39,897 nucleotides of DNA from Deltaproteobacteria bacterium GWA2_54_12 (GTDB lineage Bacteria > Desulfobacterota > GWC2-55-46). This document shows, in pieces, positions 1 to 39,897 of the stretch. Under the pieces are notes generated by a model. That model did not search any database. It worked only from the letters and a program-made list of their open reading frames with translations, and was not told the DNA's origin. Both the position numbers and the translations under genes were made by a program. How positions within the stretch are numbered: the stretch's first letter is position 1; each line of letters opens with the position of its first letter. The stretch is taken from the NCBI GenBank assembly GCA_001795535.1, contig MGPK01000034.1, positions 40,586 through 80,482 of the forward strand. Reading direction: 5' to 3'.

Positions 1-1
1 A

Positions 2-136
2 AGACCTACCCACGAGCAGCTCGCTGCCATGATAGGCTCTTCGAGAGAGGTCGTAAGCAGGGCCCTTAAAAAGATGACCCAGGAAGGTTATATTAAGATA
101 GAAAAGGACAGGATACTCCTTTACATCTCAGAGTAA
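2..136 (+). CDS. Crp/Fnr-family regulator, C-terminal end (partial)
   Basis: Only the last 44 codons are in the window; the gene enters from the left edge in the frame starting at base 2 and stops with TAA at 134-136. The translation begins RPTHEQLAAMIGSSREVV and continues SRALKKM..GYI, the helix-turn-helix recognition segment of the Crp/Fnr winged helix (family pattern: T-H-E-x-L-A-x-x-x-G-x-S-R-E-x-V-S-R). The tail ending in LLYIS is the usual last strand of the wing. The effector domain is outside the window, so the ligand (cAMP, oxygen/FeS, NO or other) cannot be named. A strong intrinsic terminator follows 31 bases after the stop, so this gene is transcriptionally separate from what follows. 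Confidence 0.85.
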   Translation, partial: RPTHEQLAAMIGSSREVVSRALKKMTQEGYIKIEKDRILLYISE

Positions 137-167
137 GCTTTTTCGCTTATCCCGCTTAATTCCAATG

Positions 168-210
168 GCCCGGACAGGTTTCCAAAAACCTGTCCGGGCT
201 TTTGTTTTTT
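168..210 (+). terminator. Rho-independent terminator after the Crp/Fnr gene
   Basis: A perfect 14-bp stem (168-181 pairing with 186-199, left arm gcccggacaggttt) with a 4-base loop is followed by ttttgttttttt. It ends transcription of the upstream regulator. Confidence 0.9.
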
Positions 211-632
211 TATTCCACATGAAAATCAGGTGGATACATTTGCCCGGCAAACACGGGTGACGGCTGTCACTGCCTGCTTAGCCTGCTTTGAAGTAGACTG
301 CCCTCAGGTTTTCTTCGGCGAGAGCCAAAAAACTTGACAAGGAGGGCGGCTGCGTGCTAAGGATTACATTCCAAAAAAGAACCTTCACAGGGTTTTCTCC
401 TTCATCCCGGCCTGGTTCTTTCAAGTTTCTCCGCTTCCTGCCGAAATAAGGAGGTCATCGGGGATTGTCAAACGGCCCGCCCGTCACCGGACGGAGGCGT
501 CGCCGGGTTCAGACTCGCCAGACAGCCGGTCCTTTGGCCGGCGGCAAAGGCGGCCCTCAAGGGCCGCGAATGCAGGGCCGATTTCACCGACAATAAAGCA
601 ATAGGGAAAATTAAAGGAAGGGAGGTCCGAAG
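211..632. other. 420-bp intergenic region with three GC-rich hairpins
   Basis: No credible reading frame is seen on either strand. A TTGACA at 334-339 could be a -35 box, but the base run about 17 bp later (TAAGGA, 358-363) is a poor -10. Close to the M23 gene are three small hairpins: 481-494 (ccgtc/gacgg), 525-542 (gccgg/ccggc, extendable by two pairs) and 550-567 (gcggccc/gggccgc, loop tcaa). They would lie in the 5' leader of the peptidase gene. They match no riboswitch class I could recognise, and I looked specifically for c-di-AMP and c-di-GMP motifs. Confidence 0.5.
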
Positions 633-1556
633 TTGGATAAGAGATTTTTCACGCTGTTCGTCTTGACCAACGACGCCTCAAAGACCAGGCAGTTCAGGCT
701 CCCCTTCAGGTCTCTGAAGATAGCCGGAGCGGTCTCAGGCCTTTTTGCCCTGGTGCTCGCGTTCGTCCTTGTCGATTACGCGCGCATAAAAACAACAGAC
801 ATGGAGTACGGCTCCATGAAGACGGCGAACTCCGAGCAGAAGCTCGCCCTCCAGGGCTTCGCTTCGAAGATAAAGGAACTTGAAGGCCAGCTTGCTAAAC
901 TGAGCCTCTTCGACAAAAAGATAAGAATTATCGCTAACCTTGAAAAAGAGCCCAGGCCTGCCGGGCACTCTGACAATCAGCTTCTCGGCATGGGCGGGGA
1001 TTCGGTCGTGGAAGAGGAGATGTTCACAAGGCCGGGCGCCAAGGTCGGCGAGCTCGTGGACAAGATGCGCTCTGACCTCATGAATCTCGAGCACATGGCG
1101 AGCACTCAGGAAGAGAGCTTCACGGAGCTGAAAGACTACCTTGCCAGGCGTTCGGTAATGCTTGCCTCTACGCCTTCGATACTGCCGGCCAAGGGGTGGG
1201 TGACTTCCAATTTCGGCAGCAGGGTATCGCCCTTTACCGGCACCCCCCAGCACCATACGGGCATGGACATCGCCAATCGCATTGGCACGCCTGTTGCGGC
1301 TTCGGCTGACGGCATAGTCGTGCAGGCCGGAAAGAACACGAGCCTCGGCAATTTCGTAGCTATCTCCCACGGCTACGGAGTCAAGACGACTTACGGCCAC
1401 CTTTCCGAGACCCTGGTGAACGCCGGGCAGAAGGTGAAAAGGGGCACTCAGATAGGCCTCATGGGCAACACCGGAAGGTCTACCGGCCCGCACCTCCATT
1501 ACGCGGTTTCAGTAAACGGGCTTAATGTAAACCCGGAAAAATATATAATCGATTGA
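633..1556 (+). CDS. Membrane-anchored M23 family metallopeptidase
   Basis: 307 residues, started at TTG 633 because a strong Shine-Dalgarno (ggaagggagg) lies just upstream and no better start follows. Residues about 28-49 form one hydrophobic membrane anchor after a basic cytoplasmic end. Residues 55-100 and 137-170 are coiled-coil-like. The LytM/M23 domain covers about 183-305, with the zinc motif H208-x3-D212, H256 and the HLH pair H287/H289. All metal ligands are present, so this could be an active peptidoglycan endopeptidase rather than an EnvC-type activator. The architecture (N-terminal anchor, coiled coil, LytM) is that of many periplasmic cell-wall hydrolases. It has its own terminator and is not co-transcribed with secA. 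The substrate bond cannot be told from sequence. Confidence 0.93.
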   Translation: MDKRFFTLFVLTNDASKTRQFRLPFRSLKIAGAVSGLFALVLAFVLVDYARIKTTDMEYGSMKTANSEQKLALQGFASKIKELEGQLAKLSLFDKKIRIIANLEKEPRPAGHSDNQLLGMGGDSVVEEEMFTRPGAKVGELVDKMRSDLMNLEHMASTQEESFTELKDYLARRSVMLASTPSILPAKGWVTSNFGSRVSPFTGTPQHHTGMDIANRIGTPVAASADGIVVQAGKNTSLGNFVAISHGYGVKTTYGHLSETLVNAGQKVKRGTQIGLMGNTGRSTGPHLHYAVSVNGLNVNPEKYIID

Positions 1557-1581
1557 GGGTTTTAAGCGCGCCCATGCACGA

Positions 1582-1618
1582 AGCCCTGACGGGGACGGTT
1601 CCCCGCAGGGCTTTTTTT
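1582..1618 (+). terminator. Rho-independent terminator after the M23 gene
   Basis: agccctg-a-cgggg pairs with ccccg-cagggct (1582-1611, one bulged A) and is followed by seven T. It lies 25 bases after the stop codon. Confidence 0.85.
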
Positions 1619-1626
1619 GTTGTTGC

Positions 1627-1749
1627 CAGGCTGCTCAAAAAGTCCATCTGCTTCGTTGTCAGCGTCACTCGTAATTGCGGCGTACGAGCAGAGTACGCCT
1701 CATTCCTCACTCCTCGACGCCTTGCATATGGAGCTTTTTGAGCAGCCTG
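1627..1749 (+). repeat. Palindromic intergenic repeat, copy 1 (complete)
   Basis: 123-bp element with 15-bp perfect inverted ends (caggctgctcaaaaa at the left, its complement at the right). The match extends inward to about 22 bp with one inserted base. A central hairpin (ggcgtac 1679-1685 / gtacgcc 1693-1699) sits in the middle, so the whole element is an imperfect palindrome. Related copies lie at 1783, 6466 (inverted), 24629 and 30040. Size and form recall ERIC-type intergenic repeats or a MITE, but the sequence is not ERIC. No target-site duplication is obvious. No protein is encoded: frames across it are short and unlike anything. Confidence 0.9.
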
Positions 1750-1782
1750 AAGAGAATAACCTCAAGTTAGCTGGAAGGCCCA

Positions 1783-1862
1783 AAAAAGTCCATCTGCTTC
1801 GTTGTCTTTGTCACTCGTAATTGCGGCGTACAAGAAGAGTACGCCTCATTCCTCGCTCCTCG
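1783..1862 (+). repeat. Palindromic intergenic repeat, copy 2 (decayed)
   Basis: About 80 bases match the left two thirds of copy 1, including the segment running from the aaaaaagtccatctgc left end through cgtaattgcggcgtac to cattcctcgctcctcga. The outer left end and the whole right arm are gone. It follows copy 1 in the same orientation, 33 bases later, in the M23-secA gap (1557-2041). The rest of that gap holds the M23 terminator and a probable secA promoter. Confidence 0.85.
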
Positions 1863-1930
1863 AAAGCGCCCGTCATGTTTTTGACAGTCTTCGGGGGCTC
1901 AAATGCGCATGAAAAAAGGTTTCATCGGTA

Positions 1931-1959
1931 TGGAAATGTCAATATGTTTATGCTATCAT
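1931..1959 (+). promoter_or_regulatory. Possible sigma-70 promoter for secA
   Basis: TGGAAA (1931-1936), a 17-base spacer and TATCAT (1954-1959). The -10 is good and the -35 is weak (4 of 6). It is the best candidate in the AT-richer stretch just before secA. Confidence 0.35.
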
Positions 1960-2041
1960 AACTGTTTACGGAACCATCTATCGGGGCGTGAATAGCGTCC
2001 GGAAACCCATGAAAGGACAGCTTTTTTCATAGCGATAAAAA

Positions 2042-4759
2042 ATGTTCAATAATCTTTTAAAGAAAGTTTTCGGCTCCAGGAATGACCGCGAGGTAAAGCG
2101 GATAATACCGGTTGTCGAGCAGATCAACGCGCTCGAGCCGAAGATGAAGGCCATAAGCGACGAGGGATTCAAGGAGCTTACGGCAAAGTTCAGACAGGAG
2201 CTTGCCGGTGGCAAGACCCTTGACGACCTTCTGCCAGAGGCCTTCGCCGCGGTAAGGGAAGTCGCCTGGAGGCGCCTGAAGATGCGCCACTTCGATGTCC
2301 AGCTCATCGGCGGCTTCGTCCTTCACGAGGGCAAGATATCCGAGATGAAAACGGGCGAGGGAAAGACCCTCGTGGCCACCCTTCCTTTGTACCTGAACGC
2401 CCTGCCGGGCAAGGGCGCGCACCTCGTGACCGTGAACGACTACCTGGCCAAAAGGGACTCCCACTGGATGGGAGCGGTTTATCATGCCCTCGGCCTTACC
2501 GTGTCCGTCATACAGCACGAGGCGAGCTATCTTTACGACCCTTCATACGCCGAGGGGCCGGGAAGCTTCATCCATTTCCGCCAGATTTCCAGGAAAGAGG
2601 CGTATAACGCCGACATAACCTACGGCACCAACAACGAATACGGCTTCGATTACCTCCGCGACAACATGAAGTTCTCCCTCGAAGAGTATGTTCAGAGGGA
2701 GCACCAATATGCCATCGTCGACGAGGTCGACTCCATACTCATCGACGAGGCCAGAACGCCCCTCATCATCTCAGGGCCCACGGACGATTCCACCGACAAG
2801 TATTATGTCATAGACAGGATAATGCCGTCCCTCAAGAAGGAGGAGCACTACACCGTCGACGAGAAGGCCAGGCAGGTCCTCCTTACGGAAGACGGCATGA
2901 CCAAGGTCGAAGAGCTCCTTGAAGTGGACAACCTCTACGACCCGGCCCACCTGGAAACGCTCCACCATGTGAACCAGGCCCTGTACGCCCATGTGTTGAA
3001 GCACAGGGATGTGGACTATGTCGTGAAGGACGGCCAGGTCATCATAGTCGATGAGTTCACGGGAAGGCTCATGGCTGGCAGGCGCTGGTCAGACGGTCTC
3101 CATCAGGCCGTTGAAGCCAAGGAAAAGGTCAAGATAGAGAACGAGAACCAGACTCTGGCGACCATCACTTTCCAGAACTACTTCAGAATGTACGACAAGC
3201 TCTCAGGCATGACCGGCACCGCTGACACAGAGGCCTCCGAGTTCCATTCAATCTACGGCCTCGAGGTCATGATAATCCCGCCGAACAGGATACTTGCGAG
3301 GAAGGACAACACCGACCTTGTCTACAAGACCAAGAAGGAAAAGTTCAAAGCGGTAATAAAGGACATAGAAGAGTCATACAAGCTCGGGAGGCCCGTGCTC
3401 GTCGGCACCATATCAATCGACGATTCGGAAAAGCTCGCGAAGATGCTCGCGACCCATAAGGTACCCCACACAGTCCTGAACGCCAAACAGCACGAGCGCG
3501 AGGCCGAGATAGTCGCCCAGGCCGGACGCCTTCGCGCTGTGACCATCTCGACCAACATGGCAGGAAGGGGCACAGACATACTCTTGGGCGGCAACCCCGA
3601 GTACCTTGCCTCCTCTCGCGCTGGCAAGGACGACTCGACCGAAAACTACCATGAGGCTGTCGAGAAGGCCAAGGCGCTCTGCGAAGAAGAAAAGCAGAAA
3701 GTGCTGGCATTGGGCGGCCTGTACATACTCGGCACCGAGAGGCACGAGTCAAGGCGCATAGACAACCAGCTCAGGGGCCGCGCGGGCCGTCAGGGAGACC
3801 CTGGCGCCTCAAGGTTTTATCTGTCGCTCGAGGACGACCTGCTGAGGATATTCGGCTCCGAGAGGATTGCCTCCATCATGGAGAAGATAGGCCTCGAAGA
3901 GGATACGCCCATTGAGCACGGCCTCGTTTCACGGGCCATAGAAAACGCGCAGAAAAAAGTCGAGGGGCACAACTTCGAGATAAGAAAGCACCTGCTTGAG
4001 TACGACGATGTCATGAACCAGCAAAGAGAGGTCGTCTACGGGTACAGGAAGCAGATACTCGGGCAGTCGGGCCTGCGCGATATGGTCAAGGAGTTCTCGG
4101 AAGAGGTCTGCCGTGACATCGCGGCAACCCATGTAGAGGAAAAATCGGACCCCGAGGAATGGGACTTCAAGTCCATTAACGACGCGTGCCTTATCCAGTT
4201 CGGCGTAGGCTTCACCAGCGCCGACACCAACGGCGCGGCCACCCCGGATGACCTTGCCGGAGCGATAGCCGCCAAGGCGTGGAAGTCTTACGAGGAAAAG
4301 CTCGCTGCCGTGGGGGACGAACCCTTCGCACAGTTCGAGAAAGTAATAATGCTCCACACGCTCGACACGCTCTGGAAAGACCACCTCCTTTCAATGGACC
4401 ATCTGAAGGGCGGCATCGGGCTTCGCGGCTACGGGCAGAAGAACCCTCTCCAGGAGTACAAGAAAGAGGGCTACGACATGTTCGTCGAGATGATAGCGAG
4501 GCTCAAGAGCGAAGTCTGCGAAAGGCTCTTCAAGGTACAGATAAAGAGGGAAGAAGAAACCGGTACAGCTCCTGCCCCGGCTCCCAAGCAGCATGTGAGG
4601 TCTCAGAAGGTTACCTATTCCCGTGGAGAAGAGCCCGAGGAGGAAGCCAAAGAGCAGCCAGTCACGCGTTTCGGAGACAAGGTCGGCAGGAACGACCCGT
4701 GCCCTTGCGGAAGCGGCCTCAAGTACAAACGGTGCTGCGCCGAAAAGAGCGCGAGATGA
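2042..4759 (+). CDS. secA: Preprotein translocase ATPase SecA
   Basis: 905 residues, full family length. SecA is the motor that pushes unfolded preproteins through SecYEG. Visible features: the N-terminal SecY-contact helix and DEAD motor domain with Walker A MKTGEGKT (102-109), the DEVD Walker B box near 226, a second DEAD-like motor half carrying NMAGRGTDI and [11 protein letters not shown], and a helical scaffold/wing region. A C-terminal SEC-C zinc tail ([13 protein letters not shown], about 885-897) normally binds SecB and membrane lipids. The start ATG gives the standard N-terminus ([12 protein letters not shown]) although its Shine-Dalgarno is weak: an aaaggac lies over 20 bases upstream. 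It has no secM-like gene before it. argJ follows after 33 bases. Confidence 0.98.
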
Positions 4760-4792
4760 CCGGGGTGGCTGAAAAGGGGGCTGAAGATCACA

Positions 4793-6007
4793 ATGGCATC
4801 TGATAAATCGAAGCCCGGCAGGCTGCCCGCTTTAAGGGTCACCGGCTTCAGGGCCGCGGGAGTGGCCGCTGGCATAAAGAAAAACGGCAAGAAAGACCTT
4901 GCCCTGATCGTGAGCGACAAGCCCGCCCAGGTGGCGGGTCTTTTTACAACCAATAGCGTCAAGGCCGCTCCTGTGCTTCTTGACATGAAGCGCGTGAAAA
5001 AAGGGGTCGCGAGCGGCCTCATCGTAAACAGCGGCAATGCCAACGCCTGCACCGGCGTTGACGGCGCGAAAGTAGCCGAAGAGATGACCGCGCTCGCGGA
5101 AGCTGCCCTCGGATTGAAGAAGGGCTCCATGCTCGTCTGCTCGACCGGCGTCATCGGAGTGCCTTTGCCCATAGCGAAGGTCGCCTCCGGATTGCCTTCG
5201 GCGGTAAAGGCCCTTGGTTATGACGGCCTCCCTGCAGCCGGTGAAGCCATGATGACTACCGACGCGTTCCAGAAGGCCGGTGAGCGCAGGGCCAGGATAG
5301 GCGGCCGCGAAGTCATCATAGCCGGGCTCTGTAAGGGCGCGGGGATGATATGCCCCAACATGGCGACCATGCTCGCCTTCTTCATGACCGACGCCGACAT
5401 TAAGGCCCCTTTGCTCGCTGAAGCGCTCAAAAAGGCCGTAGCGGCATCTTTCAACAGCATAATCGTAGACAACGACACCTCGACCAATGACACTGTCCTT
5501 GCCTTCGCCAACGGCATGAGCGGGGCCGATGAGATAAAGGCGGGCACAAAGGAATTCAAGGAATTCTCCGACATCCTCACCTCGCTTTCCGTGGAGCTGG
5601 CGCAGATGATAGTGAGGGACGGAGAAGGGGCGACCCGCCTGGTCGAAATAGAGATAAAGGGCGCATCCAGTGCCCAGGACGCAAGGAGCGCCGTGCGCAC
5701 CGTAGCCGAGTCGTTCCTCTGCAAGACCGCCTTTTTCGGCGGCGACCCGAACTGGGGCCGCGTCATGGCGGCCATCGGCAGGGCTGGCATAAGCATGAAG
5801 GAAGAGCGCGTATCGATAGAGTTCAACGGAGTGAGGGTTGTGGAAAAGGGTCTGGACACGGGCAAGGAAAAAGAGGCTGCAAGAGCAATGAAGCAGGACA
5901 CGCTCGTTGTATCTGTCGACCTGAAATCAGGAAAGAGCTCAGACAGGGTCTGGACCTCAGATCTCACATACGAATATGTAAAGATAAACTCCGCCTACAG
6001 GACCTGA
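4793..6007 (+). CDS. argJ: Bifunctional glutamate N-acetyltransferase / amino-acid acetyltransferase ArgJ
   Basis: 404 residues. ArgJ moves the acetyl group from N-acetylornithine to glutamate in the cyclic arginine pathway and, in bifunctional forms, also makes N-acetylglutamate from acetyl-CoA. It is made as a precursor that cuts itself into alpha and beta chains before a threonine: here the site is A191-T192 in NMATMLAF, preceded by the conserved KGAGMI. Other family blocks are GLIVNSGNANACTG (about 75-88), STGVIG (117-122), DNDTSTND and FFGGDPNWGR. The C-terminus SAYRT matches the family. Sequence cannot decide whether it is mono- or bifunctional. It follows secA by 33 bases and is followed by the HEPN gene after 10 bases, so the three are probably transcribed together. 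Confidence 0.97.
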   Translation: MASDKSKPGRLPALRVTGFRAAGVAAGIKKNGKKDLALIVSDKPAQVAGLFTTNSVKAAPVLLDMKRVKKGVASGLIVNSGNANACTGVDGAKVAEEMTALAEAALGLKKGSMLVCSTGVIGVPLPIAKVASGLPSAVKALGYDGLPAAGEAMMTTDAFQKAGERRARIGGREVIIAGLCKGAGMICPNMATMLAFFMTDADIKAPLLAEALKKAVAASFNSIIVDNDTSTNDTVLAFANGMSGADEIKAGTKEFKEFSDILTSLSVELAQMIVRDGEGATRLVEIEIKGASSAQDARSAVRTVAESFLCKTAFFGGDPNWGRVMAAIGRAGISMKEERVSIEFNGVRVVEKGLDTGKEKEAARAMKQDTLVVSVDLKSGKSSDRVWTSDLTYEYVKINSAYRT

Positions 6008-6017
6008 AGGAGGCGCA

Positions 6018-6440
6018 ATGGATATTTTCTGGAAAGAGGCAGAAAGATGGCTCAGGCAGGCTGAGTATGACCTCAAGGCCGCCGAGTGGTGCCAGCAGGG
6101 CGGGTTTTTCGCGCCTGCTACCTTCTGGTCCCAGCAGTCGGCTGCAAAGGCCCTCAGGGCGTTCCTGTTCCTCAATAAGGAGGACGCCAGGGAAACCCGT
6201 TCAGTGGTAGACCTCCTGGACAGGGCGCTTGTTTACGAGGAAGGCTTCAAAGGTTTTGTCTCGTCTTCAAGGCGGCTCGACATCTATTACAAGACCTCCC
6301 GCTTTCCCGACGCTCTTCCCGGCGGCGTGCCTGCCGAGGTGATATCCGACAAAGACGCGGTCGAAGCCATAAGGCAGGCCGCCGACATACTCGAGATCAT
6401 CGAGAAGAGGAGGAAGGGCTATCTTCCCGATGCCCTTTAG
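6018..6440 (+). CDS. HEPN-domain protein
   Basis: 140 residues, started at ATG 6018 behind a strong Shine-Dalgarno (aaggaggcgc). The N-terminal block (W-x5-A-E-x-D-L-x-A-A-x-W then F-W-S-Q-Q-S-A-A-K-A-L-R-A-F-L, residues 11-50) is the two-helix core of the HEPN fold. HEPN proteins are often RNases or partners of minimal nucleotidyltransferases (MNT) in toxin-antitoxin pairs. Here no MNT gene is adjacent, and the usual R-x4-6-H catalytic motif is not clearly present: the region that normally reads TH..L reads ETRSVVDLL. It is therefore probably a non-catalytic or substrate-binding HEPN. It is spaced like an operon partner of argJ (10-base gap). Confidence 0.85.
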   Translation: MDIFWKEAERWLRQAEYDLKAAEWCQQGGFFAPATFWSQQSAAKALRAFLFLNKEDARETRSVVDLLDRALVYEEGFKGFVSSSRRLDIYYKTSRFPDALPGGVPAEVISDKDAVEAIRQAADILEIIEKRRKGYLPDAL

Positions 6441-6465
6441 CGGATTGGGGAAAACGCCGTTTCTT

Positions 6466-6577
6466 CAGGCTGCTCAAAAAGCTCCAGGACGCAAGGCGTC
6501 GAGGAGCGGGGAATGAGGCGTGCTCTCCTCGTACGCCCCATGAGCGACGATGATAACGATGCAGATGGATTTTTTGA
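6466..6577 (-). repeat. Palindromic intergenic repeat, copy 3 (inverted, right end disrupted)
   Basis: Starts with the family end caggctgctcaaaaag and reads as the reverse complement of copy 1 (gaggagcggggaatgaggcg, then gcagatgga). It breaks at about 6577, where the expected gagcagcctg end is replaced by a separate perfect hairpin. A sequence like the missing end (cagcagcctg) appears again at 6688-6697, so the copy may have been split by a roughly 110-base insertion. It fills most of the 6441-6700 gap between the HEPN gene and pilD. Confidence 0.8.
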
Positions 6578-6606
6578 AGTTCCCGCGACTCAATCGCGGG
6601 AACTTC
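6576..6606. repeat. Perfect 13-bp inverted repeat with 5-base loop
   Basis: gaagttcccgcga (6576-6588) and tcgcgggaacttc (6594-6606) around ctcaa. No T run follows on the + strand. On the minus strand the run of A/T before 6576 (gattttttg on +) gives A rather than U, so it is not a standard terminator. It interrupts repeat copy 3. Confidence 0.8.
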
Positions 6607-6700
6607 GAAACCTAAGGAGGTCTCGATTTCCTATTCGCTCGCTTGACCCCGCAGAAAGACGCGTGGATTGCGCTCGCTATGGGTTTTCAGCAGCCTGCCA

Positions 6701-7480
6701 GTGGATAACTTAATCCCTTTAATTATTCCTTTCCTGTTCGGTGCCGTAGTGGGCAGTTTTTTGAATGTCTGCATCTACAGGATCCCGCTGGGCATGTCTA
6801 TCGTGACTCCTCCTTCGAGTTGTCCGAACTGCGGGTCGCGCGTGCCTTTTTATTTAAATGTCCCCATCTTGAGTTATTTAATCCTTGCCGGGAAGTGTTC
6901 GTCCTGCAAGGTCTCATTTTCCGCGAGGTACCCGGTTGTCGAAGCGTTGACCGGCCTCCTGGCCGTATTTACCTTCATGAAGTTCGGCCCCTCAACAGAC
7001 GCTCTCATATATTACGCCTTCATAAGCGCCCTCATTGTTATAACCTTCATAGACCTTGACCTCCAGATAATCCCGGATGTCATAAGCCTGCCCGGCATTG
7101 TCCTTGGCTTTGCCGCCTCTTTCGTGTTGTTTGACCTGACCGTCCTGGAGTCTGCCATAGGGCTTCTCGTGGGAGGAGGCATCCTTTACCTCATAGCGTT
7201 CGGCTACCACCTTATAACCGGACACGAGGGCATGGGCGGCGGAGACATAAAGCTCCTGGCCATGATAGGCGCGTTCCTCGGGTGGAAGGGCGTACTTCTG
7301 ACCCTGCTCCTCAGCTCATTTACCGGCGCCATAACAGGCGGCGTCCTCATGTACGCCTTTGGAAAAGGCGGCCGCTATGCCATACCGTTCGGCCCATTTC
7401 TCGCCCTCGGGGCCGTCCTCCATCTTTTCTTCGGCGAAAGGCTCATTAGCTGGTACATAATGAGGGCGTCAGGGTTTTGA
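6701..7480 (+). CDS. pilD: Prepilin peptidase / N-methyltransferase PilD
   Basis: 259 residues from GTG 6701. A longer frame opens at TTG 6668, but it starts inside the repeat remnant and adds a non-family extension; GTG 6701 gives the usual short lead to GAVVGSFLNVCIYR. Neither start has a good Shine-Dalgarno. PilD cleaves the leader of type IV prepilins at G|F and methylates the new N-terminus, in the inner membrane. It has the zinc-binding tetracysteine (C41-x2-C44 ... C66-x2-C69), and the two catalytic aspartates in FIDLD (D118) and GMGGGD (D182, GxGD-type aspartyl protease). About eight hydrophobic membrane segments follow. Its substrates lie downstream at 10587-17252. Confidence 0.95.
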   Translation: MDNLIPLIIPFLFGAVVGSFLNVCIYRIPLGMSIVTPPSSCPNCGSRVPFYLNVPILSYLILAGKCSSCKVSFSARYPVVEALTGLLAVFTFMKFGPSTDALIYYAFISALIVITFIDLDLQIIPDVISLPGIVLGFAASFVLFDLTVLESAIGLLVGGGILYLIAFGYHLITGHEGMGGGDIKLLAMIGAFLGWKGVLLTLLLSSFTGAITGGVLMYAFGKGGRYAIPFGPFLALGAVLHLFFGERLISWYIMRASGF

Positions 7481-7492
7481 GATGAGGCAGCC

Positions 7493-9007
7493 ATGAAGCG
7501 AAAAGGCCAGGGCATACGCTTCCAGCTCACGGCCGGAATAGTCATAATGACTATCGCCGGAATAGGGCTTATCGGCCTCATGAGCATCAAGATAGTCGAG
7601 AGAAGCGCCCTCCAGTGGAAGATAAGCCAGGCAGAGGATACCGTGGGCTTTGTGCGCGCCTCGATGCGCCTGTCTTCCGAGGGCGGCCAGCCCTGGGGCG
7701 CGAGATTGTCCGGCGTACTCAAGAACGAGGCTCGGATAGAAGATTTCAGGCTTACGGCGCCTGACGGAAGGCAGCTTGCCGCTTCAGGGACAATGCCAAC
7801 TGATGCGGGCAAGCTCATATACGGGGCAGTGGGCATCGAGGCCTACATGTACGGCGGCGGCCTCCTTACCGGCATTGGAGAGTCCATGAGGGTTTCGGCC
7901 CTCGTGCCGGACGCTGGCAGGTTAGAGTTCATCCTGAGCCTGGCCGAAGTAAATGAAGACATGGCCAGCGTCAGGAATTTCCTTGCCCTGTACGCCCTCA
8001 TAGACTCCGTCATCATCATCGCCTTCGGCGTATATTTTCTCTCCCGCTCGATTATCGAGCCTCTTAAAAAGCTCGAAGAGGCCGCTAAGAAGATAGCCGG
8101 AGGCAAGCTTTACGACAGGGCTGATGTCGCGGTACATAACGAAGTCGGAAGCCTCGCCGCCTCGTTCAACAGCATGGCCGGAAGGCTGGAGGACGAGATA
8201 AAGAGCTTAGAGCGCGTCAACCTGGAGCTTACCACGGCGCAGGACGAGCTTCTGCGGAACTCGACCCTTGCCGCTGTCGGAAGGCTCGCCGCCGGCATAG
8301 CCCACGAGATAGGCAACCCGCTTGGCGCTTTGCGCGGCTACATAGACATCCTTTCAAGGGAAGGGCTCGACCCAGCCGAGGAAAAGGACATGGTAGCGCG
8401 CGCCGGGCGGGAAGCCGACCGCATAGATTCCATTGTAAGGGACTTCCTCGAGGTCGCAAGACCTGCGAAAAGGGCCGTTGTCCCGGTCGATGTGAACGCT
8501 CTTCTTAATGAGACGCTCACCGGCCTTTGCGTGCGGAGCGACTTCAGCGGGGTCAGTACTGTCCTCGATCTCGGCCTCAAAGTCCCGGCGGTCATGGCTG
8601 ACGAGGGCAAGCTGAGGCAGGTATTCTCGAACCTCTTTATAAACGCGGCACAGGCAATGGAAGCCGTGGAAGAAAAGACCATCACGATTTCGACTCTGGC
8701 TGAGGCCAGGCCCGCGCCCCTCAAAGCCGGCAGGAGAAAGGGCGACGCTCCGGCAGCCAAGGAGACCTTTGAAAGGGATTTCGTGTTCGTGAGTTTCAGG
8801 GATACCGGCGTGGGCATCCATGCCGATGATTCAGCCAGGATATTCGACCCGTTCTTTACCACTAAAGAGGTGGGCAAGGGCACGGGCCTCGGCCTGTTCG
8901 TTTCCCAGTCGATTATAAAGGCTTATGGCGGGGAGATAACCTTCAGGAATGTTGAAGGCGGCTCCGAATTCATTGTAATGCTTCCGGCAGGAAAAGAGGC
9001 CGTATGA
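7493..9007 (+). CDS. pilS: Membrane sensor histidine kinase, PilS/NtrB-type
   Basis: 504 residues. Membrane segments at about 11-33 and 163-184 bracket a roughly 130-residue periplasmic sensor region. A HAMP linker (about 185-238) follows, then a HisKA domain with phospho-acceptor H271 in AAGIAHEIGNPL, and a HATPase domain with N box (FSNLFINAAQAM), G1 (DTGVGI), F box (FDPFFTTK) and G2 (GKGTGLGLF). The H-box type is that of NtrB/ZraS kinases that partner sigma-54 activators. The classic PilS has six membrane helices and no HAMP, so the symbol rests on context (pilD before, pilR after, pilin genes next). It starts 12 bases after pilD and overlaps pilR by ATGA, so the pair is translationally coupled. 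Confidence 0.88.
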   Translation: MKRKGQGIRFQLTAGIVIMTIAGIGLIGLMSIKIVERSALQWKISQAEDTVGFVRASMRLSSEGGQPWGARLSGVLKNEARIEDFRLTAPDGRQLAASGTMPTDAGKLIYGAVGIEAYMYGGGLLTGIGESMRVSALVPDAGRLEFILSLAEVNEDMASVRNFLALYALIDSVIIIAFGVYFLSRSIIEPLKKLEEAAKKIAGGKLYDRADVAVHNEVGSLAASFNSMAGRLEDEIKSLERVNLELTTAQDELLRNSTLAAVGRLAAGIAHEIGNPLGALRGYIDILSREGLDPAEEKDMVARAGREADRIDSIVRDFLEVARPAKRAVVPVDVNALLNETLTGLCVRSDFSGVSTVLDLGLKVPAVMADEGKLRQVFSNLFINAAQAMEAVEEKTITISTLAEARPAPLKAGRRKGDAPAAKETFERDFVFVSFRDTGVGIHADDSARIFDPFFTTKEVGKGTGLGLFVSQSIIKAYGGEITFRNVEGGSEFIVMLPAGKEAV

Positions 9008-10338
9008 AGATACTCATAATAGACGACGAAGAGTCCATGCGCCACATGCTCTCGGTGATACTCAAAAAAGAGGGCTATGAGACGGTGTCGTTTAATGACG
9101 CCAGGCGCGCTATCGATGCCCTTGAGGCCGAGGAGCCGGACTTCATACTCTGCGACATCAGGATGCCCGGCATGGGCGGGCTCGAATTCCTGAAAGCCTT
9201 GAGGGAGCGGGGCGAGCAGAGGACTGTCATAATGATGAGCGCCTACGGCACGATGGACAATGCCATAGAGTGCATGAAGCTCGGGGCGTACGACTACATA
9301 TCAAAGCCTTTCAAGACCGCCGAGATAGTCCTTACCCTCAAGAAAGCCGAAGAGAGGGAGGGGCTCAGGAAGGAAAACCGCCGCCTCAAGGAAGAGGTCG
9401 CCAAAGACTACGACATCTCCAACATACATACCTCCGACGAGAAGATGCTTGAGATACTCGCCATGGTAAGAAAAATAGCCGACTATTCCACATCGGTCCT
9501 TATAACAGGCGAGAGCGGAACCGGAAAAGAGCTTATCGCCAGGGCCATCCATTCGAGCGGGGTAAGGTCGGGAAAGCCCTTTGTCGTGGTCAACTGCGGG
9601 GCCATACCGGCCGCTTTGCTTGAAAGCGAGCTTTTCGGCCATGTAAAGGGCGCGTTTACCGACGCGCACAGGAACAAGGCCGGGCTTTTTCAGGAGGCCG
9701 ACGGCGGCACCATTTTCCTCGACGAGATAGGCGAGCTTCCGATGGAGCTCCAGGTAAAGCTCCTGCGCGTCCTTCAGGAAGGCGAGCTCAGGAGGGTAGG
9801 GGACAATAAGGCTGTCAAGGTCGATGTAAGGATAGTTGCCGCGACGCTCAGAGACCTGAAAGAAGAGATAAAGAAGGGCTCGTTCAGGGACGACCTTTAC
9901 TACAGGCTCAATGTCATCGAGGTAAAGCTTCCGCCGCTTCGGAGCCGTCCCGGCGACATCCCGGGGCTTGCCTCTCACTTCATAGAAAAATACGGCCGCC
10001 GTTTCGGAAAACCGGCGAAGGCCCTTTCCGGGGAGGCCGCCGCCGCGCTCATGTCATACAACTGGCCCGGCAACATAAGGGAGCTTGAGAATGTGATCGA
10101 GCGGGCCATGATACTCGAGGAGACAGGCACCATCAGAACACTCGCGCTGCCGATAGCGCAGGGCGAGGCGCGCAAGGAATTTCATGAACTGTCCATAAAA
10201 AAGGCCGAGGAGGAGCTTGAAAAAGAGCTCATATCCAGGGCCTTGGAGCTTACAGGCAACAACAGGACAAAGGCCGCCCAGATCCTCGAGATAAGCCACA
10301 GGGCGCTCCTTTATAAGATAAAAAGTTACGGACTATGA
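9004..10338 (+). CDS. pilR: Sigma-54-dependent response regulator PilR (NtrC family)
   Basis: 444 residues in the standard NtrC order. The receiver domain (1-115) has phospho-acceptor D51 and acidic pair D7/D8. The AAA+ activator domain (about 140-375) has Walker A GESGTGKE (169-176), the sigma-54-contacting GAFTDA loop (216-221) and Walker B FLDE (238-241). A Fis-type helix-turn-helix closes the protein (NNRTKAAQILEISHRALLYK, near the end). It should remodel sigma-54 RNA polymerase after phosphorylation by the kinase encoded just before. A near-perfect sigma-54 promoter lies 66 bases after its stop and heads the minor-pilin operon, which is the obvious target. Confidence 0.95.
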   Translation: MKILIIDDEESMRHMLSVILKKEGYETVSFNDARRAIDALEAEEPDFILCDIRMPGMGGLEFLKALRERGEQRTVIMMSAYGTMDNAIECMKLGAYDYISKPFKTAEIVLTLKKAEEREGLRKENRRLKEEVAKDYDISNIHTSDEKMLEILAMVRKIADYSTSVLITGESGTGKELIARAIHSSGVRSGKPFVVVNCGAIPAALLESELFGHVKGAFTDAHRNKAGLFQEADGGTIFLDEIGELPMELQVKLLRVLQEGELRRVGDNKAVKVDVRIVAATLRDLKEEIKKGSFRDDLYYRLNVIEVKLPPLRSRPGDIPGLASHFIEKYGRRFGKPAKALSGEAAAALMSYNWPGNIRELENVIERAMILEETGTIRTLALPIAQGEARKEFHELSIKKAEEELEKELISRALELTGNNRTKAAQILEISHRALLYKIKSYGL

Positions 10339-10403
10339 AAAAATTGCATAGTTTCATGACGCCCCGCCTTTTTCAACTCTAATCAATTCAGCAACTTAGC
10401 TCC

Positions 10404-10418
10404 TGGCACAATAATTGC
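10404..10418 (+). promoter_or_regulatory. Sigma-54 (-24/-12) promoter of the minor-pilin operon
   Basis: TGGCAC (10404-10409), five bases, TTGC (10415-10418). The GG and GC dinucleotides are separated by exactly 10 bases, matching the sigma-54 consensus. Transcription would start near 10430, leaving a leader of about 155 bases before ATG 10587. I see no recognisable riboswitch in that leader; I looked for the c-di-GMP class I core. An activator site should lie upstream, around the pilR 3' end, but I cannot define it. Confidence 0.88.
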
Positions 10419-10586
10419 GTTTGAATCCATGCAGAGATGTTTGCGCGTGCAGGCAGCGGCGCGTATAAAGTAGCCCTGAATGTCTGCCGGGTCGATTTTG
10501 CCAATGGAAAAAGGCGCGTGATGAACACGGGTATTCTTGTGACTCTGGTCATTTAGTTTGAAAACAGGCGGGATTAAATTAAAACC

Positions 10587-10994
10587 ATGTCAACAGTAAA
10601 GACTGAAAAAGGTTTCACGCTTCTCGAGCTCCTTGTGGCCATGTCGATCCTTACCATAGGGCTTCTCGGGCTTGCCAGCATGATGTCCTCAGGCATCGGC
10701 ACTGACAGGTTCGCCCACATGGTGGCGGTCGAGGGTTCCGTGGGCTCGCTGGTCGTAGAGGAGATAACCTCCCGCGACGGAGACGACCCGATTTTCGCCT
10801 CAACCGTCGTCGGGGCCACCTACGACCTTGACACGGGCAGCGTAGCTACTACCAGGGTCGTGAACGGCAGGACATACACGGCCACCTACTCTGTCACTCC
10901 CAACTCTCCGGTCACAGGGGTGTCGATGGTGACAGTCAACATAACAAGCGGCGGCAGGACCGTGACGCTCAACGCATTCAAGTCAACCATCTGA
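10587..10994 (+). CDS. pilV: Type IV minor pilin, PilV-like
   Basis: 135 residues with a class III leader: MSTVKTEKG|FTLLELLVAM, the PilD cut being after G9 and the conserved Glu at mature position 5. A hydrophobic helix of about 20 residues follows (LLELLVAMSILTIGLLGLAS), as in all pilins; it anchors and then packs the pilus core. The rest (VTPNSPVTGV..VTVNITSGGRTVTL) is a short beta-sheet head like PilV/GspI-type minor pilins. First gene after the sigma-54 promoter. The next gene starts 8 bases after the stop. The PilV assignment is by length, order and leader; the precise subtype is uncertain. Confidence 0.85.
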   Translation: MSTVKTEKGFTLLELLVAMSILTIGLLGLASMMSSGIGTDRFAHMVAVEGSVGSLVVEEITSRDGDDPIFASTVVGATYDLDTGSVATTRVVNGRTYTATYSVTPNSPVTGVSMVTVNITSGGRTVTLNAFKSTI

Positions 10995-11002
10995 GGATAT
11001 AT

Positions 11003-11902
11003 ATGCACGCCCGACGCGACATGGGTTTCACGATAATAGAGCTGGTTATAGCAATGGCCATACTTGGCGTGCTTACGGCAGGCATCTTCACCCTTTACAA
11101 CAGCCAGCACAGGGTTACGCACATCGAAGCGGATGTGGTTGATGTGCAGCAGAATCTGAGGATGTCGCTCGACAGCGTCTCCAGGGACGCCCGCATGGCC
11201 GGTTTCGCGCTCACCAACGGGGCCAACCCTCTAGGCACGGCAGGTAACGGCACCGGACTTGGAGGTTCGGACACCATCACTATCAACGCCGCCGGGGCTA
11301 TGGGGGTCGCTTCCAGGCTGGATGCGGACCTGAGCGCCACTGTCACAGCCGGTACGGCCTTGACTTTTACCGTGCTGGCGGGGGATGTCAGCCTCTTTAC
11401 CGCCGGGGACGCCATCAGAATAATACACACCGGCGACAGGAGCCAGCCCGCGGCCACTGTCTTCACTGTCAACTCTGTGAACCCGGCCGGCCCCACGGTA
11501 ACCGCGACGCCCTCGGCGAACGCCGGGGCGGTCGAGTTCAAGCGGGGTTTTCTTGTCGTGAAGACCGGGAATTCGGCGCCGGATACATTCCCCAACACGG
11601 TCCAGTACTGCCTCGGGCCTGACGCCTCGTGCGCCCCGTCGGTTGCCTGCCCCGCAGGGAACTGCCTCATGAGGATAGTCAACGGGACGGCCGATATAAG
11701 CTCCATCGTGGCGAGCAACATCCAGAATATGCAGATGAGCTATGTGCTCGACGACGGCACGACATCCCAGGCACCGGCGAACCTTGCCCTGGTCAGGGAC
11801 CTTATTGTGACCGTCTCCGGCCAGACGGCCGCGACTGCCGGGCTTTCAGGCGCTCCCAAGACCAGGGAAATGACAGTTTCAGCCAAGATACGCAACAGGT
11901 AA
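11003..11902 (+). CDS. pilW: Type IV minor pilin, PilW-like
   Basis: 299 residues, started at ATG 11003 behind gagga. Leader MHARRDMG|FTIIELVIAM has Glu5, followed by the pilin helix (AMAILGVLTAGIFTLYNS). The segment QNLRMSLDSVSRDARMAG after the helix is a strong PilW/GspJ signature. A long beta-rich head domain with many Thr/Ala/Gly follows. Four cysteines in the region around residues 200-222 (YCLGPDASC..ACPAGNC) could form disulfides in the periplasm. PilW-type pilins form the priming/tip complex with PilV, PilX and PilY1, all present next to it. The head is larger than usual for PilW, with the extra length in the middle. Confidence 0.88.
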   Translation: MHARRDMGFTIIELVIAMAILGVLTAGIFTLYNSQHRVTHIEADVVDVQQNLRMSLDSVSRDARMAGFALTNGANPLGTAGNGTGLGGSDTITINAAGAMGVASRLDADLSATVTAGTALTFTVLAGDVSLFTAGDAIRIIHTGDRSQPAATVFTVNSVNPAGPTVTATPSANAGAVEFKRGFLVVKTGNSAPDTFPNTVQYCLGPDASCAPSVACPAGNCLMRIVNGTADISSIVASNIQNMQMSYVLDDGTTSQAPANLALVRDLIVTVSGQTAATAGLSGAPKTREMTVSAKIRNR

Positions 11903-11909
11903 GGGGACG

Positions 11910-12359
11910 ATGAAAAGAGATAAGATAATCGGCAACGACAGGGGCATGGCCCTCGTACTGGCGCTAATAGTCCTTTTCCTCATGAGCGTCCTGGGGACGA
12001 TGATGTTCACCAACTCATCCTCCGAGACGCAGGCGTCGAGGAACTACCGCGTGAAGCAGGACGCGTTCTACGCCGCGGAACGGGCCATAGAGTATGCCAG
12101 GACGGATGTGAACATCTATTCGGCCATCGGCTCCGGCAGCGTGAATATACCTCTTACGGGCATAAGCCTCCAGGCCGGGACGAGCGACGCGAGCGGAGCG
12201 GTGACATACCTTTCAAACGGCAACCCGCCCAGGGGGTCCGGCATGGACGCTACAGAATTCCAGGCGAACTATTTCGCCATTTCCGCAACCGGCACAGGCC
12301 CGGTGAACTCAAGGACGGAGGTAGAGACAAATGTCGCGAGAATCATCCCCAAGAATTAA
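11910..12359 (+). CDS. pilX: Type IV pilus assembly protein PilX-like
   Basis: 149 residues with a good Shine-Dalgarno (aagggga). Instead of a G|FTxxE leader it has DRG-MALVLALIVLFLMSVLG (about 11-30), the N-terminal signature of the PilX/GspK-like family in which Met or another residue follows the cut and Glu5 is missing. The sequence SSETQASRNYRVKQDAFYAAERAIEYAR after the helix is the best-conserved PilX block. It overlaps pilY1 by 29 bases in another frame. PilX-type pilins lacking Glu5 usually cap the minor-pilin tip and recruit PilY1. Confidence 0.9.
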   Translation: MKRDKIIGNDRGMALVLALIVLFLMSVLGTMMFTNSSSETQASRNYRVKQDAFYAAERAIEYARTDVNIYSAIGSGSVNIPLTGISLQAGTSDASGAVTYLSNGNPPRGSGMDATEFQANYFAISATGTGPVNSRTEVETNVARIIPKN

Positions 12360-15300
12360 GGTGCGTTCTCTTGCTGTTGCTCTGCTGGCCGCCTTCCTTG
12401 TTCTGGCGGCTTCGCCCCGCGGCGCGGCGGCCCTCGACCAGTACCCCGGTGATACGGTCATCTACGGCGTGTCAACCGGCACCATACAGCCCAATGTGCT
12501 CGTCATACTCGACAACTCTGGCAGCATGAGCGGTGAGATCATAACCGGTGGCCCCTATACTCCCTCGACCACCTACGCCGTCACCAACGGCTGTTCCGGG
12601 GCGGCCTGCCAGTCCAATGCGGTCTACAAGTGGAAAAGCGGGGAAAACAAGTGGGTCAGTTACATCGCTAATGTCTCCTCCGTGACCTGCACCAAGGCCA
12701 GGAACGGGCTCAATAACTCTGGCATGTACCAGGGCAAGCTCAATACAGGCGGGGCATGCTCCGGCAAATCCGGCAGCTTCGCCCTCGGCAACTACATAAA
12801 CTGGCTTACCGCCGGCGGCGGGTACCGCGCTAAGATGGAAGTCGCCAAGGAGGTTTTGAGCGACCTCATAAACAGCACCTCAGGCGTGAGGTTCGGCCTC
12901 ATGATATTCAACTCGTCCGATGGCGGCCATATAGTCGGCGTTGGCGACTCATACGGGTACCTCAACTACGACGCCTACATCCAGGACATGGACCCTATTT
13001 TCTCCGGCACGGTAACGAACAGGGACGCGCTCGTGCAGACCGTCAACAATGTCTCGCCGGGCACATGGACGCCGCTTGCCGAGACACTTTTCGAGGGGAT
13101 GAGGTATTACAAGGGCGGCCAGACGGCCTTCAACGGGAGCTTCACTTATTCGAGCCCGGTGCAGTACGCCTGCCAGAAGAACTATGTCATCCTTATTACT
13201 GACGGCATGTCCACCCAGGACAGGAACGCGGTCCTGAGGACCATATGCAGCAACGGTGACTGCGACGGTGACGGCTTCGAGCCAGCTAACGACCCGGACA
13301 AGGAATATGACTCGGACGGGTCTGACTACCTCGACGATGTCGCGAAATACCTGTATGACAGCGACTTCCTCACCGATGGCGTAGAGGAGAGGACCATCGG
13401 CAAGCAGAATATCATAACCTACACGGTCGGGTTTGGCCTGGCTGGCGTCGACTACGCCGAAACACTCCTGCAGGAGACAGCTACAAACGGCGGCGGCAGG
13501 TATTTTTCGGCCGACTCGACCGGAGGCCTCAGCGAGTCTCTCCGCCAGATAATCGCGTCCATCGTGGAGGACGACACCTCGTTTGTGGCCCCGGTTCTGC
13601 CAGTTAGCCCGGAGAACCGCACCTATACGGGTGACAGGCTCTACATGGGATTTTTTAAGCCCAAGACCGACGCGTTCTGGAGCGGCAACCTCAAGAAATA
13701 CGGCCTTGACATTAACGGCAACATCCTTGACAGGTACGGCAACGCCGCCACCAACGCCGACGGCAGCATAAAGGACAACGCCGTTTCATACTGGGGCACG
13801 GTTTCCGACGGCAGCGATGTCGAAAGCGGCGGCGCTGGCGCTCTCCTCCTGACGAGGTCAACCGCAAGGAACATATACACCTATACGGGTTCGAGTGCTT
13901 CTCTCACGGCCTCTTCGAACGCTTTTTCAACCTCAAACGCCGCCATTACCGCGGCCTCGCTCGGCGTGGCGGACAGTACGGAGAAGGACAAGCTCATAAA
14001 CTTCGTCTACGGCCTTGACGCGTACGACGAGGACGGCAACGGTCTGACCACTGAAAAAAGGGATTGGGTCCTTGGGGATGTGCTCCACTCGAAGCCGACC
14101 GTGGTGAACTACTCAACCTTCGCTGGGGCTGATGAAGGGGACTGCTCCATCAACATGTCCCTGGTATTCGTAGGCAGCAACGACGGCATGATGCATGCGT
14201 TCAAGGACTGCGACGGCAGCGAGCTCTGGGCTTTCGTGCCCCAGGACCTGCTCCCAAACCTCCAGCACAGCCACGGGACGACGCATTCATACTTTGTCGA
14301 CTCTTCGCCTTCGACATATGTATATGACGCGGACCATGACGGCAACATAGAAACCGCCGACGGCGACAAGGTGATTATAATGTTCGGCGAGAGGAGGGGC
14401 GGCGGGTTCTATTACGCCCTCGATGTCACGGTCCCGTCTTCTCCGCAGTACCTCTGGAGGCTGAGCGCGACCGAGAGCCCCTTTACCGACGACTACTCGG
14501 AGCTGGCAGAGACCTGGTCAGAGCCGGTAATATCAAAGGTGTACATCGATTCAGGCGGGACGAATGTCGTTAAGGTGGCCGCTTTTATCGGCGCGGGCTA
14601 TGACAATGTAGCCGAGGATGCTGAACCGGCCGGTACCGCGACAAAGGGAAGGGGCGTCTACGCGGTCGAGATAGCGACCCTTACAAGCGGAGTGCCGGTC
14701 TTCACGACAAGCGGCCACAGGATCTGGGGATACACCATAGCTGACAACGGCAGCCTTACGAGGCCCATCCTCTCTCAGCTCGCCATACTCGATATAAACG
14801 GGAACGGGTACGCTGACAGGCTGTACGCCGGCGACACCGGCGGCGCCCTCTGGAGATTCGATGTCGGCAGCAATCTCACCTCGGCCTGGACAGGCAGGAA
14901 GATATTCCAGTCCAACCCCGGGGCTGACTCTTCGACCGGCAGGAAGGTATTCTACAAACCTGCCGTAACCCTCGAGGTCGGCTATGAGCTGCTGTTCTTC
15001 GGCACCGGCGACAGGGCCCACCCGGTTTCCGCAACTGAGGTAAACAGGCTGTACGCTGTCAAGGACTCCGGGCAGACCACGACCAAGACCGAGTCGGATC
15101 TTTCCGACGCGACCACCTCGACGAGCGTCAACATAGCGTCTACCTACGGGTGGTACGCGAAGCTCAACACGAACACTGAGGAAAAGGTGCTCGCGCAGGC
15201 GGCGGTCTTCGGCGGCGTGGCCTATTACACCACATACACGCCGGTCGTCACCGCGAGCATGTGCTCGACCGGAGGAGGGACTTCAAGGCTGTACGCTATG

Positions 15301-15540
15301 GAGTACTTGACGGCGGCCCCGTCCTACAACTATAACGCGTCAAATGACAGCGGGGGCGTGACTGTCAAGGACTCTACCGACCGTTCGACCATCATCGGTT
15401 CGGGCATAGCCTCAGGCATAGTTACCGTTGTGAGCCCGAGGGGGTTTACCGCTCTCGTCGGCTCCGGAGGCGCGATAGTGAAGCCTGATGTCAAGCAGAG
15501 CGGTTCGAGCATACCCACTTACTGGAGGGAGGTACGCTGA
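12331..15540 (+). CDS. pilY1: Type IV pilus tip protein PilY1
   Basis: 1069 residues. Start ATG 12331 lies inside the end of pilX with a strong ggaggt 8 bases before it. An N-terminal Sec signal spans about 11-34 (cut near GAAA|LDQY). A von Willebrand A domain follows with a MIDAS motif DNSGS (D61, S63, S65), expected to bind a metal. Acidic D/N-rich stretches near 308-335 could hold calcium. The C-terminal half (about 575-1000) is the PilY1 beta-propeller, with repeated blocks such as VFVGSNDGMMHAF, FGERRGGGFYYALDV and IGAGYDN. The calcium loop D821-x-N823-x-N825-x3-D829 corresponds to the EF-hand-like loop known in Pseudomonas PilY1. The protein is likely the adhesive and calcium-regulated pilus tip. 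The next gene starts one base after the stop. Confidence 0.95.
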   Translation: MSRESSPRIKVRSLAVALLAAFLVLAASPRGAAALDQYPGDTVIYGVSTGTIQPNVLVILDNSGSMSGEIITGGPYTPSTTYAVTNGCSGAACQSNAVYKWKSGENKWVSYIANVSSVTCTKARNGLNNSGMYQGKLNTGGACSGKSGSFALGNYINWLTAGGGYRAKMEVAKEVLSDLINSTSGVRFGLMIFNSSDGGHIVGVGDSYGYLNYDAYIQDMDPIFSGTVTNRDALVQTVNNVSPGTWTPLAETLFEGMRYYKGGQTAFNGSFTYSSPVQYACQKNYVILITDGMSTQDRNAVLRTICSNGDCDGDGFEPANDPDKEYDSDGSDYLDDVAKYLYDSDFLTDGVEERTIGKQNIITYTVGFGLAGVDYAETLLQETATNGGGRYFSADSTGGLSESLRQIIASIVEDDTSFVAPVLPVSPENRTYTGDRLYMGFFKPKTDAFWSGNLKKYGLDINGNILDRYGNAATNADGSIKDNAVSYWGTVSDGSDVESGGAGALLLTRSTARNIYTYTGSSASLTASSNAFSTSNAAITAASLGVADSTEKDKLINFVYGLDAYDEDGNGLTTEKRDWVLGDVLHSKPTVVNYSTFAGADEGDCSINMSLVFVGSNDGMMHAFKDCDGSELWAFVPQDLLPNLQHSHGTTHSYFVDSSPSTYVYDADHDGNIETADGDKVIIMFGERRGGGFYYALDVTVPSSPQYLWRLSATESPFTDDYSELAETWSEPVISKVYIDSGGTNVVKVAAFIGAGYDNVAEDAEPAGTATKGRGVYAVEIATLTSGVPVFTTSGHRIWGYTIADNGSLTRPILSQLAILDINGNGYADRLYAGDTGGALWRFDVGSNLTSAWTGRKIFQSNPGADSSTGRKVFYKPAVTLEVGYELLFFGTGDRAHPVSATEVNRLYAVKDSGQTTTKTESDLSDATTSTSVNIASTYGWYAKLNTNTEEKVLAQAAVFGGVAYYTTYTPVVTASMCSTGGGTSRLYAMEYLTAAPSYNYNASNDSGGVTVKDSTDRSTIIGSGIASGIVTVVSPRGFTALVGSGGAIVKPDVKQSGSSIPTYWREVR

Positions 15541-15541
15541 T

Positions 15542-15904
15542 ATGAACAAGTCAAGATTTTTAGCCGTCGCCCTTTTAGTCCTGTTCTTTGGAGCCCAGGC
15601 TGCCTGGGGCGCGGAAGAGGTCGATGAGAGAGAGTACAAGTTCATGCAGGGCGTCATAAATGCCAGAGGGCCCGGCTCAGTTGTGCTGAATGAGACCGTC
15701 AGGGTTAACCTGACCAGAGATACGAAGTTTTTCGATTCGAGCCGCAGGAAGTCCACGCCTGAGGCGATGTTACGGCATAAGTGGTTGTATGTCGAGGGCG
15801 TCAAGAAGCCGGACGGCAGCATAACCGCCGATGAGGTCTATTACCTGCCCGGTTATGTCAGCAGGAAGGAAAAGTCAAAATACGGGTTCATGCAGCTGCC
15901 ATGA
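15542..15904 (+). CDS. Small secreted protein of unknown function in the pilin operon
   Basis: 120 residues from ATG 15542, chosen over an upstream in-frame start because it has a strong ggagggagg and begins a clean signal peptide (hydrophobic 5-20, cut near AWG|AEEV, residues 21-22). The mature part is about 100 residues: ..MQGVINARGPGSVVLNETV.., TKFFDSSRRKSTPEAMLRHKW, LYVEGVKKPDGSITADEVYYLPG. The pattern 'V-x-G-x-x-x-x-D-G-S-I-x-A-x-x-V-Y' resembles small OB-like domains such as DUF5666, but I cannot assign it. It sits one base after pilY1 and overlaps the next gene by ATGA, so its expression is tied to PilY1. A periplasmic or tip-associated role is inference from context. Confidence 0.85.
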   Translation: MNKSRFLAVALLVLFFGAQAAWGAEEVDEREYKFMQGVINARGPGSVVLNETVRVNLTRDTKFFDSSRRKSTPEAMLRHKWLYVEGVKKPDGSITADEVYYLPGYVSRKEKSKYGFMQLP

Positions 15905-16785
15905 GAAAAAAGACAGGTTCAATCATAGTAATCTCGTTCATCGCGGCCGCGGCCCTCGCCGCCCAGTCGTGTACGAAGGATGGGGCTGAAAAGGCTGGGC
16001 AAGAACTGAAAATGGGAAGCTCCGGCGGCCCGGCAGAGGTGGCGCTCTTGCCTGAATCGCCGAAGGCAGGGACCATGCTCAGGGCGGTCGTTTCAGGGGA
16101 CGGAGTGGAAGTCCGCTGGCTGCGGAACGGGCAGCCGCTGGCAACGGAAGGCGACACGCTCTCGACAACCGGCTTCAGGAAAGGCGATGTAATAAGGGCC
16201 GTTGCCGGGCCAGCGGGCAGCGAGAGGGCTGCCGAGGCTGTCCTCCTTAACGCCCCGCCGGTAATAAGGTCGGTCACGATCTTGCCCAGACCGTTTTACA
16301 AGGGCCAGGACATCGTTGCCGGGGCACAGGGATGGGACCCGGACGGCGACAGCATATCCTACAAATACGAATGGACCGTGAACGGCGAGAGGGTTTATGA
16401 AACTGACGGACATGTGCTCTCCGGCGGCAGCTACGGCAGGGGCGACGCGATAGCCGTAAAGGTAGTGCCATTCGACGGCGAATCCGAGGGCGAATCCTTC
16501 AAAGCTGAGGCAGGCCAGGCCGGGAACTCGCCGCCCAGGTTCACCTCAGCCCCGCCAGCCGACTTTACCGGCAGGTTTCTATATTCGCCGGTTGTAATCG
16601 ACACTGACGGCGACAGCGCGGTCCTGTCGCTCGAAAGGAGCCCCGATGGCATGACAATCGGAAATGGCGTTATCGAGTGGCGCGCGAAAGACGAGCAGAA
16701 GGGCTCCTTCGAAGTGACGATCGCCGCGGAAGACGGCTTCGGGGGCAAGGCATTGCAGACCTTCGAGCTCAAGGTGGGCCAATGA
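15901..16785 (+). CDS. Exported protein with Ig-like/cadherin-like domains, probable lipoprotein
   Basis: 294 residues. An N-terminal signal runs to a cysteine at about 24 (AALAAQSC); the lipobox is imperfect (Q at -2), so lipidation is likely but not certain. Three beta-domains can be read: about 45-120 (ends with LLNAPP), about 120-205 (contains GWDPDGDSISYKYEWTVNG, PKD/Ig-like) and about 210-294 (PPRFTSAPP ... DTDGDSAVLSL ... GNGVIEWRA ... VTIAAEDGFGG, the pattern of He_PIG/cadherin-like domains). Overlaps by four bases on both sides (ATGA with the previous gene and with the next), so it is made with the pilins. It may anchor or scaffold the PilY1 tip complex; that is inference. Confidence 0.85.
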   Translation: MRKKTGSIIVISFIAAAALAAQSCTKDGAEKAGQELKMGSSGGPAEVALLPESPKAGTMLRAVVSGDGVEVRWLRNGQPLATEGDTLSTTGFRKGDVIRAVAGPAGSERAAEAVLLNAPPVIRSVTILPRPFYKGQDIVAGAQGWDPDGDSISYKYEWTVNGERVYETDGHVLSGGSYGRGDAIAVKVVPFDGESEGESFKAEAGQAGNSPPRFTSAPPADFTGRFLYSPVVIDTDGDSAVLSLERSPDGMTIGNGVIEWRAKDEQKGSFEVTIAAEDGFGGKALQTFELKVGQ

Positions 16786-17252
16786 AGACCCAGAGAGGAT
16801 TCACCCTTGCCGAAACGCTCGTCGTCATAGCCATCATATCCATCCTCAGCGCGATAGCGTTGCCGGTCTTCTACAAGTTTCAAACCTCGGCGAAGTATAA
16901 AGAGGCCGCCTGGGGAGTTTCTTCGGGCCTCCGCCTTGGAAAGCAGATGGCCCTTTCGACCAACCGCGAGCACAGGATGGAGTTCGACCTTGACGGCAGG
17001 AGGTACAGGGTCTCGCGCGGGAACCTGCCCTCAGGCAGCACCACATGGACAGGGGTCAACGCCTGGACCGCGCTGTCGGCCGAAGTAAACTGGTCGAGCG
17101 GGGCTGCCTGCAACGGGACCGCTGACTTTGACATAATCTTCAGGCCTAACGGCTCGTCTGAAACAGAGGTGCTGTGCGTCAAGGACGCGTCAAACGCGGT
17201 CAAGTACACGGTAAGCGTCAACGCGACAAGCGGAAGGGCGGTCATAAACTGA
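16782..17252 (+). CDS. FimT/GspH-type minor pseudopilin
   Basis: 156 residues from ATG 16782, which overlaps the previous stop (ATGA). A longer in-frame opening upstream (16677) would lie wholly inside the preceding gene and lacks pilin character. Leader MKTQRG|FTLAETLVVIAI has Glu5 and the pilin helix (IISILSAIALPVFYKF). The block AAWGVSSGLRLGKQMALSTNREHRMEFD after the helix is the GspH/FimT hallmark; DFDIIFRPNGSSE and the short C-terminal strand also match. It closes the sigma-54-driven operon. FimT-like pilins can take part in pilus priming and, in some species, bind DNA; nothing here tests that. Confidence 0.92.
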   Translation: MKTQRGFTLAETLVVIAIISILSAIALPVFYKFQTSAKYKEAAWGVSSGLRLGKQMALSTNREHRMEFDLDGRRYRVSRGNLPSGSTTWTGVNAWTALSAEVNWSSGAACNGTADFDIIFRPNGSSETEVLCVKDASNAVKYTVSVNATSGRAVIN

Positions 17253-17266
17253 ACGGGCAGCCCTGG

Positions 17267-17341
17267 ATAATGCCGGAAAGAGCCCCATACCCATTCACCT
17301 TCTGGAAAAAATTTTAATTTGCAGCCGACCGGCATTATTTT
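17267..17341 (+). terminator. Possible terminator: 10-bp inverted repeat with long loop
   Basis: ataatgccgg (17267-17276) and ccggcattat (17329-17338), followed by tttt. The loop of 52 bases is long for an intrinsic terminator. It is the only strong structure in the 17253-17458 half of the pilin-to-pilM gap; the other half is AT-rich promoter DNA. Confidence 0.4.
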
Positions 17342-17458
17342 CTAAACAAAAATGTTTTCCCGTCCGATAAGGACTTAGCGTGCCTGACGGCCCGCCGCCG
17401 GATCGTTTTTTATTATATGTCTGTTATGTATAATTATAGGTAAATTAATAGAATTGAG

Positions 17459-17487
17459 TTGACATTTATGCCGCATTGGAATAGATT
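17459..17487 (+). promoter_or_regulatory. Sigma-70 promoter for the XRE gene and pilMNOPQ
   Basis: Consensus TTGACA (17459-17464), 17-base spacer, TAGATT (17482-17487), in a markedly AT-rich stretch. Transcription would start near 17494, giving a leader of about 90 bases. The sequence between this promoter and ATG 17583 holds no recognised riboswitch. Confidence 0.8.
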
Positions 17488-17582
17488 TCATGTAAAAAGC
17501 AGCATACCTTCGCTGAATTTAAATACATCTTATTAAAATTCAAATCTTTTTTTTCGAAGGTTGTGACTTAGGTGCTTGTGAT

Positions 17583-17780
17583 ATGTCCAGAAATAATCTA
17601 AAAAAGATAAGAGAAGGGATGCTCCTCAGCAAATCCGAGCTGGCCAGGAAGGCAAGCGTGTCGCCTCTTACCATCGACAGGATTGAAAAAGGGTATCCCT
17701 GCAGGATGGAGACCAAGCGCAAGATAATCCAGGCGCTCGGCTTCAGGGTCGCCGAAAAGGGCAAGATCTTTCTGGATTGA
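17583..17780 (+). CDS. Small XRE/Cro-type helix-turn-helix regulator
   Basis: 65 residues, essentially one HTH_3 domain: LKKIREGMLLSKSELARKAS (helices 1-2), VSPLTIDRIEKG (recognition helix, S-x-x-T-I-x-R-I-E-x-G is canonical), then RKIIQALGF (helix 5). There is no sensor or dimerisation domain. It is the first gene after the TTGACA promoter and ends 10 bases before pilM, so it is co-transcribed with pilMNOPQ and may repress its own promoter. No toxin partner is beside it, so a toxin-antitoxin reading is not supported. The Shine-Dalgarno is weak (aggtg). Confidence 0.88.
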   Translation: MSRNNLKKIREGMLLSKSELARKASVSPLTIDRIEKGYPCRMETKRKIIQALGFRVAEKGKIFLD

Positions 17781-17790
17781 CGGGGGTGTA

Positions 17791-18855
17791 ATGATTTTAC
17801 CATTCGCGAGGAAGCGTGATGCCGTTGCCTTCGACATCGGCTCCAATTCCATAAAGCTCGTACAGATGAACCAGACCAAGAAGGGCTGGGAGCTCGTCAA
17901 GATGGGGATGGCGGAGCTTCCCCCGGAAGCTATCGTGGACGGCTCCATAATCGACTCCATGACGGTTACCAACACCTTGAGGGAGCTCGTAAGGGAGCAC
18001 GGGGTAAAGGTCAAGGATGCCATATCATCTCTCACCGGCCACTCAGTCATCATAAAGAAGGTCAGCTTCCCGGCGATGACCGAAGACGAACTGGCCGACT
18101 CCATCCAGTGGGAGGCCGAGCAGTACATCCCTTTCCCGATAACCGATGTCAACATCGACTTTCAGATACTTGGCGCGGACACGGACGGCAGGGGCCAGAT
18201 GGATGTCATGCTGGTAGCCGTTAAAAAAGATGTCATCAACGACTACACCAATGTCATCAAAGAGGCCGGGCTGAACCCGGTCGTCATAGATGTCGATTCG
18301 TTCGCCCTCGAGAACATGATGGAGATAAACTACCCCGTGACCCCCGGCGAGAACATCGCGATGGTCAACATCGGGGCGTCCATCACCAGCATAAGCGTCA
18401 TAATGGGCGGGCTCACAATCTTCACCAGGTCCATCCCCATGGGCGGCAACCAGTTCACCGAAGAGCTGCAAAGGCAGCTCAATGTCAGCTTCAAGGACGC
18501 TGAGGACATGAAGCTCGGCAGGAAGGCAGGCGACCATGACCCCGAACAGCTCGCCTCTTCCATTGACTCAGTTTCCACGAACCTGACCTTCGAGGTGAAG
18601 AGGTCCCTGGACTTCTTCCTTGGCGGTGCGCAGGGTTCCTATGTCACCAAGATATACCTCTCGGGCGGCGGCTCGAAGGTCTCTGGCCTGCAGAACCTCA
18701 TGCAGGAGAAGACCTCGATACCCGTTGAGCTCGTGAACCCCTTCAAGGGCGTTGAGGCAAGCTCCAAGCACTTCGACAAGGAAAGGCTCAAGGAAGCCTC
18801 TTCCTTCTTCGGGGTCGCCGTAGGGCTGGCGACAAGGAGGTTTGCTGACAGATGA
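17791..18855 (+). CDS. pilM: Type IV pilus assembly protein PilM
   Basis: 354 residues, started at ATG 17791 behind cgggggtg. PilM is a cytoplasmic actin-fold (FtsA-like) ATP-binding protein that links PilN's tail to the pilus motor. Seen here: phosphate-1 loop AFDIGSNSIKLVQ (about 11-23), the family block SLTGHSVIIKK (78-88), the second phosphate loop MVNIGASITSISV (near 190) and the adenosine loop YLSGGGSKVSGL (near 287). It is full length. The ATGA overlap with pilN indicates coupled translation. Confidence 0.96.
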   Translation: MILPFARKRDAVAFDIGSNSIKLVQMNQTKKGWELVKMGMAELPPEAIVDGSIIDSMTVTNTLRELVREHGVKVKDAISSLTGHSVIIKKVSFPAMTEDELADSIQWEAEQYIPFPITDVNIDFQILGADTDGRGQMDVMLVAVKKDVINDYTNVIKEAGLNPVVIDVDSFALENMMEINYPVTPGENIAMVNIGASITSISVIMGGLTIFTRSIPMGGNQFTEELQRQLNVSFKDAEDMKLGRKAGDHDPEQLASSIDSVSTNLTFEVKRSLDFFLGGAQGSYVTKIYLSGGGSKVSGLQNLMQEKTSIPVELVNPFKGVEASSKHFDKERLKEASSFFGVAVGLATRRFADR

Positions 18856-19418
18856 TACGCATAAACCTTCTGCCCGTAAGGGCCGCAAAGAAAAAAGAAT
18901 CGATAAGGTTCCAGCTCACGGTGGCGGGCCTCGTGACCTTCCTCGTGGTCGCCGTCTCGATGGCCGCGTACCTGGTAGTAAGCAGCGAAGCAGGGAACCT
19001 GAAAGACCAGATTTCCTCCGGCCAGCAGGAGCTCAATCAGCTGAAGAAAAAAATCGGAGAGCTCTCGAAGATAAAGGAACAGAAGAGGGTAGTCGAGGAG
19101 AAGCTCAGGATCATAACCGAGCTCGAGGCCAACAAGACGGGCCCGGTGAAGCTGTTCAAGAGGGTAAGCTCCGCCATGCCGGAGAAGGCGTGGATAAAGT
19201 CCCTCAGGGAAGACGGGATAGTCATCAGCATCGAAGGGTTCGCGGCTGACGACGAGATAGTCGCGGACGCGATGAGAGGCCTCGAGCGCTCCGGCATGGG
19301 CATGGTCGAGCTCGAAGTGGCCCAGCGCGTGGTTGAGAAAGAGACCGGCGTTGAAGTCGTGAACTTCATCATAAAGGTCGAGCGGCAGGCTCCTCCCAAG
19401 CCTTTGGAGAAAAAATAA
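18852..19418 (+). CDS. pilN: Type IV pilus assembly protein PilN
   Basis: 188 residues, bitopic inner-membrane protein. The cytoplasmic N-terminus MIRINLLPVR contains the conserved I-N-L-L-P motif that docks into PilM. One membrane helix follows (about 22-45), then a coiled coil (48-90) and a ferredoxin-like periplasmic domain (about 95-180) that pairs with PilO. It overlaps pilM by four bases and shares one base with pilO. Confidence 0.95.
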   Translation: MIRINLLPVRAAKKKESIRFQLTVAGLVTFLVVAVSMAAYLVVSSEAGNLKDQISSGQQELNQLKKKIGELSKIKEQKRVVEEKLRIITELEANKTGPVKLFKRVSSAMPEKAWIKSLREDGIVISIEGFAADDEIVADAMRGLERSGMGMVELEVAQRVVEKETGVEVVNFIIKVERQAPPKPLEKK

Positions 19419-20023
19419 TGGCTCTTTCACTTAAGATAAACTTTGATTCAGTCCTGAAGCTTCCCCTTGCCAAAAGGGTGCTCATACTCCTGGCGGTAAA
19501 CATCGCCGTAGCCGGGTTCGTGTACTGGTTCCTCACAGGCCCCAAGTACGACGAGGTCAAGGCCTTGAATGTCGAGATACAGGAACTCACGGCCAAGCTT
19601 GTCGAGAACAGGCAGATAGCCGCTGACATCCCGAAGTACATACGCGAGAAAGAAGAGATGGAAGCCAAGCTTGCGGCAGCCGTGGCTCAGCTCCCCAATG
19701 CCAAGGAGATCCCCGACCTTATAGACGGCATCAGCAGCTCCGGCGAAAAATCCGGCCTCAAGATACTGATATTCAGGCCCGGCAGGGAAGTCCCGAAGGG
19801 CTTCTACTCGGAAGTGCCCGTTAAGATGACCGTCGAGGGCAAGTATGAAAGCCTCTTCGAGTTCAGCGAGAAGATTGGAAACCTGCCGAGGATAGTGAAC
19901 CTCGAAGGAATGAACATATTATCCATGGGTCACAGGAACCGTGTACCCATGCTGAAGGCTGATTTCACCGCCACGACCTTCAGGTTCATACCCCAGGCGG
20001 AAGAGCCGAGGAATAAGAAATGA
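19418..20023 (+). CDS. pilO: Type IV pilus assembly protein PilO
   Basis: 201 residues. The membrane helix is at about 17-38 (LAKRVLILLAVNIAVAGFVY), with coiled coil 45-95, where the Q-x-x-A-x-x-I-P..I-x-E-K-E-x-M stretch is typical, and a ferredoxin-like domain with the PilO motif VKMTVEGKYESLFEFSEKI and the IVNLEGMNI strand. It forms the PilN-PilO heterodimer that carries signals between PilM inside and PilP/PilQ outside. The ATG overlaps the pilN stop by one base, and the gene overlaps pilP by four bases. Confidence 0.95.
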   Translation: MALSLKINFDSVLKLPLAKRVLILLAVNIAVAGFVYWFLTGPKYDEVKALNVEIQELTAKLVENRQIAADIPKYIREKEEMEAKLAAAVAQLPNAKEIPDLIDGISSSGEKSGLKILIFRPGREVPKGFYSEVPVKMTVEGKYESLFEFSEKIGNLPRIVNLEGMNILSMGHRNRVPMLKADFTATTFRFIPQAEEPRNKK

Positions 20024-20526
20024 TCAGGATCTTCACCGCAATCATAGCGCTTACGCTGCTCATCTCCTGCAACAAGGCGGAGGAGCCCCAGCAGCCCCCG
20101 ATAAAAAAGCCAGCCAGGGCCGTCAATCAGGCGCCGTTGTCTGAATCAACGGACTTGACCGCCGGGGTTTCCGGAAGCGCCGAGAGCGCGAAGTTCAGGA
20201 ACCCCTTCCAGAGCCATATCATCCTCATGAAGGCCGTCCCTGGCGCGTCCCAGAAGGTAAAAGGGCCGCTCGAGTGCTGCGAGATCAGCTCGTTCAAGGT
20301 CCTGGCAGCAGTCGTCGGCGTGAGCGACAGCGAAGGCTTCGCTCTCATACAGGCTCCGGACGGCAAGAGGTATGTCGTAAGGCGCGGGGATGTGCTGGGG
20401 GCCAGAGATGGCAAGGTTATAAAGATACATTCCAAGGGCATGTTGATACGCGAGCACACGAGGGACGAGGACGGCAAGATAAAGTCTACAGAGGACATCG
20501 AGCTGAAGTTGGAGAAGAAGGTTTAA
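20020..20526 (+). CDS. pilP: Type IV pilus lipoprotein PilP
   Basis: 168 residues with a lipoprotein signal MIRIFTAIIALTLLISC (lipobox L-I-S-C, Cys17). A proline-rich disordered linker follows (EEPQQPPIKKPARA), which threads along the PilN/PilO dimer, and then the HR/PilP beta-domain (about 85-160: KVLAAVVGVSDSEGFALIQAPDGK, VVRRGDVLGARDGKVIKI) that binds PilQ N0. It ends 55 bases before pilQ. Confidence 0.93.
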   Translation: MIRIFTAIIALTLLISCNKAEEPQQPPIKKPARAVNQAPLSESTDLTAGVSGSAESAKFRNPFQSHIILMKAVPGASQKVKGPLECCEISSFKVLAAVVGVSDSEGFALIQAPDGKRYVVRRGDVLGARDGKVIKIHSKGMLIREHTRDEDGKIKSTEDIELKLEKKV

Positions 20527-20581
20527 TAACCCGGATCCAGGGGTCCGGTTTTCCGGCAAGAGCATGAACGGAGGTCTTAAA

Positions 20582-23326
20582 ATGAGTTTGAGAGAAGTTC
20601 GGTTGAGGCAGGCCCTCTTCGCGATGGTACTTGGAGGCGCCTTTGCCGTCACAGGCTGCGCGTCTACCGGTACGATGGGTACGGGAGAGGCGGATAAGGC
20701 TGAGACGCAGGCGGCGGACGAGGCAAAGCCAGACTCCGGTGAGAAGATCGCCGTGGAGTATGTTAATGTCGTCGGCGACGGCGACAGGGTGCTCATCGGG
20801 ACGACCGGGCAGGTTAAATACACGGTCTTCAAGCTCTCAGACCCGTCGAGGCTCATAATCGACATGCCAGGGATAGACCTCTCGAAGGTAGTCTCTCCCA
20901 TGCAGGTCGGCAACGATTACCTGGGCGAGATAACGGCCGTGACCTACGGCGACGACAAGGACATTGGCAGGATAGTAATAGCCCTTAACGAGAATATCGA
21001 CCACGAGGTAAAAACCGGCGACAACAGCATACTCGTAAGCCTCACCAAGTTGACAGGCGAGCAGCCGGCCGGGTCGATAATCGCGGCATCCAGCGAGACA
21101 GTTACTGAAGTGGCGCTTGAAGCCGCACCTGAAAATGCAGTAGAGGCGGTTGAGGCCGCGCCTTCAGCGATAGCCGCCAGCCCCGCGAAGGCCGCGTCCA
21201 AGGTGCTCAAGGTAAGCTCCTCGAAGGAAGACGGCAACACTGTAATAAGGATAGCGACCGACGGCCTGGCGGCCAACTTCAACTCATTTGTGCTCTCCGA
21301 CCCCGCCAGGATAGTCGTTGATGTGCTTGGGGTTTCGAACTCCACAGGCAAGGATTCTCAGAAGCTTCAGGGCTCGTTCGTAAAGAATGTCAGGATAGGC
21401 AGCTACTCGGACAAGGCCAGGTTTGTTTTTGACGGCTCAGTCAAAAAGCTCCCGCCTTATTCCGTAACCGCCGAGGACGGGGCGATAGTGCTTGCAATCG
21501 GCCCCAGTGTCACTCCAACGCCCAAGGCTGCACCGGCAATGGTACAGGCCCAGAAGGCCGAGCCAGTCTCCGCCCCTGTCGAGACAGTAAAGGCTGAGGC
21601 CCCGGCACCGGCGGCTGTTGAGGCCCCGGCTTCAGTGGCCGAAGGCCCGAAAGTTGAAAAGGTCGATTATAAAAAGGTCGGGGACAAGGGCAGGCTTACG
21701 ATAGTCAGCTCCGAAAAACCCGAATACAGGATAAGGGAAGGCAAGGACGGCAAGACAGTCGTCCTCGATATAAAGAATGTTACGATACCGGAGGCCCTCA
21801 CCAGGACGCTGGACGCCTCAAAGCTCAACACCATGGTCGCTTCCATCAGCTCCTATCAGGAGTCGTTGAGCCCCAGGTCGGTAAGGGTGCTCGTGAAGCT
21901 CAAGGATAAGGCTTCGTATAATGTCCAGGAACTCGAGAACTCGCTTGCCATCGACTTTGTCCAGGCGGCTTCGGCGCCTGCGATTGACGCTGAGGCCCCA
22001 TCGGACGGAAAAATCGTTTTAGACAAAGGCATAAAAATAGCCGAACCGGAGTACAACGGCAAGAGGATAGACCTCGACATGATGGATGCGAATGTCTCTG
22101 ATGTGTTGAGGCTTCTGGCCGAGATAAGCAACCTCAATATAGTCGCCTCGGACGATGTGAAGGGCACCATCTCTCTTCGCCTGAAGAATGTGCCCTGGGA
22201 CCAGGCTTTTGACATCATCCTCAAGTCCAAGGGCCTTGACAGCATACGCGAAGGCAATGTCATAAGGGTCGCTCCGGCTCTCAGGGTAAGGCAGGAGAGG
22301 GAATCCGCCCTTGCCTCCAGGAAGGCCGAAGAAAAGCTCGAGGACATGGAAATAGAGTTCGTGGCCGTGAACTACGCCACCGCCGAAGATCTGGTGGCGC
22401 AGGTCAAGGGCGTGCTTTCCGACAGGGGAGATATCACGACAGACAAGCGCACGAACATGCTCATCATCAAGGACATCAGGAGCGGGATAGACAAGGCCAG
22501 AAATGTCGTGACCAAACTGGACACGGCTATCCCGCAGGTGCTCATCGAAGCCAGGATAGTCGAGGCCTCGTCGAGTTTCGCAAGGGACCTCGGCATACAG
22601 TGGGGCGTTGACTTCCAGTCCGCGGGCAATCCGTTGACCACGACTTTCGGCTCTACTACTACGGCCGGCCAGGCGTTGGCGGCCCCGGCAACCGCGCCGA
22701 CTTTCACCAGCGTCACCGGCGCGCAGAAGTTCGCCGTCAACCTGCCTGCCACCGGAAACGCGGGCACCCTCGGCGCGTTAGGGTTTATTCTCGGCAAGGC
22801 CGGAGTCAACCCGATGGTCCTTGACCTGAGGCTCTCAGCCGGTGAATCGCAGGGACAGCTGAAGACAATATCGCGACCGAGGATTACAACCCTCGATAAC
22901 AAAGAAGCCACCATAGAGCAGGGCGAATCCATACCCTATGAGACGACCTCCGCGGCAGGCACCTCCACGACTTTCATTGACGCGAAATTGAGCCTCAAGG
23001 TCACCCCGCACATAACGCCGGATGGCAGCGTGCTGATGAAGATAGAGGCGACGAGGAACTCGGTAGGCTCTTTGACCTCGGTAGGAGGGGCTCCCTCAAT
23101 AAGCAAGAAGGAATCCAGGACAGAGGTCCTCGTGCAGGACGGCGAGACGACCGTCATAGGCGGCATAGTCATAACCGACAAGAACAACCAGGAAAAGGGC
23201 ATACCCTTCCTGAAGGACATCCCGCTGCTCGGGTGGTTCTCCAAGAACAAGTCGGTAACCGACTCCCAGCAGGAGCTTTTGATCTTCATAACCCCGAAGA
23301 TCATAAAAGACAAGTCAGTAGGCTGA
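20582..23326 (+). CDS. pilQ: Type IV pilus secretin PilQ
   Basis: 914 residues from ATG 20582. An in-frame ATG 18 bases earlier is rejected because a ggaggt lies between the two and suits the second. It has a lipobox-like end (AVTGC, Cys about 26) and then, unusually, three AMIN peptidoglycan-binding domains instead of the common one or two (about 50-150, 210-315, 360-460). The secretin N0/STN (about 490-570, RIDLDMMDANVSDVLRLLAE) and N1 domains (about 590-665) come next, and then the outer-membrane secretin barrel (about 670-905) with VQDGETTVIGGI and IPFLKDIPLLGWF signatures. It forms the outer-membrane gate for the pilus. A terminator closes the operon 27 bases later. Confidence 0.97.
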   Translation: MSLREVRLRQALFAMVLGGAFAVTGCASTGTMGTGEADKAETQAADEAKPDSGEKIAVEYVNVVGDGDRVLIGTTGQVKYTVFKLSDPSRLIIDMPGIDLSKVVSPMQVGNDYLGEITAVTYGDDKDIGRIVIALNENIDHEVKTGDNSILVSLTKLTGEQPAGSIIAASSETVTEVALEAAPENAVEAVEAAPSAIAASPAKAASKVLKVSSSKEDGNTVIRIATDGLAANFNSFVLSDPARIVVDVLGVSNSTGKDSQKLQGSFVKNVRIGSYSDKARFVFDGSVKKLPPYSVTAEDGAIVLAIGPSVTPTPKAAPAMVQAQKAEPVSAPVETVKAEAPAPAAVEAPASVAEGPKVEKVDYKKVGDKGRLTIVSSEKPEYRIREGKDGKTVVLDIKNVTIPEALTRTLDASKLNTMVASISSYQESLSPRSVRVLVKLKDKASYNVQELENSLAIDFVQAASAPAIDAEAPSDGKIVLDKGIKIAEPEYNGKRIDLDMMDANVSDVLRLLAEISNLNIVASDDVKGTISLRLKNVPWDQAFDIILKSKGLDSIREGNVIRVAPALRVRQERESALASRKAEEKLEDMEIEFVAVNYATAEDLVAQVKGVLSDRGDITTDKRTNMLIIKDIRSGIDKARNVVTKLDTAIPQVLIEARIVEASSSFARDLGIQWGVDFQSAGNPLTTTFGSTTTAGQALAAPATAPTFTSVTGAQKFAVNLPATGNAGTLGALGFILGKAGVNPMVLDLRLSAGESQGQLKTISRPRITTLDNKEATIEQGESIPYETTSAAGTSTTFIDAKLSLKVTPHITPDGSVLMKIEATRNSVGSLTSVGGAPSISKKESRTEVLVQDGETTVIGGIVITDKNNQEKGIPFLKDIPLLGWFSKNKSVTDSQQELLIFITPKIIKDKSVG

Positions 23327-23353
23327 CGCCGATTAAAGCTGGCCGTTCAAAAA

Positions 23354-23379
23354 ATGCACCCTCCGGGGTGCATTTTTTT
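23354..23379 (+). terminator. Rho-independent terminator after pilQ
   Basis: atgcaccc (23354-23361), loop tccg, gggtgcat (23366-23373), then six T, with an A run on the other side that could let it work in both directions. The bases just before (ggccgttcaaaaaa, 23341-23354) resemble the left end of repeat copy 5 and may be a relic of that family. Confidence 0.92.
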
Positions 23380-23440
23380 ATTTATGGAAAAGCGGAAAAG
23401 ATATATAAGTAAAGCTACTCCATTTGGGACAGGTGACAGA

Positions 23441-24628
23441 ATGAGATACCTTACCGCCGGCGAATCGCACGGACGGGAGCTTACCGCCATAATCGAGGGC
23501 ATGCCAGCGGGACTTGCCGTCGCTTCAAGCGACATAGACCGCGAGCTCGCAAGAAGGCAGTCCGGATACGGCCGGGGCGCCAGGATGAAGATAGAGACCG
23601 ACCGGGCTGAGATAACATCAGGCATAAGGCACGGGAAGACCCTTGGCTCGCCCATAGCCCTGGTCGTAAAGAACAGGGACTGGGAGAACTGGACGGAGAT
23701 AATGTCGCCGGGTGTTGTAGCCGCGACAAGCGACAGCAGAGCGGTCACCAGGCCCAGGCCCGGACACGCTGACCTGACTGGAGGGCTCAAGTACGGCCAC
23801 AGGGACCTTCGCAATGTTCTCGAGCGCTCGAGCGCCAGAGAGACCACGATGAGGGTTGCCGCTGGCTCCATCGCGCGCCGTCTTCTCGATGAGTTCGGCA
23901 TCGGGGTCTACAGCTGGGTGACTGAGATAGGCGGGGTCAAGGCAGAGTTTGCAGGAGAGCCAGGCGCGCTTTTCAAAAGCGCGGAAGGCTCACAGGTAAG
24001 GTGCCCTGACGCTGCAGCCTCGAAGGCCATGATGGAGCGGATCGACAAGGCAAAGGCCGAAGGCGACAGCTTGGGCGGCGCGTTCGAGGTCGTCCTCACA
24101 GGCGTGCCTCCTGGGCTCGGCAGCTTCGTTCACTGGGACAGAAAGCTTGACGCGAGGCTCGCCTTTGCCCTCATGTCCATTCAGGCTATAAAAGGCGCTG
24201 AGGTAGGCATGGGCTTTAAAGTCGCGTCCATTCCAGGCTCAGAGGTGCACGACGAAATATCTTATTCCCAAAAGGGCAAGTCAGCCAGATTCTGGCCCAG
24301 GAAGCCGGGGTTTTCAAGGAAGACAAATAACGCGGGCGGCATAGAGGGCGGCATGTCAAACGGCGAGCCGATAGTCCTGCGCGCGGCCATGAAGCCGATA
24401 CCGACCCTGTACAAGCCGCTCCGCTCAGTTGATATCGATACGAAAAAGCCTTTCAAGGCGAGCGTGGAAAGGTCTGATACCTGCGCTGTTCCGGCTGCTG
24501 CTGTCATAGCCGAAGCGGTCGTGGCTTTCGAAGTGGCCAACGCGTTTCTGGAAAAGTTCGGCGGCGACTCCATATCCGAGATAGTGCGTAATTATATGGG
24601 CTATCTCGATAGCGTTACTGGTTACTGA
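23441..24628 (+). CDS. aroC: Chorismate synthase
   Basis: 395 residues from ATG 23441. The frame opens earlier (ATG 23354), but that ATG lies inside the pilQ terminator stem, while 23441 has ggacagg before it and gives the invariant [14 protein letters not shown] start. The enzyme turns 5-enolpyruvylshikimate-3-phosphate into chorismate using reduced FMN. Family blocks present: RRQSGYGRG (basic substrate loop), [27 protein letters not shown], and [14 protein letters not shown] near the C-terminus. The next shikimate genes follow after a 123-bp repeat. The stop codon directly touches that repeat. Confidence 0.97.
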
Positions 24629-24751
24629 CAGGCTGCCTCAAGCTTCCATCTGCGTCGTTGTCATCGTCGCTTGTAATTGCGGCGTACATACAGAGTACGC
24701 CGCATTCCTCGCTCCTCGACGCCTTGCATATGGAGCTTTTTGAGCAGCCTG
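24629..24751 (+). repeat. Palindromic intergenic repeat, copy 4 (complete)
   Basis: 123 bp, same length and orientation as copy 1, starting on the base after the aroC stop. The right end is identical to copy 1 over more than 30 bases (gacgccttgcatatgg onward). The left end has drifted (caggctgcctcaagcttcc). The central hairpin is longer than in copy 1, gcggcgtac (24679-24687) with gtacgccgc (24695-24703), because both arms match. It separates aroC from aroK. Confidence 0.9.
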
Positions 24752-24776
24752 AATAAAAACGGAGTTTTCAGCAAGC

Positions 24777-25322
24777 ATGAACAGCGAACCTGTCCCACAG
24801 ACCCGCGCCATAGTACTTACCGGGTTCATGGGCACTGGAAAATCTACCGTCGGAAGGCTCCTTGCCAAACGGCTCGGCTTCGGGGTTCTTGACCTTGACG
24901 AGCTGATTGAAAAAGAGGCCGGGATGCACATAAAAGAGATTTTCAGCGCCCACGGCGAGGCCCGCTTCAGGGAGTTCGAGGCCCGGGCCATAGAAAGGCT
25001 CGCGTCCAGCGAGCTTGGCACAGCACTTGTGGTCTCCACCGGCGGGGGCGCTGTCGTAAGGGATCTGAACAGGTCGCTTTTGAAAAGTTTCGGCGTACTT
25101 GTGTGCCTGAAGGCCTCTCCTGAGGAGATATTGAGAAGGGTCGGCAACAGGCCGGAGCGGCCCCTTCTTTACGGGCCCGACCGGGAAGACAAGCTCCACG
25201 CGCTCTTGAGTGAAAGGCAGACGGCCTACGAGGACTGCGACCTTGAAGTGGACACGACAGGGCTGAGGCCCGAAGAGGTGGCAGGGATGATCCAGGAGTA
25301 TCTTTCCGCTGGCAAGCCATAA
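24777..25322 (+). CDS. aroK: Shikimate kinase
   Basis: 181 residues, the usual size for AroK/AroL. It phosphorylates shikimate at the 3-OH with ATP. Walker A GFMGTGKST (16-24), the shikimate-binding DLDELIEKEAG (about 38-48) with the D-x-D pair, FREFEARAI with its conserved Arg/Glu, the STGGGAV loop (about 88-94), and the lid RPLLYG are all present. The N-terminus is a few residues longer than average and its Shine-Dalgarno is weak, so the start could be slightly off. Followed by aroB after 42 bases. Confidence 0.95.
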   Translation: MNSEPVPQTRAIVLTGFMGTGKSTVGRLLAKRLGFGVLDLDELIEKEAGMHIKEIFSAHGEARFREFEARAIERLASSELGTALVVSTGGGAVVRDLNRSLLKSFGVLVCLKASPEEILRRVGNRPERPLLYGPDREDKLHALLSERQTAYEDCDLEVDTTGLRPEEVAGMIQEYLSAGKP

Positions 25323-25364
25323 ATAAACTTTTCAAAAAAAACGCCAAATGACGATTGAAGGAAT

Positions 25365-26444
25365 ATGCGCACTGTAAGAGTAGAGCTGGGCGAAAGGTCG
25401 TACGATATCTCGATTGAAAGGGGCCTTCTCAAAGAGATTGGCCCCATGACGGCTGCCCTCGGCCTCAAGGGCAGGGCGGCTGTTGTTACCAACCCGACGG
25501 TCAATGCCCTTTACGGCGATATTGTCGTTAAAAGCCTTGAGGCGGCAGGCTTCAAGACCGTTGTCATCACTGTGCCTGACGGCGAAGAGTACAAGAGCCT
25601 GGAAGAGGCTGGGAAGGTCTTTGACGCCCTCATCGATGGCAGGTTCGAGCGTTCTTCGCCGATTGTAGCTCTCGGCGGCGGCGTAATAGGGGACATGGCA
25701 GGGTTCGTCGCCGCGACTTATCTGCGCGGGGTGCCGTTCATACAGGTCCCCACGACTCTCCTTTCGCAGGTGGACAGCTCGGTCGGCGGCAAGACCGGCG
25801 TCAACCACCCAAAGGGCAAGAACCTTATCGGAGCGTTCTATCAGCCCAGGGCGGTATTCATAGACCCGGAGGTATTGAAGACACTCGACGAAAGGGAATT
25901 GAGGGCAGGGCTTGCCGAGGTGATAAAATACGGCGTCATATGGGATAATGAGTTTTTTGAATTCCTTGAGCAGAGCACTGACAAGCTCCTTGAGCCGGGC
26001 GAAGAGATAATAAAGGCCATAGAAAAGTCATGCGCGATCAAGGCCGAGGTCGTGGGCAGGGACGAACGGGAGGAGGGGCTGCGCGCGATATTGAACTTCG
26101 GCCATACCTTCGGACACGCCATAGAGGCTCTTTCAGGCTACGGCACCTTCAGGCACGGCGAGGCAGTGGCTATCGGCATGGTGATGGCCGCCGGTCTTTC
26201 AGCGAAACTCGGGGGCTGCACCGAGTGCGGCCCCAGGATAATCGCTCTCCTTAAAAAGCTCGGCATGCCCTTTATACCTCCTTCCATAGAGACTGATTCA
26301 TTTATTGAAGCCATGAAGCTCGACAAGAAGGTCTCGGGCGGTCATATAAGGTTCGTCCTCGCGTCCAGTATGGGCAAGGTTTTTTTGAAAGAGGTGGGTG
26401 AGGAGGCTTTGAGGGATTTCCTGGCCGCCGGAGCCGGACGCTGA
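25365..26444 (+). CDS. aroB: 3-dehydroquinate synthase
   Basis: 359 residues, full length, with aagga before the ATG. It converts DAHP to 3-dehydroquinate using NAD and a divalent metal. The NAD-binding region carries DGEEYKSLE and ALGGGVIGDMAGFVAATYLRG; PTTLLSQVDSSVGGKTGVNH is the signature block. Metal ligands lie in LAEVIKYG, in NFGHTFGHAIE and in RHGEAVAIGM. The order aroK-aroB downstream of pilQ is widely conserved in proteobacteria. A terminator follows. Confidence 0.97.
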   Translation: MRTVRVELGERSYDISIERGLLKEIGPMTAALGLKGRAAVVTNPTVNALYGDIVVKSLEAAGFKTVVITVPDGEEYKSLEEAGKVFDALIDGRFERSSPIVALGGGVIGDMAGFVAATYLRGVPFIQVPTTLLSQVDSSVGGKTGVNHPKGKNLIGAFYQPRAVFIDPEVLKTLDERELRAGLAEVIKYGVIWDNEFFEFLEQSTDKLLEPGEEIIKAIEKSCAIKAEVVGRDEREEGLRAILNFGHTFGHAIEALSGYGTFRHGEAVAIGMVMAAGLSAKLGGCTECGPRIIALLKKLGMPFIPPSIETDSFIEAMKLDKKVSGGHIRFVLASSMGKVFLKEVGEEALRDFLAAGAGR

Positions 26445-26457
26445 GTTTTCACCCCTT

Positions 26458-26498
26458 GCCCTCAGGTCAGGTTTATCTTGACTTAAGGGCTGTTTTTT
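26458..26498 (+). terminator. Probable terminator after aroB
   Basis: gccctcaggtca (26458-26469) pairs with tgacttaagggc (26479-26490) with one mismatch and one G-U, around a 9-base loop, and tgtttttt follows. A TTGACT inside it (26478-26483) with TACTTT (26501-26506) 17 bases on could also act as a promoter for the next gene. Confidence 0.6.
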
Positions 26499-26530
26499 AA
26501 TACTTTATGTCATTAAACTGGGGTTCTTTC

Positions 26531-26746
26531 ATGGGCAATATAAAGGCTGGCGACGACATGTTTTTCACAATCACGATGGCCGAGGTCCTTGAAGACCAGG
26601 GCCATTACGAAGACGCCCTTATGATATACAAGATACTCATCGATACGACCCCCTGGGACCAGTCGCTCAACCTGAGGATAGACAAGCTCAAGAGCCTCGC
26701 TGAAAGGGGCAAGCGCAGGCCCCAGAAGCAGGACACGGTAGCCTGA
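26531..26746 (+). CDS. Small TPR-like protein upstream of the roadblock gene
   Basis: 71 residues from ATG 26531. An in-frame ATG at 26507 would add 8 residues but has no Shine-Dalgarno and lies at the possible -10, whereas 26531 has gggg 7 bases upstream. The segment MAEVLEDQGHYEDALMIYKILIDTTP is one clear TPR helix pair (A-x3-E-D-Q-G-x-Y-E-D-A-L-x-I-Y), followed by a partial helix and a basic end (AERGKRRPQKQD). It is too short to be a full TPR domain on its own. It shares one base with the following roadblock gene (TGATG junction), so the two are translationally coupled and may act as a pair. Confidence 0.75.
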   Translation: MGNIKAGDDMFFTITMAEVLEDQGHYEDALMIYKILIDTTPWDQSLNLRIDKLKSLAERGKRRPQKQDTVA

Positions 26747-27105
26747 TGTCTTTTCTTGAAGTCTTGAAAGAGCTTGTCGAAGGCGTCGAGGGCGGCATTG
26801 CCGCTACTCTCATGGGCATGGACGGTATCGCCGTCGAGCAGTATATAAAAGCCGAAGGCTGCGATGTAGAGACCGTAGGGGTTGAATACGGCAAAGTGAT
26901 AGAGGAGATAAAGAACGCCTCCAGCCTCTTAAACCTCGGCACCGTCGAAGAGGTGATGGTCGCCACAGCGTCAAGCGACCTGCTTCTCAGGATGTCGACG
27001 CCGGAGTACTATATAGCTTTTGTCCTCAGCCACAATTCCAACATAGGCAAAGCGAGATACCTCGTTCGACGCGCCGCTGAACGGACCGCCAGTGAACTCC
27101 TCTGA
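26746..27105 (+). CDS. Roadblock/LC7-domain protein
   Basis: 119 residues, one Roadblock/LC7 domain from end to end. The typical pattern is here: an N-terminal helix LEVLKELVEGVEG, strand AATLMGMDGIAVEQY, the long helix GVEYGKVIEEIKNASSLLNLG, and strands EVMVATASSDLLLRMSTPEYYIAFVL. Bacterial relatives (MglB type) regulate small GTPases such as MglA in polarity and motility. No MglA-like GTPase is in the window, so its partner is unknown. Coupled to the small TPR gene before it and overlapped by the peptidase gene after it. Confidence 0.88.
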   Translation: MSFLEVLKELVEGVEGGIAATLMGMDGIAVEQYIKAEGCDVETVGVEYGKVIEEIKNASSLLNLGTVEEVMVATASSDLLLRMSTPEYYIAFVLSHNSNIGKARYLVRRAAERTASELL

Positions 27106-28186
27106 GATAAAACCCCTTTACAGGGAAAGGCTTAAAAGGCTCAGGGCTTCGATGGCCGCGAAAAAGCTCGGCGCGTTTCTTGTGACGGACCTCAAGAACA
27201 TCAGGTACCTCACGGGCTTCACCGGGTCGAGCGCTTACGCCATAGTTTCCGCTGACAAGGCTTTTTTCCTCACTGACCCGAGATATACGGCCCAGTCCCG
27301 CGAAGAGGTAAAGGGCTTCCGGGTCAAAATATTCAAGAAGGCTCTTGATACGGTCGTTGAAATTCTGGGCGAGATAAAGGCCGACGCCGTCGGGTTCGAA
27401 TCAGGGTCCGTGAGTTTCGATAATTACTCGAAGCTTGCGAAGGCGCTCAAAGGCAAGGCAAAACTCAAGGCTTCCGCTGGGCTGGTCAGCGCGCTCAGAA
27501 GCGTTAAAGACCCGTTCGAGATAGAAAAGATAACAGAAGCGGCAAAGCTTCTTGATAAGGGCTTTATTCATGCGATGAAGGTCGTCAAACCCGGCGCCAT
27601 CGAGCGGGATGCCGCCTTCTCGATTGAGACATTCTGGAGAAAAAGAGGGGCAGAGGCTCTTGCCTTTGACACAATAATAGCCTCAGGGGAGCGCGGCGCG
27701 CTCCCGCACGGAAAGGCATCTGAAAAGCGGATAAAAAAGGGCGAGCTGGTCGTCGTCGACATGGGCGCCCTGTTGAACGGATACAACTCTGACGAGACCA
27801 GGACCTTCGTGACCGGCAGGCCCACGGCGAAACAGAAAAAAATCTACCAGATAGTCAGGGACGCGCAGGCAGCGGCCATAGAGAGCATACGGCCCGGCGT
27901 GAAGGCTTCGGCGGTTGATCTGGCCGCGAGAAGCGTCATTGAAAAAGCCGGTTACGGAAAATACTTCGGCCACGGCACCGGACACGGCGTCGGGCTTGAC
28001 ATACACGAAGCTCCGGGGCTTGGGCCCACGAGCAATGAAGTCCTCGAAGAGGGGATGGTAATAACGGTCGAGCCGGGCATATACGAACCAGGATGGGGCG
28101 GCGTCAGGATAGAGGACATGGCCCTTGTCATGAAAAACGGAGCAAAGCTCCTTACAAGCACAACCAGGGATCTCGTAATCCTTTGA
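27092..28186 (+). CDS. M24 family Xaa-Pro aminopeptidase
   Basis: 364 residues from GTG 27092, which overlaps the previous gene by 14 bases; no in-frame ATG suits the family N-terminus better. It has a creatinase-like N-terminal domain (LKNIRYLTGFTGSSAYAI.., DPRYTAQSREE) and the C-terminal pita-bread domain. The five metal ligands are seen: D223 (VDMG), D234 (SDETRTF), H298 (GTGHGVG), E327 (VEPGIY) and E341 (RIEDM). It should remove N-terminal residues before proline, or cut X-Pro dipeptides, with two divalent ions. Aminopeptidase P versus prolidase cannot be settled from sequence. A peptidase of this family next to accB is common in many bacteria. Confidence 0.94.
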   Translation: MNSSEIKPLYRERLKRLRASMAAKKLGAFLVTDLKNIRYLTGFTGSSAYAIVSADKAFFLTDPRYTAQSREEVKGFRVKIFKKALDTVVEILGEIKADAVGFESGSVSFDNYSKLAKALKGKAKLKASAGLVSALRSVKDPFEIEKITEAAKLLDKGFIHAMKVVKPGAIERDAAFSIETFWRKRGAEALAFDTIIASGERGALPHGKASEKRIKKGELVVVDMGALLNGYNSDETRTFVTGRPTAKQKKIYQIVRDAQAAAIESIRPGVKASAVDLAARSVIEKAGYGKYFGHGTGHGVGLDIHEAPGLGPTSNEVLEEGMVITVEPGIYEPGWGGVRIEDMALVMKNGAKLLTSTTRDLVIL

Positions 28187-28198
28187 TCAGGAGGATAG

Positions 28199-28651
28199 AT
28201 GGACATTAAGGATATAAAGAACATATACAAGTTCCTGAGGGAGACTGACATAGTCGAGTTCGAACTCGAGGGGCCCGACGGCAAGGTCAGGATGAAAAGG
28301 GGAAACGCCTATGCCGTCAGGGAGTCCTTGCCCTTTGAGGCGCAGGAGTCCAGGGAAGCCCCGAGGGAAGTAAAGAAAGAGGAGCCAGCCCCGGCCAAGG
28401 CGGACAATATCAAGGTGGTCACCTCTCCGATGGTAGGCACTTTCTACCGCTCGCCGTCGCCGGAAGCGGCCTCGTTCATCGAGGTGGGCAGCGTAGTGAA
28501 ACCCGCGCAGACCCTGTGCATCATAGAGGCGATGAAGCTCATGAACGAGGTCGAAAGCGAGTTCGGCGGAAAGGTAGTCGCCATTCTCGTGGAGAACGGC
28601 CAGCCGGTCGAGTACGGCGAGCCGCTTTTCCAGATCGAAGTCTCGAAGTAA
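28199..28651 (+). CDS. accB: Biotin carboxyl carrier protein of acetyl-CoA carboxylase
   Basis: 150 residues with aggagg before the ATG. The N-terminal part ([33 protein letters not shown]) is the AccB dimer/interaction region, then a Pro/Ala/Lys-rich hinge (50-70), then the biotinyl domain (71-150) with the biotin lysine K113 in EAMKLMNE. The carrier shuttles CO2 between AccC and the carboxyltransferase in fatty-acid synthesis. accC follows after 52 bases, a usual pair. accA and accD are not in the window. Confidence 0.97.
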
Positions 28652-28703
28652 TTAAAACAGCCGCCGGGCAGCTTTCTTGCTGGTCCCGGCCTTCAGGAAT
28701 AGA

Positions 28704-30038
28704 ATGTTTAAAAAGATACTCATAGCGAACAGGGGCGAGATCGCGGTCAGGATAATAAGGGCCTGCAAGGAGATGGGCATAAAGTCTCTTGCGGTCTACT
28801 CCGAGGCTGACAGGGAGGCCCTGCATACCAGGAACGCCGACGGCGCCATCTGCATTGGCCCGGCCAAGAGCAAGGACAGCTATCTCAATATCACCTCCCT
28901 CATAAGCGCGATGGAGGTGGCCGACGCGGAAGCGGTGCACCCGGGCTACGGCTTTCTGGCCGAGAACTCGGGCTTTGCCGAGGCTTGCGAGAAGTGCGGC
29001 ATCAAGTTCATAGGCCCGACATCGACCGTCATGCGCCTCATGGGCAACAAGGTGCAGGCCAAGAAGATAGCCGAGGAGCTGAAGGTGCCTGTGCTTCCCT
29101 GGTCGAACAGGGCGCTTTCCGACGAGAAGGATGCCATAGAGGTCTCGAAGAAGATAGGCTTCCCCGTGCTCATAAAGGCTGCCTCAGGCGGCGGCGGCAG
29201 GGGCATGAAGCTCGTGCATACGCAGGCGTCATTGGCCGCGTCGTTCAACATGGCCAAGTCAGAGGCGGTTGCCGCCTTCGGCGACGGCGAAGTCTTCATC
29301 GAGCGTTTCTGCGAGCTTCCGAGGCACATAGAGATACAGCTTGTAGCCGACGAGCACGGCAATGTCGTCCATCTCGGCGAAAGGGAATGCTCTATTCAGA
29401 GGCGCCACCAGAAGATACTGGAAGAGTCTCCTTCACCTGCCGTGGACGCGAAGCTGCGCCATAAGATAGGCGAGGCGGCCGTGAAGCTCGCCAAGGGCAT
29501 AAACTACACGAATGTCGGCACCGTCGAGTTCCTGATGGACAAGAACAAGAACTTCTACTTCATGGAGATGAACACCAGGGTGCAGGTCGAGCACCCCATA
29601 ACCGAGCTGGTCACGGGCATCGACATCGTAAAGGAGCAGATAAAGATAGCCTCCGGCCAGAAGCTCGCTTTTAAGCAGAAGAGCATCGCGATGACGGGCC
29701 ACGCGATAGAGTGCAGGATAAACGCCGAAGACCCCAAGACCTTCGTGCCGTGCCCCGGAAAGATAACCGAGCTGGTGCTCCCCGGCGGCCCCGGCGTCAG
29801 GATAGATACGGCCATATACTGCGGATACAATGTCCCTTCGCATTACGATAACCTCCTGGCCAAGCTCGTGGTCCATGCCGAAACAAGGCAGGAGGCCATA
29901 ATCCGCATGACAAGGGCCCTCGAAGAGTTCCACATAGCCGGGATAAAGACCAATATCCCCCTGCATCTGAAAATAATGAGGGACCACGACTTTATCGCCG
30001 GAAAGACCGACATAGACTTTCTCTCAAGGTTCACCTAG
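28704..30038 (+). CDS. accC: Biotin carboxylase subunit of acetyl-CoA carboxylase
   Basis: 444 residues from ATG 28704. The frame opens 27 bases earlier at TTG 28677, but caggaat before ATG 28704 and the family start MFKKILIANRGEIAVRI fix it. AccC carboxylates biotin on AccB with bicarbonate and ATP. Present: the pre-ATP-grasp domain (HPGYGFLAEN), the glycine-rich ATP loop (KAASGGGGRGMK), ERDCSIQRR-type block here written GERECSIQRRHQK, the metal/substrate block EMNTRVQVEHPITE, and the C-terminal domain (GHAIECRINAEDP). The stop is one base before repeat copy 5. Confidence 0.97.
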   Translation: MFKKILIANRGEIAVRIIRACKEMGIKSLAVYSEADREALHTRNADGAICIGPAKSKDSYLNITSLISAMEVADAEAVHPGYGFLAENSGFAEACEKCGIKFIGPTSTVMRLMGNKVQAKKIAEELKVPVLPWSNRALSDEKDAIEVSKKIGFPVLIKAASGGGGRGMKLVHTQASLAASFNMAKSEAVAAFGDGEVFIERFCELPRHIEIQLVADEHGNVVHLGERECSIQRRHQKILEESPSPAVDAKLRHKIGEAAVKLAKGINYTNVGTVEFLMDKNKNFYFMEMNTRVQVEHPITELVTGIDIVKEQIKIASGQKLAFKQKSIAMTGHAIECRINAEDPKTFVPCPGKITELVLPGGPGVRIDTAIYCGYNVPSHYDNLLAKLVVHAETRQEAIIRMTRALEEFHIAGIKTNIPLHLKIMRDHDFIAGKTDIDFLSRFT

Positions 30039-30039
30039 A

Positions 30040-30161
30040 CAGGCCGTTCAAAAAGTTCATCCGCGTCGTTCGCTGCAATGCTCGTCTCTGAGGCGTACTG
30101 AAAAGTACGCCTCTTTCCTCGCTCCTCGACGAGAATCATATGGAGCTTTTTGAGCAACCTG
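30040..30161 (+). repeat. Palindromic intergenic repeat, copy 5 (complete, diverged)
   Basis: 122 bp starting two bases after the accC stop. The left end is caggccgttcaaaaag and the right end ctttttgagcaacctg. The middle differs most from copies 1 and 4, yet its central hairpin is the strongest of the set: gaggcgtact (30090-30099), loop gaaa, agtacgcctc (30104-30113). Base changes on both arms that keep pairing argue that the fold matters. It occupies most of the 30039-30234 gap before the ligase gene. Confidence 0.85.
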
Positions 30162-30234
30162 ATAAACTTAATCTGTCATCCCGTGCCGCCCTCGACGAGG
30201 GCGGCGTCAATCCGTTCTACAGACTGGAGGCCCT

Positions 30235-30999
30235 TTGGACTGGAGGCTCATTTTCGATGATGACCTGCCGGGCCATGAAAACATGGCAAGGGACTCATCT
30301 ATCCTTCAGGCCCTGGAGGATGGCTCCGGCACGCCTACGCTGCGCATCTACGGCTGGAACGCTCCGACCATCTCAATAGGATATCTGCAGGGCCCGGCCC
30401 CTTTTCTGGGCCTCGGCTTGCCCGTCGTCAGGAGGATAACAGGCGGCAGGGCCGTGGTCCATTCCAGCGAAGTCACTTATTCGGTAACGGGTTTGATGGA
30501 CAGCCCCCTTTTCAGCGGCGGGATAATGGCAGCCTACTGCGTCATAAGCGCTTGCATAATCTCGGCCCTCAATGACGCCGGGGTCGATGCAACTTATTCG
30601 CGCGGGTCGGCCTCCGGGGACAGAAGCGAGGCCTGTTTTCATACGCCTTCGCGCTACGAGGTGCTCATCAATGGCAGAAAGCTCGTCGGCAGCGCCCAGA
30701 GGAGGCTCAAGAGGGCCTTTATTCAGCACGGCTCCATTCTAATGGATACGGACGATGAACTTAACTGTCAAGTATTCGGAAGGAGCGTTTCAGGCAAGAT
30801 GGCCGGGGTCTCAGAGTTCAGTCCGGTTGGCGCCGAGAGGTTAAAGGAGTTGCTGGTAGAAAGGTTTGCCCAGGGCTTCGGCGTATCGTTCAAAGGCTGC
30901 GGGCTTACCAATGAAGAGCTGAAGGCAAGTCTGGCATTGGCAGACAAGTGTCTTGTCACGCCAGCCGTCTCCGGTGAAAAGACCGCCGCGAGAGCCTGA
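30235..30999 (+). CDS. LipM/LplA-type lipoate- or octanoyl-transferase
   Basis: 254 residues from TTG 30235, with ggagg 4 bases upstream; the third residue Trp fits the usual W-R-L-I start. Family blocks: NAPTISIGYLQ (about 42-52), VVRRITGGRAVVHSSEVTYSV (the R-R-x-T-G-G-x-x-V-x-H motif of the BPL/LplA fold), and the LipM-like core ACFHTPSRYEVLINGRKLVGSAQRR with Cys in the position used by LipM as acyl-thioester nucleophile, followed by FIQHGSIL. It should attach octanoyl or lipoyl groups to lipoyl domains such as GcvH. LipM, LipL or LplA cannot be told apart for sure; the Cys favours an octanoyltransferase. A biotin-ligase role is less likely, although accB is near. Confidence 0.85.
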   Translation: MDWRLIFDDDLPGHENMARDSSILQALEDGSGTPTLRIYGWNAPTISIGYLQGPAPFLGLGLPVVRRITGGRAVVHSSEVTYSVTGLMDSPLFSGGIMAAYCVISACIISALNDAGVDATYSRGSASGDRSEACFHTPSRYEVLINGRKLVGSAQRRLKRAFIQHGSILMDTDDELNCQVFGRSVSGKMAGVSEFSPVGAERLKELLVERFAQGFGVSFKGCGLTNEELKASLALADKCLVTPAVSGEKTAARA

Positions 31000-31009
31000 A
31001 CGGTTTGTT

Positions 31010-31038
31010 TTTACTAAGATTTTTAATAATGCTATAAT
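31010..31038 (+). promoter_or_regulatory. Probable sigma-70 promoter for the TPR-protein gene
   Basis: TTTACT (31010-31015), 17-base spacer, perfect TATAAT (31033-31038), in an AT-rich gap 59 bases before the start codon. Confidence 0.7.
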
Positions 31039-31096
31039 ATCAGCGATTTAAACTTTATTTTTCCCGGAAAATGCCGATAAACAGTCCTGGGGGACC

Positions 31097-33649
31097 ATGG
31101 CTTTAAAGGAAAAACTTATAGACAAGGCTCAGAAGCTCATACAGAAGGGCTATCTGGACAAGGCAATTGTCGAGTACAGGGCCGCCGCTGACGCGGACCC
31201 CAGGGACATCTCCATCCGCCTTCGGATTGGCGACCTTTATGTCAAGCTCGGTAAGAAAAGCGAGGCCGTAAAGGAATACACCGAAGCGGCCAGGGCTAAC
31301 GCGCAGAGGGGTTTTTATCTCAAGGCTATCGCCGTATACAAGCAGGTCCTGAAGCTCGAAGAGAACCTTGACACGCACAACAAGCTCGCCGAGCTTTACC
31401 TGAAGCAACGGCTCATAGCCGACGCGATGGGCGAGTACAGCCACATAGTCCACTGGTTCGAGAACCGGGGCAAGACCAGCGAAGTCCTGGAGCTCCTTAA
31501 AAAGATGGTCGACATAGACCCCGAGAATGTCGGGGTCAGGTTGAAACTCGCCGACCTCTACCAGAAGCTCTCCTTTGACAAGGACTCCCTTTCCGAGTAT
31601 TCCATTATCTTCGAAAAGCTTCTTTCGGCCGGAAAGCTCGACAAGGCCGAAAAGATATATCTTTCCCTTTACAACGCAAACCCCTCCGAAGAGCGCGTCC
31701 TGTCTGGACTTGCCGAGCTTTACAGGGTCAAGGGCGACGATACCCAGCGCCTCAAGTTCCTCAAGGGCCTGTTCAATTATTACAGCGGCGCTTCCATGAC
31801 CGAAGAGGCCAGAAGGGCAGCGCAGGAGATAATCAGGATAAACCCGGATGACCCCCACGCAGCGAGGTTCCTGAGGAAGGATGAAAAGAGCGAACCTCAG
31901 GTCAAAAAAGCCTCTCCTGAAACAGAGGGGTTTTCCATTGCCTCGTCCATAGAGGTTCCGGTTGACGGCGTGGAAGAGAAGGCGTCCGAAGAGCCTATTG
32001 TCTCGTGGCCTGAAGAGGAAATAGAAATAACCATCGAGGGCTTCGAGGAAGGCGGAGTCGAAAGCAGGTCTGAAGACGCCTCAATGCCTGAATCAGAGAT
32101 AGTCCTTGAGGCAGGTTCGCCCCCGGCAGCGGAGGCAGGCACGGGCGCTGTCGGCGCCTCTGTTAAGCCGCCTGCCGCTCAGGCATCGCATGCGGGAACG
32201 GCCGATGAAATTGATATTGATATCGATGATCTCATAAGGGGTGATCTGCCCCGGATGGACGCGGTTGAAGTGACTGTTGAGCCCGTACGTTCCGAGCCTC
32301 CTTTACAGATTGCTGATGACGCTCAAGCCCCGGTAAGCGAGCTTACCGTAGAAGAGGCGCGTATTGATCAGGTAACCGCGCCCGCCGTATCAGAGCAGGT
32401 TGAGGTTGAAGAGACTGCTGAAGAAGCGGGCATAGAAGATGTTATTTCCGTGATCTCTGCAGAGCTGCAGGAAGACCTTTCGGTGTCCGGCACAGAAAAG
32501 CCGAGCTATCCGCAGGAGCCGCCGGTTGAAGCGCCTGAGCCTGTTCTCCATGTTGAAGAGAGCATGGAGCCCGTTGAGGCTGAAACCACCGCGAATATGG
32601 CCGTGGAGGGTGAACAAGCCCGGGAAGATGTTCCGGCGCAAACCGCAAGCGGGCCAGAGCAAATTGCTGAAATAGAATCAGAGCCGGAGATAGAGCTTCT
32701 GGAGCTCGACGCACCCTCACGCGAAGCAGTCGAAGCGCCCCTGGACGCTGTCGAAGTAATCGAAGCCGTCGAAGCCGTACAAGCCCGGGCCGCATCTGAT
32801 GAAAGCGAGTCGATCGAAGCCGTCGAGATAAAGGCGGAGCCGTTGCCCGAAGAGCCCTCAGCTGACGCTTCCATTACGGAGGTTTCAGATGAAGATGCCA
32901 GTGCTCCTTCGCAAATCGAAGTTCAACTCGCGGAGCCGGTAACGGATATAATGGAAGAGGCTTTCCCCGAGACGCCGGAAGAAGATGAACTGGATGAGGA
33001 CCTCTCCTCGGCGATTCAGGAACTGATGGAAAAAATGGAGCCTGAGGAATCACGGTTGCCTCAAGAGCAGGCCCCGATGCTTGAGGGCGTCGCCTCTAAA
33101 GAGGAGTATGTCGATCTTTCGGCTGAGCTTGGCATGGAAGAGGCTTTAAAAGACCTTGCGGGCCCATGGGGCGGCAAGGAATCCGCGGAGAGTTTTGATG
33201 AGTTCAAGGACGGCATAGGAAATCAGCTCAACAAGGAAGACTCCGAGACGCATTACAATCTCGGCATAGCCTACATGGAGATGGAGCTCTTCAGCGAAGC
33301 CTCAAAAGAGTTCAAGATAGCGCTGAAGGACGCCCGCCTGGAGCTGGACTGCTATACGAGACTGGGCCTGTGCGCCATGGCTGAAAAAAATCCGGAAGAG
33401 GCCGCTGGCTATTACTCCAGGGGGTTAAAGGCAGCGGCCAGGTCTGATGAAGAGAAAAAAGCCTTCATGTACGAGCTTGCCCTTGCTTATGAGGCCTCTG
33501 GCAGGGATGACGAGGCATTGGAGTTTTTCAGGGAGATATTCGCGATGGACCCGGATTACAGGGAGGCTGCTTTGAAGGTGAGCTCCTCCATGTTTACCAG
33601 GCCGCTGGTGCCGCTTGACGACGGCTACATAGAGGTCGAGCTCTTGTGA
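31097..33649 (+). CDS. Large TPR protein with a long acidic low-complexity linker
   Basis: 850 residues, no signal peptide or membrane helix, so probably cytoplasmic. About 1-262 is a run of TPR helix pairs (G-Y-L-D-K-A-I-V-E-Y, G-D-L-Y-V-K-L-G, A-E-L-Y-L-K-Q-R, A-D-L-Y-Q-K-L, A-E-L-Y-R-V-K-G). About 265-700 is a disordered linker very rich in Glu, Ala, Val and Pro with loosely repeated pieces such as VEAVE, EAVEIKAE and EPVEAE, and almost no Lys. About 710-845 is a second TPR block (HYNLGIAYMEMELFSEASKEF). Such dumbbells act as scaffolds; FimV, the pilus/polarity hub, has an acidic linker plus TPRs but also LysM and membrane parts missing here. The role is unknown. The stop overlaps the start of the next gene. 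Confidence 0.9.
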   Translation: MALKEKLIDKAQKLIQKGYLDKAIVEYRAAADADPRDISIRLRIGDLYVKLGKKSEAVKEYTEAARANAQRGFYLKAIAVYKQVLKLEENLDTHNKLAELYLKQRLIADAMGEYSHIVHWFENRGKTSEVLELLKKMVDIDPENVGVRLKLADLYQKLSFDKDSLSEYSIIFEKLLSAGKLDKAEKIYLSLYNANPSEERVLSGLAELYRVKGDDTQRLKFLKGLFNYYSGASMTEEARRAAQEIIRINPDDPHAARFLRKDEKSEPQVKKASPETEGFSIASSIEVPVDGVEEKASEEPIVSWPEEEIEITIEGFEEGGVESRSEDASMPESEIVLEAGSPPAAEAGTGAVGASVKPPAAQASHAGTADEIDIDIDDLIRGDLPRMDAVEVTVEPVRSEPPLQIADDAQAPVSELTVEEARIDQVTAPAVSEQVEVEETAEEAGIEDVISVISAELQEDLSVSGTEKPSYPQEPPVEAPEPVLHVEESMEPVEAETTANMAVEGEQAREDVPAQTASGPEQIAEIESEPEIELLELDAPSREAVEAPLDAVEVIEAVEAVQARAASDESESIEAVEIKAEPLPEEPSADASITEVSDEDASAPSQIEVQLAEPVTDIMEEAFPETPEEDELDEDLSSAIQELMEKMEPEESRLPQEQAPMLEGVASKEEYVDLSAELGMEEALKDLAGPWGGKESAESFDEFKDGIGNQLNKEDSETHYNLGIAYMEMELFSEASKEFKIALKDARLELDCYTRLGLCAMAEKNPEEAAGYYSRGLKAAARSDEEKKAFMYELALAYEASGRDDEALEFFREIFAMDPDYREAALKVSSSMFTRPLVPLDDGYIEVELL

Positions 33650-35136
33650 GCGGGATGAAAGATAAAAATGACAGGACGGGCCGAACCGATTCGGCCCGTT
33701 CGTATTTTAAGCCCCTGAAAGGGCTTGAGCGCCTCAAGGGAGACCGCGTGTTCGGGGCCGTTGCCGAAATCGTGCCCGCCTCAGGTCTGTATCTCGTGGG
33801 TGGAGTGCTCCGCAATATCGCACTGGGAGTACAAGCCGCGCCAGATTATGATTTTTCGTTCGACGGAGACACCAGGGCCCTGGCCGCGGCCGTATCCGGT
33901 ATTCTCGGCGGCAGTTTTTTTGCCCTCGATGAACAAGCCGGGGCATGGCGGGTTATATCAAAAGATGAAGGCCTCACAATCGACTTCACCCCGATGGCGG
34001 GCGGCGATATTCTTGCCGACCTCGGGAAGAGGGACTTCGCAATTAACGCCCTGGCCCTTCCGGTGAGGGATTTTTTTGATGGTGAACTGGTTGTCGCTGA
34101 CCCTTTCGGAGGGATAAATGACGCTGGCTCGACTATCCTGCGGAAGGTCTCTGATTCCATTTTCGACGATGACCCTGTCAGAATGATGAGGGCCGTAAGG
34201 CTTTCCATGCGGTACGGCCTGAAAATCGAGCAGGCCACATGGGAGCTGCTTGTTTTAAAGGCGCCGCTCCTTTCCAGAACTTCTCCTGAAAGGGCGCGCG
34301 ATGAGCTTGTGCAGCTCATGTCGTGCGCGAACTCTACAGAGGGCGTCAAGCTCCTTTACTCTTCCGGGCTCATGGAAGTCATGGTGCCGGAGATGAAGGG
34401 GTGGAAAGATGTTTCAGGGTACGACCTCCTTTCCCATTCGCTTCGCGCTCTCAGCGAAGCGGACAAGCTCCTTAGCGGCATCTCTGAAGATACCTTCCCG
34501 GGCCTCTCAAACAAGCTCAGGGAATACTTCATGAGGCCTGCCCCTGTGCCGAACGCCGCGCTTTTCAGGCTCGCCGCGCTTTTTCATGATTTCGGGAAGG
34601 CGTATACGCTCACCAGAGAGGCCGGGAAATTGAGGTTCATCGGCCATGATACCGAGGGCGCGAAAAGGATACCTGAGGTTATGGAACGGCTCAGGTTCAG
34701 CAGAAAGAACGCATCCGACCTTGCGCATCTTGTAAAAAACCACCACAGGGTGTTCATGCTCGCGTCTCTCAAGGAAAGGACCTTCAGGGCAAAGGGACAC
34801 TTTTTCAGGGCAGCGGGCAACGAGAGCGGCCTTATGCTCCTTTGTCTCGCCCTTGCTGACGCGAGGGCTACGAGGGGAGGCGAGGACCCTGAGCTTTATG
34901 AAGTCGTACTGGATATGATGCGCTTTTACTATGGCGTTTACATCATGAGAAAACCAGCGCCGCTCATGACGGGCCGTCAGGTGATGGAGGCATTCAAAGT
35001 GCCGGAAGGGCCGGTCGTGGGAGATATACTGCGGAAGATGAGCGAGGGGGTCGAAGCGGGCGCGGTAAGGAACAGGAAGGAAGCGGCAGCTTATATAAGG
35101 AAGTGGCTGAAGGAAAAAAAGGGTGATACGGGTTGA
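33646..35136 (+). CDS. tRNA nucleotidyltransferase / poly(A) polymerase family protein with HD domain
   Basis: 496 residues from GTG 33646, which overlaps the previous stop; ATG 33655 (three codons later) is an equal choice. It belongs to the class II CCA-adding family. The head domain has LVGGVLRN (50-57) and the catalytic D67-x-D69 in PDYDF. KRDFAINALAL, DPFGGINDAGSTILRKV and DDDPVRMMRAVRLSMRYG follow in the family order. A C-terminal HD domain has H314/D315 (ALFHDFGK) and KNHHR. The usual G-G-x-V-R-D reads G-G-V-L-R-N, one changed position in motif A. It may add CCA, add only C or A, or add poly(A); sequence cannot decide. The HD part suggests phosphohydrolase activity as in some bacterial CCA enzymes. 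Confidence 0.87.
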   Translation: MSGMKDKNDRTGRTDSARSYFKPLKGLERLKGDRVFGAVAEIVPASGLYLVGGVLRNIALGVQAAPDYDFSFDGDTRALAAAVSGILGGSFFALDEQAGAWRVISKDEGLTIDFTPMAGGDILADLGKRDFAINALALPVRDFFDGELVVADPFGGINDAGSTILRKVSDSIFDDDPVRMMRAVRLSMRYGLKIEQATWELLVLKAPLLSRTSPERARDELVQLMSCANSTEGVKLLYSSGLMEVMVPEMKGWKDVSGYDLLSHSLRALSEADKLLSGISEDTFPGLSNKLREYFMRPAPVPNAALFRLAALFHDFGKAYTLTREAGKLRFIGHDTEGAKRIPEVMERLRFSRKNASDLAHLVKNHHRVFMLASLKERTFRAKGHFFRAAGNESGLMLLCLALADARATRGGEDPELYEVVLDMMRFYYGVYIMRKPAPLMTGRQVMEAFKVPEGPVVGDILRKMSEGVEAGAVRNRKEAAAYIRKWLKEKKGDTG

Positions 35137-35161
35137 CAATCTCCCGCCTCTGGGTTTTACT
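35133..35161 (+). promoter_or_regulatory. Possible promoter for the cyclophilin gene
   Basis: TTGACA (35133-35138) overlaps the preceding stop codon; TTTACT (35156-35161) lies 17 bases on. The -35 is perfect and the -10 is poor. Confidence 0.45.
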
Positions 35162-35190
35162 GTAACTCATTTGATTAACGGGAGGGAGAT

Positions 35191-35769
35191 ATGAAATATA
35201 TACTCGCGGTATTCATGCTGTTAATACTGGCTTGCGCCCCAGCGGGCGCCGCCAATTCGAAGGGGGCGAAAAAGATGGAAGCGAAGAAGACTCAGAAGGC
35301 TGTTATTGAAACGAAGTTCGGGGACATGGAGATAAAGTTTTTCCCTGATGTCGCGCCGAAGCATGTTGAGAACTTCGTGAAGCTCTCAAAAGAGGGTTTC
35401 TACGACGGGACGATATTCCACAGGGTCATCCCGGGCTTCATGATACAGGGTGGAGACCCGAACACCAAAGGGCCTGACACAAGGATGTACGGCACCGGCG
35501 GGCCGGGCTGGAATGTGCCGGCTGAGTTCAACGACACCCCGCACAAAAGGGGCATACTCTCGATGGCCCGTTCGCAGGACCCGAACAGCGCTGGCTCGCA
35601 GTTCTTCATAGTCGTCAAAGACTCTAACTTCCTCGACGGCCAGTACACGGTCTTTGGCGAAGTCACCAAGGGCATGGAAGTGGTCGATAAGATAGTGAGC
35701 GCTCCGCGCAACTCCAGGGACCTTCCGAACGAGAGAATAGAGATGAAGGTTAAGGTAATAGAAGAGTAA
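35191..35769 (+). CDS. Exported cyclophilin-type peptidyl-prolyl isomerase
   Basis: 192 residues with a strong gggaggga before ATG. An N-terminal export signal (hydrophobic 3-16) ends either as a lipobox (LILAC, Cys15) or as a Sec site after AGA; both are possible. A short Lys-rich linker leads to the cyclophilin domain (about 35-190). Catalytic and binding residues appear in IFHRVIPGFMIQGGDP (the Arg, Phe and Gln of the active site), GILSMARSQDPNSAGSQFFI and the F-L-D-G-x-Y-T-V-F-G-x-V block. The conserved Trp of human cyclophilin is Leu or absent, as in most bacterial forms. It should speed proline isomerisation of secreted proteins in the periplasm. A terminator follows 152 bases later. 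Confidence 0.94.
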   Translation: MKYILAVFMLLILACAPAGAANSKGAKKMEAKKTQKAVIETKFGDMEIKFFPDVAPKHVENFVKLSKEGFYDGTIFHRVIPGFMIQGGDPNTKGPDTRMYGTGGPGWNVPAEFNDTPHKRGILSMARSQDPNSAGSQFFIVVKDSNFLDGQYTVFGEVTKGMEVVDKIVSAPRNSRDLPNERIEMKVKVIEE

Positions 35770-35921
35770 AGTTAAAAATTGTTCTTTTTCCTGATCTCTT
35801 CGTTAGGGTGGAAATAAAAATGCTCACATATTGCCATATATGCTCTGCTTTTTACCCACCCTGCCTCGACCTCAGGAAAATAACCAATTTTTAGAGACAC
35901 CTTTAAATCATAGCGTAAAAG

Positions 35922-35950
35922 AAAAGGCCCCGGAAGGGGCCTTTTGCTTT
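35922..35950 (+). terminator. Rho-independent terminator after the cyclophilin gene
   Basis: Perfect 10-bp stem aaaaggcccc (35922-35931) / ggggcctttt (35936-35945), loop ggaa. The A and T ends make it able to work in either direction. Confidence 0.88.
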
Positions 35951-35954
35951 TCAA

Positions 35955-36027
35955 CTTCCCCCTTTTCTAAAGGGGGATTCTGGTGTAAGTAATCTCCCCT
36001 AACCCCTCTTTAGAAAAGAGGGGGATT
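35955..36027. repeat. Imperfect palindrome of C-rich and G-rich arms
   Basis: The left arm (35955-35979, core cccccttttctaaaggggg) is matched in reverse complement by the right arm (35991-36027, core ctctttagaaaagaggggg). Each arm is itself partly palindromic around the ttctaaa/tttagaa centre. Short intergenic elements of this ccccctttag..aaaggggg type are scattered in many bacterial genomes. It opens the non-coding stretch 35955-36520. Confidence 0.75.
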
Positions 36028-36100
36028 AAACTTGCAAGGGTGGGCTGTGCATACCATTTTGTGTGCAGAAAGGCCTTTTTGCGCGCTGTGCGCTTTTTCT

Positions 36101-36237
36101 GTTTACCCGGCTCGCTCGCTTTCCGCCTCCTGCTCCTCGCAGGCCCGCTTACCTTTCTCGCCCCCTTCGGGGGGCATTCCTACCGCCCCGCCTGCTCGCC
36201 CTTCCTCCAACTCTATGCTTCGCTACGCCTGGTAAAC
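36101..36237. repeat. Nested inverted repeats centred near 36167
   Basis: Outer arms gtttacccggc (36101-36111) and gcctggtaaac (36227-36237) pair at 10 of 11 positions; inner arms gcaggc (36139-36144) and gcctgc (36190-36195) share the same centre; ccccc-ttcg-ggggg (from 36162) is the tip. The DNA between the arms is pyrimidine-rich on the + strand and does not pair, so this is a set of concentric short repeats, not one long stem. All three + frames stay open here only because the sequence is poor in stop codons; none looks like a protein. Confidence 0.55.
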
Positions 36238-36299
36238 CGTGTCTGATTTAAAGACAAAAAGACGAGACTTGCTTTTGTATTGTTTTTAAAACATACCCC

Positions 36300-36420
36300 G
36301 TAACAGGGCGGAGCTCGCTATGTGAGGAAGGGCGAATCTCGCCGAGGCTGCGGGAGCGAAGCGACCTCAGGGGCGCCCTTCGCGGATTGGGGAGGCAGAA
36401 TGCGAGTAGAGCCCTGTTAC
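36300..36420. repeat. 121-bp nested inverted repeat, possible structured RNA
   Basis: gtaacagggc (36300-36309) pairs with gccctgttac (36411-36420). After a symmetric 4/4 internal loop, ctcgc (36314-36318) pairs with gcgag (36402-36406). Further in, gaagggcg (36327-36334) pairs with cgcccttc (36374-36381), and gagg/cctc close an inner loop. A 12-base piece gaggaagggcga (36324-36335) recurs inverted at 36196-36207, tying this structure to the previous one. It lies about 100 bases before a bidirectional terminator. Whether it is transcribed is unknown. Confidence 0.6.
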
Positions 36421-36513
36421 AAAGAGCGGCGACAGCCGCGTTACATGGTTTTTTGGTAAACGATCTTGCTTGCACCAAAAACAGTTTTCTTCTCCGCGCT
36501 CACAATGACGAAA

Positions 36514-36549
36514 TAAAAAAAGCCCCCGGAACTTCCGGGGGCTTTTTTT
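36514..36549. terminator. Bidirectional rho-independent terminator
   Basis: agcccccgg (36521-36529), loop aactt, ccgggggct (36535-36543), with seven A before and seven T after. It can stop + strand transcripts from the left and the minus-strand operon from the right; the stop codon of the minus-strand gene is 20-odd bases away. Confidence 0.92.
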
Positions 36550-36567
36550 GTTGTTATGCCGGGTGGC

Positions 36568-37395
36568 TTACTTGCCAGTCTTTACCGCGTCTTCGAGCTT
36601 CTTCCATTCTTTCTTCGGAATGTCGAAAAGCGCTTTCAGTTCTTTTTTCTGGGTTTCGAAAAGGGACGCCACCTTCACTCCCTTTGGCGTCTTTTCCTTT
36701 GCCTTGCAGTTCTTCTTGAGCGGCAGGTCCGCGAAAAGCTTTCCCCTGTGCCAGGTCACGGGATAGGTCCTGCATATCGTCGGGACTATCTTCTTCGGAA
36801 GCTGCTCTTTTATCCACAGGTAAAAGAGCGAGCAGCCCTTCGAGCCTTTCAAATGGAAGCAGCACAGCTTGTCGCTCTTCCTGACGGCGGTTTCCCTGTA
36901 CGCTCCTCCGATGTAGTCCTCGTCCTGCTTGAGCGGGGTCTTGAAGCAGTCCTCAACCTTCGCGCCGGTCAATGCCTCGACCTTGTCCCTGTGCTTGGTT
37001 ATGAGCTTTATCGTGGCGAAGTCGATGTCGCAGCCCCAGCCGCAGCACTCGTCCTGGCACTGGCTGCCGTAGCAGCCCTCGTCGAACAGGCCTTTGTGGG
37101 AAGCTATGTTCAGGTCTACGATCTTGATGGGTATTCTGGTGATATTCTTTGTCTTTACAACCTTTGCCGCTTTTACAGTCTTGGCTTTGGTTGCCTTTGC
37201 TTTTACAGCCTTCTTTGCCTTGACTGTTTTTGTTTTGACGGTTTTCTTTGCTTCGACTGTCTTCTTGGCCTTTACTGTGTTCTTTGCTTTTACAGTGCTC
37301 TTTGCTTTTGCAGTCTTTTTGGTGCTCTTGGCTGCATCGCCAGTTTTCTTCATCTTCGGTACGGCCTCCGGCAGTGAGATTGTTTTATTGGACAT
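36568..37395 (-). CDS. Cys-cluster (YkgJ/DUF3109-like) protein with histone-H1-like Lys-rich N-terminus
   Basis: 275 residues from ATG 37395. ATG 37353 (residue 15) has a ggagg 11 bases before it and may be the true start, whereas aagga abuts the first ATG with no spacing. Residues about 16-85 are almost only Lys, Ala, Thr and Val in repeats such as KAKKTVEAKKTVKTK, like histone H1 or AlgP tails. From about 100 on the protein is globular with many cysteines: GCYGSQCQDECCGWGCDID, then LCCFHLKGSKGCSLF and PTICRTYP. The last two match the C-x-F/H-L...C-S-L/I-F/Y...C-R-x-F/Y-P pattern of YkgJ-type metal or FeS cluster proteins. Second gene of a minus-strand operon, 33 bases after the BON gene. 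Function unknown. Confidence 0.85.
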   Translation of the reverse strand: MSNKTISLPEAVPKMKKTGDAAKSTKKTAKAKSTVKAKNTVKAKKTVEAKKTVKTKTVKAKKAVKAKATKAKTVKAAKVVKTKNITRIPIKIVDLNIASHKGLFDEGCYGSQCQDECCGWGCDIDFATIKLITKHRDKVEALTGAKVEDCFKTPLKQDEDYIGGAYRETAVRKSDKLCCFHLKGSKGCSLFYLWIKEQLPKKIVPTICRTYPVTWHRGKLFADLPLKKNCKAKEKTPKGVKVASLFETQKKELKALFDIPKKEWKKLEDAVKTGK

Positions 37396-37428
37396 TCCTT
37401 GAATTGAAAAGGAATTTTTCTGGAAGGG

Positions 37429-38106
37429 TCAGGGGAGCTTGTGCACGCTGGTCTCGTCTACTAGGATGTTGTTAACGACATTGTTCACGCCCCAGGTGAA
37501 CCATGCGTCGTCTTCGGCGGCTTCGCGCTCGGCAACGCTTCCGGTAATGCCTTCGAGGGTTACGACATAGCCGTTAGTGTAAACCCTCAGGCTCTGCGCG
37601 TCGACCAGCATGTCTTTTTCGAGCGCGAGTTTTATCGCGTCGCTCAGCTCGCCGTCGGAATCCGCTTCAGGCGGGTTGACCTCTATCGAATTTATGACAT
37701 CCAGGGCCCCGGGTATCCACCACGCGAGCACGCCCGCGAGCCTCTTGTGGCTCAAGGACCAGACCTGGCCCTCGAGGTCGACTACGCCGTCCCTGACCTC
37801 GATGTTTATATCGAGGCCGTTTAACGCGCTTTCCTGGGTGAGGGCGCCGAGCATGTGGTCCCTTATCTCGTCGTCAGACATCTTGACGGACGGGCGCACC
37901 CTCAACCTGTCAACCACGCCAGCGACATCCTGAATGCCCATCGCCAGAAGCAGCGATTTTTTTTTGAGGGCGACATTCTCCACCATGCCTTCCATGACGA
38001 TGGAGCCGTCCTCCATCTTGAGAGCGATGGGGAAGTTGTTCGGGTCGAATTTGAGCTCTTCGGTCAGCATGGCCCGTAAGGCCTTTACGGCTGGTTGTGA
38101 GGTCAT
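37429..38106 (-). CDS. Protein with three BON domains
   Basis: 225 residues from ATG 38106, taken over an earlier in-frame ATG (38196) because a gggga sits 5 bases before it and the longer form would begin upstream of the promoter. Three BON units can be read: about 8-75 (ALKMEDGSIVMEGMVEN.. G-I-Q-D-V-A-G-V-V-D-R-L-R-V), about 82-145 (INIEVRDGVVDLEGQVWS..ALDVINSIEV) and about 155-225 (LRVYTNGYVVTLEGITGS..VNNVVNNILV). BON domains bind phospholipid or other ligands and are usually periplasmic (OsmY). This protein has no visible signal peptide, which suggests a cytoplasmic place. First gene of the minus-strand operon, with its own promoter. Confidence 0.9.
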   Translation of the reverse strand: MTSQPAVKALRAMLTEELKFDPNNFPIALKMEDGSIVMEGMVENVALKKKSLLLAMGIQDVAGVVDRLRVRPSVKMSDDEIRDHMLGALTQESALNGLDINIEVRDGVVDLEGQVWSLSHKRLAGVLAWWIPGALDVINSIEVNPPEADSDGELSDAIKLALEKDMLVDAQSLRVYTNGYVVTLEGITGSVAEREAAEDDAWFTWGVNNVVNNILVDETSVHKLP

Positions 38107-38148
38107 TCGGTCCCCGTTCGCGGGCGTTAAAGGATTAAACTGATTTTG

Positions 38149-38177
38149 AGTATAGCAGAGCATTTTCTGTTTAACAA
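38149..38177 (-). promoter_or_regulatory. Sigma-70 promoter of the BON gene operon
   Basis: On the minus strand: TTGTTA (38177-38172), 17-base spacer, TATACT (38154-38149). It lies about 45 bases before ATG 38106. It rules out the longer BON frame that starts at 38196. Confidence 0.75.
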
Positions 38178-38268
38178 GGGCGTTTTTGGACCGCACGGGC
38201 GCGGCTGTTATCGCGTCGAATCAACGCGTTAAAGCCCTCTTTCCGCATGGAAAATCCTGATTTTGCCC

Positions 38269-38297
38269 TTGCAATACCCGTTTTTGTGTGATAAATT
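38269..38297 (+). promoter_or_regulatory. Probable sigma-70 promoter for rimP-nusA
   Basis: TTGCAA (38269-38274), 17-base spacer, TAAATT (38292-38297). A perfect TATAAT (38298-38303) lies just after and may be the true -10 with a weaker -35. The divergent BON promoter is about 90 bases away; the 38178-38268 stretch between holds nothing else that I can name. Confidence 0.6.
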
Positions 38298-38327
38298 TAT
38301 AATCATTAAAACCCCTCTTACATCTGA

Positions 38328-38352
38328 AGTGGGCACTTTGCTCACTTTTTTT
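38328..38352 (+). terminator. Terminator-like hairpin in the rimP-nusA leader (possible attenuator)
   Basis: agtgggca (38328-38335), loop ctt, tgctcact (38339-38346, one G-U pair), then six or seven T. It has the form of an intrinsic terminator, lies about 25-35 bases after the likely transcription start and before rimP, with no gene between. Confidence 0.7.
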
Positions 38353-38370
38353 GTTTGGAGAAACAACGGG

Positions 38371-38395
38371 TTCTCCTTCGGGAGAATTTTATTTT
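38371..38395 (+). promoter_or_regulatory. Second leader hairpin with UUCG loop and T-rich tail
   Basis: ttctcc-ttcg-ggagaa (38371-38386) followed by ttttatttt. The C(UUCG)G tetraloop is very stable. It is the second terminator-like structure before rimP and ends about 17 bases before the rimP Shine-Dalgarno. Confidence 0.6.
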
Positions 38396-38423
38396 CAGGG
38401 TTGGCCGTCCCGGAGGAAAAGCT

Positions 38424-38888
38424 TTGAAGCCTGAAGGGCTTGAGGACAAGATAAGAGCGCTTGCCGCGCCCGTTGCTGAGGGTTTCGGCCTCGAGCTGGT
38501 TGATGTTTCGTTTGCCTCAGAGTTTGGCCGCAGGATACTGCGCATCTGCATCGACAAGCCGGGCGGCGTGACCGTAGAAGACTGTGAGCGGGTAAGCCGC
38601 GAACTCAGCACAGTGCTCGATGTTGAAGACCCTATCCCGCAGAACTATAACCTCGAGGTATCCTCCCCCGGCCTGGACAGGCCGCTTAAGACCGAAAGGG
38701 ATTTCGCGAGGTTTGTCGGACGCAGGGCCCGCATACGGTCGAAAGAAGCCCTGGAAGGCAGGCGCAACTTCAAGGCCGTTATAGACGAGGCATCCGGCGG
38801 CCAGGTGAGCGTCACGGATTTTGACGGGAAAAAATTTACTATCGCCATTGCCAATATAGATAGAGCGAAGCTTGAAATAGAGATTTGA
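38424..38888 (+). CDS. rimP: Ribosome maturation factor RimP
   Basis: 154 residues from TTG 38424, set by ggagg (38412-38416) seven bases upstream. The frame opens earlier at TTG 38355, but that start would run through the UUCG hairpin and gives a non-family N-terminus. RimP helps assemble the 30S subunit. Family blocks: [16 protein letters not shown] (about 15-30), [25 protein letters not shown], the hallmark [14 protein letters not shown] near 75-88, and the C-terminal SH3-like domain (about 95-154). It is followed by nusA after 31 bases, the widely conserved rimP-nusA-infB order. Confidence 0.95.
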
Positions 38889-38919
38889 TTATTCAGTTTT
38901 TGGAGTTTGGAGGATTGTA

Positions 38920-39897
38920 ATGAATATGAATTTGGCGAACATAATAGACCAGGTTGGCAAGGACAAGGGCATTGACAAGTATATATTGATAGAGGCCCTT
39001 GAAACAGCTCTCCTCAAGGCCGCTGAAAAGCGGTTCGGCCCAACCAAGGTCATTGAGGCTCATTACCAGGAAGAGATGGGTGAGATCGAGCTGTTCCTGT
39101 TCAAGACGGTCGTCGAGGAAGTTACCGACCCTGATACCGAGATCGGCGAAGAAGCGGCAAAGGAACTCGACCCTGAGGCGATTCTCGGCGACAGCATCGG
39201 CGTGAAGCTCGACTCAAAGGAGTTCGGCAGAATAGACGCCCAGACCGCCAAGCAGATAATCATCCAGAAGGTCAGGGAAGCAGAGCGCAATATAGTTTAT
39301 AATGAATACTCCTCGAAGAGGGGAGAGATAGTGACCGGAATCGTCCAGAGGTTCGAGAAGGGCGACATAATCGTCGACCTTGGAAGGGCCGAGGCCATCC
39401 TGCCCAAGAAAGAGCAGGTCAGGCGCGAGGGCTACAGGCAGGGCGAGCGGGTAAGAGGCATAATACTCGAGGTCAAGACCGAGGCGAGGGGCCCGCAGGT
39501 AACGCTCTCCAGGACCCATCCGGGTTTCATAATGAAGCTCTTCCAGAATGAAGTGCCTGAGATATACGAAGGCATAGTCGAGATAAAGGGCGCGGCCAGG
39601 GAGCCCGGCGACAGGGCCAAGATAGCCGTCGTCTCCCACAATTCGGATGTTGACCCGGTCGGCGCCTGCGTCGGCGTCAAGGGCTCAAGGGTCCAGGCGG
39701 TCGTCCAGGAACTCAAGGGCGAGAAGATAGACATAGTCCACTGGTCTGACGACCCGGCCATTTTCGTAAAGAACACTCTCTCCCCGGCCCAGATAGCGAG
39801 GGTTATAACCGATGACGCCGCGCACGCGATGGAAGTCATAGTACCCGACGACCAGCTTTCGCTCGCCATAGGCAAGAAGGGGCAGAATGTAAGGCTC
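38920..39897 (+). CDS. nusA: Transcription termination/antitermination factor NusA (partial)
   Basis: The first 326 codons are present and the gene runs off the right edge. ATG 38920 has ggagg 6 bases before it. The N-terminal RNA-polymerase-binding domain (about 1-130: [23 protein letters not shown]) is followed by the S1 domain (about 135-200: [32 protein letters not shown]) and the KH1 region with [21 protein letters not shown], then the start of KH2 ([13 protein letters not shown] at the edge). NusA slows elongation, aids hairpin termination and takes part in antitermination. The leader upstream contains hairpins that NusA could act on. Confidence 0.97.

Follow-up and report, generated by a model that had tools for sequence, protein, structure and literature searches.

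Flagellin lysine-N-methylase, FliB (NF038110), carries a CX4CX3CC motif; a four-alanine mutant of this motif is reported to lose both the [4Fe-4S] cluster and the methylation activity, and eight highly conserved cysteines are described for the enzyme (PMC8598068). The YkgJ or CxxCxxCC proteins (PF03692) share an eight-cysteine order, in which a four-cysteine cluster of the form CX2CX2CC is followed by four further cysteines, and together with DUF3109 (PF11307) and FliB they make up the YkgJ/DUF3109/FliB superfamily. As for lysine-rich tails, AlgP possesses a histone H1-like tail of 154 residues, which is described as DNA-binding and as needed for the spacing of polyphosphate granules (PMC9239181). 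Herein we analyzed a stretch of 39,897 nucleotides (the window) from Deltaproteobacteria bacterium GWA2_54_12, and focused on a gene whose product joins a YkgJ/FliB-type core to an H1-like tail. Each part is of a known kind; a search by title of the YkgJ/PF03692, DUF3109 and BON-domain literature found no fusion of such a tail with a cysteine cluster.

The gene and its putative ribosome-binding sequence were located as follows.

36568..37353, minus strand: lysine-tailed cysteine-cluster gene (261 aa), with codon 15 of the longer open frame taken as the likeliest start (ATG)
37365..37369, minus strand: likely Shine-Dalgarno sequence GGAGG, conserved in the members of the genus

The open frame at 36568-37395 on the minus strand codes for 275 aa, and its first ATG is directly preceded by AAGGA with zero spacing. 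For the codon-15 ATG (37353), GGAGG lies 11 bases upstream, an arrangement kept in all four genus members examined, the one in the window included, and several relatives with short leaders, e.g., L012 and L006, carry GGAGG at that distance from their own ATG. In one member of the genus (L002), no in-frame ATG, GTG or TTG occurs ahead of the codon-15 ATG, and the DNA corresponding to the first ATG lies in a different reading frame. Since GGAGG is kept in four of four members and L002 has no usable earlier start, the comparison strongly suggested codon 15 as the start site; that is, translation probably begins 14 codons downstream of the first ATG, before the tail is reached, yielding a protein of 261 aa with the tail most likely starting right at its N-terminus. 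Between codon 15 and the core, no in-frame ATG, GTG or TTG was present, so that only a non-standard start would leave the tail untranslated. This observation, along with the coding-like evolution of the tail DNA shown below, contradicted the possibility, raised in the preliminary description of the locus, that translation really starts after the tail.

Behind the tail, the protein consists of a cysteine-cluster core with the following elements, residues being numbered in the 275-aa frame.

36571..37143, minus strand: globular cysteine-cluster core, covered by the 29-member alignment, with blocks mostly above pLDDT 90 in the full-length model
37042..37074, minus strand: CX4CX3CC motif (C108, C113, C117 and C118), with the spacing of the FliB [4Fe-4S] motif
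36706..36864, minus strand: remaining conserved superfamily cysteines (C178, C188, C208 and C230), in the order seen in eight-cysteine YkgJ proteins

The core alignment of 29 sequences revealed ten invariant cysteines, plus GG, TWHRG and other conserved polar positions; the first gap of the CX4CX3CC motif was one residue longer in three of the 29 relatives (L014, L015 and L022). The whole 275-aa frame contains 11 cysteines, fewer than the 12 or more counted previously. A relative from another part of the phylum (L069), 33% identical, retained eight cysteines, the number reported for FliB (PMC8598068), and these were ordered like the eight invariant cysteines of an alignment of ten YkgJ proteins. 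The core was modeled by AlphaFold with a mean pLDDT of 83.7.

Comparison with the models of known families placed the core at the margin of the superfamily. The Pfam models of the YkgJ/DUF3109 superfamily gave no match with the window protein itself, while the FliB model matched it with E-values of 0.002 for the whole protein and 0.00054 for the core alone. Among the 29 relatives, the FliB model was matched by 27 (best 5.1e-6), DUF3109 by 17 (best 9.3e-7), and CxxCxxCC (PF03692) by two (best 0.0018). A profile-profile comparison of the core with YkgJ using hhalign gave a weak match (probability 32%, E 4.8e-4, 70 columns). As to FliB, C17, C22, C26 and C27 of its motif correspond to C108, C113, C117 and C118 of the window protein; in contrast, the core, of approximately 190 aa, covers only positions 9-101 of the 373 in NF038110, leaving some 270 positions missing, scores 19.6 bits against the equivalog cut-off of 85, and showed no link to flagellin. 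The similarity to DUF3109 is near full-length in L023 (profile positions 7-169 of 181), but no member was seen above the gathering cut-off of 33.5 bits, the best score seen being 26.4 bits in L023. With YkgJ, the core shares the eight-cysteine order, i.e., the four-cysteine cluster with its CC pair followed by C, C, C and C, and the ending C-F...C...CR.(Y/W)P...C. It differs from YkgJ in having CX4CX3CC in place of CX2CX2CC as the first cluster, in the extra invariant C39 and C67 and the TWHRG motif, and in lying below the Pfam gathering cut-off, and a whole-genome search of the window's genome found no PF03692 match.

Structural searches were silent as to the fold: neither phmmer run on the full-length frame nor a profile search detected a credible relative of solved structure, and Foldseek and VIA-align with two models found nothing above noise among solved folds (best VIA Z 2.5, to KH domains). 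BFVD yielded a single 192-residue match (E 5.6e-3, TM 0.47), and a search of phage proteins with L023 found nothing. The sequence comparisons place the core in the eight-cysteine YkgJ/DUF3109/FliB superfamily as a distant member, which agrees with the assignment to YkgJ/DUF3109 type made at the outset. By analogy with the FliB motif spacing, it probably holds one [4Fe-4S] cluster or a metal via CX4CX3CC, and the metal or FeS site proposed earlier is plausible.

The N-terminal tail and the repeat underlying it were mapped to the positions below.

37144..37350, minus strand: Lys/Ala/Thr/Val-rich N-terminal tail of 69 residues, net charge about +25, predicted disordered
37195..37321, minus strand: 18-base tandem repeat coding for much of the tail, 7.3 copies with 73% match (Tandem Repeats Finder)

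The 69 residues from 16 to 84 comprise 27 lysines, 14 alanines, 12 threonines and nine valines, and only two acidic residues, confirming the Lys/Ala/Thr/Val repeats that had been noted ahead of the cysteine domain. Across all 142 open frames of the window that reach 100 codons, the tail is the 69-residue stretch richest in lysine; the second-ranked frame, with 15 Lys, is the tail's own DNA read in another frame, and the next unrelated frame reaches a maximum of 13. If lysine occurred as often as in the remaining long frames, the probability of at least 27 lysines in 69 residues would be approximately 1e-16. No proline, and hence no KPAA repeat, occurs in residues 16-84, and the protein gave no match with the HC2 model (PF07382). 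Compared with the AlgP and HC2 tails, the tail is alike in being long, disordered and Lys/Ala-rich with short repeats of variable number; it is unlike that of AlgP in its N-terminal position, lack of proline, K/A/T/V-rich composition, length (about 70 versus 154 residues) and unrelated core. In the full-length AlphaFold model, the tail showed pLDDT values of about 45-54 and no secondary structure.

The tail DNA bears the marks of a coding sequence of recent growth. Alanine was encoded by GCA in nine of 14 cases in the tail versus two of 11 in the rest of the protein, which fits recent expansion. All indels in the tail between species were in frame. The dN/dS values over six species pairs were 0.12-0.25 for the tail versus 0.04-0.11 for the core, the tail values being rough since dS approaches saturation and the repeats are difficult to align. 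A search with the tail found no second copy in the window's own genome.

To trace the tail across relatives, 33 sequences were surveyed, comprising 32 of the order and L069. The long N-tail was present in only four of them, all members of the genus, at 54, 54, 67 and 70 residues, in accordance with the predicted proneness of the repeats to length change; its net charge remained at +21 to +25 in all four despite the changing length and sequence. In a tree of the cores, from which tails were excluded, the four genus members were nested in a clade with leaders of 14-19 residues, and the adjacent pair had leaders of 13-14; the leaders of the sister genera (13-19 residues) are basic. Long basic C-tails were found in G004 and G005, which are sisters, and in G047, whereas G011, G018, G015, G022 and others had a basic tail at neither end, and thus the core does not need the tail. 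By parsimony on the tree, the long N-tail requires a single change, long C-tails require two, and long tails at either end three. Charges of the N- and C-tails showed no trade-off (Spearman 0.06, p 0.76, n=31). The 108-residue C-tail of the G005 protein (L025) has an internal Met (MATKK...), and in that genome the tail may derive from a once separate, small H1-like gene that became joined to the end of the core. As read from these sequences, the long N-tail would represent recent growth within the genus by repeat expansion. The other objection envisaged in the preliminary description, that orthologues lack the tail, held in part: 29 of the 33 are without the long N-tail, and three of those 29 bear a long basic tail at the other end.

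Tails of a similar kind were encountered on other proteins of the lineage. With the HC2 model, matches at E ≤ 0.01 turned up in 12 of the 48 genomes of the order, one of them above the cut-off and some being noise in wrong frames. The convincing ones included ribosomal protein L17, an S4/pseudouridine synthase, several small H1-like proteins, a protein of TatA type and a YggS-like protein (Ala_racemase_N). In the window's genome, L17 (L139, contig C6) has a Lys/Ala-rich C-tail of about 70 residues, and such a tail was seen in L17 of all five other genomes examined (L137, L138 and L140-L142); it carries acidic residues too, being less purely basic than that of the cysteine-cluster protein. The S4/pseudouridine synthase of G036 (L136) has a Lys/Ser/Thr-rich N-tail of about 90 residues. 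The tail thus looks like a generic polyanion anchor used across the lineage and not a special sensor, and, because other tails sit on L17 and a pseudouridine synthase, RNA or the ribosome appears no less likely than DNA to be its target.

The gene itself was present in 33 of 48 genomes of the order, these being all the genomes returned for it, and a search of the phylum matched ten of 395 genomes, only one of which (L069) lies outside the order. Two elements flank it.

37429..38196, minus strand: BON-domain gene, probable operon partner, upstream (Pfam BON 3.1e-31, three stretches)
36512..36552, both strands: terminator-like hairpin with a U-run, just past the stop codon (inverted repeat I3)

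In 28 of the 32 intact loci of the order, the BON-domain gene preceded the core gene in the same orientation, and rimP, ppi and cca were nearby in most of them with the gene order kept, the pattern of a core that is vertically inherited beside the BON-domain gene. Apparent distances of more than about 700 bases between the two genes probably reflect early stops encountered in some loci, and the gap lengths were left out of account. The hairpin had a folding energy of -30.7 kcal/mol (z -5.95, minus strand) and was not among the entries of a consensus terminator scan; Rfam at gathering gave no match over the whole window. Three peculiarities were also recorded. In G027 (L072, contig C7), the gene is interrupted by a stop codon or frameshift roughly 70 codons in, and the adjoining ppi also matches in two frames, perhaps reflecting a sequencing error. 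A contig labeled Methylophilaceae (CAJPFK010000002.1, L031), which is probably mis-binned, carries a copy of this deltaproteobacterial gene nearly identical to L036. Window positions 36300-36420 harbor a MITE-like dispersed repeat, about 120-136 bases long, whose 19-base terminal inverted repeats are imperfect. It was matched 12 times in the window's genome, 41 times in G001, 22 times in G003 and twice in G002; one G001 copy lies just downstream of the orthologue.

On balance, we lean toward a superfamily cysteine-cluster protein whose slippage-lengthened disordered tail serves as a low-specificity polyanion anchor. The protein would probably be cytosolic, and its core, holding one [4Fe-4S] cluster or a metal through CX4CX3CC, would perform an old, vertically inherited job beside the BON-domain protein. 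A short basic ancestral leader would have been lengthened by slippage of the 18-base repeat into the disordered tail of 54-70 residues in the genus, and this tail would keep the core near RNA, ribosomes or the nucleoid. The same growth might have been near-neutral, slippage having lengthened a dispensable leader that is tolerated and has no binding role, with the core working as in its tail-less relatives. The absence of the long N-tail from 29 of 33 sequences, the complete lack of a basic tail in several, and the imperfect, length-variable repeat are consistent with this alternative, but the net charge held at +21 to +25 in all four genus members, the nonsynonymous rate well below the synonymous one (0.12-0.25) and the repeated origin of long basic tails, which arose three or more times among these proteins and at either terminus, render it rather unlikely. 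The redox- or metal-sensing nucleoid protein of the preliminary description, in which the cluster state would alter the hold of the tail on DNA, was not favored. Its basic, H1-like composition, a motif that by analogy with FliB likely binds an oxygen-sensitive cluster, and the DNA binding described for AlgP (PMC9239181) would suit such a sensor. Sensing cannot, however, depend on the tail family-wide when tail-less orthologues are common, kindred tails occur on L17 in the window's own genome and on the pseudouridine synthase of a relative, and the Pfam and structure searches of the window protein found no regulator or DNA-binding fold, all of which make the sensor improbable.

Two readings would assign the core an activity on lysines. 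By motif spacing and model matches, FliB is the nearest characterized member of the superfamily, and Lys-rich tails exist both in cis and on L17, so that a FliB-like lysine methylase with the tail as its own substrate, or as a lure for tails such as that of L17, is conceivable; the lack of some 270 of the 373 FliB-model positions (19.6 versus 85 bits) and the distribution of HC2 matches make it very doubtful. These matches were not commoner where the core is present, occurring in five of 33 genomes with the core, one of the five being the core's own C-tail, versus seven of 15 without; co-occurrence did not support the tails as the core's substrate. It is highly improbable that the core is a pared-down, FliB-like [4Fe-4S] enzyme modifying the lysine residues of basic tails, both its own in cis and that of L17 in trans; if true, this would constitute a bacterial tail-modifying system resembling histone-tail methylation. 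There is likewise only a slim chance that the tail targets polyphosphate or another granule in the manner of AlgP and PhaF. The reported requirement of the AlgP tail for granule spacing (PMC9239181) is the precedent, against which stand the proline-free tail without KPAA repeats and the absence of any polyphosphate or granule gene noticed adjoining the locus.

The family offers a stepwise case of how a bacterial protein can acquire an H1-like tail through repeat expansion, from leaders of 13-14 residues through 14-19 to 54-70, with relatives having gained tails separately at the other end. It also adds a compact family with the FliB cluster motif to the YkgJ/DUF3109/FliB superfamily. The L17 tail in the window's genome raises the question of whether all these tails may have one common polyanion target.
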